Assembly (NCBI RefSeq): GCF_000379805.1
Contig: NZ_KB903545.1
Coordinates: 69,654-117,261, forward strand
Origin: Lewinella cohaerens DSM 23179
GTDB lineage: Bacteria; Bacteroidota; Bacteroidia; Chitinophagales; Saprospiraceae
Direction of reading: 5' to 3'
Length of the DNA stretch: 47,608 bases
Both the position numbers and the translations under genes were made by a program. The notes below the pieces were generated by a model. That model made no database searches and was not told where the DNA came from. It worked only from the letters and a program-made list of their open reading frames with translations. Positions 1-47,608 of this stretch are shown one piece after another; the stretch's first letter is position 1; every line of letters starts with the position of its first letter.

Positions 1-161
1 ACAAATATCAGTAGCTGGATCTGAATAGGGCTCAATCCGATTGTTTTGGCGTGATCCCATAATAACACCCTGAATACACCTGCGATTCTTTCGAGACCTG
101 AGGTGATTTTTGCTGTCAGGTTAATGTTTTGTCTGGCTGGGTCAAATGGACTTTTACTCAT
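1..161 (-). CDS. MarR-family transcriptional regulator (partial, N-terminus only)
   Basis: An open frame starts at an ATG on the minus strand (complement of 159-161) and runs off the left edge, giving 53 codons. The visible protein begins MSKSPFDPARQN and contains a stretch like SGLERIAGVFRVLLWDHAKT followed by GLSPIQIQLLIF. That is the typical first helix and start of the winged-helix domain of MarR regulators, where the GLSPxQxQxLxFL pattern is common. The DNA-recognition helix lies outside the window. It is the third gene of a minus-strand group after the thioredoxin-like and DUF2024 genes. Palindromes upstream of the group and just upstream of this gene suggest autoregulation (inference). 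No cysteine is visible in this part, so redox sensing cannot be judged. Confidence 0.75.
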   Translation of the reverse strand, partial: MSKSPFDPARQNINLTAKITSGLERIAGVFRVLLWDHAKTIGLSPIQIQLLIF

Positions 162-199
162 CCTGATACGCTATGTGAAAAAAAAATACCACCCGTAAA

Positions 200-215
200 G
201 TTAGTAATCCTAATC
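200..215. promoter_or_regulatory. Second MarR-type operator-like half palindrome
   Basis: The plus strand reads GTTAGTAATCCTAATC. It shares TTAG...ATCCTAA with the perfect palindrome at 866-886 and lies about 40 bases upstream of the MarR start, in the gap between the DUF2024 gene and marR. It is an imperfect copy, so it may be a weaker secondary site or chance. Confidence 0.4.
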
Positions 216-233
216 AAGAGAAACGTGGTGATT

Positions 234-515
234 CTACGAACAGCCTTCCATTTCGATGATAAAGTAGCCCTTTTCTGCAATTTCATCCTCCCACTCCGGG
301 CGGAGAGTTTCTATATGACAAAGACGGCATTGCTTGGACGCGAGCGGCTGATCTGCCTGGCCTTTTGTTTTGAGGTATTCTTTACCATAGTTGTAGATAG
401 TGTTGGTGTCCATGATTTTTACTGGAGCAATAATATCAAAATGCATGATGTTACCGTCTTTTTTAGTGACATAGGTATCCCATACATTAACTTTTTTAGC
501 GGTGGTTTTTTCCAT
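234..515 (-). CDS. DUF2024 family protein
   Basis: The small protein starts MEKTTAKKVNVWDTYVTKKD. The motif VxVWDTYVxxKDGxxMHFDIxxP is characteristic of DUF2024, a short family of unknown function common in Bacteroidota and Proteobacteria. The frame is open for 14 further codons upstream, but the ATG at 515 puts the conserved WDTYV motif near residue 11, as in the family, so I prefer it (93 residues). Two cysteines sit in CRLCHIET, a CxxC pair near the middle. The gene lies 71 bases downstream of the thioredoxin-like gene and 72 bases upstream of marR on the same strand, which suggests one operon. The function is unknown; a redox or metal role is only suggested by the neighbours and the CxxC. 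Confidence 0.8.
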   Translation of the reverse strand: MEKTTAKKVNVWDTYVTKKDGNIMHFDIIAPVKIMDTNTIYNYGKEYLKTKGQADQPLASKQCRLCHIETLRPEWEDEIAEKGYFIIEMEGCS

Positions 516-586
516 TTTATAGATTGCTTTTGATTGAATATATGTAGCACCCACCAATATGGCGGATGCTACGATAAATAGGAAAC

Positions 587-820
587 TTATCCTTTTACAT
601 CAGCCATAGAGGCTCCGAAGTTGAGGTGAAGAACATTGCCGTTTGGTGTGATCAGGGCAGGCACTGATTTTACGCCTGCATTTTCGGCCTCTCCAATCTT
701 GTTTCTGTCATTTCCTAGATGGACGACTTCAACATTGTTGACTCCGATGAGGCTGATGATGTCTTGCTCTGCACTGATGCATACTGGGCAACCGGCGTGG
801 TAAAAGATAGATTTACTCAT
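587..820 (-). CDS. Small thioredoxin-like protein
   Basis: A 77-residue protein starts MSKSIFYHAGCPVCISAEQD. The CPVC motif at residues 11-14 follows a first beta strand, and KSVPALI around residues 51-57 is the cis-proline loop (VP) of thioredoxin/glutaredoxin folds. It is about the size of a minimal thioredoxin-like or NrdH-like domain and has no signal peptide, so it is probably cytoplasmic. It is the first gene of the minus-strand group trx-DUF2024-marR, directly behind the promoter at 861-892. Likely role: thiol-disulfide exchange in a MarR-controlled stress response (inference). Confidence 0.8.
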   Translation of the reverse strand: MSKSIFYHAGCPVCISAEQDIISLIGVNNVEVVHLGNDRNKIGEAENAGVKSVPALITPNGNVLHLNFGASMADVKG

Positions 821-860
821 TGTTTTGAATATTTTGAGTGGTTAAAAAGTAATTGATGTA

Positions 861-892
861 CAAATATAGTTAGGATTCCTAACTATGTCAAA
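861..892 (-). promoter_or_regulatory. Bacteroidota promoter with embedded MarR-type operator
   Basis: On the minus strand TTTG (complement of 889-892) is followed after exactly 20 bases by TATATTTG (complement of 861-868). This fits the Bacteroidota -33/-7 promoter pattern TTTG-N19-21-TAnnTTTG. Between and touching the boxes lies a perfect inverted repeat at 866-886 with arms ATAGTTAGG and CCTAACTAT around a 3-base centre. Next to it, GTCAAATTTGAC at 887-898 is a second perfect palindrome that covers the -33 box. This is the classical arrangement of a repressor operator that blocks polymerase, here most simply for the MarR protein of the same operon. Confidence 0.75.
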
Positions 893-899
893 TTTGACT

Positions 900-1027
900 A
901 TACTTTTTAACAGAAAGCAGCGGACCGAACAGGGGAGCTCGGCGCAGCGGAGCGAGCACAGCCAGGGATAGTAGGCGCTCGCTAGCGCCGGATAGCCCGG
1001 CCGCCCCGCAGGTGGCGGGGATGCCAA
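900..1027. repeat. GC-rich intergenic element with hairpins
   Basis: A GC-rich island in an AT-richer intergenic region. It has a stem GGCGCT/AGCGCC (974-979 with 984-989) and a stem CCCCGC/GCGGGG (1004-1009 with 1015-1020). Read on the minus strand it contains GGGCTATCCGG and CTACTATCCCTGG. From memory these resemble a dispersed GC-rich element often seen between genes in Bacteroidota; its function is not established. It lies between the trx promoter and the 3' end of the TonB-C-like gene, so it could act in termination or mRNA 3' stability. The apparent reading frames through it are low-complexity artefacts. Confidence 0.5.
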
Positions 1028-1035
1028 AAGAATAA

Positions 1036-1503
1036 TTACTCAAGCCTAATTCTGATAGGTAAATTAAAGCGAACAGGGACGGCCTTTCCACATTGGGTAG
1101 CGGGAACCCACTGCCAACCCAAGTCGGCCATGAGCTGTATGAGACGCTTGCCCTCGTCGCCAAAGCCACCACCGATATCACGTACACAGTTGATGGATGC
1201 GGGGTCAATAAGCCCCTCTGCGGTGATGGTGAACGAAACGACAATGGTGCCACTAATGCAACTGCTACGGCTAATAGGAGGGTAACGCAAATTGCTGTAG
1301 ATGAAGTGGAGCATCTGCTGCTCTGCCTGTTTGCGGTAGTCGGCCCCCGCGTCCTTGGTTTTGAGGAGTAACAGCGGCATGACTTCTGACGTGTTGAACA
1401 TCATTTCGGGTGTATCCTGGTCTTTAGGAAAAGCAGCCAGGTTGCAAACTTGGGCGGAAACAAAACCACCGCTAAACAGAAGGAAGAAGGGTAACCATCT
1501 CAT
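1036..1503 (-). CDS. Secreted TonB C-terminal-domain-like protein
   Basis: 155 residues. The N-terminus MRWLPFFLLFSGGFVSAQ is a signal peptide with probable cleavage after VSA or SAQ. Residues about 65-155 resemble the TonB C-terminal domain used as a stand-alone module in Bacteroidota: a helix with YSNLRYPP, the strand GTIVVSFTITAEGLID, and a late PVRFNLPIRIRLE strand. There is no N-terminal transmembrane anchor plus proline-rich linker, so this is not a classical energy-transducing TonB. It probably acts in the periplasm or at the envelope. Its 5' end faces the repeat-rich region before the hydrolase gene. The role is unknown beyond the fold. Confidence 0.65.
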   Translation of the reverse strand: MRWLPFFLLFSGGFVSAQVCNLAAFPKDQDTPEMMFNTSEVMPLLLLKTKDAGADYRKQAEQQMLHFIYSNLRYPPISRSSCISGTIVVSFTITAEGLIDPASINCVRDIGGGFGDEGKRLIQLMADLGWQWVPATQCGKAVPVRFNLPIRIRLE

Positions 1504-1560
1504 AAGGCATGTTTTTTCTTAGAGATGAAAAGCATAAGTGATTTGGTGCTTTTGCATAAT

Positions 1561-1612
1561 TTGAACCACCAAAGGCACCTAAGAGATTACTTAAGTGCCT
1601 TTGGTGGTTCAA
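1561..1612. repeat. Long near-perfect hairpin (23-bp arms)
   Basis: Arms 1561-1583 and 1590-1612 are complementary over 23 bases with a single mismatch around a 6-base loop. There is no T-tract on either side, so it is not a canonical intrinsic terminator. It sits between the 3' end of the hydrolase gene and the 5' end of the TonB-C-like gene on the same strand and could stop or protect the hydrolase transcript. Confidence 0.7.
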
Positions 1613-1624
1613 TAAAGCGTGATA

Positions 1625-1772
1625 ACAAGGTAAAGCGGTGAGTGTTCTTACAAGGTAAAGCGGTGAGGATAAGGTAAATTCATGAATTTACCTTGTACCC
1701 TGTACCTTGTACCCTGTACCCTGTACCCTGTACCTTGTACTTATACCTTGTTACCTTGTAAGAACACTCACC
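1625..1772. repeat. Compound repeat: direct repeats, palindrome, heptamer array, inverted copy of a CDS end
   Basis: Four nested structures are visible. (1) An 18-base direct repeat ACAAGGTAAAGCGGTGAG at 1625-1642 and 1650-1667. (2) A 24-bp perfect palindrome at 1671-1694 centred on CATG. (3) Seven uninterrupted heptamers ACC(T/C)TGT at 1690-1738, then two more separated units at 1745-1751 and 1753-1759. (4) A perfect 22-bp inverted repeat of 1637-1658 against 1751-1772. The second arm of (4) contains the last codons and stop codon of the S15 hydrolase gene. Heptamer slippage would change the spacing but not the body of the protein. Confidence 0.85.
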
Positions 1773-3700
1773 TTGATGTTGCTAGGGTATTCCCCTGCAT
1801 GATAAAGACTGTGCTCCTGGGCCTGAAAATCCTCTTCGGTGGCCTCAAAGATATTGGGCACGAAAGTCTGAGGATTCATGTCGACATAAGGAAACCAGCT
1901 GCTGTGGACCTGAATCATGAGGCGGTGTCCTTTTTTGAAGGTGTGCATCACATCCTGTAGCTTCCAGCTGACCTCGGTGATTTCATTGGGGGCAAATGGT
2001 ACGCCTTTTTCGAAGCCGTTGCGGTAACGACCGCGGAAGGCCTCGCCCCGAACCAATTGCTGGTAGCCGCCCATGGTGAGGTTATCCTGGGTTTCTTCGT
2101 AGTCGGGGTGATTGTCGGGGTAAACGTCGATGACTTTTACAATCCAATCGGCATCAGTGCCGGTGGTGCTGACGAACAACTGGGCGTTGATAGGCCCGGC
2201 CAGGGTGAGGTCTTCGGTGAGGGGCTCTGTAGTGAAAGTGAGGACGTCCGGGCGGCGTGCTACGTGACGCTGATCGTCGGCCATGTATTTGCGCGGAATG
2301 AAGAGCGGCTTGATGTCGGTATTAAAAGGCACCGGATGAGCCGGATCGCTAATGAAAGAAGTAGAGGCTGATTCCGTTTTTTCGCCTTCTTCCAAAATTC
2401 GACCTTTCTCGCTGAGGAAGAGGTTTTGTTCTATGGCGTCTTCCGGTGGCCAGTTGGCGAAGTCGCGCCATACTTTGGTGCCACAATCGAACATGTGGGC
2501 TTCGGCGAGGCCGGTTTCGCCATCGGCAGGGCCTTTGAGCCAGTGGTGGAAAAAACGAGCTTCGACATCGGCCTGATAGTCTTCATTGATGTTTTCACCG
2601 AAGAAGACATTACTGACGGCTTGGCGGCCTTTGCGGCGCGACCAGTCGCCATGACTCCAAGGGCCCATGACGATGGTGTTGTAGGCTTTGTCGTTCCATT
2701 TTTCAATATTACCATAAGTCATGAGTGGCCCGTAGAGGTCTTCGGCATCAAACCAACCACCGACGGTCATTACTGCTGGGCGAATGTTCTTGAGGTGCTG
2801 AACGATGTTGCGCTTTTGCCAAAACTCATTGTAGTCAGGGTTGGCCATGATCTCCTTCCAGAAGAAATTGTCTTGGTCGGTGACGGCATCAAGCTTGGAA
2901 AGCGGGGTGTGTCTGAGGTAAAAATCATAGGGGTCAGGCCCCATGTTCGGGAACTGGTACCAAGCTTCGCTAGTAGGTGCTGTTTTTTGGATGCCAAAAA
3001 GGTTGTTGACAGACCAGTACGCCAAGGTGTAAGCCCCATTGTGATGAAAATCATCAAAGTAGAAATCACCGATCGGGGCTTGCGGGCTTACCGCCTTTAG
3101 CGCCGGGTGCGCGTCGATGAGCGAGCAAGTCGAGTAAAAGCCTGGGTAGGAAATACCCCATACACCGACCTTGCCGGTGTTGTTTGGGAGGTTTTTTACC
3201 AACCAGTCGATACTGTCGTAGGTATCGCTGCTTTCATCAATCTGGCTAGTAGCTTTTTTGTTGGGAACATAGGGACGCATATTGTCGAAGGCGCCCTCGC
3301 TCATCCAGCGGCCACGAACATCCTGGAAGACGAAGATGTACTTTTCGTTGGCCAATTCCTGAAGGCGGCTGAAATCTTCCGGGTACTGATCTGCGCCATA
3401 AGGTTGGGCACTGTAGCAGGTGCGCTGGAGCATAATAGGATAGGGGTTCTCCGGGCTGGCATCCTTAGGCGTGTACACCGCAACGTAGAGCTTGACCCCA
3501 TCACGCATGGTGATGTAGTGCTCTGTTTTGTTGTAAAAAGCCTTGGGATTTTCCGCAGGCGTGGTCATTACCTCTTCCGTGACGGCCTGTTGAGGCACGG
3601 TGGAGGTAGTGGTGGTTACCGTAGTGGTTTGGGTAACTTGCTGGGTAGGGGTACAGGCAAACAAAGTGAGTGCCAGTAGCAAGAGTAGAGTATTCCTCAT
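1751..3700 (-). CDS. S15-family (CocE/NonD) alpha/beta-hydrolase lipoprotein
   Basis: 649 residues. The start MRNTLLLLLALTLFAC is a lipoprotein signal with lipobox LFAC, so Cys16 is the predicted lipidated residue. It is followed by a Thr-rich linker to about residue 48. The catalytic domain begins near YITMRDGVKLYVAVYTP. The nucleophile motif GISYPG puts Ser184 in the active site; Asp318 in GGWFDAED and His350 in GPWSHGDW are the probable other triad members. Residues about 430-649 form the jelly-roll domain of X-prolyl dipeptidyl-peptidase-like hydrolases (VTEVSWKLQDVMHTFKKGHRLMIQ). Family members hydrolyse peptides, acyl esters or beta-lactam side chains; the substrate is not predictable. 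It is probably periplasmic or surface-exposed. The last codons lie in an inverted repeat. Confidence 0.88.
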   Translation of the reverse strand: MRNTLLLLLALTLFACTPTQQVTQTTTVTTTTSTVPQQAVTEEVMTTPAENPKAFYNKTEHYITMRDGVKLYVAVYTPKDASPENPYPIMLQRTCYSAQPYGADQYPEDFSRLQELANEKYIFVFQDVRGRWMSEGAFDNMRPYVPNKKATSQIDESSDTYDSIDWLVKNLPNNTGKVGVWGISYPGFYSTCSLIDAHPALKAVSPQAPIGDFYFDDFHHNGAYTLAYWSVNNLFGIQKTAPTSEAWYQFPNMGPDPYDFYLRHTPLSKLDAVTDQDNFFWKEIMANPDYNEFWQKRNIVQHLKNIRPAVMTVGGWFDAEDLYGPLMTYGNIEKWNDKAYNTIVMGPWSHGDWSRRKGRQAVSNVFFGENINEDYQADVEARFFHHWLKGPADGETGLAEAHMFDCGTKVWRDFANWPPEDAIEQNLFLSEKGRILEEGEKTESASTSFISDPAHPVPFNTDIKPLFIPRKYMADDQRHVARRPDVLTFTTEPLTEDLTLAGPINAQLFVSTTGTDADWIVKVIDVYPDNHPDYEETQDNLTMGGYQQLVRGEAFRGRYRNGFEKGVPFAPNEITEVSWKLQDVMHTFKKGHRLMIQVHSSWFPYVDMNPQTFVPNIFEATEEDFQAQEHSLYHAGEYPSNIKVSVLTR

Positions 3701-3820
3701 TATTGAATGTTTTGAGGAATAAATATAGCAATAGTTATATCAGTTTTGTTGTAAAAAAACAACTAAAACTTTTAGAGGAAATACCTTCTTACCTTCAACC
3801 GTAGTACCAAATTCCACTAC

Positions 3821-4462
3821 CTACAAGTCCCCCACAATCCGCCGCCCATGATAGGCAGGGACCGGAATCTTGCTTTGTACCTGAGCTAGGTTACCTTTGG
3901 TGATTTTGCCGGCGGCAATGATATGTTTTGATGGGTGTAGTAAGCTTTGCATGGCCATGATCTGTTCAGCACCTTCCAGTGCGGTAGGAGCACCACCAGA
4001 GGTGAGGATACTGGTAAGGTTGGTTATTTGATTGAGCGCCGGAATGCTGGCGAGCGGATCAGTTACATAGTCAATCACTTTATGCAAGGTGAATTCTTCT
4101 TCCGGAAATGCCGTGCACAGGGCACTAATGGCAGCGATATCCAACTTGTTTTCTGGGGTAGCCATCCCGATAACGAAATGTTGAATGCCTACTTTCTGGA
4201 ATTCCATAATGCTATCCCACATTTGGCGCAGTTCTTCCAGTGTGAATACGAAATCTCCTCCCCTGGGGCGAATCATCACTTTGATCGGAATATCGACTGC
4301 TGCTAAGGTACGCTTGGTAAGTGCGAGTGCTGGCGTTAGGCCATCCTGTGCCAAATCGCTACACAATTCTAGCTGGTTTGCTCCTCGTTGGGCAGCGGTG
4401 ATTGCTTCGTTGAGCGTTTCTACACAAGCTTCGATGATAGGTTTTTGCATTAGAGAGTGCAT
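3821..4462 (-). CDS. cutC: CutC family protein (copper homeostasis)
   Basis: 213 residues with a TIM-barrel CutC pattern: IIEACVETLNEAITAAQRGANQ near the start, LELCSDLAQDGLTP, VMIRPRGGDFVFT, and ILTSGGAPTALEG late in the protein. The RPRGGDF motif is the family signature. It is slightly shorter than usual CutC proteins (about 240). A second in-frame ATG at 4450 gives MQKPIIEACVE, which is also a plausible start. The family was linked to copper tolerance in E. coli, but its biochemical role is uncertain. The ankyrin gene lies 49 bases upstream on the same strand, so the two may be cotranscribed. Confidence 0.85.
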   Translation of the reverse strand: MHSLMQKPIIEACVETLNEAITAAQRGANQLELCSDLAQDGLTPALALTKRTLAAVDIPIKVMIRPRGGDFVFTLEELRQMWDSIMEFQKVGIQHFVIGMATPENKLDIAAISALCTAFPEEEFTLHKVIDYVTDPLASIPALNQITNLTSILTSGGAPTALEGAEQIMAMQSLLHPSKHIIAAGKITKGNLAQVQSKIPVPAYHGRRIVGDL

Positions 4463-4511
4463 GTTTTAGGTGAAAGCTTTTTTGATGATTTTAGGCAGTC
4501 TCATGCTTTAT

Positions 4512-4967
4512 TTACGAAGTCTTTAGCAGTTCGGCCACCTCTTGGTGTTTAGCGTGGTCCAGCGCTGTTTTGCCATCTGTATCTTTTAGGCCTCTGTAAG
4601 CGCCCGCTTCGAGGAGCATTTGCGCTATAGCAGTGTGGCCGTACGTGGCAGCGAAAATGAGTGCTGTCGCTCCGTTTGTGTTTTGAATATTCACCCCGGC
4701 ACCGTGATCCAATAGTAGATTGGCCATCTCTTCGGAGCCTTTGAAACATACGCCCATCAATGCGGTATTGCCAGCCCCAGCCTGTTCGTCGATATCGGCA
4801 CCCGCAGCCAAAAGAACTTTTACAACGGGCATTTGGTCACTATAGGTTGCCATCACAAGCGGTGTGAATCCCCGGGCATCTTTTTGTTCTGCTAGGGCAG
4901 GATTGTCAGCAAGTTGAGCTTTTATTTCTTCTAAGTTACCAACACGGATTGCATCAAAAAAATTCAT
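4512..4967 (-). CDS. Ankyrin-repeat protein
   Basis: 151 residues, no signal peptide. After a helical start (MNFFDAIRVGNLEEIKAQLADNP) there are about three full ankyrin repeats and a partial one: RGFTPLVMATYSDQMPVVKVLL around 33-65, GNTALMGVCFKGSEEMANLLLDHGA around 67-98, GATALIFAATYGHTAIAQMLLEAGA around 100-131, and DGKTALDHAK near the end. This is a small cytoplasmic protein-binding module. Small ankyrin proteins next to catalases or peroxide genes are known in other bacteria; here the divergent neighbour is oxyR, which makes a stress link possible but unproven. Upstream is the 271-base region with a nested inverted repeat. Confidence 0.88.
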   Translation of the reverse strand: MNFFDAIRVGNLEEIKAQLADNPALAEQKDARGFTPLVMATYSDQMPVVKVLLAAGADIDEQAGAGNTALMGVCFKGSEEMANLLLDHGAGVNIQNTNGATALIFAATYGHTAIAQMLLEAGAYRGLKDTDGKTALDHAKHQEVAELLKTS

Positions 4968-4995
4968 CCTTTCAGGAGTTTAGGGAGTTCGCAAA

Positions 4996-5125
4996 AAATA
5001 ATCTACACATCTTCCTACAAATTTTGCTTTATCCATCATCAGATTTTCCTTGCGTAGCCCGCTATGCTGCTAAAAATCTGATTTGTCTAAAGAAAAATTT
5101 GCTACGTCCTTTGCGTAGATTATTT
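4996..5125. repeat. Nested inverted repeat in the ankyrin-oxyR divergent region
   Basis: Several inverted repeat pairs are nested around one centre. AAATAATCTAC (4996-5006) pairs perfectly with GTAGATTATTT (5115-5125). CAAATTTTGCTTT pairs with AAAGAAAAATTTG with one mismatch. ATCAGATTTT (about 5037-5046) pairs with AAAATCTGAT. A central GCGTAGC/GCTATGC pair closes it. The whole 130-base block could fold into one long interrupted hairpin. It looks like a MITE-like or attenuator-like element, but no target-site duplication was identified. Confidence 0.65.
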
Positions 5126-5208
5126 ATTTCCTCATCCCTTAAGTTATAGCCTCGTCAATTAATTTCCAAAATTACAATAAGTAATTATAATACCCGTGAT
5201 TGTGTTAT

Positions 5209-5216
5209 TAGATTTG
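5209..5216 (+). promoter_or_regulatory. Candidate -7 box of oxyR
   Basis: TAGATTTG matches the Bacteroidota -7 consensus TAnnTTTG and lies 22 bases before the oxyR ATG. No good TTTG box is found 19-21 bases upstream, as is common for regulated promoters. Confidence 0.45.
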
Positions 5217-5238
5217 CTTATAAAAGGAAGAAAAGACC

Positions 5239-6189
5239 ATGACACTTCAACAGCTTGAGTATGCCTTTCATCTAAGGAAAACCGGATCTTTCAGCAAGGC
5301 TGCAAAAAGGGCTGGCCTCAGTCAGCCAGCGATCAGCCAGCAGATTACAAAGCTGGAAAATGAGCTGGGGTTTGCTGTTTTTGACCGGCAAACTAAACCT
5401 ATTAAAGCAACGCCCACAGGGAGGCGTTTTCTGGAAAGGGCTCAAATGGTATTGTTGGAAGCTCAACAACTCAAGGAGTTTGCCCTCCAATTGGAAGAGG
5501 ATGTGGAAGGTTCTTTAACCGTTGGAATTATTCCTACGCTTGCTCCTTACTTGGTGCCGTTTTTTATTCAGGACTTACAGCAAAAACATCCCAGAATCAA
5601 GCTTAATGTTCAGGAGATGATGACCAAAGATATTGTACGTGGTATTCTGGATGGTGAACTCAATGGTGGGATAATATCCACACCGATAGCCAGCCAGTTG
5701 GCTTTTCAGTATGTCCCATTGTTTTTTGAGAAATTCTTCCTTTACGTTTCTTACAAACACCCCTTCTTTCAACAGCCTGAGGTTAATTTGGAAGATATTA
5801 GAACAGAGGATTTGTGGCTCCTCAATGAAGGGAATTGCTTCAGCGATCAGGTCAACAATATGTGCCAACTTACTCGTTTGAATAAACAGAAACCTCAATT
5901 GGAATACGGAAGCAACTCCATCGAAGCATTGCGCCGTATTGTTGAACATAAAGGCGGCCTTACTTTTCTTCCAGAGCTGGCAACCCTCAATGTATCTCCC
6001 AGCCATGAAGATATGATCAAAAAGATAGCCGGCCCGGTAAGAGCAAGGGAAATAAGTATGATTTTTTTAAATAATGACCCTAAAAAGCATCTACTCCTGA
6101 AGCTGAATGATGTGATCCAGGATAACCTGCCAAAATCTGTTTTGCAAAAAGGCGAGAAGTTATTGGTAAAAACGAATGTGGAAGTGTGA
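5239..6189 (+). CDS. oxyR: OxyR, LysR-family hydrogen peroxide sensor
   Basis: 316 residues. The N-terminal LysR helix-turn-helix covers about residues 1-60 (TLQQLEYAFHLRKTGSFSKA, LSQPAISQQITKLE), and the periplasmic-binding-like effector domain covers about 90-300. Within it, LLNEGNC-FSDQVNNM-C places Cys200 and Cys209 eight residues apart in the same context as the E. coli OxyR redox pair Cys199/Cys208. This strongly supports peroxide sensing by disulfide formation. It acts as a cytoplasmic DNA-binding activator. A purine-rich AAAGGAAGAAAAG stretch precedes the ATG. Divergent to the ankyrin/cutC genes; no catalase, AhpC or Dps gene is in the window, so its targets lie elsewhere or include the ankyrin gene. 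Confidence 0.88.
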   Translation: MTLQQLEYAFHLRKTGSFSKAAKRAGLSQPAISQQITKLENELGFAVFDRQTKPIKATPTGRRFLERAQMVLLEAQQLKEFALQLEEDVEGSLTVGIIPTLAPYLVPFFIQDLQQKHPRIKLNVQEMMTKDIVRGILDGELNGGIISTPIASQLAFQYVPLFFEKFFLYVSYKHPFFQQPEVNLEDIRTEDLWLLNEGNCFSDQVNNMCQLTRLNKQKPQLEYGSNSIEALRRIVEHKGGLTFLPELATLNVSPSHEDMIKKIAGPVRAREISMIFLNNDPKKHLLLKLNDVIQDNLPKSVLQKGEKLLVKTNVEV

Positions 6190-6192
6190 TTT

Positions 6193-6293
6193 GTGTTCTT
6201 CCCGATTCATAAAGAGAGGGCCACCGCGAGGAACGAGCACCTCCGTGATTCCGATTTATCGGAAGAACACTCCCGCGAGTGAAACGAGCACTC
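6193..6293. repeat. Inverted and direct repeats between convergent genes
   Basis: GTGTTCTTCC at 6193-6202 is the exact inverse of GGAAGAACAC at 6261-6270. Two related hairpin units GCGAGGAACGAGCACCTC (6226-6243) and GCGAGTGAAACGAGCACTC (6275-6293) follow one another. The block fills the gap between the 3' ends of oxyR and the anti-sigma gene and probably serves as a two-way transcription end or is a REP-like element. The second unit abuts the anti-sigma stop codon. Confidence 0.6.
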
Positions 6294-7088
6294 TTACCCA
6301 GTTGTACCAATTACCACCATTTCCTCCAGCGTAGGTACTTCACTACCTCCTCTAGGTTCCAGTGTAACCGCAAAGGCCTGGACATTCTCAATGAAAGGTA
6401 CTTCTTGAAGCGTGCTGTTGGTATCAACGGTAACGTCAAAGACACCCATGTCTACAGGAATACCGCCCACGATAGCCCACAGCTGGTATTGCTTGTCGGC
6501 GTCAGGGGTGGCGAGGTTAACGATGTCAAGGTAAGATTTCTTCGTCTCGGCGTTGTAAATGATTGAGGCGAAAGCCGTTGTGTCTTTATCTGTTCCCCGC
6601 ATTTGTATCAGGCTATTGCCCGACTGGCGAATGGTCTGCAGTTGGTTGAGTAAACCACGGTTGGTTTCAGTAGTTTCATCACAATCCAGTTGCAGGTTTT
6701 GGTATTCAGTAGCAAGCTCCTGATAGTTACGGTCTTTTTGTTGGTTGTCAAAGAACAACCAAGCGGCGGCAGCCAGGGCAATGATTGCGAGCCCAGTGAG
6801 CCATCCGTTTGCACCACCACCAGTAGGTGGAGTTGTTGGAGGTGTAGGCAATGGGTCAGGGACTACACTTTCCAGGCTGTCGTTGAGTCGTTGTTGAAAG
6901 TCAGGGCTCGGAGTATCCTGATAAAGGGAAAGATATTTCTCTATGGCGTACTCTATCTGACGCAATTCTTCTACCAGCTCGGGATGTTTCTGGATATTCG
7001 CTTCTACCTCGCTTCTCTCGGTAGGAGAGAGCAGGTCGAAAGCGTATTGCTCCAAAATGCCAGATGCTATGTATGCTTTGATGTCCAC
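6294..7088 (-). CDS. Anti-sigma factor, RskA (anti-sigma-K) type
   Basis: 264 residues with a GTG start one base after the sigma-factor stop codon. The N-terminal cytoplasmic part (IKAYIASGILEQYAFDLLSPTERSEVEANIQKHPEL, residues about 3-60) is the anti-sigma zinc-finger-like/RskA N-terminal segment. A proline-rich linker leads to one transmembrane helix (about 95-112, GWLTGLAIIALAAAAWLFF). The extracytoplasmic RskA domain ends with YQLWAIVGGIPVDMGVFDV and AFAVTLEPRGGSEVPT. The protein should hold the ECF sigma factor inactive at the inner membrane until released by proteolysis (family knowledge). The GTG start and the one-base gap suggest translational coupling. Confidence 0.88.
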   Translation of the reverse strand: MDIKAYIASGILEQYAFDLLSPTERSEVEANIQKHPELVEELRQIEYAIEKYLSLYQDTPSPDFQQRLNDSLESVVPDPLPTPPTTPPTGGGANGWLTGLAIIALAAAAWLFFDNQQKDRNYQELATEYQNLQLDCDETTETNRGLLNQLQTIRQSGNSLIQMRGTDKDTTAFASIIYNAETKKSYLDIVNLATPDADKQYQLWAIVGGIPVDMGVFDVTVDTNSTLQEVPFIENVQAFAVTLEPRGGSEVPTLEEMVVIGTTG

Positions 7089-7089
7089 G

Positions 7090-7707
7090 TCAGTGCCAAT
7101 CGTTTAAAAGGTTCGTTAATGTAACGATGATCGTCAAAAGTTGCTTGAGATGATCATCCTTAAGTTGTTCGCGCAACAGATCAATTGCTTTTCGCAGGCG
7201 GGTTTTTATTGTCCCGAGAGGAATACCGAGTTCTTTTTCGATTTCTCTTTGGGAATACCCCTGGAAATAGGCAAGGTCAATCAGTTGGCGGTACTTGGGG
7301 TCGATGGAGTCGAGGACTTTCTGGAGGCCAGCGTCTGCTATTTTCGACTCTTCACTTCCCAATACATCAATACTTACGAGATTTTCGGTGCTAGTGGTTT
7401 CCCGGCTTTTACGAAAACCTGCAGAACGCACCTTGTCGATAGCTGTATTACGAGCAATATTGGCAAACCAGGTAAATAACCTTCCCTTCCCTGACTCGTA
7501 TTTGAGTGCGTTTTTCCAGATTTTTATGAAAGTATCTTGGAGAACCTCTTCTGCAATCTCGTGTGAACCTACAATACGTTTGATAACCCCCAGTAGTGTT
7601 TCTGCATAATTTTGATAAATAAGATCAATCGCAGCACGGTCTGACCGGCTGAGGAGGAGCGCAATTTGCTGCTCTAGTTGATCCCTTTTTTCGAAATTGT
7701 TAGTCAT
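7090..7707 (-). CDS. ECF RNA polymerase sigma factor (SigK-like)
   Basis: 205 residues. Sigma-70 region 2 spans about residues 20-95 (AAIDLIYQNYAETLLGVIKRIVG, EEVLQDTFIKIWKN, FTWFANIARNTAIDKVRS). Region 4 spans about 130-180 (YRQLIDLAYFQGYSQREIEKELGIPLGTIKTRLRKAID). There is no region 1 or 3, as expected for ECF sigma factors. It is followed at once by the RskA-type anti-sigma gene, so it belongs to the SigK-like group. A DUF4382 lipoprotein gene lies 133 bases upstream on the same strand and could be a target. Probably autoregulated; no promoter could be assigned. Confidence 0.92.
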   Translation of the reverse strand: MTNNFEKRDQLEQQIALLLSRSDRAAIDLIYQNYAETLLGVIKRIVGSHEIAEEVLQDTFIKIWKNALKYESGKGRLFTWFANIARNTAIDKVRSAGFRKSRETTSTENLVSIDVLGSEESKIADAGLQKVLDSIDPKYRQLIDLAYFQGYSQREIEKELGIPLGTIKTRLRKAIDLLREQLKDDHLKQLLTIIVTLTNLLNDWH

Positions 7708-7777
7708 TAAAGTATTGTTCAGCGGTAAGGTAGAAAAAATTGAAGAATGAAACAGTAAGATTTCATAGGTTAATAAT

Positions 7778-7809
7778 AAGGGTACCCGTCGCTGATGATG
7801 GATACCCTT
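7778..7809. terminator. Hairpin between the DUF4382 gene and the sigma gene
   Basis: AAGGGTACCC (7778-7787) pairs with GGATACCCTT (7800-7809), 10 bp with one G-U pair and a 12-base loop. It lies just downstream of the DUF4382 lipoprotein stop. There is no clear T-tract on the minus strand, so it may be a weak terminator or processing site. Confidence 0.45.
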
Positions 7810-7840
7810 CTAACTCAGGTTTAATTAATAATGTTCATTT

Positions 7841-8788
7841 TTATAAAGGAATAATGCCTGTGACAATTACATTGGCGGTAACTGTTGCTTGTGCATCCAC
7901 TTTAATAGCTCCCAGGTCAATACTTGTAATAGCATCTAATAGGAGGGTGCCTTGTAGCTCAGTGGTACCGTCATTGTCTTCGTCTTTAAAAGCAGCAAAG
8001 TGAATTTCGTAATCGCCTGCTTCTAGAAAATGGAGCTCATAGTCACCATTATTAGCAACGACAGCACTCGTTACAGCACCTTGGAATGTAAGATCGTTTT
8101 CGCCACTTACCTCATTGTCGCGGTTGTAGGTCCCTTTGCGGTAAGCAAATACCACCAGGGTTTCACTATTGGAAACGAAATCCTGGCAATTACCAGCAAT
8201 GACACCGCTTTCGTTGCGATTGACCAACCTCAGCGAACTATTGAAACGGCTACTACTCACAAACTCATATTCATCTTGTTGGGTAGGACTGTCCTCTCTG
8301 GTCAGGCACTTACGCAAATCGAAATCAATTAAAAGCTTGGTGGTTTGATTGGCAATGATGTCGAAATTATTGCTGATCCGCACTTCGTCACTGGTACTGC
8401 GAACGGGCTGCTTATTACCGTTTTCATCGAGAACGTAACAGCCGGGGCTGTTGCCACTAGCATCGGTTTCATAATCAAGCACCAAAGTGATGTTGCTGTA
8501 AGTCTTTGCGTCCAAATCCAAAGCGCCTAATAATTCGGTATTCCCGTTTTGGTAAGCCATAATATCCAGTGATGTTTTTGAATATCCATTGAGTGATTGG
8601 CCATCAATCCGTACATCGGCAATGGTGACAAAGACCGCCTGAACACCCGCGTCATCTACCGGAGCATCTGTGATTTCGACCTCTACTTCTCCTTGAAGTT
8701 GGTCGCTGTTGTTGTCTTTTTCGCAAGATAAAAAGCTGAATATCAGTACGATAATTAATGTACTGAAACTTCCATTTTGATAAGTCAT
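7841..8788 (-). CDS. DUF4382 domain lipoprotein
   Basis: 315 residues. The lipobox FLSC makes Cys22 the predicted lipidation site, followed by EKDNNSD. Residues about 34-180 fit DUF4382, a beta-sandwich domain common in Bacteroidota lipoproteins (VEVEITDAPVDDAGVQAVFVTI, VRIDGQSL, LDIMAYQNG). The C-terminal half (about 195-315) looks like a second carboxypeptidase-regulatory or FN3-like beta domain ending in IDLGAIKVDAQATVTANVIVTGII. It is probably attached to the outer membrane; the function is unknown. It lies upstream of the ECF sigma/anti-sigma pair on the same strand with a hairpin in between. Confidence 0.8.
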   Translation of the reverse strand: MTYQNGSFSTLIIVLIFSFLSCEKDNNSDQLQGEVEVEITDAPVDDAGVQAVFVTIADVRIDGQSLNGYSKTSLDIMAYQNGNTELLGALDLDAKTYSNITLVLDYETDASGNSPGCYVLDENGNKQPVRSTSDEVRISNNFDIIANQTTKLLIDFDLRKCLTREDSPTQQDEYEFVSSSRFNSSLRLVNRNESGVIAGNCQDFVSNSETLVVFAYRKGTYNRDNEVSGENDLTFQGAVTSAVVANNGDYELHFLEAGDYEIHFAAFKDEDNDGTTELQGTLLLDAITSIDLGAIKVDAQATVTANVIVTGIIPL

Positions 8789-8868
8789 AAGATGTGTTTT
8801 TGGAAAATATTCATGGAAAAAAATGTATCAACCTAAGAACTGATAGGGGTGAGAATTTATTTTCTGAT

Positions 8869-8934
8869 TTTTTTTCCCATGCTTTTTCAAATATCAGACG
8901 AGCGGTCTTTCGGCCCGGTTTTGCTGCACATTTG
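8869..8934 (+). promoter_or_regulatory. Upstream element copy 1 plus presumed -7 box of the M36 protease gene
   Basis: 8869-8898 is identical over 30 bases to 12219-12248 (core CCCATGCTTTTTCAAATATC). After exactly 28 bases comes CACATTTG at 8927-8934, in the place where copy 2 has TAGTTTTG at 12277-12284. The equal spacing to TAnnTTTG-like boxes suggests an activator or alternative-sigma site shared by the two secreted protease genes. The leader to the ATG is about 70 bases. Confidence 0.55.
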
Positions 8935-9006
8935 TAACAAGAGGAAGAACAGTGCCTTTCTGAAATCAACCTCTTCTCATTGTTACAAACTTATAAATCA
9001 GATATA

Positions 9007-12000
9007 ATGAATTCGTACACACTACCACACAATAGCTTTTTTAAGCCCTACGGTTTACTCCTGGCCGGCATTCTCTTTTGCACAGGATTAATGGCACAGA
9101 AAACCTATACGACAGACGACGTAAGAACAATCTTACTACAAGAGAAGAGCGACCGTATTCAGGATGCAGATTTTAATGAACTGGAAATTACGGCTCAGTA
9201 TACGGATGAAAAATCGGGCCTCACCCATGTATATGTACAACAGCAGTACCAAGGTATTCCTATTGTAGATGCGCAAGGTGGACTGCATTTCGATGGCACC
9301 GGAAAATTGGCCTATCATGCCGATCACTTTACAGCTAATCTGGCACAGAAAACCCGTGGCCAACAAGCCAGCCTCAGTGCCGCAGAAGCAGTAGAGGCGG
9401 CTTTAGGCAATCTAGGTGTTGCAGCAGATAAACTCACTCAAAAAACCACCAAAAATGCTAACAGCTACGTTTTTGAGCAAACAGCTTATACAGCAATGGA
9501 CATCCCTGCCAGGTTGGTGTATATCATCAACCGGAGCGGTGATCTTACCCTCGCCTGGGAGGTAGGAATCTACACGCTCGATGAAAATAACTACTGGCAA
9601 ATGTACCTCGATGCCCGCAGCGGCCGCGAGTTGAACCGCCAGGATCTGGTCATCCACTGTCAGTTTAGTAAAAACGAAAGCCACGACCATACCCACGGAC
9701 AAGCGTGCGAATTAACCCAACCCAATAAGCTGGAACAAATGCTAAAGTCTACTGAGCAAAGCGCCGCTACAGCAGCCTTCTCCGGCGCTAATTTCTACCG
9801 CGTATACGATGCGCCGATTGAAGCACCAACCTTCGGTGAGCGCACACTGGTGGGCACTAGTGGCGATCCAACAGCTTCTCCGCTAGGCTGGCACAATGAT
9901 GGTTTATTGCAGCACAATATTACCAAAGGAAACAATGTATATGCCTACCAGGATCCTGGTCCTCTTAGCACTGGTATTCCTGCGGTAGGTGGTTTGCCTG
10001 GCCAGCAGCCATTGGTTTTTGATTTTGATGCCGACCTCAGCCTGCCTCCAGTTGCTTTTCGCGATGCAGCGATTACCAACCTGTTTTACTGGAACAACTT
10101 GATCCACGATATTTTCTACCCTTACGGCTTCACCGAAGCAGCAGGTAACTTTCAGTCTACCAACTTCGGGCGTGGTGGTGCAGGAAACGATGCTGTTTTA
10201 GCAGAAGCACAAGACGGTTCAGGGGTTGATAATGCCAATTTCCTGACTTTGGCGGATGGCCTGCCTGGTCGGATGCAGATGTTTCTTTGGACAGGTGTGC
10301 CACTGATTGATGGCGATTTTGACAATGGTGTTATTCTACACGAATATGGCCACGGTATTTCTACTCGCCTGACGGGCGGCCCGGCAGCTACTTGCCTTGG
10401 TGGCGATGAGCAAAGCGGTGAGGGCTGGAGTGATTTCTTTGGCTATATGATTACCATGAACCCCAATAGCGTACCTGCCGTATTTGCAGAAGGCCGTGGT
10501 ATTGGTTCTTACGTTTTCGGGGAAGCTCCTGACGGAGACGGCATTCGCCCTGCACGTTACAGCACGGATTTTTCTATCAACGATTACACGTATGGAGATC
10601 TAAACAACAGTGAAATTTCAGCCCCACATGGTGTTGGCTTTATCTGGGCCACCATGCTGTGGGAAATGACAGCTAAACTGGTAGATGCCTATGGTTATGA
10701 TACGGATATCATGAATGGTAATGGCGGTAATAATATAGCGATCCAATTGGTCATGACTGGTTTGAAGTTGCAGCCTTGTTCTCCCACTTTCGTGGAACAA
10801 CGTGATGCTATCCTCGCGGCTGATCAGCTCCTGTATGGTGGTGCCAACAAGTGCCTGATTTGGGAAGCGTTTGCCAAGCGCGGCCTGGGCTTCAGTGCGC
10901 AGTCGGGGACCAATGGCCGCGGTGATGAGACAGAAGCTTTTGATATGCCAGCGACCTATTGCCTGCCTTCGGTAGAGATGACGACAGAAGTAGTGAGTTT
11001 GGCCAGCAATGGCGGTACAATGGAAGTACAAATTAATATTGTCAATAACGCTGAAACGGCTATCGGAGGAATCGAAGTAACAGAAGAAATGCCTGCCGGA
11101 ACCACCGTGGTTAATGCTTCTGATAGCTTTGTATCTGCTGGAAATGAGCTTGTTTTCTCGGGTATCAGTGTACCTGCCAACAGTACCTACACCATCACCC
11201 TTACCCTGAACGTAAACACTCCTAGTCAAGCAGAAATGCTACTGCGCGATGACCTGGAAGCCAATCCATTTGGTTGGACAGTATCTCCTGGCTTAAACCA
11301 ATTCGTTTGGACGACAGAAGACGCCTTCAGTGGCAACTATTCGTTCAAAACAACTAACCCAGACAATTTCAGTAACCTTACCCTCACCTGGAACGAACCA
11401 TTAAATGTAACTAGTGGCACCCACCTACGCTTTGCCCACCGTTTCAACACAGAAGAAAACTTTGATGGCGGGATGGTAGAGGTCTCAAATGATGATGGAA
11501 TAACCTGGACAGACCTCGGCCCATTGTTTGTAGAAAATGGTTACAACAACTTTGTAGCTGTAGCGGATAACCCACTGATCAATGGCTTCTGCTTCGGCGG
11601 TAACTCTGGAGCATTTATCCATTCAATGGCAGACTTGAGCCCATTTGCAGGACAAACCTTGCGCCTACGCTACCGTTTTGCTTCGGATGTACTGACTGCC
11701 GCAGAAGGATGGTTTATTGATGATGTAGAGTTGGTCAATGACCCATATACAGTAACCAATACCGCTAGCTTCTCTATGGCTAATGGTGCTGTCACCGGAC
11801 AAGCTACCGACGAGATACTTATTCTCGATGTAAATAATACAGAACTAAAAGGGCAAAGCACTACACCACAAGCTGTTCCTTCGGCCCGCAACAACACTTT
11901 GGCTACAGTGAGCAGTGATTTTGAACTGGCTCCTAATCCAAGTTCTACCCAAGTTCAAATCTTCCGTAACAACTGGACAGAAGCAGCAGCTCTCCGAGTG

Positions 12001-12147
12001 ATGGATGCGCGTGGCCAAGTGATGTATACAAGCGAGATGAACAATAAGCAACAATCTTTAGATGTAAGCAACTGGCCTGCTGGTATCTATCTCGTGCAAA
12101 TCCAGGAAGGAGACAACTTGGTGAGCAAGAAGTTGATTGTCGAGTAA
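9007..12147 (+). CDS. Secreted M36 (fungalysin-type) metalloprotease with T9SS sorting domain
   Basis: 1046 residues from the ATG at 9007; an upstream in-frame TTG at 8980 would put nine residues before the signal peptide and is less likely. A signal peptide (LLLAGILFCTGLMAQ) is followed by an FTP-like propeptide region (about 30-110). The peptidase M36 domain (about 280-650) has the zinc motif HEYGH at residues 445-449 and EGWSDFFGY downstream, which supplies the third zinc ligand. Then come a DUF11-like beta domain (about 660-740), a MAM/jelly-roll-like domain (about 745-915) ending GWFIDDVELV, and a C-terminal T9SS type A domain (FELAPNPSS to VSKKLIVE). It is exported through T9SS and digests extracellular protein. 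A strong terminator follows. Confidence 0.93.
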   Translation: MNSYTLPHNSFFKPYGLLLAGILFCTGLMAQKTYTTDDVRTILLQEKSDRIQDADFNELEITAQYTDEKSGLTHVYVQQQYQGIPIVDAQGGLHFDGTGKLAYHADHFTANLAQKTRGQQASLSAAEAVEAALGNLGVAADKLTQKTTKNANSYVFEQTAYTAMDIPARLVYIINRSGDLTLAWEVGIYTLDENNYWQMYLDARSGRELNRQDLVIHCQFSKNESHDHTHGQACELTQPNKLEQMLKSTEQSAATAAFSGANFYRVYDAPIEAPTFGERTLVGTSGDPTASPLGWHNDGLLQHNITKGNNVYAYQDPGPLSTGIPAVGGLPGQQPLVFDFDADLSLPPVAFRDAAITNLFYWNNLIHDIFYPYGFTEAAGNFQSTNFGRGGAGNDAVLAEAQDGSGVDNANFLTLADGLPGRMQMFLWTGVPLIDGDFDNGVILHEYGHGISTRLTGGPAATCLGGDEQSGEGWSDFFGYMITMNPNSVPAVFAEGRGIGSYVFGEAPDGDGIRPARYSTDFSINDYTYGDLNNSEISAPHGVGFIWATMLWEMTAKLVDAYGYDTDIMNGNGGNNIAIQLVMTGLKLQPCSPTFVEQRDAILAADQLLYGGANKCLIWEAFAKRGLGFSAQSGTNGRGDETEAFDMPATYCLPSVEMTTEVVSLASNGGTMEVQINIVNNAETAIGGIEVTEEMPAGTTVVNASDSFVSAGNELVFSGISVPANSTYTITLTLNVNTPSQAEMLLRDDLEANPFGWTVSPGLNQFVWTTEDAFSGNYSFKTTNPDNFSNLTLTWNEPLNVTSGTHLRFAHRFNTEENFDGGMVEVSNDDGITWTDLGPLFVENGYNNFVAVADNPLINGFCFGGNSGAFIHSMADLSPFAGQTLRLRYRFASDVLTAAEGWFIDDVELVNDPYTVTNTASFSMANGAVTGQATDEILILDVNNTELKGQSTTPQAVPSARNNTLATVSSDFELAPNPSSTQVQIFRNNWTEAAALRVMDARGQVMYTSEMNNKQQSLDVSNWPAGIYLVQIQEGDNLVSKKLIVE

Positions 12148-12188
12148 GAGGAACAAGTCTAAAGAAACATTTCTGAATTAATAGTTCC

Positions 12189-12225
12189 GGAACCCAATCG
12201 GAATTTCGATTGGGTTCCTTTTTTT
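12189..12225 (+). terminator. Intrinsic terminator of the M36 protease gene
   Basis: GGAACCCAATCG (12189-12200) and CGATTGGGTTCC (12207-12218) form a perfect 12-bp stem with a 6-base loop, followed by seven T residues. The T-tract overlaps the first bases of the next gene's shared upstream element. Confidence 0.92.
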
Positions 12226-12284
12226 CCCATGCTTTTTCAAATATCAGATTAGAGGATGAATCCCTCATTCTGGCCGTAGTTTTG
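12219..12284 (+). promoter_or_regulatory. Upstream element copy 2 plus -7 box of the M43 protease gene
   Basis: 12219-12248 repeats the 30 bases found at 8869-8898. The -7-like box TAGTTTTG at 12277-12284 follows after 28 bases and matches TAnnTTTG exactly. The ATG is 47 bases further on. See the other copy for the argument. Confidence 0.6.
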
Positions 12285-12330
12285 ATGTATCAAGAAAGAA
12301 CGAAAGAAAACGTACACAAAACATTTTATC

Positions 12331-15300
12331 ATGAGAAACTACACTACACTCAATAGCTCCAAAAAACTACTCACAACACTCCTGGCGCTTTTTTTAGTGA
12401 TAGGAGCCACATACACCCAAGTTTCCTTTTCGACACTACTCCAGGAACAGGCCGTAGGACCGGATGGCCTACGGCGCTGTTCCTCAGTAGAGGTGAATGC
12501 TATTCGCCAAATGAATAATCCCAATTTACCTTCTATCCAAACCTTTGAAGAATGGCTGGCACCGAAGGTTGCAGAGTACAAAACCCGCAAAAAGACAGGG
12601 CCAAATAGGGCGGTGGTCATTCAAATTCCGGTAGTGGTACACATTCTTCATAATGGAGAAGCCATTGGTACCGCTCCAAATATTACAGATGCTCAAGCGC
12701 TTTCACAAATACAGGTAATGAACGAGGATTTTCGTAAAATTTTCAATTCTCGAGGTTATAATGAAAACCCGGTTGGGGCAGATTTAGAGATAGAATTCGT
12801 AATGGCTCAAACAGCCCCCGATGGCTCTGCCACCAATGGCATTAATCGCCGCAACATCAACCAGGATGGTGTAACGGTTGATGATCTGGAAAACACTATT
12901 AAAGCAGCTACCGTTTGGGAAACTACCGAATATATGAATATGTGGTCGGTGAAGTTTGTTGCGCCAGATGATACCACACTGGGATATGCTCAGTTTCCTG
13001 AAGGCTCCGGATTGGCTGGCCTTCCTACTTCTGGCGAAGAAGCAACGACAGATGGGGTGGTTATTCGTTACCAAAGTTTTGGTACTGCCGACCTTGATGA
13101 TGGTTCTTTTCTATTGGATGCTCCTTATCATTTGGGCCGAACAGCAACGCACGAAGTAGGGCACTGGATTGGTTTGCGCCATATCTGGGGAGATGGCTTG
13201 GGCTGTAACCTTGGTGCACCGGTTCCTGGATGTAGTTGTTCTGAAGATGATTTTTGTGAGGACACCCCAAATTCAGATATGGCCAACTACGGTTGTCCGG
13301 AAGATAAAACGTCTCCTTGCAATCTTATAGACGATCCAATGGCCGATCCAACGGAAGACATGGTCGAAAACTATATGGATTATAGCGATGATGCTTGTAT
13401 GAATATCTTCACTGAAGATCAAAAAACACGTGCCCGTACCGTAATGTTGAACTCTCCTCGCCGGATGGAGTTGCCCTTTTCTCCTGCATTATTTCCGCCA
13501 CAGGCTTATGTCGCTTTTAGTACTTCTATGAGTTCGGTGACAGAGGGAAGCAGCTGCAATATTGGGCAAGTAGCCGTTGGGTTAGAAATTACAGAGGTTC
13601 CTTCAGGTACAGTAACGGTGACGGTCGCAGTATCCAGCGGCACTGCTGATGACGAAGATTACGAATTATTAAATAATACAATTATTTTTTCCTCCGGAAC
13701 ATCCACTTCAATTGACCTTCTCGTAGATATCTATGAAGACACAAAAATTGAATCCTTGGAAAGCATTAATCTGGAAATTATCGATGTATCAGGAGCAGGT
13801 GTTGCCGCGAACTATCGCCAGGCACACACCCTTTTACTTGCTGATGATGACTACTCTCCGGAATTGGCTGGTTTTCAGCCTAATGTGACCTTGTTTCAGG
13901 AGGGTTTTACGACAGGATTAGGCAATTGGACCCAGCAAAGTGTCGGTGGAGCCAATGTTGAATGGGTTGCAGGCAGCCCGGCAACAGGTATCGCTCAAAG
14001 TGTCTACATCAGCCGTACTGATTTGCCTGCCAACCTGCATAGCTATGATGGTTTCACGGGAGCCAATGTGATGTTGATTTCTCCTGTAATTGATGCTTCC
14101 TTGTTTACCGACCTGGAACTTTCCTTCGATTATGTCTGCTTTGGCGAACAAGATGCGACTACTGGCGACCTTTTCGATTACGGCACCGTACTTTTTTCTA
14201 ATGATAATGGCCAAAATTGGACAGTCATCAGTGAGCCTTTGGTGAATGAACTGATGGCTACTGATATGACGCTGGATTTGCCGGCATCCGCTAATGGATG
14301 TGCCAATATGCGCTTGGCCTTTCGGTGGGAAAATGATGAATTGGTTGCCTTCGATCCACCTTTAAATATTGACAATGTTCGTATCAAAGGAAGCAGCCGC
14401 GCACCCGTTTTAGTACAAGAAGAAGTAAATACCGCAAATGCGCCTGCTTACGATTTTGGGCCACAGTCTACTATGAATGTTTACGATCCAGTGAGTGGCC
14501 GCTTATTGATGACCCTTGAAAATGACAGTGATTTTGATTTTGGTTGCACTTCCATTACAATAGACCGCAGCCGGAATAGTGCCGGTGTCAACGCGGTTAA
14601 CTTCTGGAATGAAGAAAGTAGTAATGCATTGGCATCCAAGACCATGCGAATTGTTAGCGAAAATATTCCCAATACTCCCCAAGCGGTTACGGCTCGGATG
14701 TATTTTACCCAGGCTGAAATTATTGCCTGGGAAATTGCAACCGGCCGTTCCCGTACCCAAATGCAAATAGTAACAGTCACCGATAATCCCATTGACGTAG
14801 TGAATAGCTCAAACTTCGGTGACTTTACTATTGCGCTTGAACCGACCTTAGTAGGTACTTTTAATACCAGCAATATTACGCTTGAGGCGGAATTGAATAC
14901 TCTGTTAAACCTTGGATTAGGAGTGGGAGTTGCAGGATCGCCCTTACCTGTGAACCTGATTTCTTTTGAAGCTCGTCTTCAAGAAAATGCAGTAACCGCA
15001 TTACAATGGGTGACCGCAGGTGAAGTAAATAACGATTACTTCTCCATTGAACACTCGACCAATGGCCGTGACTTTACCGTCATTGGTGAAGAAAATGGCG
15101 CGGGTAATATTACTCAGGAAAAAAGCTACCGCTTTTACCACGAAAAACCACAGGCTGGCTCGAACTATTACCGGCTTGTACAGTATGATTATTCGGGGGG
15201 ATTTTCCTATTCACCCATCAAAATAGTAGAACGGAAAGTGCTAGACGGTCAGTTGAAAGCTTACCCTAATCCGGTGAGATCAAATCTGACGATTGCACCT

Positions 15301-15489
15301 TCTGCTACCATATTGTCGGATTTCGAGATCAGAATTCTGGATACCCGGGGGGGGATCATACGAAACTTGATCTTGTCATCCGGTACTTCACAAACCATAG
15401 ATGTCAGTGGTCTTCAGCCAGGAACTTATTTCCTGAACTGGCGATCAAATGAATCTACCGGAACAGAGACCATCGTTATTGTTCCTTAA
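12331..15489 (+). CDS. Secreted M43 (pappalysin-type) metalloprotease with Calx-beta and T9SS domains
   Basis: 1052 residues. A signal peptide lies in the first 30 residues (LLTTLLALFLVIGATYTQ). The peptidase M43 domain spans about 95-380 with HEVGHWIGLRHIWGD, giving zinc ligands His274, His278 and His284 and catalytic Glu275, and the Met-turn in NYMDYSDD. A Calx-beta domain (about 385-500, VTEGSSCNIGQV, GTADDEDYELL) follows, then a jelly-roll domain with LSFDYVCFGEQD, an FN3-like domain (VNLISFEARLQENAVTALQW), and a T9SS sorting domain (LKAYPNPVRSN to TETIVIVP). It contains a run of eight G at 15347-15354, at codon about 1006, just inside the sorting domain, where slippage would remove the export signal. 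Confidence 0.93.
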   Translation: MRNYTTLNSSKKLLTTLLALFLVIGATYTQVSFSTLLQEQAVGPDGLRRCSSVEVNAIRQMNNPNLPSIQTFEEWLAPKVAEYKTRKKTGPNRAVVIQIPVVVHILHNGEAIGTAPNITDAQALSQIQVMNEDFRKIFNSRGYNENPVGADLEIEFVMAQTAPDGSATNGINRRNINQDGVTVDDLENTIKAATVWETTEYMNMWSVKFVAPDDTTLGYAQFPEGSGLAGLPTSGEEATTDGVVIRYQSFGTADLDDGSFLLDAPYHLGRTATHEVGHWIGLRHIWGDGLGCNLGAPVPGCSCSEDDFCEDTPNSDMANYGCPEDKTSPCNLIDDPMADPTEDMVENYMDYSDDACMNIFTEDQKTRARTVMLNSPRRMELPFSPALFPPQAYVAFSTSMSSVTEGSSCNIGQVAVGLEITEVPSGTVTVTVAVSSGTADDEDYELLNNTIIFSSGTSTSIDLLVDIYEDTKIESLESINLEIIDVSGAGVAANYRQAHTLLLADDDYSPELAGFQPNVTLFQEGFTTGLGNWTQQSVGGANVEWVAGSPATGIAQSVYISRTDLPANLHSYDGFTGANVMLISPVIDASLFTDLELSFDYVCFGEQDATTGDLFDYGTVLFSNDNGQNWTVISEPLVNELMATDMTLDLPASANGCANMRLAFRWENDELVAFDPPLNIDNVRIKGSSRAPVLVQEEVNTANAPAYDFGPQSTMNVYDPVSGRLLMTLENDSDFDFGCTSITIDRSRNSAGVNAVNFWNEESSNALASKTMRIVSENIPNTPQAVTARMYFTQAEIIAWEIATGRSRTQMQIVTVTDNPIDVVNSSNFGDFTIALEPTLVGTFNTSNITLEAELNTLLNLGLGVGVAGSPLPVNLISFEARLQENAVTALQWVTAGEVNNDYFSIEHSTNGRDFTVIGEENGAGNITQEKSYRFYHEKPQAGSNYYRLVQYDYSGGFSYSPIKIVERKVLDGQLKAYPNPVRSNLTIAPSATILSDFEIRILDTRGGIIRNLILSSGTSQTIDVSGLQPGTYFLNWRSNESTGTETIVIVP

Positions 15490-15606
15490 TTAAGGAAAGC
15501 CGGTTGGTCTATCAGGTTTTCGGGGGAAGATTTGTGAGGACTAATCGACTTGAATACAAAAGGAACAGACGAAAACAGACACTTTTAGTGTACGTTTCTT
15601 GAAGTG

Positions 15607-15638
15607 AACGTCAGCGGTTTTTCGCTGGCGTTTTTTTT
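15607..15638 (+). terminator. Intrinsic terminator after the M43 protease gene
   Basis: AACGTCAGCG (15607-15616) pairs with CGCTGGCGTT (15623-15632) with one G-U pair, followed by eight T in total. It lies about 120 bases past the stop codon. The rest of 15490-15796 shows no convincing gene. Confidence 0.85.
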
Positions 15639-15796
15639 ATTTACCAGAAAACATTACTTTTCGAGCAGAAGCGAGCTGCACAGCCTAAAAAATAAAACTC
15701 AAGGGGTGTGGTGCTGAGGAGAATTTCGCCCGAAATAATCTCCGCAAATAACGCTTCAAAACACCCAAAGACCATGCACCATTAAACAAGCGTGGT

Positions 15797-17314
15797 ATGC
15801 TAGTAATTGAAAAAACGGTTAAATTACTTGATGATTTTCATCTCCAAAAATTCCGGCAATACTTAAAAGAGGTAAGCGTTAGGTCTTATTACCCCTTGGC
15901 TTTGGTCGATATTATAGATCGAGATTTCCGGGTAGAGCAAGATTCTCCGGAGTTATATCGCTTGGTCTACGGTGAAAAACCGGCGGATGAAAAGGACATG
16001 AAAAAGCTGTTCCAGCTGGCCCATCATACTTTTCGGCAAACCTCTTTCTTAGCGAAAAACTACCCTAATTACCTGGTGCCTAATATTGTAAAACTCCAAG
16101 AGTTAATCAATACCGGCCAATTGGAAGAAGCCATCGAGTTGGGAAGTATCCTAGGGGATGTTTGCGAAAAAGTCGAAGATTTTTCAACCTTGATCAAGGT
16201 TCTTCAGATTCAGGCACAAACGGCTACTTATGAAGGGTCGTTGCAGGAAACGGTCAAACTTTATGAAAAGGTTAGTGAATTTATAACTATTGAACAACAA
16301 CTAAACGAAATTAAGTTGTTGATTGCTGGTAGATTGTCGGTTGATGGAAAAGCTATTTCGCCTGCTGAACATGAAACGCAATTAAATCGGCTCAAAGATT
16401 TGGCAAAAACAGACAATTATTCTGTACAAATATTGGCCCGGTTAAACATTTCTTACCTCCTTTACCTCCAAAGAGCACCAAGTTTTTTCACAGAAGAAAA
16501 TTTTAATACCCTCATAGAAATTGAGGAAAGCGTGCAAAAAAATGAGCATGTCATCAAGCCCTACCTGTATAACCTTATGCCCAAAGTGCATTTCTTAAAA
16601 CTGCACTACCTTTTTCGACAACCCAATATTGCCAATATTCTTCTGGAAGCACAGAAAATTACGGAAGATGGAAAAACGGAGCTGTTCTGGAATAGCTTTG
16701 TCAATTTACCAGAGCTGAATTCTATATTTATTCAAAGCAGCCATTTGGTAAGTAGTTATTATGGTAGTTACAAACCTAATTATGAGCAAGAATTACCAGA
16801 AGAAATAAAAAAGCAAATTGACCATTTGAGAGAAAGGTGTGCGGCCATATTGGCCAAACCTGTCCTGGAAGAAAAATTTGTGCAACGATACGTAGGACTT
16901 AGTTCGGTTTATGCCGGGCTACTTTTGTTGGGGAACAAGGATATGATTCGCCAAAGTGTTCAAAATATAGAATCGCTTTTGCTTTTTTACCAACAAGTTT
17001 CTTTCAAAATGAAGTTGGATGCGATTTATACAACCCTGATAATGGGGAATTTTGCGTTGCAGGATTTTGCACAAGTCGAAAAAACTTTTCGCAGGTACAA
17101 GAAAACAGCAAAAAACAAAGTGCTCAACGAAGAAAATGATTTAACAATCCTAGGGTTTTATTATGCAGCGAAATATATTGAGAATGGCAGGGCCCAATAC
17201 GCTAAAAAATTTCGAAAAATATTAGAAGAAACGGAAGAAAAAGACGGGTTGAAAAGTGTAACAAACCAATTGAAAGAAATTGCTGATTTTTTTGCGATTC
17301 CTAGTGGGAAATAG
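15797..17314 (+). CDS. Uncharacterised helical protein, 505 residues
   Basis: I do not recognise a family. The protein is rich in Leu, Glu and Lys and looks entirely alpha-helical, with paired helices (LEEAIELGSILGDVCEKVED, YEGSLQETVKLYEKVSEFI, LLLFYQQVSFKMKLDAIY) that resemble degenerate TPR-like repeats. There is no signal peptide or transmembrane helix, so it is probably cytoplasmic. It is AT-richer than its protease neighbours. It stands alone between a terminator and a hairpin, in the same direction as the protease genes. The length and intact frame make it a real gene; a scaffold or regulatory role is speculation. Confidence 0.75.
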   Translation: MLVIEKTVKLLDDFHLQKFRQYLKEVSVRSYYPLALVDIIDRDFRVEQDSPELYRLVYGEKPADEKDMKKLFQLAHHTFRQTSFLAKNYPNYLVPNIVKLQELINTGQLEEAIELGSILGDVCEKVEDFSTLIKVLQIQAQTATYEGSLQETVKLYEKVSEFITIEQQLNEIKLLIAGRLSVDGKAISPAEHETQLNRLKDLAKTDNYSVQILARLNISYLLYLQRAPSFFTEENFNTLIEIEESVQKNEHVIKPYLYNLMPKVHFLKLHYLFRQPNIANILLEAQKITEDGKTELFWNSFVNLPELNSIFIQSSHLVSSYYGSYKPNYEQELPEEIKKQIDHLRERCAAILAKPVLEEKFVQRYVGLSSVYAGLLLLGNKDMIRQSVQNIESLLLFYQQVSFKMKLDAIYTTLIMGNFALQDFAQVEKTFRRYKKTAKNKVLNEENDLTILGFYYAAKYIENGRAQYAKKFRKILEETEEKDGLKSVTNQLKEIADFFAIPSGK

Positions 17315-17351
17315 TTGCTTTTTAGTACAATAAACTGTATATTGTATTTAT

Positions 17352-17382
17352 ATTTAAAATGCAGGTTTACAGCATTTTAAAT
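17352..17382. terminator. AT-rich perfect hairpin upstream of the lamin-tail-like gene
   Basis: ATTTAAAATGC (17352-17362) and GCATTTTAAAT (17372-17382) form a perfect 11-bp stem with a 9-base loop. It lies 38 bases after the 505-residue gene and 33 bases before the next start. There is no T-tract after it. It may end the upstream transcript or act in the leader of the downstream gene. Confidence 0.5.
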
Positions 17383-17414
17383 GCTATTAATTACGAGAAA
17401 TGTACGACACAGAT

Positions 17415-18260
17415 ATGAAATATTTTTTGTTGCCAGTAATGCTGGTTTTTTCCCTCGTTTTGAATGCTCAATCAGCTTCTTATTTTATCAATGAAATTAG
17501 CTATACAGCTAGTAATCCTTCCGAAAAAGGATTTGAAATTGTTGGCACGGCAGGAAGTCAATTGACCGGCTGGTCAGCAGTGCAATATCATGCAGATGGA
17601 TGGCAGTCTAAAGTAGATGATTTATCCAATCAAATAATACCCAGTCAGCAAAATGGCTACGGCACCATTTGGTACGACATTGAACAGGGGGGTGATTCTG
17701 GTGGCCTCGCTTTAGTTGACCCAACTGGATCGATTGTGCAGTTTGTAGCCTACGGGCCATTAAACGGAAATGGCATACTAAATGGCGCGCTGGATGGACT
17801 CGCTGCGGGCAGTATTCCTGAATATATTGGTGCCGTCAGTGATGCGAATAGTGCTATGCAACTCGTAGGGACAGGCAACCTTTATGCTACCTTCTTTTGG
17901 GCGAGTACACAGACCGCTTCTTTAGGTCAAGTGAATGATAATCAGTTTTTTATACCTCTTGTTATCGGTTTGCAGTCAGGTTCTGATAATACGGAATCTT
18001 TGACCGAAAGAACCTACCAAGCAACGGCTTGGCCGAATCCAACAACTGATTTCCTTCAGGTTAGATTACCTGAGCTAAAGGGAGGCAGCCCACGAATTTT
18101 GTGTTTGTATGATCAAAATGGTCGCCAACTTATTCGCCAGCAGGTGAGTAAAGAAGCTCAACAAATACAATTGGAACTGGGAGATCTTTCTGCCGGAATA
18201 TATTATGTAACTGTTTTTTCTAAAGATAATCAGTGGCAGTATGAAGTGGTTGTTAAATAA
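17415..18260 (+). CDS. T9SS-secreted lamin-tail-domain-like protein
   Basis: 281 residues from the ATG at 17415 (MKYFLLPVMLVFSLVLNAQ, a clean signal peptide); an in-frame ATG at 17400 adds five residues. The mature start YFINEISYTASNPSEKGFEIVG resembles lamin-tail (LTD) domains, which begin FINEIxY and continue with FEIVG; GGLALVDPTGSIVQFVAYG is typical of that fold. The C-terminus (TAWPNPTTDFLQVRLPEL to WQYEVVVK) is a T9SS type A sorting domain. The last 20 bases overlap the start of the M36 protease gene, indicating translational coupling. The function is unknown; perhaps a surface or adhesion partner of the protease. Confidence 0.8.
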   Translation: MKYFLLPVMLVFSLVLNAQSASYFINEISYTASNPSEKGFEIVGTAGSQLTGWSAVQYHADGWQSKVDDLSNQIIPSQQNGYGTIWYDIEQGGDSGGLALVDPTGSIVQFVAYGPLNGNGILNGALDGLAAGSIPEYIGAVSDANSAMQLVGTGNLYATFFWASTQTASLGQVNDNQFFIPLVIGLQSGSDNTESLTERTYQATAWPNPTTDFLQVRLPELKGGSPRILCLYDQNGRQLIRQQVSKEAQQIQLELGDLSAGIYYVTVFSKDNQWQYEVVVK

Positions 18261-21200
18261 GAAATTTCGAACCTCTGGTTTTAAAAACATAGTAGCGATA
18301 AGTTCGCTACTATGTTTTTGTTTTTTAGGGAATAGCCAGTCGGTTTCTTTGGAGAATTGGACTGATAAAGTTGACGCTTTCATTTATCAAAAATTAAATA
18401 TTGAGCCACTAGAGGGGCAGGCGTTTATTATTCAGGACGAGCACAAAAGCACTGCCTCAGGAGTATCCCACCTGTATTTGCAGACGTATTTACAGGGCTT
18501 ACCTGTCTTTGAAAGTTGGGCCGATTTACACTTTGACCAATCCGGAGAATTAGCATTTTATAATGATGAATTGAAACGAATTCCTTCAAGAAATGCAGCT
18601 GATTTTACTCGGCTATCTGTTGATAGTCATCATGTTGTGAGTATAGATGTGCTTGCGGGTAAAGTCCGTGTTTCCCCACTTGATTTCGTTACAAACCCTC
18701 CTGTTATTCATCAGTCACCCCGATTAGGATGGTGGTTTGATGAAGGGTTACACTTGGCGGCAGAAACAATTTTTGAATACGAGGATAACCTCTGGCAGGT
18801 CATTTATGAAGTAGAAAGTGAAGAGATTTTAAAACAAAGAAACCTGACTGTTAGTTGTCGGTTTGAAGGCCATGGAGATAGTTGTGAGCGTGCTCATGTT
18901 TCTGATTTTAAATTAAAACCAATAGACGAAGGTGCCTCTTCTGCTACGGGTAGTTTTATAGGGCAATACAATTACTTTTCTCCGGGTGTGCCTTCTCCAG
19001 TATACGGTAGTAGAACTTTGACGACCGGAAGCCTTCTGATTGATCCCGTAGCCGCCCCTCATGGTTGGCATGACGGTGATGGGGATGGCGCTACTACGGA
19101 ATACTATTATACCCAGGGCAATCACGTTTATGCTTATTATGCGCCTATTGGAACCATTGCTAACCCACCACCGATAGCGATTACCCGTGACCCCGCACTC
19201 GGAACTTACCTGGCTGGTAATGTACCTTTTCCTTTTGGCAATACCCTTGATTTCAACTACACCTCAGACTTGTCCTCTAATAACCCACAATCTTATTTAG
19301 AGGATGCTATCACAAACCTCTTCGTATGGAACAACCTTTGTCACGATATCCTTTACCAGCATGGTTTTGATGAGGCAGCAGGTAATTTTCAGGCACTCAA
19401 TTTTTCTAGTGGAGGGGGAGGAGACCCTGTTTTGGCGCGTGCCCAGGATGGTTCAGGTATTAATAATGCAACTTTTAGTACGCCTGCTGACGGTAGCAGC
19501 CCCACCATGCGGATGTTCCTGTGGGATACCCAACTGAACGGTGATTTCAGGGATGCAAGTTTTGATAATGTGATCATCGCCCACGAGTATGCTCACGGCT
19601 TGTCTTTTCGATTAGTGGGCGGCGCAGGGAATGTAACTTGCCTTGGGAATTTTGAGCAAGGAGGAGAAGGCTGGAGTGATTTTGTAGCCCTGCTGCTAAC
19701 GATTGATAGTGATGACGATGGTGTCATCGAAGAATCAGCCCTTGGAGAAGGCGTACGCTCAATAGGGAATTATGTCCTCAAGCAAGGGGCTGGAGGAAAA
19801 GGGATTCGCTCGCGGTTTTATTCTACGGATATGGACTGTCCGGCAACAACTTGTAATGACCTTACCTACGATCAATTGGATCAGCTTCAGGCACCTCACG
19901 GCGTGGGGACGCTTTGGTGTACCATGCTATGGGATATGGCCTGGGCATTGATAAATAAGTATGGTTTTGAGCCCAATTGGCGGCTTACAAATAGCACTGC
20001 TGGCAACATCAGAGCCTTGAAAATAGTAATTGAAGGCCTGAAAATGACCGCTTGTAGCCCCAGTTTTCCCGATATGAGGGATGCTGTAATGGCTGCCAAT
20101 ACGGCCCTTTACGGCTCGGCAGATGAAGAATTACTCTGGAATGTTTTTGCCCGCCGTGGCCTTGGCGTTGATGCTCAGGCAGGTGGGATAGCTTCTTTTG
20201 ATAGTCCTACCCTTAAAATCGAGAAAACAGTTGATAAAGAAGAGGCAGAAATAGGGGAGACCGTAACCTATACCCTTACCATCACCAATAATACCGATCA
20301 GAGCCTCAGTCAAATACAAATTACAGATGACTTTTCTAGTAACCTTACCGTTACCAATGGCCAAATTTCCAATGGTGGAATTCGGGTTGGTAATAGTATT
20401 TCCTGGCCATCGGTGAGCCTTGCTTCTGGTAGTTCTATTACCCGTACATTCAGTGGAACTATTACCGCAGTGGAAGGAACTACCGCTGTTTTTGCTGATC
20501 CTGTAGAAGGGCTCTCTTCGGCCTTCGTTCCTGCGGGGCAGTGGATCACAGATAGCGGGCAGACAAATCCTGGCAGTGGTTCGTCGCTGGCATGGTTTCA
20601 CCCCTCATTACCCTTGCTTACTGAAAGCTCTTTGCTGTTGAATATTACGCCTACGGCTACCGCTAACCAACTGATGTTTTGGCAATGGTTTGATCTCGAA
20701 AGTGGTATCGATGGCGGGGTTATTGAAATATTGGATGGCAGCAGCTGGAATGATTTGGGCAGCAATATTCGAGAATTTCCTTACACAGGGTACATGTACG
20801 ACGCACTACCTACCCCCATCGGTGTACCCATACCATTTTCTACACTCAGCGGCCGATCTGGTTATACGGATTACAGCGGAGGCTGGCGACGGACGGTGAT
20901 CGACCTTTCTGCTTATACGGGCGCACAAACGATACGCTTTCGTTATGCGGCTGATGAATCGACAGACACCGGAGAATGCAATGGTCCAGCTGGAGCTTGT
21001 GAAGGCTGGTACCTGGACGATTTCTTTCTTTTAGATATGCATTCATTGCTCAACGAAGCTTGTGTAACCTCTGTCCAGGGGTACGGTAGCTGTGATGATG
21101 TTGGAGAAGTAGGCACTATTTACTATACCCCAGGAGCTTTGCCTGTAGAGTGGCTATCTGTTTTTGCTGCTGCTAAAAAAGATCATATCAACGTTGACTG

Positions 21201-21669
21201 GCGTACAGTAGAAAACGGAACCAATAGAGGGTTCTGGCTGGAACGATGGTCTTCCTCTTCACCTGCTTGGGAGCGCTTGGGCTGGATTCCCGCCAACCCC
21301 ACTGGCGAGTACCAATTTTCGGATTATGAAGTAAGATATGGAGAGGAATATTTCTACCGCCTTTACCAAGAGGATTACGATGGCGGTTTTTCTTATTCTC
21401 AAATAGTTTCTGCAAAGCTGGAGGGAGCTGCTAATTCTTTGATTAATATTTTCCCGAACCCTGGGACAGAACAGCTTTTTGTAGTAGTAGATGAACCTTC
21501 TATACCCACACGTCGCTTACAAATAGTAGATGTCTATGGACACATATGGCAGGAGGAACTGATGGGGACTTACCTTGAAATTGAGACCAGCAATTGGCCA
21601 GGTGGCTGTTATTATCTTCATTTTATCAGCGGGGATGATGTCGTTACTAAAAAGTGGTTGAAGAGTTAA
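18241..21669 (+). CDS. Second secreted M36 metalloprotease with T9SS sorting domain
   Basis: 1142 residues, starting inside the previous gene (20-base overlap). The long n-region MKWLLNKKFRTSGFKN is followed by the hydrophobic core IVAISSLLCFCFLGNSQS. After an FTP-like propeptide comes the M36 domain with HEYAH at residues 448-452 and GGEGWSDFVA downstream. A DUF11 domain (KIEKTVDKEEAEIGETVTYTLTITNN, about 660-750), a MAM-like domain with GWYLDDFFLLD, an FN3-like domain (VEWLSVFAAAKKDHINVDWR) and a T9SS domain (INIFPNPGTEQLFVV to VVTKKWLKS) follow. It has the same architecture as the M36 protease at 9007 plus one FN3-like unit, so they are probably paralogues. A terminator-like hairpin lies in its signal-peptide codons. 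Confidence 0.92.
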   Translation: MKWLLNKKFRTSGFKNIVAISSLLCFCFLGNSQSVSLENWTDKVDAFIYQKLNIEPLEGQAFIIQDEHKSTASGVSHLYLQTYLQGLPVFESWADLHFDQSGELAFYNDELKRIPSRNAADFTRLSVDSHHVVSIDVLAGKVRVSPLDFVTNPPVIHQSPRLGWWFDEGLHLAAETIFEYEDNLWQVIYEVESEEILKQRNLTVSCRFEGHGDSCERAHVSDFKLKPIDEGASSATGSFIGQYNYFSPGVPSPVYGSRTLTTGSLLIDPVAAPHGWHDGDGDGATTEYYYTQGNHVYAYYAPIGTIANPPPIAITRDPALGTYLAGNVPFPFGNTLDFNYTSDLSSNNPQSYLEDAITNLFVWNNLCHDILYQHGFDEAAGNFQALNFSSGGGGDPVLARAQDGSGINNATFSTPADGSSPTMRMFLWDTQLNGDFRDASFDNVIIAHEYAHGLSFRLVGGAGNVTCLGNFEQGGEGWSDFVALLLTIDSDDDGVIEESALGEGVRSIGNYVLKQGAGGKGIRSRFYSTDMDCPATTCNDLTYDQLDQLQAPHGVGTLWCTMLWDMAWALINKYGFEPNWRLTNSTAGNIRALKIVIEGLKMTACSPSFPDMRDAVMAANTALYGSADEELLWNVFARRGLGVDAQAGGIASFDSPTLKIEKTVDKEEAEIGETVTYTLTITNNTDQSLSQIQITDDFSSNLTVTNGQISNGGIRVGNSISWPSVSLASGSSITRTFSGTITAVEGTTAVFADPVEGLSSAFVPAGQWITDSGQTNPGSGSSLAWFHPSLPLLTESSLLLNITPTATANQLMFWQWFDLESGIDGGVIEILDGSSWNDLGSNIREFPYTGYMYDALPTPIGVPIPFSTLSGRSGYTDYSGGWRRTVIDLSAYTGAQTIRFRYAADESTDTGECNGPAGACEGWYLDDFFLLDMHSLLNEACVTSVQGYGSCDDVGEVGTIYYTPGALPVEWLSVFAAAKKDHINVDWRTVENGTNRGFWLERWSSSSPAWERLGWIPANPTGEYQFSDYEVRYGEEYFYRLYQEDYDGGFSYSQIVSAKLEGAANSLINIFPNPGTEQLFVVVDEPSIPTRRLQIVDVYGHIWQEELMGTYLEIETSNWPGGCYYLHFISGDDVVTKKWLKS
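18283..18326 (+). terminator. Terminator-like hairpin inside the signal-peptide codons of the second M36 gene
   Basis: AAAAACATAGTAGCG (18283-18297) and CGCTACTATGTTTTT (18305-18319) form a perfect 15-bp stem with a 7-base loop, followed by G and six T. By sequence it is a good intrinsic terminator for the lamin-tail-like gene that ends at 18260, yet it lies within codons 15-29 of the next gene. It could act as an attenuator relieved by ribosomes translating the overlapping start. Confidence 0.75.
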
Positions 21670-21725
21670 AGACTGGCTGTAATCGTTCCTGATTTTCGTA
21701 GCTTTGACAAAATTGAATTACTGAA

Positions 21726-22571
21726 ATGGAAGAACAAGTGTTGGAGCATGCTAGCTATTATGGTTTAGCTGTAGGAATCCTTATCGGAACGGTTATCCTG
21801 GCAGCCTTGGTAGGTCGTTTTTTTAGAAGCCTCATCAAGCGCTCGACGGATGAGATGAAAAATGACCCTACCAACTATCTGTTTCTTCGCCATCTTATCA
21901 TTGGAGTTATCTACCTTGTTGGTATTGGTGTGGCAGTTTACACAGTGCCTGAATTACGCGGCTTGGCAAGTTCTATGCTGGCTGGTGCTGGTATATTGGC
22001 GGTAGCTGTAGGTTTTGCTTCTCAGCATGCACTGAGTAATATAATAAGCGGGATGTTCATTGTGATTTTTAAACCCTTTCGGGTAAATGACCGAATTACA
22101 GTGAGAGATATGAGTGGTGTTATTGAAGATATAACGCTCAGACATACGGTGATTAGAAATTTTGAAAATCGCCGTATTATCATTCCGAATGCACTAATCA
22201 GTGATGAAATTGTCGTCAATGCAGATTTTGGAGATGGGAAAATTTGTAAGTGGATTGAAATAGGCATCAGCTATGAAAGTGATATCGATTTAGCTAAGCA
22301 AATCATGAGGGAAGAAACTATGGCTCATCCTTTGTTAATTGACAATCGTAATGCAGAACAAATTGCTGCCGGTGAGCCCGTTGTGATGGTAAGGTTGTTG
22401 GCTTTACAGGATTCCGGGATATTGTTGCGTGCCTGGGCCTGGACAGAAGGTCAAGCTGATTCCTTTGTTTTAGGCTGTGATCTTTACGAAAGTATTAAGA
22501 AGCGTTTTGATCGGGAAGGCATTGAAATTCCTTATCCACACCGGACGATTGTTCAGAAAACAAAATCGTAG
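21726..22571 (+). CDS. mscS: MscS-family small-conductance mechanosensitive channel
   Basis: 281 residues, close to the E. coli MscS length. Transmembrane helices lie at about 12-35, 58-80 and 86-105. The pore helix is LASSMLAGAGILAVAVGFASQHALSNIISG, rich in Ala/Gly as required for the MscS gate. The beta domain follows with FKPFRVNDRITVRDMSGVIEDITLRHTVIRNFENRRIIIPNA, the family signature. An inner-membrane homo-heptamer, it releases solutes on hypo-osmotic shock. Its TAG stop shares one base with the GTG start of corA, so both are cotranslated. Confidence 0.92.
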   Translation: MEEQVLEHASYYGLAVGILIGTVILAALVGRFFRSLIKRSTDEMKNDPTNYLFLRHLIIGVIYLVGIGVAVYTVPELRGLASSMLAGAGILAVAVGFASQHALSNIISGMFIVIFKPFRVNDRITVRDMSGVIEDITLRHTVIRNFENRRIIIPNALISDEIVVNADFGDGKICKWIEIGISYESDIDLAKQIMREETMAHPLLIDNRNAEQIAAGEPVVMVRLLALQDSGILLRAWAWTEGQADSFVLGCDLYESIKKRFDREGIEIPYPHRTIVQKTKS

Positions 22572-23659
22572 TGAAACCTAGCAAGCAAAACAAACAGGCC
22601 CGTAGGGATAATAAGCGCAAAAAACTGGGACAACAACCCGGTGCCGTTATTTTTACAGGCGAACGCAAGGTGGAACAAGTAAAGATTCACTACCTCGAGT
22701 TCAATGAATCAACTTTTAATGAACAAGAAGTTGATAATCGTTCGGTTACCAATTTCCATGCCCCGGTACCCGAATATATCCAGTGGTATGATGTAAGGGG
22801 AATGCATGATACGGAGTTGATTGAAGAGTTCGGAAAGGTGTTTAATATTCACCCGCTAGCTCTCGAAGATATTGCCGATACCACCCAGCGGCCTAAGCTG
22901 GACGAATACCCTAATGGGATAATGATCTCTCTCCGGGCGCTGCATTTTGATCAGGAGGCTCGCAAAATGAGTTACGAACAGGTTACCATCTACCTGGGGG
23001 ATGGCTTTTTAGTTAGTTTTCAAGAGTCGGAGACGGATTTATTCGCCGACATTCGCCAACGTATTCGCGAAGAAAAAGGAAGGGTACGAAAGAAAGGCGC
23101 TGATTACTTGGCTTACGCCTTAATGGATGTTGTTACGGACCGCTACTATTTGGTTATTGATGAAGTAGAGATCGCGATTGAACAAATTGAAACCGCTATT
23201 CTTAAAGATGCGGATCGTGAATTGAAAGGCCAAATTCATGACCTTAAGCAGGAGATGTTACTGGCGCGTCGTTCTATTGCTCCTTTGCGTGAAGTCGTAG
23301 GAGGCTTCGACCGATTATCAAATAACATGGTAACGGAAGATACGTTAGTCTACCTACGAGATTTGCGTGACCACGTTGTTCAGGTCACCGACTTGGTAGA
23401 AACTTATCGCGATATGCTCAATAGTTTACATGACCTCTACCTGTCAGAGTTGAGTTTCAGGATGAACAATGTCATGCAAGTGCTCACCATTATTTCTACC
23501 ATCTTTATTCCCCTGGGTTTTTTCACAGGCCTGTACGGGATGAATTTCGAGTATATCCCAGAGTTGGGTTGGCCCAATGGCTATTTTTACCTACTTAGTG
23601 TCATGGGCGTGATGGTACTGGGAATGCTGTGGTATTTTCAGCGCAAGAAGTGGTTTTGA
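22571..23659 (+). CDS. corA: CorA-family magnesium/cobalt transporter
   Basis: 362 residues with a GTG start that overlaps the mscS stop by one base. A large N-terminal cytoplasmic domain (EYIQWYDVRGMHDTELIEEFGKVFNIHPLALEDIADTTQRPK) is followed by a long helix and two C-terminal transmembrane helices. The hallmark GMN motif is at residues 323-325 (TGLYGMNFEYIPEL). Its role is pentameric, membrane-potential-driven uptake of Mg2+ (or Co2+/Ni2+). The basic N-terminus KPSKQNKQARRDNKRKK is unusual and may bind nucleic acid or membrane lipids, or mean a later start. Pairing with MscS points to ion/osmotic homeostasis. Confidence 0.92.
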   Translation: MKPSKQNKQARRDNKRKKLGQQPGAVIFTGERKVEQVKIHYLEFNESTFNEQEVDNRSVTNFHAPVPEYIQWYDVRGMHDTELIEEFGKVFNIHPLALEDIADTTQRPKLDEYPNGIMISLRALHFDQEARKMSYEQVTIYLGDGFLVSFQESETDLFADIRQRIREEKGRVRKKGADYLAYALMDVVTDRYYLVIDEVEIAIEQIETAILKDADRELKGQIHDLKQEMLLARRSIAPLREVVGGFDRLSNNMVTEDTLVYLRDLRDHVVQVTDLVETYRDMLNSLHDLYLSELSFRMNNVMQVLTIISTIFIPLGFFTGLYGMNFEYIPELGWPNGYFYLLSVMGVMVLGMLWYFQRKKWF

Positions 23660-23865
23660 TAGCAGCTTTTTGCTGATAATTCAATAAATGGCCCCTGTTG
23701 GACAAAGGGAAAACCATTCATTACACTATTTCTACCATTCATTACATCGGTTTTTCTCGTCTTGTGGTTACACTGCATCTTTGTGGGCGTTGAGTTTATA
23801 TCACCATTTATACCCGGCCTAAATCTTCAAACCATTTCGCAACGGGTATAGAAAAAACAAGACCG

Positions 23866-25344
23866 ATGAAATCACCCGACATCATTATCCACCGCCCTTT
23901 CTTTTTGTTTTTACTGTGTATAATTTTGGCTTTCCCGCTTTTGAGTAGTGCACAAACCGTTAGTACATCGTCCAATTCCATTACCATAAACGAGGACAGT
24001 AAACAGCGCCAAAAGTTTACGATCTGCCGTAACGGTACGAACTTTAGCGTTGAGTACGAAGGCTACATTACGCTTTCAGACGATGACCGTGACGTTGTCG
24101 CTATTTCAGCCGGAGGCTACTTGAAGGTTAGCAAGTCTGCTTTTGGCTCAAAGCGTCGTGTGCAGATTGAGGCAGATCGCTCTGGTAATCTGATTCGTAA
24201 ATATTACGTAGGTTGGTCGCAGAAGGATTATGAACCAGAAGGCCGCACTTGGTTGGCCGAGATCCTGCCCGTAGTAGTACGTTCCAGTACGCTGGCTGCC
24301 GAAGATCGGGTTGATCGTATCTACAACTCTGGAGGCATCACAGCTTTTACACAAGAGGTCCAAAAGTTGGAAGGTGATTATGTGAAAGCTGCTTATCTGA
24401 AATTGATCCTATGTAAATCACTTCAGGAAAATGAAATCAATCAAGTCGTTCAGTTAATGGGAACCGAAATTGAATCAGATCATTATCTATCTGAATTATT
24501 GATGGATAATATTTCTGTACTTCTTAAAAATCCGGCCCGTCTATCGTCTTTCAAAGCTGCAGTAGCAAAAATTGATTCCGATCACTATTCCAATGAGGTT
24601 TTCCAAAAGGTAAACCGTTCTTCTGAAGTAAGTGATGCCTTGCTCATTGATCTCCTTAGTGCTGCGGATAATATCCAATCCGATCACTACCTTTCTTCCG
24701 TACTCATTGATGTGTTGCGCTACCGCGATTTAAGTAACTCAGGGTTGGATCAATTGCTGAAAGTCAGCCGTGGTATTCAATCAGACCACTACCTCAGCGA
24801 AGTTCTAAAGGACGCGATTCAGGAGACCAACCTCAGTAGCCAGTCGTTTAGAGCGTTAGCAGAAGCATTACGAACAGTCGAATCTGATCACTACAGTTGT
24901 GAAGTGGTAAAGGCCATGTCTGGTCGCGAATTATCTAAAGAAGATTTAAGCCTTTTGCTCACCGTGATGGGGGAAGAGATTGAATCCGATCATTACCTGA
25001 AGGAAGCGCTTGTCCATGTACTTCGTAAGCAAGATGCCAGTCGCATACCTATTACTTCCTTCTTGAAAGCCGTAGGCACAGTTGGTTCTGGAAATTACAG
25101 TATGGAAGTAATGAAAGAAATCGGACGTTCCACCAACTTGTCTTCCCTTTCGGATGCGCAAGTCATTGAAATTCTCCGGGCATGTGGCAAAATTGATTCT
25201 GATCATTATCTTACAGAAGCTCTAAGTGCTTTTGCTGCTGAGGCTAAGCGTCGTGGAGGTAGTGTGAAAGAAGCTTACTTGCAAGTAGCCGGGAATATAT
25301 CTTCCGAAACGTACTACGGACGGGCTGCGAAAGCTGTCAACTAA
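23866..25344 (+). CDS. Secreted SDHY-repeat protein, first gene of a LytS/LytTR operon
   Basis: 492 residues. The N-terminus contains a signal peptide ending LLSSAQ (about residue 30). Residues 31-130 look beta-rich (NSITINEDSKQRQKFT, DVVAISAGGYLKVSKS, RRVQIEADRSGNLIRKYYVGW). Residues 170-490 are an alpha-helical repeat: S/G-D-H-Y-type motifs occur at 204, 238, 272, 306, 340 and 374, exactly 34 residues apart, with degenerate copies at 170 (GDYV) and 408 (SGNY) and later ones at 444 and 480. Each motif is followed by (L/S)xEVL-like helices. From memory, similar SPGGYLxI plus SDYxxxxL arrangements occur in regions attached to M56/BlaR1-like proteins. Twenty bases separate it from the kinase gene, so it may sense a signal for it. 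Confidence 0.8.
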   Translation: MKSPDIIIHRPFFLFLLCIILAFPLLSSAQTVSTSSNSITINEDSKQRQKFTICRNGTNFSVEYEGYITLSDDDRDVVAISAGGYLKVSKSAFGSKRRVQIEADRSGNLIRKYYVGWSQKDYEPEGRTWLAEILPVVVRSSTLAAEDRVDRIYNSGGITAFTQEVQKLEGDYVKAAYLKLILCKSLQENEINQVVQLMGTEIESDHYLSELLMDNISVLLKNPARLSSFKAAVAKIDSDHYSNEVFQKVNRSSEVSDALLIDLLSAADNIQSDHYLSSVLIDVLRYRDLSNSGLDQLLKVSRGIQSDHYLSEVLKDAIQETNLSSQSFRALAEALRTVESDHYSCEVVKAMSGRELSKEDLSLLLTVMGEEIESDHYLKEALVHVLRKQDASRIPITSFLKAVGTVGSGNYSMEVMKEIGRSTNLSSLSDAQVIEILRACGKIDSDHYLTEALSAFAAEAKRRGGSVKEAYLQVAGNISSETYYGRAAKAVN

Positions 25345-25364
25345 GAAGTGCTAAACGTAAAGTA

Positions 25365-26372
25365 TTGAAACGCCAATTGTTGATTCTATTCCTGGGTAGC
25401 CTCACCGGCCTGTTTCTACGTTTCCTCTTGAGTGGAGACCTGGAGCAGGCCGGTGCTCACCAACCCCTCTGGTGGCCCTGGATCGTTTGGGGAATACTGT
25501 TGGCTTATGGTGTTTTTTACTTGTCCCGACAGCTCGACCGTTGGCTAGACTGGCACCAACAACCGGGCTTGCGTTGGCTACTCGGTTGGATAAGTAATAC
25601 CATAGTGGCGTTTGCTTTTGGCTGGCTGGGATTGCGATTTTATGCCTTGTTCACCGGTTTGCCTGTGCTCACCTGGGCGACGTTCTCTCCCTTGTTGATC
25701 AAGACTGCGCTTATTCTATTGCTGCTGGTTCTGCTGTATACCGTCGTTTATTTTGCCCTCTATTCCTATCGTTATTATGGTAAAATTAAACTGGCGGGGC
25801 TTCGTCATGAGAGGGCACAAATGGACTTACAGTGGAAAGCCCTGAGTAATCAGTTGCAGCCCCACTTTTTATTCAATAGCCTCAATACTATTTCTGCCTT
25901 GGTACACGAAGACGAGCAGCGTGCAGAACAGTTTATTCGCCGTCTGGCACATGCTTATCAGTATACTTTAGAGACTTACGGGAAAAATTTGGTACCTCTG
26001 AAAGACGAATTGCAGTTTGTACAATCTTATTATTACCTGCTAAAAACCCGCTTCGCAGATCATCTGAACATTGAATTAGATGTGGCAGCAAGCACCGACC
26101 ATCTCAAGGTGCCGCCACTAGGGGTGCAACTCTTGGTAGAGAACGCGATTAAACACAATCGCCTGGGGGCAGGGAAAATACTCCGTATCAAAATCCTGAC
26201 AAACGAAGATTGGCTATGGGTGATCAATAATACAAATGAAACCTCCGAAGAAAAGGAATCCTTTGAGGTAGGATTGGCCAACCTCAAGGCTCGCTACGAG
26301 TTATTATCTGAACGAAAAGTTGTGGTCAGAAAGGAAGATCAATTCATCGTTAAAATCCCCCTTTTACGATGA
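25365..26372 (+). CDS. LytS-type sensor histidine kinase
   Basis: 335 residues. The only plausible start is TTG at 25365, because a hydrophobic helix begins at once (QLLILFLGSLTGLFLRFLL) and no upstream ATG is in frame. Four membrane helices lie within about 4-22, 36-54, 75-95 and 108-134. The His_kinase (PF06580-type) domain has the phospho-acceptor motif QLQPHFLFNSLNTI with His167 and the ATP-binding N-box LLVENAIKHN with Asn260. The C-terminal ATPase part is short but ends with a G-box-like EVGLANLKARYELL. The first kinase of a signalling operon; it should phosphorylate the LytTR regulator encoded two genes downstream. Its stop overlaps the next start by four bases. Confidence 0.9.
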   Translation: MKRQLLILFLGSLTGLFLRFLLSGDLEQAGAHQPLWWPWIVWGILLAYGVFYLSRQLDRWLDWHQQPGLRWLLGWISNTIVAFAFGWLGLRFYALFTGLPVLTWATFSPLLIKTALILLLLVLLYTVVYFALYSYRYYGKIKLAGLRHERAQMDLQWKALSNQLQPHFLFNSLNTISALVHEDEQRAEQFIRRLAHAYQYTLETYGKNLVPLKDELQFVQSYYYLLKTRFADHLNIELDVAASTDHLKVPPLGVQLLVENAIKHNRLGAGKILRIKILTNEDWLWVINNTNETSEEKESFEVGLANLKARYELLSERKVVVRKEDQFIVKIPLLR

Positions 26373-27385
26373 AGAAATTTTTCCTGCGAAAGCCCTTTTT
26401 TCGTCTGCTTACCCCGCTAGTCGTGGGTAGTGTAGCCTACATGCTGATTTTATTGTTCAACAACAATGTGAGTCAGTTACAGGAGGCTTTCCTGGGGGGC
26501 GAACTCTATTTTAGTGCAGGTTTGGCCTTGCTGATACAGGAGGCCATTTTGCAGTGTTTGCGCCCCTTGCTGAAGATTCGTTGGCAGGAAGGGCTCGCCT
26601 GGACAGTGGCAGGTTATGTGATGTTGGCCTTCTTTACCAGTATTTTGCTGGTCGGCTTAGCGGTGAGTTTTTATTACGTCAAAGCACTTGGTTATCAGCC
26701 GGCTGCTTCAGAGTTAATTCTTTTTTGCGGTATTTTCGGTGTGCTTGCTGGATTGCAAATTAGCTTGTACGTCAGCCACCAATTGTTATTTATCAATAAT
26801 GAAGAACAGCTAAAGGAGGAACAGCAGCTGAGGGCAGGAATCATCGCTGATTTTCACCAATTCAAACGAGGGGTTAACCCTGATTTGTTATTGGAAAGCC
26901 TGGAAACACTCATCGTTTACTTGTATGATAATAAAGACTTGGCAGATGATATGCTTGACCACCTTGCCACAGTGTACCGTTATGTTTTGACAGCTCGGCG
27001 TAAGGAGTTAGTGCCTATTCACGAAGAACTTACAGTGCTACAGGAATTGATCGCGTTATTAGGCCATTTGCCTTACCGGAAAATTGCTTGGCAGCAGCCT
27101 ACTGGTTTGAAAGGCCATATCGTTCCGGGAACATTATTACTGATTGTAGAGGCGATTATTCGAAGTAGTATTGTTATTTCAGACCAGGAATTACCCATTG
27201 TTTTGCTGCAAAATGAAAATTCGTATCAGGTAAGCTATCCGTGTTTGGAACGTATTCGGGAGTCACTTAGCTTAGTACAATTGACGCCTGTTGTCGAGAG
27301 TTATGCCGTCTATAGCCAGGAGGCGGTTTGCTTGATTGAAGAAGGTGGCAAGAAAACGATTACCCTGCCTATTATAGAACTTTAA
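26369..27385 (+). CDS. Degenerate LytS-like membrane protein (pseudokinase)
   Basis: 338 residues, ATGA overlap with the kinase gene. Four membrane helices occupy about 12-32, 46-66, 75-102 and 115-140, the same layout as the preceding kinase. The dimerisation region aligns as GVNPDLLLESLETL against the kinase's QLQPHFLFNSLNTI, so Asp172 replaces the phospho-accepting His. The N-box LLVENAIKHN is represented by LIVEAIIRSS, losing the Asn (Ala262). There is no recognisable G-box. It therefore cannot be a normal autokinase. The intact frame and tight coupling argue for a retained function, probably as a partner that modulates the true kinase. Confidence 0.75.
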   Translation: MKKFFLRKPFFRLLTPLVVGSVAYMLILLFNNNVSQLQEAFLGGELYFSAGLALLIQEAILQCLRPLLKIRWQEGLAWTVAGYVMLAFFTSILLVGLAVSFYYVKALGYQPAASELILFCGIFGVLAGLQISLYVSHQLLFINNEEQLKEEQQLRAGIIADFHQFKRGVNPDLLLESLETLIVYLYDNKDLADDMLDHLATVYRYVLTARRKELVPIHEELTVLQELIALLGHLPYRKIAWQQPTGLKGHIVPGTLLLIVEAIIRSSIVISDQELPIVLLQNENSYQVSYPCLERIRESLSLVQLTPVVESYAVYSQEAVCLIEEGGKKTITLPIIEL

Positions 27386-27396
27386 CCCTGTTGTTT

Positions 27397-28161
27397 ATGA
27401 AAGTTGTTATCATCGAAGATGAACCGCTAGCTGCGAAAAAACTAGCACGATATCTGACAAAATATGACCCCAAGACAGAGGTGCTTGCTCAATTGAATAC
27501 TGTGAGTGCAGCGGTTAGTTGGCTCCGACAACACCTGGAAAAGGTAGATCTTTTATTCGTAGATATACAACTGCATGAAGAACTGAGTTTTTCCATTTTT
27601 CAGCAAGTGGAGGTTAACAAGCCTATTATTTTCACGACAGCCTATGATGAGTATGCTATTGACGCTTTTCAAGTTAATAGCATTGATTATTTACTCAAAC
27701 CCATCACGTTCACCCAGCTTTCACAAGCCTTGGATAAGTTCAAGCGCTTACGTAATCAATGGACCAGTACGGATAGTGTGCCGGCCAGCTTAATTGCGGC
27801 AGAGAAAATGGAGTACAAGGATCGTTTCCTTGTTCGTCGGGGCAATAAGATTCAATCGGTGCGCACGAGTGAAATCAGCCACTTTTCGGCAGAGGGAAGA
27901 CTGGTAAGCTTACACCATCTGGAAAGCCGTAAGTACGTGTTGGATTATACCCTCAGTGAACTAGAAGGGATGCTTGACCCCAAGTCTTTTTTTCGTACCA
28001 ATCGATCTTATATCCTACAAATTAATGCGATCCAAGATGTTGTAGTTTATTCTAGCAGCCGCCTCAAAGTGAGCGTTGCAGGGCAGACAGGCAATCACGA
28101 AATTATCGTCAGCCGTGACCGCGTAGGGGATTTTAAAAACTGGTTGGCAGGGCAGGGGTAA
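27397..28161 (+). CDS. LytTR-family response regulator
   Basis: 254 residues from the ATG at 27397; an in-frame TTG two codons earlier is less likely. The receiver domain (1-115) has acidic pair Asp8/Glu9, phospho-acceptor Asp56 in LLFVDIQL, the Thr/Ala switch region IIFTTAYDEYAIDAF and Lys in YLLKPIT. The C-terminal LytTR DNA-binding domain (about 148-250) includes FLVRRGNKIQSVRTSEISHFSAEGR and FFRTNRSYILQINAI. It should bind direct-repeat promoter sites as a dimer when phosphorylated. Last gene of the SDHY protein-kinase-pseudokinase operon, 11 bases after the pseudokinase stop. Confidence 0.93.
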   Translation: MKVVIIEDEPLAAKKLARYLTKYDPKTEVLAQLNTVSAAVSWLRQHLEKVDLLFVDIQLHEELSFSIFQQVEVNKPIIFTTAYDEYAIDAFQVNSIDYLLKPITFTQLSQALDKFKRLRNQWTSTDSVPASLIAAEKMEYKDRFLVRRGNKIQSVRTSEISHFSAEGRLVSLHHLESRKYVLDYTLSELEGMLDPKSFFRTNRSYILQINAIQDVVVYSSSRLKVSVAGQTGNHEIIVSRDRVGDFKNWLAGQG

Positions 28162-28226
28162 CGTTCATTTATTAATCATTTTCTTTAAAGTCTATAAGGT
28201 TACTAGGATTTGAGTAGCTGAATACC

Positions 28227-28299
28227 TATCTTTGCCTTGCATATACATTAAATTGATAGCTTAGTACGGTAAGATAATTTCCTGTACTGGGCTTTTTTT
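28227..28299 (+). promoter_or_regulatory. cysH leader: -7 box followed by a terminator-like hairpin
   Basis: TATCTTTG at 28227-28234 matches TAnnTTTG. A transcript starting about 28240 would run into a hairpin with AGCTTAGTAC (28258-28267) pairing to GTACTGGGCT (28284-28293, two G-U pairs), followed by seven T at 28293-28299. The cysH ATG comes 17 bases later. Either this is the terminator of the LytTR operon or a regulated leader that stops transcription before cysH. No known riboswitch consensus was recognised. Confidence 0.5.
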
Positions 28300-28315
28300 C
28301 TGAAAATGATTATTC

Positions 28316-29014
28316 ATGTCAGTAATAGCAGCGATCCCCAAAGAACTGGTTGTCCAGCGTGAGCTTTTTGCCGAAAGACTAAGTGCCTACAGAGAGGTCG
28401 GATTAAAAGTATTTGCGTCTTCTTCGTTCCAGACCCATAGTATTCCAATGCTGCACTTGATTAGTGAGTTGGATGCGAGTATTCCAATAGCGTTTCTTCA
28501 AACGGGTTTTCATTTCCCAGAGACGCTGGAGTACAGGGATCAGATAGCAGAACAACTCGGCTTGCAGGTAATCAATGTAGAATCGGCGGTACCTAAACTA
28601 GCTCAGCGTGACGCTGTGGGGCGTTTTCATTTCGCCAGTGATCCGGCGTATTGTTGTTACTTGAATAAGACGAAACCCATGGAGCCGTTGCTCGGGGAGT
28701 ATGATGTTTGGATTACGGGTGTGCGCCGTGACCAAAGTGCGAATCGAAAAAACTTTCAATTAGAAGCTTCTGGACCTTTCGGAACGACTCGTTTTCATCC
28801 CATGCTGGATTGGAACAATAAGATGATTCACCAATATAGAAAGCTGCATAACTTGCCTCCTCATCCGCTGGAAGCAAAGGGCTATTTGAGTATTGGCTGC
28901 GCTCCCTGTACCCAGAAATTCAATCTCGGTGACCCAAATGACCGTGGCGGACGCTGGGCGGGACTCAAGAAAACAGAGTGTGGCCTGCATACAGATCTTG
29001 CAGGTGGATCGTAA
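28316..29014 (+). CDS. cysH: Assimilatory adenylyl-sulfate (APS/PAPS) reductase
   Basis: 232 residues. Reduces activated sulfate (APS or PAPS) to sulfite with thioredoxin-type electrons in the cytoplasm. The nucleotide-binding region includes FASSSFQTHSIPML and FLQTGFHFPETL. Cys113-Cys114 (YCCYLNK) and Cys195-xx-Cys198 (GCAPCTQ) are the four ligands of the 4Fe-4S cluster typical of APS reductases and of some bacterial PAPS reductases. Cys222 in ECGLH is the catalytic residue. The presence of the cluster favours APS as substrate. No other cys genes are adjacent. The leader may be regulated by the hairpin just upstream. Confidence 0.93.
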   Translation: MSVIAAIPKELVVQRELFAERLSAYREVGLKVFASSSFQTHSIPMLHLISELDASIPIAFLQTGFHFPETLEYRDQIAEQLGLQVINVESAVPKLAQRDAVGRFHFASDPAYCCYLNKTKPMEPLLGEYDVWITGVRRDQSANRKNFQLEASGPFGTTRFHPMLDWNNKMIHQYRKLHNLPPHPLEAKGYLSIGCAPCTQKFNLGDPNDRGGRWAGLKKTECGLHTDLAGGS

Positions 29015-29064
29015 ATGATGTATAGCATCCTTATTAAATGATGTCAGAGAAGGAATAAATCAAT

Positions 29065-29988
29065 ATGAAAGTACTTATTACTGGTGGTGCCGGTTACGTA
29101 GGCTACGCTTTGGTACGCCAATTGATGTTTGCTCCAGAGATTAGCGAGATCATTATTTATGATAACCTGTCTCGCAGGAACTATGCATTTTTCGATCACC
29201 AAAAGTTTAATGAAAAGCCGATTCGGTTTGTGCATGGCGATATTTTAGATGGCCGCAAGCTGAATCAAACCTTGAAAGGGGTGTCGGTCGTATTTCATTT
29301 GGCTGCAAAAGTGACCACTCCCTTTGCGGATATGGATGCTCACAGCTTCGATCAGATCAATCATTGGGGAACGGCCCAGGTCGTTTATGCAGCAGAGCAA
29401 GAAGGAGTACAACATCTTATTTATTTGAGTAGCGCTTCTGTTTATGGTAATTCAGAAAAGGCAGTTGATGAGCAAGGTGCGCCGAGCCCAAAGTCGTACT
29501 ATGGTATTGCTAAGCTAGCAGGCGAGGAGCAAGTACTTCGCTTACGCAACAAAATGAAAATTCATGTTGTCCGCTCGGGCAATGTATACGGTTACAATCC
29601 CGCATATAGGATAGATGCCGTCATCAATCGCTTCATTTTCGAGGCACATTTTGAGGGGCGTGTCAGTATTCAGGGATCAGGAGAACAGCAGCGTTCCTTC
29701 ATTCATGTTGATAAATTGGCTACTGCTTTGCGGCAATTGCTAAATAGCCCGGTTGAATCTGGTGTTTACAATTTGGCAGAGCATAATTTTTCCATTAATG
29801 ATATTTTACTTTCTGTAAAAGTCCTTTACCCGGAGTTAGAAACAATTAATATTAACCCTAATATGCCCCGGCGGAATATCAGTCTGGTATTGCCAACTAG
29901 ACTTTGGCAGCAGTTGAGAATGCCGGAAATTAGTTTGCTGGATGAAGTTCAGGCTTTTCAAGCGGTATTTTCTTTTCGTACCAAGTAG
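29065..29988 (+). CDS. NAD-dependent epimerase/dehydratase (extended SDR)
   Basis: 307 residues. The Rossmann motif GGAGYVG is at residues 7-13, Asp33 in IIYDNLSR sits at the end of beta-2 for NAD binding, VFHLAA is at 76-81, the active-site serine region SSASVYG is at 122-128, and the YxxxK pair is Tyr146/Lys150. The pattern fits UDP-glucose 4-epimerase-like and dTDP-sugar-modifying enzymes. RSFIHVDKLATAL resembles the usual RDFIHVxD substrate-loop motif. The exact sugar substrate cannot be told. It starts 51 bases after cysH and precedes a small membrane-protein gene that has its own promoter. Confidence 0.88.
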   Translation: MKVLITGGAGYVGYALVRQLMFAPEISEIIIYDNLSRRNYAFFDHQKFNEKPIRFVHGDILDGRKLNQTLKGVSVVFHLAAKVTTPFADMDAHSFDQINHWGTAQVVYAAEQEGVQHLIYLSSASVYGNSEKAVDEQGAPSPKSYYGIAKLAGEEQVLRLRNKMKIHVVRSGNVYGYNPAYRIDAVINRFIFEAHFEGRVSIQGSGEQQRSFIHVDKLATALRQLLNSPVESGVYNLAEHNFSINDILLSVKVLYPELETININPNMPRRNISLVLPTRLWQQLRMPEISLLDEVQAFQAVFSFRTK

Positions 29989-30006
29989 TTAGCTGGTTAA
30001 TATTTT

Positions 30007-30014
30007 TACCTTTG
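30007..30014 (+). promoter_or_regulatory. Candidate -7 box upstream of the membrane protein/bshB1 pair
   Basis: TACCTTTG is an exact TAnnTTTG match, ending 17 bases before the ATG at 30031. The -33 region has no clear TTTG. Confidence 0.45.
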
Positions 30015-30030
30015 TGGACCGATACTACTT

Positions 30031-30498
30031 ATGGAATCTACAATATCGACTTATCTTCCAGAATGGCTACAGGCCTATGATCCACTTCTCGTTTTTGGAG
30101 TGGGCATTGGTAGCTTGATTGTTCTAATCATTTTATTGGTGCTTATTGTCCGAGCAGTTTCTCGTTCGAAGATAAAGCATTCGGGGTTGCTTGTTCAATC
30201 GTTTCAGATTGCTCCCTTGGGGCGTGACGCTTTTCTGAAGATCACAAACCCTGGTGCTGACGTGACGCTAAGTGCTCTTGTTGTTACGGGCCGAGCAGAT
30301 GTTGTCGTCAAAAATCAGGTAGCTGGCCAAGCCATTCCCCAGGGAGGAACTTATAGTATTCTGCTAGAGGCTACAGCAGACCAACGACTCCGCAAGGATT
30401 TTCAACTCCATTTTACCTTTTTTGATCAGGAAAGAAGAACTTATCAGCAACAATTCTCCCTGAATCCGGTTGCTAGTGTACGTATCAAAAGAAACTAA
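30031..30498 (+). CDS. Uncharacterised single-pass membrane protein
   Basis: 155 residues. One transmembrane helix at about 19-44 (LVFGVGIGSLIVLIILLVLIV) is followed by a basic stop-transfer (RAVSRSKIKH) and a beta-rich cytoplasmic or periplasmic domain (GLLVQSFQIAPLGRDAFLKITNPGA, TLSALVVTGRADVVVKNQVAG, FQLHFTFFDQERRTYQQQFSL). I do not recognise the family. It is eight bases upstream of bshB1 and probably cotranscribed with it from the box at 30007. Confidence 0.7.
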   Translation: MESTISTYLPEWLQAYDPLLVFGVGIGSLIVLIILLVLIVRAVSRSKIKHSGLLVQSFQIAPLGRDAFLKITNPGADVTLSALVVTGRADVVVKNQVAGQAIPQGGTYSILLEATADQRLRKDFQLHFTFFDQERRTYQQQFSLNPVASVRIKRN

Positions 30499-30506
30499 AC
30501 CTAGCT

Positions 30507-31253
30507 ATGGGAGCTCGCGTACAAAAAGTAGATATTCTAGCCATCGGTGTTCATCCAGATGATATTGAATTAGCCTGTAGTGGTACCTTGCTCCGACACA
30601 TGGAAGAGGGTAAAACAGTGGGATTACTGGATCTCACTCGTGGTGAATTAGGAAGCAGAGGCAGTGCGGAAATTCGAACAAGGGAAGCAAACAAAGCTGC
30701 CGAAATGATGGGCGTCAGCTTTCGCTGGAATGCTGACATGGCGGATGGCTTCTTCCAAATTACGCCGGAAAATACCAACAAAATCATTCAGTTTATTCGG
30801 GCATGTCAGCCTACTATTGTATTGGCGAATGCTCTACACGATCGGCATCCAGATCATGGCCGCGCAGCAAAGTTAGTGGCAGACGCCTGTTTTTACAGCG
30901 GTCTCCTAAGGATAGAAACCAAAGATAAGGAGGGAAAACCGCAAGAAAAATGGCGGCCAGATAATGTTTTCCATTACATTCAGGATCGTAACCTTACACC
31001 TGACTTTGTAGTAGATATTACACCGTATATCGATCGTAAAATGGAAATTATCATGGCGTATACCTCACAGTTCCATAGCCCTGAGGCAGAAGAATATGCA
31101 CAAGAGGTAAGTACACCGATCAGTGGTGCTCAATTCAAAAACTTCTTACGCGCGAAAGCCGCCAGTTATGGCCGCGAAACAGGTTATGACTTCGCAGAGG
31201 GCTTCAATGTCACACGTGTACCTGGCGTGAAGGATCTCTTCAATTTGGATTAG
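30507..31253 (+). CDS. bshB1: Bacillithiol biosynthesis deacetylase BshB1
   Basis: 248 residues of the LmbE/PIG-L zinc deacetylase family. The HPDD motif at residues 16-19 and HPDH at 114-117 provide the zinc ligands. LTRGELGSRGSAEIRTREANKAAEMMGV is a typical BshB1 stretch. BshB1 removes the acetyl group from GlcNAc-malate in the synthesis of bacillithiol, the low-molecular-weight thiol used by many Bacteroidota and Firmicutes. It is cytoplasmic. bshA and bshC are not in this window. It fits the redox-related gene content (trx, oxyR, cysH). Confidence 0.93.
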   Translation: MGARVQKVDILAIGVHPDDIELACSGTLLRHMEEGKTVGLLDLTRGELGSRGSAEIRTREANKAAEMMGVSFRWNADMADGFFQITPENTNKIIQFIRACQPTIVLANALHDRHPDHGRAAKLVADACFYSGLLRIETKDKEGKPQEKWRPDNVFHYIQDRNLTPDFVVDITPYIDRKMEIIMAYTSQFHSPEAEEYAQEVSTPISGAQFKNFLRAKAASYGRETGYDFAEGFNVTRVPGVKDLFNLD

Positions 31254-31279
31254 GGCTATCCTTCTCATCAGAGCACCTT

Positions 31280-31531
31280 GTGCCAGTCCATTATAAGGGC
31301 GAAGAATTTGACACCTTGCTTAGGTGTGATTTTTTAGTTGAAGACTTATTGGTTGTGGAAATAAAATCAGTCGCAGCCTTTGCTCCAATCTTTAATGCGC
31401 AGCTACTTACCTATATGAACCTTCTTAATAAGCCTAAAGGAGTACTCATCAACTTCAATGTGGTCAATATATTTCAAGAAGGGCAACAGACGATGGTAAA
31501 TGAAATTTTTCGAACCCTGCCAGAATTATAA
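31280..31531 (+). pseudogene. N-terminally truncated GxxExxY protein gene
   Basis: 83 residues from a GTG start. PVHYKGEEFDTLLRCDFLVEDLLVVEIKSVAAFAPIFNAQLLTYMNLLNKPKGVLINFNV matches the C-terminal two thirds of GxxExxY proteins (a PD-(D/E)XK-related family of about 125 residues), including VVEIKSV and LLTYMxL. The first part with the GxxExxY motif itself is missing. The frame is open upstream into the end of bshB1 without a family match. It is most likely a decaying remnant left at this site, though a short expressed product cannot be excluded. Confidence 0.65.
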
Positions 31532-31663
31532 TACCCATTGACAAAGATCACCATCGTCTTTGATTCTCGTCATACTGTTGCGAAGGGCATTGCTTCATAT
31601 TTGTGTTAGCAGTCGGGGATATAATACTATCCATGATTGCTTAAAGGAAAAACCAAGCATATA

Positions 31664-32077
31664 ATGAAGAAAAGAACGCCCGTTTCTAAAATCATGACCA
31701 CAAACCTTATCAGCGTTAATGCATCTAATGATGTAGCTGATGTGGTACAGATATTTAAAGAAAATAATATTCATCATATCCCAGTTGTGTCGGGTGATGA
31801 GTTGATAGGGATGATTAGTAAGACGGATATCGATAGAATTTCCTACGTCAACTCCTATGCAACAGAAGCTGCTAATGCAGTGGTATATGAAATGCTGAAA
31901 TTAGAACAAGTAATGACTTCCGAGTTGGAAACCATTCAAGCAGAAGATCAGATTAAAGAAGCTGCTGAATTGTTAGCCCAAGGGAAATACCACGCACTTC
32001 CAGTAATGGAAGGCAAAAAGATTACAGGAATTGTTACCTCGACGGATGTTATTAAATACCTCTTGGAGCAGTTCTAA
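31664..32077 (+). CDS. CBS-domain pair protein
   Basis: 137 residues from the ATG at 31664; an upstream in-frame TTG at 31637 would add nine residues. There are two CBS motifs: KIMTTNLISVNASNDVADVVQIFKENNIHHIPVVSGDELIGMISKTDI (about 8-60) and VMTSELETIQAEDQIKEAAELLAQGKYHALPVMEGKKITGIVTSTDVI (about 80-132). This tandem (Bateman) module binds adenine nucleotides such as AMP or ATP and controls partner proteins. There is no transmembrane or enzymatic domain, so it acts alone in the cytoplasm. Partner unknown. Confidence 0.92.
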   Translation: MKKRTPVSKIMTTNLISVNASNDVADVVQIFKENNIHHIPVVSGDELIGMISKTDIDRISYVNSYATEAANAVVYEMLKLEQVMTSELETIQAEDQIKEAAELLAQGKYHALPVMEGKKITGIVTSTDVIKYLLEQF

Positions 32078-32131
32078 AGATATTTCACATCTGTGATTTG
32101 AGCTTTTTTTGATTAAGGATTGTTAGTTAGG

Positions 32132-32170
32132 AGCCTGGTTTGATGGTGTTACCATCGGCCAGGCTTTTTT
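32132..32170 (+). terminator. Intrinsic terminator after the CBS gene
   Basis: AGCCTGG (32132-32138) pairs with CCAGGCT (32159-32165), with an inner stem GATGGT/ACCATC, followed by a run of T. Confidence 0.88.
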
Positions 32171-32259
32171 ATTTTTAGAAACCTGACTTTTAGTGTTTTT
32201 TCGTCAGTTTCGCCTTGGGTTTGCGGGTAACTTTAGGGTATCTAATAAATCTATTTAGT

Positions 32260-33945
32260 ATGAAAAAAACATTGAACCTTTTTATTGCCTTGTCCTTTGT
32301 TGGTTTTCTTTTCGGACAAGAACCTGTTTATTTAACCAATGGAGACCTGAGTGCCCAGTTCACTTCTAATGGTGCAACTACTCCTTCTAATGGTGCATTT
32401 TTAGAATTAGAGAAAGAGGGGCAAAAATTATCTCTGATGTATGAAGTCGGGCTGTTTGTAAGTGGATTTGATCCTGCGGGCAATCTCAAAACCTATACGA
32501 CCAGAGGGACGGAAGTTGAATCAGGAATAATTGGTGTTGATGCGACTATTACTATGCCATGGCGAGTAACAAGTGATCAAGTCGCTGCTCATTTGGCTGA
32601 TTTTATGGATAATGGTACTATTGATGACCCTATTCCTGCGATCTATGCTTGGCCTGGAAATGGCAACCCTGATTTTGAGGAATACAATGGTTACTCTTTA
32701 GGTTTGGATAGTGGTGTAGCTGTTGGGCAGTTTTGGGACGGCAACCTGAACGGTATTTATGAGCCCTCTCAAGGAGAGTATCCCGCTTATTTTACGCAGG
32801 GCTGTGGTAGCAGTTTGGTGGTGCCTACGGAAATGCTCCTATATCCTTTTGCATTATCGGCAGTCGGTAGCGATAATTTTGAGTCTGTTCAAGTTTATTT
32901 GACGGCATTTAGGTTCGGTTGTACTGAGGAGGAGGGCACTTTAAATAATTCCTTGTTTTTGAGTTACAGGGTAGCTTTATTTCCCTTAGAGTTTGGTGCT
33001 GAACCATTGGATAGTACCTATATAGGTTTCTTTATCGATGGGGATATTGGCTGCTATGCTGATGATTACGTCGGGACATTTCCTTTGCGGAATTCGGTCT
33101 ATTTTTATAATGCCGATCCTTCAGATAGTAACTGTGATCCCATTGAAGGGTTTGGTGCAAACCCAGCAGTCGTTGGGATCGATTTATTACGAGGCCCTTT
33201 AAGTGATACAGGAATTGAATTGGGGTTAACAAGTGTAATGCCGCTGACGAATGCTAGTGTTAGTCCTGGTCAACCATTAGCCACAACAGATTATACTAAT
33301 CCAGTGAGTCTTAGGAATTATTTAATGGGACAATGGTTAGATGGCCAGCCTCTTTTAGATGAAGGGTTTGGTTACGGAAGTGGTAATCCGGCTAGTTTAG
33401 CTTTCTCTGGTGATCCTGTTCAAGGAACAGGGTGGACAGAAATAGGCGAGAACAATACACCTGGAGATCGTAGGGCTATTATGTCAAGTGGGCCGTTTGT
33501 ATACGAGTTAGGAGCCATCAATGAATACCTACTTTCGTTTACTTTTAACTATGACCCTTCCTCCGGGCATCTAGCGCAAATCAATGGTTTACGTGATCGC
33601 ATTGATGTTCTTCAAAGTTTTTTTGATAATTGTTTCGACACCGGAAGTTTATCCCCCGGTGATGGGTGTACCCTGTTGGTGACCGAAGTAGAGACGCCTC
33701 TAGAACAAACAAATAACCAACTTGGAATTTATCCCAATCCTACCCAAACGGAGGTAACTATTAAATTCCCTGCTCTGGAACAGGGTACGCTTTCTGTATA
33801 TACCGCCGATGGGCGGCTGCTCCTTCAAAAACGCATAAACTCTGACATTACTACTTTGGATTGTAGCCAGTGGCCGTCAGGCCTGTATTTGCTACGCTGG
33901 GAAGGTGAGCACCAGGTGCTTGCACAGAAGTTACTCGTAGATTGA
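32260..33945 (+). CDS. T9SS-secreted protein of unknown function
   Basis: 561 residues from the ATG at 32260; the frame is open to a TTG at 32215, but MKKTLNLFIALSFVGFLFGQ is a typical signal peptide. The central part (about 40-480) is rich in Gly, Asp, Tyr and Phe and looks beta-stranded; I recognise no enzyme motif. The segment SLGLDSGVAVGQFWDGNLNGIYEPSQGEYPAY resembles a pattern seen in large Bacteroidota surface proteins with dockerin-like or calcium-binding loops, but I cannot name a family. The C-terminus (LGIYPNPTQTEVTIKFPAL to LAQKLLVD) is a T9SS type A sorting domain. Convergent with the PanE-like gene. Confidence 0.8.
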   Translation: MKKTLNLFIALSFVGFLFGQEPVYLTNGDLSAQFTSNGATTPSNGAFLELEKEGQKLSLMYEVGLFVSGFDPAGNLKTYTTRGTEVESGIIGVDATITMPWRVTSDQVAAHLADFMDNGTIDDPIPAIYAWPGNGNPDFEEYNGYSLGLDSGVAVGQFWDGNLNGIYEPSQGEYPAYFTQGCGSSLVVPTEMLLYPFALSAVGSDNFESVQVYLTAFRFGCTEEEGTLNNSLFLSYRVALFPLEFGAEPLDSTYIGFFIDGDIGCYADDYVGTFPLRNSVYFYNADPSDSNCDPIEGFGANPAVVGIDLLRGPLSDTGIELGLTSVMPLTNASVSPGQPLATTDYTNPVSLRNYLMGQWLDGQPLLDEGFGYGSGNPASLAFSGDPVQGTGWTEIGENNTPGDRRAIMSSGPFVYELGAINEYLLSFTFNYDPSSGHLAQINGLRDRIDVLQSFFDNCFDTGSLSPGDGCTLLVTEVETPLEQTNNQLGIYPNPTQTEVTIKFPALEQGTLSVYTADGRLLLQKRINSDITTLDCSQWPSGLYLLRWEGEHQVLAQKLLVD

Positions 33946-33974
33946 TAGATGATGCGGTATTGGCACAAAGCCAA

Positions 33975-34011
33975 CTTCACTCATCGGAAAACGCATCTCC
34001 GGTGGGTGAAG
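33975..34011. terminator. Hairpin between convergent genes
   Basis: CTTCACTCATCGG (33975-33987) pairs over 13 bases, with two G-U pairs, to CCGGTGGGTGAAG (33999-34011), with an 11-base loop. It lies in the 73-base gap between the T9SS gene and the PanE-like gene and can serve both strands. Confidence 0.65.
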
Positions 34012-34018
34012 GCCGCTT

Positions 34019-34942
34019 CTATTTTTGATTGATCATTTTCAGCAATGCTGTAAAGTGGTCATTGAGCGGGGTAGGGATGCCGTATTTCTTGCCTAGTTCA
34101 CTAATTACCCCATTCTTTGCTGTGACCTCTATCTGATTTCCTTTCTGTCTATCATTGAGCATAGAGCTGCCCTTCTCAGGAGGGTAGTGCCTTGTTTTTT
34201 CAATCTCCTGCTCTAGATAAGTTTTCGTAATCTTCGCACCATCGGCTTTCGCTACCGCCAGGCCTTCTTTTACCAGTGCTCGAAACAGTTCAACGATATC
34301 CTCTTCTCTGAAAACCCTGCAAGGTTGCCCACTCAAGCAGGTGATAGCCCCCAGCGCGGCACTTGCGCATAGTTTTTCCCACGAGGTGGTTTTGAAATCA
34401 GATACGACCTCAATAGTCATGGCTGTTGAGGGGAATAAGGCCTGGAACTCTGCCGCTAACGCGTGGGGCGGAATCATCAATCTTGCTACCTGGAACTGTT
34501 GATAGCCACCATCATCAGCCAATTGTGTAGGACAATCAATAAGGCATGGCATTAATTTACTCAAAGAAGTGTAAGCTGATAGAGGTGCTGTAAGTTGCAG
34601 CCCGTTACGGATAACGACAACCCTGGTCTCAGGGCCGATCAGGTGCTTGAACCACGCCGAAGCGCCAGGATAATGATAAGCTTTTAAGCAAATGACGAGC
34701 CAATCCAGTTGAATAGGCTGAGGGTGATACATACATGCTATGCCATGATCAAGCTCTTGGCCATCAGGGAGTTGAATTTGTAGTTTTTTTCGTGGAGAAC
34801 GATTGAAAAAATACAATCGGATTCCTGACTTTTGGAATAATTGAGCACCGATAACGTGCCCAATTGCACCGAGGCCAAGTATTCCTACTTGTTGAGTTTT
34901 AGTCGACTCTTTCAAAGCATCCAATATCAGGCATGGCATCAC
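34019..34942 (-). CDS. PanE/ApbA-family 2-dehydropantoate 2-reductase-like protein
   Basis: 307 residues. The Rossmann motif GILGLGAIGHVIGAQL (about 20-35), LVICLKAY with a conserved Lys (about 85-92), VIRNGL, and C-terminal domain residues WEKLCASAALGAITCL and GSSMLNDRQKGNQIEVTAKNGVI match the ketopantoate reductase family (NADPH-dependent reduction of 2-dehydropantoate for pantothenate/CoA synthesis). Paralogues of this family with other substrates are common, so I do not assign panE. The ATG at 34942 overlaps the preceding lipoprotein gene by 44 bases; a TTG at 34915 gives a shorter overlap. Translational coupling is likely. Confidence 0.8.
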   Translation of the reverse strand: MMPCLILDALKESTKTQQVGILGLGAIGHVIGAQLFQKSGIRLYFFNRSPRKKLQIQLPDGQELDHGIACMYHPQPIQLDWLVICLKAYHYPGASAWFKHLIGPETRVVVIRNGLQLTAPLSAYTSLSKLMPCLIDCPTQLADDGGYQQFQVARLMIPPHALAAEFQALFPSTAMTIEVVSDFKTTSWEKLCASAALGAITCLSGQPCRVFREEDIVELFRALVKEGLAVAKADGAKITKTYLEQEIEKTRHYPPEKGSSMLNDRQKGNQIEVTAKNGVISELGKKYGIPTPLNDHFTALLKMINQK

Positions 34943-36401
34943 GAGGTGTCCCTAAAAGATCAAGAGGGAAGGCTGGTAATACAGCTCCTCTGCCTTGGGC
35001 AATCGATAGGGTGTCGAGTTGGTAGTCGTCCTCTGGGCGGTTCAGGAATAAGGCATCATCCTGGTCGCCGTTAACGCAGTCGAGGCAGTAAGTCGAGAAA
35101 AAATCGCTGTATTCTCCATCATTACGGGTAAGAAGTTCATCTACTCTTACCAAACAATGATCCATATCCAATTGCATTGTTTCAGGCGCTGAGCGAGCGG
35201 TGAAATCCTGAATGATCACCTCGTCTCGCCGAGAGCCAAAGAAAATACAGTTGGTGATGGCCGCTTCCAGCGGATTAACATCAAAGCTTGAACAATCTTG
35301 ATTGTAGCATTGGAAGTTGGTAACGGCTAAAGCCGACGCATCTACCCCATAACTAGCAACGGTGCAGTAATCAAATTGGTAACTGCCGCCATGGGTTAAT
35401 TGTATAGCATTAGCACCATTATCGTACAGTAGGCAATTGTCAGCAATAATTTCACTGTGTATGCCAAGAATTCCACTGCTAGAGGTGGTGTGAATTTGTA
35501 CATTAGTAAGGCTTACCTCCGCCGCAGAGTCGGCATAAACACCGAAGATGCTGTTCTTTATCGTCGTATGTTCAATGATGTTACCTTGGCTTTCTCGCCC
35601 GATGATGATCCCCAGCCACTGCCCCGGTTGCTCAGAGAAACCTTCTTCCAGACGGTCTCCTTCAATGGTAATGGGGGCGTCGCGTGTACCTGCCAAGTGC
35701 AGTCGCCCTTGCGGAAGGGTGAATAAAAAACCGTCGTTAAAGACACCCAGGAGTTCATTCTCTGCTAGCCCGCCATGTACATAAATATGGGTGCCCGCGG
35801 TTACTTCCAGCAAGCATTCATCGATGAAAATTTCGCCGTAGATAACGTAGGGGAGGGGGCTGTCCCAGGTAATGGTCCCGTTGTCGCAACTCAGTACGAC
35901 TGGCACACCTTTGTTGTATCTGCTAGGGAAGTAGTTGGCGTTTTGCCCCCAGGCTTCTAGTAAAACAGACTGCTCTTTGTTGCCTGTTTTTACCACCAGG
36001 CGATCTTCAATAACAAATGGACTGGCAGACAATGGTGCATCAGGATCAATGGTTACTTCTACGAATACATAAATCGAATCGTTGTCCCAAATAATCACAT
36101 CCTCTACCAATGGACCGGGCGTACCATCTGCATTAAATACGAAGCTCACCCCTGTGGTGCCATCTACATAAATTTCATCAAGCTTAATGGGACGATCATC
36201 TTCGTTGTAAATTTTGACCGAGCGGGTAGCGGAGCCCAATTCCGTGAAAACGGTATCAAAACGCAAAGTGTCCAGCTCAAAACGTATATTGACGCCGTCT
36301 CCCGTTAGGAAATCCTCATCGGGATCACAGGAAGAAAGCGAAATAACAGTGGCCACAACCAGCATAAGCAGTGCCCAAAACGATAGCGAAGATAATTTCA
36401 T
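34899..36401 (-). CDS. Lipoprotein with right-handed beta-helix repeats
   Basis: 500 residues. The lipobox SLSSC makes Cys25 the predicted lipid attachment site. Residues about 35-150 are a beta-sandwich (FELDTLRFDTVFTELGSATRSVKIYNEDDRP, then VEVTIDPDA). Residues about 200-420 contain strand-turn repeats of a parallel beta-helix (ITIEGDRLEEG, IIEHTTIKNSIFGVYADSAAEVSLTNVQIH, IIADNCLLYDNGANAIQL). The C-terminus GTPRDAMPDIGCFERVD is the common closing motif of such Bacteroidota proteins. Located at the outer membrane; possibly binds polysaccharide. No catalytic residues are evident. It precedes the PanE-like gene in an overlapping arrangement. Confidence 0.85.
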   Translation of the reverse strand: MKLSSLSFWALLMLVVATVISLSSCDPDEDFLTGDGVNIRFELDTLRFDTVFTELGSATRSVKIYNEDDRPIKLDEIYVDGTTGVSFVFNADGTPGPLVEDVIIWDNDSIYVFVEVTIDPDAPLSASPFVIEDRLVVKTGNKEQSVLLEAWGQNANYFPSRYNKGVPVVLSCDNGTITWDSPLPYVIYGEIFIDECLLEVTAGTHIYVHGGLAENELLGVFNDGFLFTLPQGRLHLAGTRDAPITIEGDRLEEGFSEQPGQWLGIIIGRESQGNIIEHTTIKNSIFGVYADSAAEVSLTNVQIHTTSSSGILGIHSEIIADNCLLYDNGANAIQLTHGGSYQFDYCTVASYGVDASALAVTNFQCYNQDCSSFDVNPLEAAITNCIFFGSRRDEVIIQDFTARSAPETMQLDMDHCLVRVDELLTRNDGEYSDFFSTYCLDCVNGDQDDALFLNRPEDDYQLDTLSIAQGRGAVLPAFPLDLLGTPRDAMPDIGCFERVD

Positions 36402-36494
36402 AGTAGCTTAAACGTAATTATCCTGCAAAGATGCTACAAGTCACGCAAATTAACGAATCCTCTTCCCAAAGGATATATAACTGTCGGGTGCCAC

Positions 36495-36959
36495 TCATGT
36501 TGAAGGAAAGAGCTTTTCCACTGCAGCCTCGCGATGCTTAAAAATTTTCTCGACCATGCGTTCCACAAAAAGCCAGTTGGCGATAGCACCAATAGGACCA
36601 AAAGGTACTTGGTAGTGTAGAATGTCAGTCATCTCTGTACCCCCTTCTACCGCTTTGAAGTGGTGCTGGTGATGCCAAAGGGCATAGGGGCCTACACGCT
36701 GGTCGTCAATGAAAAATTCGTGTTTACGAATTTGGGTGATCTCCGTAACCCAGTTCATCGGAATGTTCAATATTGGGCTAATTTGATATTGAATGATCAT
36801 TCCCTGATACATCTCCTGGCCTTCAATAGGACTCAGGATATTAAAAGAAACGTGCTCGGGTGTCATCTCATTCAGGTTCTCAGGGCGAGAAAAGAATTCC
36901 CATACCTCTTCCAAAGGTCGTGGGATAGTAAGGGTAAAGCTTTTTCTCTTTGGGCGCAT
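36495..36959 (-). CDS. SRPBCC (START-like) ligand-binding protein
   Basis: 154 residues. The start FTLTIPRPLEEVWEFFSRPENLNEMTPEHVSFNIL is the classic opening of SRPBCC/polyketide-cyclase-like proteins, and GPYALWHHQHHFKAVEGGTEMTDILHYQVPFGPIG is the family's later strand and helix. It forms a cavity for hydrophobic ligands. No signal peptide. The next gene on the same strand is 93 bases away and unrelated. The substrate is unknown. Confidence 0.9.
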   Translation of the reverse strand: MRPKRKSFTLTIPRPLEEVWEFFSRPENLNEMTPEHVSFNILSPIEGQEMYQGMIIQYQISPILNIPMNWVTEITQIRKHEFFIDDQRVGPYALWHHQHHFKAVEGGTEMTDILHYQVPFGPIGAIANWLFVERMVEKIFKHREAAVEKLFPST

Positions 36960-37120
36960 GGGGCGTTGGTATTAGTAAACTTGATATTAGGCAATTAGTT
37001 AGCGCTAGTATAACTGCAAATAGAAGGGATGGTTTAGGAAATCATTAAAATACGAGGAGAGAAATAAAAGTACACATGTATTAATCTTAATATGTTAAAA
37101 AAGCTTTTTTTGGCAAGACG

Positions 37121-37480
37121 GTTGGCATATACATGAATATTTACCTATATTTGTACAGTAAGTTGTAAAATACTTACGATGTTTTAATCCCAATAACGAT
37201 CCCATGAACGATTTAACACTTCCATACCAGGTTGTTTATACTGGTATTATATTTTCAGATTTAAGTTAGCTATTTGCGCTCCGCAGTTGTCACTGTTCGG
37301 GGCTTTATTCGTTTTGAAAATAGCAACTATCTCACCGGAATTCTCAGGGCTTCATTATTGGTACAAAGAATCATACTGCTTCCACTAGGAAGCCCAGTAT
37401 AAAGATGCAAGTAGGTTTGTAAAGGGTTTCTCATACAGAGAATTTTCGGAGAGCGGACATTTGGTCCGCTCTACTTTTTT
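37121..37480 (+). ncRNA. Candidate small RNA transcription unit
   Basis: GTTG (37121-37124) and TATATTTG (37146-37153) are spaced by 21 bases and fit the -33/-7 pattern with one mismatch. About 290 bases later a strong terminator lies at 37450-37480: AGAGCGGAC pairs with GTCCGCTCT, followed by AC and six T. Between them are hairpins, including ATACCAG/CTGGTAT near 37225-37247 and GGGCTTC/GAAGCCC near 37347-37395. The only ATG frame is 21 codons (start 37204), with no recognisable product. This suggests an independent transcript, probably an RNA. The whole gap 36960-37769 has no larger gene. Confidence 0.5.
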
Positions 37481-37526
37481 ACCCCAGAGCCACATTATTA
37501 CCTTTATTATCTCGCTTTCCCGATGC

Positions 37527-37614
37527 GCTGAAGCTTCAGCATATAGTTACCTCATTACTGTTCCACCTTTTGTTACTGTATCATTAGCTACCTCTTTGTG
37601 AATCAAAGAGGTAG
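37527..37614. repeat. Palindrome and hairpin in the leader region of the T9SS gene
   Basis: GCTGAAGCTTCAGC at 37527-37540 is a perfect 14-base palindrome. CTACCTCTTT (37588-37597) and AAAGAGGTAG (37605-37614) form a perfect 10-bp stem with a 7-base loop, and a run of seven T follows about ten bases later. These may be 3' ends of the preceding unit or leader structures of the gene at 37770. Confidence 0.5.
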
Positions 37615-37769
37615 TCCCCAACGTTTTTTTGCAAACGATTGTTACTTTTTAAAATGTGTTCGTCTAGAAGTTGTGTTTCGGGACCGTTTTGTGTTAAAAA
37701 CACACCGTTTGTCCTGATTAATTGCCCGTTCCTGGCTTTTGAATGGGTGTTTAAAGCACTTCCAAACAA

Positions 37770-39086
37770 ATGAACATGAAAAACACATTTTTACTCTTGG
37801 TAGCAATCTTCGCTACACTAGCACTTACGGCCACAAATTATATCTCGGTTATTGATGGCGATTGGGACGACCCTAATAATTGGGATCCCATAGGCGTGCC
37901 GAATGTCACCAACTCAGCGGCCTGGCCTGGTGATAATGTTATTATTGAACACGCCATCACTTATTACGGAAGCTTATCCACTCAAAAGAAATCGTCTATC
38001 GAGATCAGAAATGGGGGGGGACTTAGCGTAACCGGTACACTGGACATTGCCAACAACAACCCCTCTAACTTTGATCTCCTCAGTGGAGGACTGCTGAGCG
38101 TAGGAAACTTGATAGTGTCCAGTTGTTGTAATACGGTAACCTTAAATGGTACGGTCATTACGACAGATTTTTCGTTTCCAGGTTCAAAAGCAGTCACGAT
38201 AGGCGGTCAAATGATAGTAAATGGTAATTTTAACGGTGGTACAAACAGTCAAATTAACTTTACCAGCGGTAGCCTCACCGTAGCAGGAAACACCACGCTG
38301 GGAGGCAGCTTGAATGTAACAGTAGATGGAGGTGCTCAGCTTGATTTCGGGGACCTCACTATTACGGGAAATGCCGATATTATAGGAGTGAGTAATGGTG
38401 GTGCGATTGGCTTTAACACGCTCACAATGGCTAATAGCTCAACCACCATTCAGTGTATCAATAACAATTGCAATTACAACAGCACTACTGGCCCGCCACC
38501 CAATCCACTGGATTTGATGACAGGGACTCAGGTTTTACCGGTGGAGTTATTGGGTTTTGAGGCTGCCTTAAAAGAGGATATCGCACTCCTTAATTGGACA
38601 ACTGCAACTGAAATCGACAATGATTATTTCCTTTTGGAGCACAGTGCAGATGGAAAGAGCTTTACTACGATTGAGATCATTCCTGGTATTGGCAATAGCA
38701 ATACCCCTGTTAATTACGAATACACACACGACAAGATGGTCAGCGGCAATAATTATTATCGCTTGTGGCAATACGACTACGACGGCAGTAGCTCAATGCT
38801 AGGGCTGCGCCAATTAAGAACACATCCATCGACTTTCACAGCAGCGGGCATTAGCCCCAACCCTGGTGTCGCAGGGCAGTCCCTTCGTTTGGATCTGCCG
38901 GCAAACACGCACAATATTCAAGTACATTTGGTGAACAGTAGTGGCCAGAATTGGTCACTGCCTTTTGCCGATGGCGCGCAGCAAGTCACCCTGCCGGCAC
39001 AGTTGCTCAGCGGTATGTATTACCTGCGTGTACAACACAATGGTCAGTCACAAACAATTCCAGTGGCAGTTATTGGAAACAGATAG
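37770..39086 (+). CDS. T9SS-secreted beta-rich surface protein
   Basis: 438 residues (MNMKNTFLLLVAIFATLALTA signal peptide; the second Met at 37776 is an alternative start). The mature start NYISVIDGDWDDPNNWDPIGVPN resembles the opening of autotransporter-like beta-helix passenger segments. Residues about 60-245 carry short Ser/Gly/Asn-rich beta repeats (GTLDIANNNPSNFDLLSGGLLSVGN). An FN3-like domain (VELLGFEAALKEDIALLNWTTATEIDNDYFLLEHSADGKSF) and a T9SS domain (ISPNPGVAGQSLRLDL to IPVAVIGNR) follow. It contains eight G in a row at 38013-38020 (codons 82-84, GGG region), so slippage could switch off the protein. Confidence 0.82.
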   Translation: MNMKNTFLLLVAIFATLALTATNYISVIDGDWDDPNNWDPIGVPNVTNSAAWPGDNVIIEHAITYYGSLSTQKKSSIEIRNGGGLSVTGTLDIANNNPSNFDLLSGGLLSVGNLIVSSCCNTVTLNGTVITTDFSFPGSKAVTIGGQMIVNGNFNGGTNSQINFTSGSLTVAGNTTLGGSLNVTVDGGAQLDFGDLTITGNADIIGVSNGGAIGFNTLTMANSSTTIQCINNNCNYNSTTGPPPNPLDLMTGTQVLPVELLGFEAALKEDIALLNWTTATEIDNDYFLLEHSADGKSFTTIEIIPGIGNSNTPVNYEYTHDKMVSGNNYYRLWQYDYDGSSSMLGLRQLRTHPSTFTAAGISPNPGVAGQSLRLDLPANTHNIQVHLVNSSGQNWSLPFADGAQQVTLPAQLLSGMYYLRVQHNGQSQTIPVAVIGNR

Positions 39087-39185
39087 TGAAAAGGAGCTGA
39101 GGCGAGAAGTGAAAATATTAGCCCAAGTGAAACCTTTAAAGAACTAGGCACGTAAACAGTATCAAGTGAACATGACCTTTTTTGA

Positions 39186-39229
39186 AACCCAGATCAACTG
39201 CCTAAGCACTGATCTGGGTTCTTTTTTTT
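39186..39229 (+). terminator. Intrinsic terminator after the T9SS gene
   Basis: AACCCAGATCA (39186-39196) and TGATCTGGGTT (39210-39220) form a perfect 11-bp stem followed by C and eight T. It lies just before the end of the convergent LEA-like gene. Confidence 0.92.
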
Positions 39230-39245
39230 GCATCGATCGTCAAAA

Positions 39246-40214
39246 TTAATCCTCGTCGATAATCGCGTCGTCGATAATTTCATCACCATCACCATCCATA
39301 TCATCAAAACCTGCGGCTTTACCGTCGCGTTTGCTAGTTTCATGATCGGGGTTGGTGCCGATGGTTATCTTTTTACCCCCTTCATTGTGATAGTCGCCTT
39401 TAGCAAAGCGTTCTGCACGGGCAAAGAAATCGTCCTTGCCATCAAGCAAGCTTTCTTTGGTGTTTTTTAGTGCATTGTCAGCACGTTCCTGCGCCTGTCG
39501 GGCGAGTTCCTCTGCTTTTTGCTGAGTATCTTGCAGGCTTTCACGATCAACGGCATCCTGGGCACGCTCTACCATGTCGGCAGCTTTGTTGGCCAGATCA
39601 CCGCCCAGTTCTTTGGCTTTGCCAAAAATCTTGCTACCTACATCCAGCACTTTTTCTCCTACATCCTCCGATAAATCCATCACCTTTTTACCAGCTTCAC
39701 CCGCAGCATCCAGTGCTTGAGCACCAGCTTTAGCAGCTGCATCCAAGGCCTGGTCGCCAGCCTGTGCGAACGCACTGGGCTCTTTGGGCGGTGGCGGAGG
39801 GTCAATTACGTCTTCCTCAAAATCAATGGGTGCGGCAGCTCGCGGAGCAGCGGGTTCTTTCGCACTAAACCCCGGTGAATCGTCCTCCGTATTGGTTTCC
39901 TTGTCTGCCAGCCAGTCTTCAGCTTTAGACTTCAAGTTCCTTCCTTTTTCCATAGCGTGCTGGGTTTCTTCCCACACCCGGTCGGTCACATCGTTGAGGG
40001 TCTCTTTGGCTTTAGCTCTGGCTTCCGCCGTATTTTCCAGGATTTCATCACTGAGTTCGCTGGCTTTATGACTAGCTTTCTCATAGAGTTCGCTTCCTTT
40101 TTCAGTCAACTCTTCTCCTGCTTCTTTGGCCGCTTCAGTAGCTTTGTCAGCAGCCGATTTCGCAAGGGATTTAGCGCCAAAGAAGATGCGCTTCAAATCA
40201 TCTTTCAAGCTCAT
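39246..40214 (-). CDS. LEA-like / apolipoprotein-like amphipathic helical protein
   Basis: 322 residues, very rich in Ala, Glu, Lys, Asp. Residues 1-110 and 150-260 are made of 11-residue-type amphipathic helical repeats (AADKATEAAKEAGEELTEKG, AQALDAAGEAGKKVMDLSED, AKELGGDLANKAADMVERAQ) as in group 3 LEA proteins and YtxH/apolipoprotein-like proteins. A proline-rich linker (IDPPPPPKEP) joins the two helical halves and the tail is acidic (DDMDGDGDEIIDDAIIDED). No signal peptide. Such proteins protect membranes or proteins during desiccation, freezing or osmotic stress (family knowledge). Composition, not a specific motif, supports this call. Confidence 0.7.
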   Translation of the reverse strand: MSLKDDLKRIFFGAKSLAKSAADKATEAAKEAGEELTEKGSELYEKASHKASELSDEILENTAEARAKAKETLNDVTDRVWEETQHAMEKGRNLKSKAEDWLADKETNTEDDSPGFSAKEPAAPRAAAPIDFEEDVIDPPPPPKEPSAFAQAGDQALDAAAKAGAQALDAAGEAGKKVMDLSEDVGEKVLDVGSKIFGKAKELGGDLANKAADMVERAQDAVDRESLQDTQQKAEELARQAQERADNALKNTKESLLDGKDDFFARAERFAKGDYHNEGGKKITIGTNPDHETSKRDGKAAGFDDMDGDGDEIIDDAIIDED

Positions 40215-40451
40215 AAGGTAGAAATTAGATTAGTTTAGGCTAACAAGATAGCGATTTTTTCAGCCCATTGCCTCAATAGCAGGAAAACTTCAAAAAAAAT
40301 TAAACTTGGAATACCTCCGAAAATACCACTTGGGATTCGGTAAAAAAGGCCCCTGCAATTCGCTATTCTTGCCCCCTGATGAAGTACAGTATTTTGTACC
40401 ATGAGCAGCCGTATTGCATTGTTGTTGAGTTAGTAAAATGATGATAAAAAT

Positions 40452-40483
40452 TTTGCAAATGATGATAAACCTACTTAATTTTG
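40452..40483 (+). promoter_or_regulatory. Consensus Bacteroidota promoter
   Basis: TTTG at 40452-40455, exactly 20 bases, then TAATTTTG at 40476-40483. This matches TTTG-N20-TAnnTTTG perfectly, and the transcript would begin near 40490, about 65 bases before the small membrane-protein ATG. The rest of the gap 40215-40451 is AT-rich without a gene. Confidence 0.75.
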
Positions 40484-40556
40484 CAATGTTATTTGGATAG
40501 TACCCGTGAATATTTAAAAACATTTGGAACAAGCACTGTTCTAATCTAAAAGGATA

Positions 40557-40754
40557 ATGATCATGTTACAGCGATTAAGTAACCCCAAATCCGTTTTTGC
40601 GTGGTGGATGGTCTTAGGACTACTTTTAGGCCTTTATTTTGCCCAACTCATTGGCAGTTTCACCGTTGGTTTACCAATGGGTATTGTACTGAGTTTAGTA
40701 GTAGGCAAAGCCACCTATCGTATTAGTCGCGGCCTCACGCGGTCAATGCGATAA
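40557..40754 (+). CDS. Small two-helix membrane protein
   Basis: 65 residues (the second ATG at 40563 is an alternative start). Two hydrophobic helices, SVFAWWMVLGLLLGLYFAQLIG (about 12-33) and LPMGIVLSLVVGK (about 39-52), are followed by a basic tail RISRGLTRSMR that predicts a cytoplasmic C-terminus. It has a consensus promoter and its own terminator, so it is a monocistronic real gene. I do not recognise the family. Confidence 0.7.
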   Translation: MIMLQRLSNPKSVFAWWMVLGLLLGLYFAQLIGSFTVGLPMGIVLSLVVGKATYRISRGLTRSMR

Positions 40755-40810
40755 AGAACCGATCAGGAAAGTTTTTTACCGAGTTCTTTCCTGTTTCTAT
40801 CAGATTTTCC

Positions 40811-40852
40811 GCCGCCGGATAGTGCCATAGTGCGTTATCCGGCGGCTTTTTT
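40811..40852 (+). terminator. Intrinsic terminator after the small membrane gene
   Basis: GCCGCCGGATA (40811-40821) and TATCCGGCGGC (40836-40846) form a perfect 11-bp stem, followed by six T. Confidence 0.9.
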
Positions 40853-40914
40853 ATGGGGCATATCAAGGTGTTTTTTCTTGTTGCTGTGTTACCTCTCCAA
40901 AGGCTTGTGTTGTT

Positions 40915-41105
40915 TTTTGGGCGTGCCCCCGCCTTGTCTCTTTGTTGGAGAGGTTGTCGTTTATGGGGTAGGAGGCGTAGTAGTGCAACGTTACTATGAT
41001 GGGGATGGCGGCGAGGTCGCTCCCTTCTGGGCTCGCTGTCGCTCGGCCCTCCCTGCGCTCGGTCTCCGCCCTGCTGGCGGCCCCGGCAGGCAGCTCACGC
41101 GTTTT
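40915..41105. repeat. GC-rich intergenic element, second copy type
   Basis: A block with GGGCGTGCCCCCGCC at its left side and a GC-rich right half (CGCTCCCTTCTGGGCTCGC, CCCTGCGCTCGG, GCTCACGCG). From memory the GGGCGTGCC...TCACGC layout is a dispersed intergenic element of Bacteroidota. It shares short stretches with the block at 900-1027, seen on the opposite strand. It fills the gap 40853-41277 between the small membrane gene and hutI. Frames through it are not genes. Confidence 0.5.
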
Positions 41106-41277
41106 GAGAGGCACGAGGAGGAAAGTGGCAAATTAGAATTAAGCGATCATTTAAGGCGTTATGGCTCAAGTGTAAAGGTTAGGTAAGTGTAAGGGTGGGG
41201 AATAGCTCTCAGTTGAAAATGCTGAACTTAACAGATACCACTAGGAATAATTAAACAACCTTTACACCCTTCCACTT

Positions 41278-42513
41278 TTACCCCCTTCCACCCCTGCTCC
41301 CTTTTTTCCAAACCCGCTTCGCGGTCAACCGCCCTTGCTGGTACAAAACTTCGCGATAATCATTAGTTGGAAAGGCTACGATGTCGGCCAGGAAATTGGG
41401 GGCCAATACGCCTCGATCATTTAGTCCCAGAGCACGGGCCGCGCGTTGGGTGATGCCCGCCAATATTTCGGCGGTACTCAGTTTCTCAAAGGCAGCTAAA
41501 ATAGCAGCCTGTACCAATAGGTTTCCTTGCGGAGCGCTCCCGGGGTTCCAGTCGCTCGCAATGGCCATAGTACAACCGGCGTCCAGCAGGCGGCGGGCTG
41601 GTGCCCAAGGGCATCCCAAGCCAATCGTAGCTCCGGGCAATACCACCGGAATGGTGCTGCTTTGGGCAAGGCGCTCAATTTCGGCAGTATCCGATACCTC
41701 CAAATGATCTACACTTAGTGCGCCTACGGCTACGGCTACTTCCGATCCACCAGCGGTAAATTGATCACCATGCACGGTGAGTGTAAACCCTTCGGCTTTT
41801 AATGCGCGCAGGTAGCCCAATGCCTGAGACGTTGTAAAAGCACTCTGCTCAATAAAGATATCAAATCGTTCCGCCAAGCCTTCGGCCTTGATGACAGGGA
41901 CAAGGTCGCTGAGGATAGTCTGTAAATATTCATCGGCTGTACCGTCAAAATCTCGTGGCAGCATGTGTGCTGCCAAGCAGGTAGAGACCACATCGGCTTG
42001 GTGGGTCTGCCCTGCAGCTTGTATCGCTCGCAGTTGTTTCAATTCCTCGCTGACAGACAGGCCGTAGCCACTTTTTACTTCTACCGTCGTGATGCCTTGT
42101 TGCAAGAGGTAATCTAGCCGCTCGAGGGTCAGGGCTGTTAGCTGTTCTTTGCTTGCGGCGCGAGTGTGCTGTACCGTGCTCCATATCCCGCCGCCAGCTT
42201 TGGCGATCTCCAAATAGGAAATGCCTGCATTACGTGCCGCAAAGTCCATCGCTCTGCTACCTCCATAGCAGATGTGAGTATGGGCATCCACCAAGCCGGG
42301 CATTGCTACCAGGTCTTCTGTGATTTCATCTATGGTGGCATCTGGGTGATCTGCTTTCAATTGGGTAAAAGACCCTGTGGCTACTATTTTTTCCCCTTCC
42401 ACCAGTACGCCTCCTTCTTGAATGATCACCAGTTGGTCATCACGAATCGCTCCCCGCTCAGGAAGGTTGTCCAAAGGTAAAAGCTGACGAAAAGGGCCGA
42501 TTAGCGTGGGCAT
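41278..42513 (-). CDS. hutI: Imidazolonepropionase
   Basis: 411 residues of the amidohydrolase superfamily; hydrolyses imidazolone-5-propionate to formiminoglutamate, the third step of histidine degradation. Metal ligands are in the motif VDAHTHICYGGSRAMDF (about 75-91), with further conserved stretches SGYGLSVSEELKQLRAI, HGDQFTAGG (His ligand) and DHLEVSDT, and the catalytic Asp lies in ASDWNPGSAPQGNL. The length matches the family (about 400-420). It lies downstream of hutU but separated by 452 bases with repeats, so it may have its own regulation or depend on readthrough. It ends facing the GC-rich element. Confidence 0.95.
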   Translation of the reverse strand: MPTLIGPFRQLLPLDNLPERGAIRDDQLVIIQEGGVLVEGEKIVATGSFTQLKADHPDATIDEITEDLVAMPGLVDAHTHICYGGSRAMDFAARNAGISYLEIAKAGGGIWSTVQHTRAASKEQLTALTLERLDYLLQQGITTVEVKSGYGLSVSEELKQLRAIQAAGQTHQADVVSTCLAAHMLPRDFDGTADEYLQTILSDLVPVIKAEGLAERFDIFIEQSAFTTSQALGYLRALKAEGFTLTVHGDQFTAGGSEVAVAVGALSVDHLEVSDTAEIERLAQSSTIPVVLPGATIGLGCPWAPARRLLDAGCTMAIASDWNPGSAPQGNLLVQAAILAAFEKLSTAEILAGITQRAARALGLNDRGVLAPNFLADIVAFPTNDYREVLYQQGRLTAKRVWKKGSRGGRG

Positions 42514-42652
42514 AATGTTAGTCGTTTGTGTAAATGAAATGAGTGTGCTACAAATAGACGTTTAGGGAAGTTTTCCCCCTGTCATTTATGGCGGCCAATA
42601 TTGCCCACCATTTTGATTTTTCGCTCAATCATCCAATTTAGGTATTGATGTT

Positions 42653-42720
42653 CGACCTCCTCCGAGGTCGTATTAATTCCAATAATCATTGTTCTACCAA
42701 TCTACGACCTCTCCGAGGTC
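42653..42720. repeat. Two GACCTC hairpins in the hutI-hutU gap
   Basis: CGACCTC-CTC-CGAGGTCG at 42653-42670 and CGACCTCTCCGAGGTC at 42705-42720 are two copies of the same small palindrome (stem GACCTC/GAGGTC). They lie upstream of the hutI start. The remaining bases of the gap show no gene. Confidence 0.65.
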
Positions 42721-42925
42721 AAAATCAAATACTAAGGTATGTCTCAATCATAACACGGCCCAAGAAGAAGGTACGACGCTCGCACTTCAAAGTCGGAAGT
42801 CGGAAAGTCTGAGTTCGGAAGTATTCAGCGCCTCGCACCCCGCACCTTCCCATTGTCTATAATGGCTTCGTTTCGGGTTGTGTTTCGCAGGGGAAGGGAG
42901 GCGTTATGCGCGTGGTCGTCTTGGT

Positions 42926-42990
42926 AAACCATCAACCATCAACAAACCATCCAACCATCCAACCATCAAACCCCCAAACCATCAATCAAC
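42926..42990. repeat. Heptamer-type array (AACCATC) across the hutU stop codon
   Basis: Units AACCATC, AACCATCC and close variants follow one another for about 65 bases, with 7-8-base spacing. Read on the minus strand the array starts in the last codons of hutU (LIDGLGV) and continues past the stop codon. It is a different heptamer from the array at 1690-1738, in the same position relative to a gene end. Confidence 0.75.
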
Positions 42991-44984
42991 TCATCATCTA
43001 CCAGTTGAGCGAGGGTTACTTTGAGGCCCGGCGTCCTGTCCATTTCTCGCTGAATTGCTTGGATGGAGCCTTCATTGCGGGCCCAACTGCGGCGAGCGAT
43101 GCCGTTATTGACATCAAAAAACAACATTCGTTGCAAACGTACTGCGGCTGCATCAGAACCATCCAGTAGCATGCCGAAGCCGCCGTTGATCACTTCGCCC
43201 CAGCCGACACCGCCCCCATTGTGGATGGATACCCAAGTGGCACCCCGGAAGCTGTCGCCAATAACGTTGTGAATGGCCATGTCGGCGGTGAATTTACTAC
43301 CGTCGTAGATGTTGCTGGTTTCCCGATAAGGGGAGTCTGTACCACTCACATCGTGGTGGTCACGGCCCAAAACGACAGGACCGCTGAGCTCTCCGTTTGC
43401 AATTGCTTCATTGAAAGCAAGGGCAATCTTGGCTCTTCCTTCCGCATCGGCGTAAAGAATACGGGCTTGTGATCCTACTACAAGTTGATTGGTTTTGGCA
43501 TTTTTTATCCAGTGGATATTATCGGCCAGTTGCTGTTGAATTTCTGCCGGAGCAGTAGCTTTTATTTCTTCCAAAACTCTAGCGGCAATGGCATCCGTTA
43601 AGTCTAGGTCTTTTGCTTCACCCGAAGCACACACCCAGCGGAATGGGCCAAATCCGAAATCAAAACACATCGGCCCCAGAATGTCTTGCACATAGGAGGG
43701 GTACTTGAAGTCGATACCGTTTTCGGCCATTACATCGGCACCGGCACGGGAAGCTTCGAGAAGGAAGGCGTTGCCGTAGTCAAAGAAGTAAGTGCCTCTT
43801 GCAGTGTGCTGATTAACGGCTGTAGCGTGGCGGCGCAGGGTTTCTTTAACGGCTAGTTCAAAAGCCTCAGGATCGTCGCGCATCAACTTATTGGCCTCTT
43901 CAAAGCTGTAGCCTAGGGGGTAGTAGCCTCCCGACCAAGGATTGTGCAGCGAAGTCTGGTCGGACCCGAGTTGAATGTGGATATTTTCGGTGTAAAACCG
44001 CTCCCAAACTTCTACAATATTGCCAATGTAGGCAAAGGATACAGTGGCTTTGTCGGCTTGGGCGGCTTTTACTTGCTGCACCAGATCATCCATGTTGTCG
44101 ATCAGTACATCTACCCAGCCTTGTTCGTGGCGCTTGGTAGCTGCTTTGGGGTTGACTTCTGCACAGATAGTGATGCAGCCTACAATATTACCGGCTTTGG
44201 GTTGTGCGCCACTCATACCTCCCAGGCCTGCCGTCAGGAAAATGTGGCCGTGTGGTGTAGCTCCTTCTGGGAGGGTTTTGCGAAAAGCATTCATCACGGT
44301 GATGGTCGTTCCGTGTACAATACCCTGCGGGCCAATGTACATGTAAGAGCCAGCGGTCATCTGTCCGTACTGCGTAACACCGAGTGCATTGTAACGTTCC
44401 CAATCATCTGGTTTAGAATAGTTGGGAATCATCATACCGTTGGTGACCACTACGCGGGGAGCTTCCGGATGAGAGGGGAAAAGTCCCATTGGGTGACCCG
44501 AGTAAACGTGTAGGGTTTGATCATCTGTCATTTGGGCGAGGTACTGCATGGTGAGCAGGTACTGGGCCCAGTTTTGGAAGACAGCGCCGTTGCCGCCGTA
44601 GGTGATCAACTCGTTGGGGTGCTGCGCGACGGCGGGGGCCAGATTGTTCTGGATCATCAGCATGATCGCCGCTGCTTGCTGGGATCGGGCAGGATATTCG
44701 GCTACAGGGCGGGCGTACATTTTGTAATCCGGGCGGAAACGGTACATATAAATCCGACCGTATTCCTTCAATTCTTCCGCAAATTCAGGCGCTAGCGTAG
44801 GGTGCCAGCTTGCTGGAAAGTAGCGCAAAGCATTACGGATAGCAAGTTTTTTCTCTTCCGTGCTGAGGATATCCTTGCGTTTTGGTGCTCGGTTGGCATC
44901 TGCCGGATAAGGTTTAGGCGTGGGCAATTCAGAAGGAATTCCCAATAAAATTTGCTGTTGAAAGTTTACAGAAGTAGCTAGCAT
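42966..44984 (-). CDS. hutU: Urocanate hydratase, long form
   Basis: 672 residues from the ATG at 44984; the frame is open to a TTG at 44993, which I consider less likely. Converts urocanate to imidazolone propionate using tightly bound NAD+. It has ITYGGNGAVFQNWAQYLLTMQYL, LYVYSGHPMGLFPSHP-like YSGHPMGLFPSHPEAPRVVVTNG, GPQGIVHGTT, TAGLGGMSGAQPKA, and ILGPMCFDFGFGPFRWVCASG with the conserved Cys region. It is about 120 residues longer than the usual bacterial enzyme (about 555) and close to the vertebrate type (about 676). It lies 18 bases after hutH. The 3' end runs into the AACCATC array. Confidence 0.95.
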   Translation of the reverse strand: MLATSVNFQQQILLGIPSELPTPKPYPADANRAPKRKDILSTEEKKLAIRNALRYFPASWHPTLAPEFAEELKEYGRIYMYRFRPDYKMYARPVAEYPARSQQAAAIMLMIQNNLAPAVAQHPNELITYGGNGAVFQNWAQYLLTMQYLAQMTDDQTLHVYSGHPMGLFPSHPEAPRVVVTNGMMIPNYSKPDDWERYNALGVTQYGQMTAGSYMYIGPQGIVHGTTITVMNAFRKTLPEGATPHGHIFLTAGLGGMSGAQPKAGNIVGCITICAEVNPKAATKRHEQGWVDVLIDNMDDLVQQVKAAQADKATVSFAYIGNIVEVWERFYTENIHIQLGSDQTSLHNPWSGGYYPLGYSFEEANKLMRDDPEAFELAVKETLRRHATAVNQHTARGTYFFDYGNAFLLEASRAGADVMAENGIDFKYPSYVQDILGPMCFDFGFGPFRWVCASGEAKDLDLTDAIAARVLEEIKATAPAEIQQQLADNIHWIKNAKTNQLVVGSQARILYADAEGRAKIALAFNEAIANGELSGPVVLGRDHHDVSGTDSPYRETSNIYDGSKFTADMAIHNVIGDSFRGATWVSIHNGGGVGWGEVINGGFGMLLDGSDAAAVRLQRMLFFDVNNGIARRSWARNEGSIQAIQREMDRTPGLKVTLAQLVDDELIDGLGV

Positions 44985-45002
44985 GAGCGTCAAAATTAGG
45001 GT

Positions 45003-46553
45003 TTAAAATTCTTCTAAAAGCGAGGTATGGGTAAAAGCGGCTGGTGTTATGTAAGGCGCAGTTGCGGTAAGCAGATCACCACGTTGTAGAATGCCTAATG
45101 CTGTGTTGATGTCCTTCGCAAAAATACGATCTTCAGTTGCAAAAGGGATTTGCTGCCGGATAGTAGTATGTACCGCTTCGAGTACCGGACTAGAGGTGAG
45201 CGGTCGTTGGAAGTCGACCGCCTGAGCAGCACAAAGCATCTCGACGGCCAGGATTTTTTCAACATTACTACAAACCCTCAATGCTTTACGAGCGCCGATG
45301 GAGCCCATGCTCACGTGGTCTTCCTGTCCAAGTGAAGTGGGGATGCTATCGGCACTGGCGGGGAAGCAAAGCGTCTTGTTTTCACTGGCCAGTGCTGCGC
45401 TGGTATATTGGACGATCATAAAACCGGAGTTGACGCCGGTTTCGGCCAATAAAAGTTTGGGTACTCCCGGAGACTTACCCTCCAATGAAAGGTAAGAACG
45501 GCGATCAGAGATGTTACCCAATTCCGACAAAGCAAGGCAAGCGTAATCTAGCGGAAGGGCTAGCGGCTGACCGTGAAAATTCCCTCCGCTGATAACTTCC
45601 TCTTCGGAAAAAACGACAGGGTTATCGGTCACCGCATTGATTTCAATTTCTACGGCTTCCTTCAGGTGCAACCAAGCTTGCCGCGAAGCGCCGTGGACCT
45701 GAGGCACACAACGTAGAGAGTAGGGGTCTTGAACGCGGTCACAGTTTTCATGGTCGGCCATAATCGCCGAATCACTTAGAAAGCTTTCCATCCGCTGCGC
45801 CACGTGTACCGTGCCGGGGTAGGGGCGAACTTGGTGCAGCTTGGGGTTAAACGGCGAGTCAGAGCCTTGTAGGCCTTCTACCATCAACGCGGCGATCAGG
45901 TCTGCATGGGCTAAACAATTGTGAAAACGCTCGACCAAGAGTACTGCATGTGCTGCGATAAACTGGGTGCCATTAATGAGGGCTAAACCCGCTTTAGGGC
46001 CTAGTACTAATGCTTCCTTGTTGTATTTAGTAAGAATTTCTGCAGTGGGGTGGCGGCTATCTTGATAGAATACTTCACCCTCTCCTAATAGGGGCAGAAA
46101 AAGGTGAGACAAAGGCGCCAAATCCCCAGAAGCACCGACGGACCCTTGTTCTGGTACCACCGGAATAATGTCCTCCTCCAGTTGCCAAAGCAAGCGATCC
46201 AGTACCTCAAGAGCAATGCCGGAATAACCCTGGGAGAGCGCATGGATTTTTAGAATCAACATGAGCTTTGAGATCTCTTTATCAATCGGATTACCAACGC
46301 CTACGCTGTGGCTGAGCAGTAGCTTTTTCTGTAAAATGGCGGTATCCTCCTTAGAGATCGTCTGGTTGCAGAGAGGGCCGAATCCGGTATTGATACCGTA
46401 GACGGCCGCTCCTTGTTCTACAACATGTTCCACAATACGCTGAGATGCAGCTACCTGTGAACGGGTATCAGCAGCAAGTGTTGCGCTGAGTTTTCCGCGT
46501 GCGATGGCCAGGGCTTTGCCGGCAGTTAATACATCTTTCCCGTAGTGAAACAT
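45003..46553 (-). CDS. hutH: Histidine ammonia-lyase
   Basis: 516 residues. Removes ammonia from L-histidine to give trans-urocanate, the first step of histidine degradation. The Ala141-Ser142-Gly143 triad in SVGASGDLAPLSH cyclises to the MIO cofactor. VYGINTGFGPLCN (about 52-62) is the family signature, and EINAVTDNPVVFSEEEVISGGNFHGQPLAL carries conserved active-site residues. First gene of the hutH-hutU-hutI order, transcribed away from a divergent LysR gene 87 bases upstream. Probably induced by urocanate or histidine through that regulator (inference). Confidence 0.96.
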   Translation of the reverse strand: MFHYGKDVLTAGKALAIARGKLSATLAADTRSQVAASQRIVEHVVEQGAAVYGINTGFGPLCNQTISKEDTAILQKKLLLSHSVGVGNPIDKEISKLMLILKIHALSQGYSGIALEVLDRLLWQLEEDIIPVVPEQGSVGASGDLAPLSHLFLPLLGEGEVFYQDSRHPTAEILTKYNKEALVLGPKAGLALINGTQFIAAHAVLLVERFHNCLAHADLIAALMVEGLQGSDSPFNPKLHQVRPYPGTVHVAQRMESFLSDSAIMADHENCDRVQDPYSLRCVPQVHGASRQAWLHLKEAVEIEINAVTDNPVVFSEEEVISGGNFHGQPLALPLDYACLALSELGNISDRRSYLSLEGKSPGVPKLLLAETGVNSGFMIVQYTSAALASENKTLCFPASADSIPTSLGQEDHVSMGSIGARKALRVCSNVEKILAVEMLCAAQAVDFQRPLTSSPVLEAVHTTIRQQIPFATEDRIFAKDINTALGILQRGDLLTATAPYITPAAFTHTSLLEEF

Positions 46554-46612
46554 AGAAAATAGGTGGTTTAAACAAATTCAGAACAAAATTACTGGTGTTT
46601 TTGATAACTTAC

Positions 46613-46633
46613 AATTCGATTTTTATAAGAATT
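46613..46633. promoter_or_regulatory. LysR-type operator in the hutH-lysR divergent region
   Basis: AATTC (46613-46617), 11 bases, GAATT (46629-46633) is a perfect dyad of the T-N11-A kind used by LysR regulators. It lies 8 bases before the LysR GTG and 60 bases before the hutH start, in the short divergent region where such sites control both genes. Confidence 0.6.
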
Positions 46634-46640
46634 AATAACC

Positions 46641-47534
46641 GTGAGTAATCAAATAGAGCTTCGTCATTTTCGGTATTTTCTCGCTTTGGCGGAAACGCTT
46701 CACTTTCGGAAGGCTGCAGAGCAACTTTATATTTCTCAGCCAGCGCTCAGTAGGCAGATTCAGCAATTGGAGCAGCAATTGGGATATCCTTTGTTTGCAA
46801 GAAACAATAAGCAGGTGGAGCTTACCGCAGCGGGACGGTTTTTGCAAAGCGAATTGGCGTTGGTACTAAAAAAGATCGGCAATTTATTGAGCCAGGCCGG
46901 AGAGATCAGTAAAGGTGTTTTGGGGAGCATCCGAATGGGCTACGTAGGCTCGGCGATGCAGAATATCATCCCGGAGTTGTTTGGTCAGTTTAAAACTCAC
47001 TTGCCCGGCATTCAGTTTTCGTTACAGGAACTGGACAATAATAAACAGGTGGAGGGCCTCCTTAGCCGGGAGATAGATTTGGGGTTTGTTCGTTTGCAAA
47101 AGGTGCCGGCGACTTTGCAAATTCGACCAGTTTGGGAAGAGACCTTCTCATTAGTGGTGCCATTGGATTCTCCTTTAAGGAAGGAAGACTTGCGGAATTT
47201 GAGTGCTTTGCGGAAAGAGCCATTTATTCTTTTTGAGGAAGATTATAGCCCAAGTTATTACGCCAAGGTGATGAGTATTTTCTCGGACAGTGGCTTTACG
47301 CCAATCGTAGCGCACAAAACGGTACACGCTAATACGATTTATCGCTTGGTGGAGAATGGTTTTGGGATTTCGATTGTGCCTACTTCTTTGCAAAAAGGCT
47401 ACCAGCCTTCGGTGCGGTTTGTGGAACTGCCAGGAATAAGCCAGCGAGCGGTTCTTTCTATGATTTGGAACAAGGAAAACCAACATCCGGTGCTGCCACA
47501 AATATTGGAGATGATAAAAGGAGTTGATATATGA
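46641..47534 (+). CDS. LysR-family regulator, probable hut regulator
   Basis: 297 residues with a GTG start at 46641, next to the operator-like dyad. The N-terminal helix-turn-helix is typical (ELRHFRYFLALAETLHFRKAAEQL, YISQPALSRQIQQLEQQLG), followed by the effector-binding domain from about residue 90 (GVLGSIRMGYVGSAMQ, LLSREIDLGFVRL, ENGFGISIVPTSLQ). It has no OxyR-type cysteine pair. Its divergent position to hutH suggests that it activates histidine utilisation. Its stop overlaps the next start (ATGA), so the NUDIX gene is coupled. Confidence 0.88.
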   Translation: MSNQIELRHFRYFLALAETLHFRKAAEQLYISQPALSRQIQQLEQQLGYPLFARNNKQVELTAAGRFLQSELALVLKKIGNLLSQAGEISKGVLGSIRMGYVGSAMQNIIPELFGQFKTHLPGIQFSLQELDNNKQVEGLLSREIDLGFVRLQKVPATLQIRPVWEETFSLVVPLDSPLRKEDLRNLSALRKEPFILFEEDYSPSYYAKVMSIFSDSGFTPIVAHKTVHANTIYRLVENGFGISIVPTSLQKGYQPSVRFVELPGISQRAVLSMIWNKENQHPVLPQILEMIKGVDI

Positions 47535-47608
47535 AAGGATTAAAACGGACGGCAGTCATGGTGGTTTTGCGTTGTGAGACGCAATTTTTGTTGCTCAAGC
47601 GAGCCAAT
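47531..47608 (+). CDS. NUDIX hydrolase (partial, N-terminus only)
   Basis: 26 codons from an ATG that overlaps the LysR stop (ATGA). The translated start MKGLKRTAVMVVLRCETQFL followed by LLKRAN is the usual first strand of NUDIX hydrolases (AVxVVLRxxxxxLLLKRA). The NUDIX box itself lies outside the window. It is cut by the right edge. Confidence 0.65.
   Translation, partial: MKGLKRTAVMVVLRCETQFLLLKRAN

Follow-up and report, generated by a model that had tools for sequence, protein, structure and literature searches.

The closest described relatives of the locus considered here are the LytS/LytTR systems, of which BtsS/BtsR, in the account excerpted from PMC10653868, combines a PF06580 kinase with a regulator that has receiver and LytTR domains. 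The direct repeats of LytTR regulators described in the excerpt of PMC6193735 measure 9 bp, are in most cases separated by 12 bp, and serve autoregulation. Two unlike kinase proteins occur together in the Fas system of group A Streptococcus; FasB is reported to form heterodimers with FasC, and the system is described as able to do without the membrane portion of the former and the kinase portion of the latter (PMC12675982, in the portion excerpted). Finally, there are envelope proteins that tune a membrane kinase, as CpxP does for CpxA (PMC4160245) and QseG for QseE (PMC12691602). Below, we describe a four-gene cassette that resembles each of these in part, and in which a repeat protein is encoded first.

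The cassette, its kinases and its promoter box

The DNA analysed, here called the window, is a stretch of 47,608 nucleotides. It contains an operon-like run of four genes, in the order SDHY repeat protein, LytS-like kinase (HK1), second kinase (HK2) and LytTR regulator, and a direct repeat lies just upstream of the first gene. The features are as follows.

23713..23746, forward strand: direct repeat of LytTR type, in which ACCATTCATTACA occurs as two identical copies of 13 bp, with a 21-bp period, a 9-bp core and a 12-bp gap
23866..25344, forward strand: SDHY repeat protein of 492 residues (from the translation), probably exported
24007..24225, forward strand: predicted N-terminal beta domain, residues 48-120, common to the aligned family members
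24229..25338, forward strand: predicted alpha-solenoid, residues 122-491
24475..24996, forward strand: six SDHY motifs spaced exactly 34 residues apart (residues 204-377); one more exact SDHY is at residue 445
25365..26372, forward strand: HK1, histidine kinase (PF06580) in which the phosphoacceptor His, the N-box Asn and the G-box Gly are all present
26369..27385, forward strand: HK2, conserved pseudokinase (PF06580) by its residues, with Asp at the His position and neither N-box Asn nor G-box Gly
27391..28161, forward strand: response regulator with receiver and LytTR DNA-binding domains (Pfam)

Gene surroundings were read for 27 further members with a repeat region, making 28 with the window, and the full cassette order was found in 12 of them: the window, L021, L022, L023, L033, L034, L038, L039, L122, L123, L124 and L125. 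The L039 cassette has one inserted beta-lactamase-family gene, the L125 contig stops after kinase 2 and the L038 regulator is cut by the end of the examined stretch. Seven of the eight closest relatives with a readable flank share the order, L024 being the exception. The surroundings of one member, L020, are cut by a contig end, and five (L024, L025, L026, L111 and L113) have no adjacent cassette, ECF or BlaI/M56 genes. Genes like those of an MscS channel and a CorA transporter adjoin the cassette upstream in the window (21726-23659) and in L038, a resemblance taken from Pfam as run on the L038 pair only.

HK1 matches PF06580 with 83.9 bits and has the phospho-His and N-box of a LytS/LytTR-type kinase; these two residues and the G-box Gly are kept by kinase 1 in all 12 cassettes. 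Kinase 2, aligned to kinase 1, keeps none of the three in any of the 12, and at the phosphoacceptor position it has Asp (seven cassettes), Glu (two), Asn, Gln or Tyr (one each). By these residues HK2 is a conserved pseudokinase. The regulator matches PF00072 (49.4 bits) and PF04397 (65.2 bits), the receiver and LytTR domains respectively. A LytS-type multi-helix sensory domain, named 5TM-5TMR_LYT, was not found in the Pfam search, where HK1 and HK2 match only His_kinase. It should be noted that the kinases may sense something by themselves, since about 155 residues with hydrophobic stretches precede the kinase core of HK1.

A profile of HK2 matched 57 of 395 genomes of the class at E 1e-30, with 221-493 bits in the top eight and 136 bits in the next. 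The repeat-protein profile matched 13 of the 395: eight of cassette type, one of ECF type (G446) and four with the N-terminal domain only. The eight genomes that hold an HK2-type pseudokinase are the same eight that hold a cassette-type repeat protein; the chance of the overlap is 6.6e-16 (eight pseudokinase holders against nine holders of a full-length repeat protein), four of these eight genomes having gone into the HK2 profile and the other four being absent from it. Both samples, the 12 of 28 members and the eight matching genomes, show a stable linkage to LytS-like and LytTR genes, whose co-occurrence had been proposed as a check in a sequence-only reading of the window; the pseudokinase nature of HK2 and the promoter box go beyond that reading.

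The pattern for the box was derived from the upstream regions of the cassettes and searched at up to 2 mismatches in 13 genomes, namely the 12 cassette genomes and G140, in which the genes downstream of the repeat protein are cut off. It gave 21 sites, 11 of them just upstream of a repeat-protein gene (in 10 of the 12 cassette genomes and in G140) and 10 elsewhere, whereas a reversed control pattern gave 4 in the same 13 genomes; the presence of the box at these promoters is partly circular, the pattern having been drawn from them, but its rarity elsewhere is not. At the promoters of the cassette genomes G153 and G342 the box was not found at up to 2 mismatches. With the same tolerance, the 7.3 Mb genome that contains the window has no match besides the operon box. 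When 3 mismatches are allowed, a narrower pattern picks up one additional site, which lies ahead of another LytTR regulator gene. From the site and its position, it is probable that the regulator feeds back on its own operon.

Seven of the 10 non-operon sites are in G1067 and are direct repeats of another sequence type, ACCATTCAGAACA, with a 21-bp period, five of the seven being perfect pairs; they probably serve a different LytTR regulator, one that has several targets. In L122 (L122:6120-6230) the promoter box falls within the ORF as read from its first start codon, and so the true start of that gene is probably further downstream.

The predicted solenoid and its row of like residues

The translated ORF has exact SDHY motifs at residues 204, 238, 272, 306, 340, 374 and 445. 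The spacing of exactly 34 residues that had been read from 204 to 374 is borne out, as are degenerate units at 170 (GDYV) and 408 (SGNY); of two further units placed at 444 and 480, the first is an exact SDHY, but at 445, and the second is a degenerate SETY. Residues 151-492 give 63 self-matches at lag 34, against a best-lag mean of 33.4 and a maximum of 43 in shuffled controls (n=1000, lags 5 to 119), and the 34-residue period is real. Outside the four signature letters, the five units compared in the window protein have a mean identity of 19%. Since six units compared as DNA are 33-51% identical and no two of the seven SDHY copies are spelled alike in DNA, there has been no fresh duplication of the DNA.

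The protein is predicted to be an alpha-solenoid that follows a small beta domain, in agreement with the solenoid proposed from the sequence, and in the predicted structure a helix begins at the Asp of all seven exact SDHY motifs. As a predicted fold, a rod of tandem two-helix units, it is HEAT/ARM-like; as a sequence family it matches no curated repeat model, the Pfam search of the window protein having given no match (best E 0.056, to a model other than HEAT/ARM) and the families matched by 12 members including neither HEAT nor ARM models. The single N-terminal hydrophobic segment, residues 3-34, indicates that the protein is probably exported, as the earlier description of it as secreted implies. 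Small proteins of about 120-130 residues, one each in seven genomes, are the N-terminal beta domain alone, without repeats (L119:5736-6122, L120:5756-6115, L121:5228-5587, L126:6168-6533, L127:6270-6644 and L128:6489-6869 among them); near the one in L119 lies an ECF sigma gene.

Unit parsing gives the signature SDHY in the window, L020, L022, L023, L033, L038, L039, L122 and L124. The other cassettes have SDHH (L021), SDYY (L034, L123) or SSSE/STSE/SSTE/STTE (L125), and in an unrooted tree of the kinases these four sit on four separate branches among the SDHY ones. Signatures outside the cassette are SDYE (L025, L026, L113), SDYD (L111), SDFE or SDFD (L112) and SSGD (L035, L037). The signature therefore varies among proteins and is nearly uniform inside most, which is not a universal rule, because it is mixed at one or two positions in L024, L114 and L125 and is not uniform in L116, L117 and L036.

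Column statistics were computed on 173 units of 23 proteins, L136 not being among them and L036, L116, L117 and L118 having been left out after their parse was seen (2 to 6 weak units each). Compared with label shuffles, identity within proteins is raised most at -1 (z 21), +1 (z 15), +2 (z 29), +3 (z 27) and +6 (z 22), less so at +4 (z 10), +5 (z 7), +7 (z 6), +9 (z 6) and -5 (z 4), and not at +8, +11, +12, -6 or -8 (z below 1.5). The main positions of this row recur when the analysis is confined to the 12 cassette proteins, to 9 others or to one protein per class. In a helical-wheel projection homogenisation points to 244-253 degrees and hydrophobicity to 47 degrees, and since the two are opposite, the row, as modelled, faces away from the core. 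The expectation that the motif residues lie on one face and are not buried agrees with this for +2 and +6, which are opposite the hydrophobic side, on the helical wheel only.

The row may, of course, be purely structural, neighbouring units matching one another for helix capping or packing without any ligand. Ser is at position 0 in 171 of the 173 units, with the helix starting at the next residue, and the S-x-x-E/D variants of the signature fit the helix capping box; moreover, +4, +5 and the hydrophobic +7 (z 10, 7 and 6) also beat the shuffles. However, homogenisation at -1, +2 and +6 is of about the same strength as at +3, the overall direction of homogenisation (244-253 degrees) points away from that of hydrophobicity (47 degrees), to the opposite side, and the hydrophobic positions +8, +11 and +12 are without within-protein homogeneity (z 0.9, 1.4 and 0.6). 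We regard a purely structural row as a serious but somewhat unlikely explanation.

Other loci and the history of the row

Ten further members of the family sit with other signalling genes, seven of ECF and three of BlaI/M56 type. The seven (L036, L112, L114-L118, of 28) follow genes for an ECF-like sigma factor, an anti-sigma-like protein and a small membrane protein. These loci form a second recurrent set, with all four genes present in 7/7, and were assigned as such by similarity to L115; there, Pfam confirms the sigma domains, gives a weak DUF6249 match for the small membrane protein and nothing for the anti-sigma-like protein. In L035, L037 and L136 (three of 28) the family member is the third gene, preceded by BlaI and M56 genes. 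The M56 proteins of two of these (L035:8746-10782 and L037:6983-8785) carry the 34-residue repeat in their C-terminal tails, with scores of 34.0 and 35.4 bits. The sequence-only reading had likened the N-terminal SAGGYLKV region to extensions of M56/BlaR1-like proteins; the association holds for the BlaI/M56 neighbours of three relatives and for the repeat on two M56 tails, but not for the SAGGYLKV domain, as the tail match covers the repeats only. Because the same type of protein adjoins ECF, BlaI/M56 and LytTR genes, the arrangement suggests that a shared input from the envelope is connected to three different outputs.

It could alternatively be argued that the SDHY protein is an output only, an envelope protein or chaperone tuned by the kinases and with no sensing role. 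LytS/LytTR-type regulons such as that of BtsS/BtsR can be very small. BtsS/BtsR activates btsT, in the excerpted account (PMC10653868), and in the present case the SDHY gene is the first behind a probable LytTR box that, with up to 2 mismatches allowed, matches nowhere else in the window's own genome. Against this stand the occurrence of the same type of protein beside three unrelated signalling machineries and the fact that in two M56 proteins the repeat belongs to the M56 protein itself. On balance, an output without a sensing role seems to us unlikely.

The tails raise the further point of what the row recognises. SSGD is present in two of the four parsed units of each M56 tail of L035 and L037, and in nearly all units of the secreted proteins of the same loci. 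The secreted protein of L136 has SSPGD in five units, STPGD in four and SIPGD in one; its M56 tail is below detection in the profile search, and by eye its first repeat-like stretch reads SSPGE, the other stretches being degenerate. This hints, from one change only, that partner proteins share the row. A bolder proposal is that the row is a recognition code, by which the secreted solenoid would pair with itself or with a receptor tail of the same row, units and partners switching together; we consider this speculative and doubtful. Were it true, a self-matching repeat code would be plugged into three kinds of transmembrane signalling.

How the row changes can be judged from the rest of each unit, and the comparison of unit orthology took in residues outside positions -1 to +9. 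One-to-one orthology of units was found across different signatures for L034-L022 (p 0.002), L021-L039 (p 5e-5) and L123-L033 (p 0.001). Since these three switched proteins keep it, their sequences show that the row of L034, L021 and L123 was replaced as a set without re-amplification of units. L125 gave no such signal, three pairs with it not being significant. The alignment behind the three p values picks its own register, and the alternative comparison used the N-terminal index: among pairs of different signature, p was below 0.05 in 45/168 and same-index identity was higher in 138/168; among pairs of the same signature, p was below 0.05 in 33/42. With this index the window protein was not significant against L026, L035, L037, L039, L114, L115 and L123, and was at 0.05 against L023, L025 and L112.

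A uniform signature might also arise if whole units had recently been duplicated or gene-converted. Tandem repeats often expand in this way, the number of units differs between proteins (L023 has 11 parsed units and L022 has 6), and L125, with no orthology signal, may have been re-amplified. On the other hand, units within a protein are 15-31% identical outside the signature (21 proteins, five units each), signature codons differ among units, and the one-to-one orthology across signatures, weaker without the alignment, disfavours conversion of whole units; we judge this origin improbable. The row raises a general and measurable question: by what means do five to nine positions at the surface change jointly in units that have diverged?

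That the Asp/His/Tyr row binds metal ions, as first proposed, is rejected as highly improbable: in the window protein His and Tyr do recur at the same place in successive units, but potential ligand residues are not conserved across relatives, the letters changing among cassette members to SDYY (L034, L123), SDHH (L021) and SSTE-like (L125) and in other relatives to SDYE, SDFD and SSGD, and the predicted helix opens with the Asp, with Ser at the N-cap.

Proposed mechanism and relation to known systems

We favour, with moderate confidence, the reading in which a LytS/LytTR-like signalling system of four parts has the SDHY protein as its extracytoplasmic accessory subunit; the protein may form the outer portion of a sensing system that has not been described. 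The protein would be exported and would fold as a beta domain followed by a rod of stacked two-helix units, with the row of like residues (mainly -1, +2, +3 and +6) running down the exposed face of the second helix. This row would dock on a repetitive partner, either an envelope polymer or another solenoid. We infer that HK1, which is intact, and the pseudokinase HK2 form a membrane pair, on which the SDHY protein, bound or free, would act by contact. HK1 would then phosphorylate the LytTR regulator, which would bind the 21-bp direct repeat and change, in one direction or the other, the transcription of its own operon. Because the regulator would act on the same operon, the SDHY protein would be both the input and a main output of a feedback loop. 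A protein with such a double role has a parallel in CpxP, which is both a target and a modulator. If the scheme is right, a LytTR-type system of Bacteroidota gains a defined extracytoplasmic component and a conserved pseudokinase.

The likeness to BlaI/BlaR1 (M56) operons lies in the gene order of L035, L037 and L136 and in the tail repeat of L035 and L037; the four window proteins differ in having no M56 or BlaI domain by Pfam, and thus no BlaR1-type receptor among them. The HdrRM-type LytTR systems (PMC6193735, as excerpted) likewise have 9-bp direct repeats, mostly with a 12-bp gap, upstream of their own operon, and consist of a regulator and a membrane inhibitor, whereas the SDHY cassette has a receiver domain and kinases. 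In comparison with BtsS/BtsR (PMC10653868, as excerpted), the cassette is without a detected LytS-type sensory domain and adds a dead-looking second kinase and a probably secreted solenoid that is encoded first. The excerpted account of FasBCA (PMC12675982) likewise has two unlike kinase proteins, with a single ComE-like regulator; by its residues only, the SDHY cassette is of this type, one of its two kinases being incapable of the whole reaction, and it differs in that HK2 has lost the phospho-His, N-box Asn and G-box Gly in 12/12 and that a repeat protein is encoded first. CpxP-CpxA and QseG-QseE have an envelope protein that tunes a membrane kinase, as the SDHY protein would do; the latter differs in being a predicted alpha-solenoid of 34-residue units. 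By analogy, the FasB-FasC heterodimer and the envelope accessory proteins CpxP and QseG may each serve as a precedent for a part of the model.
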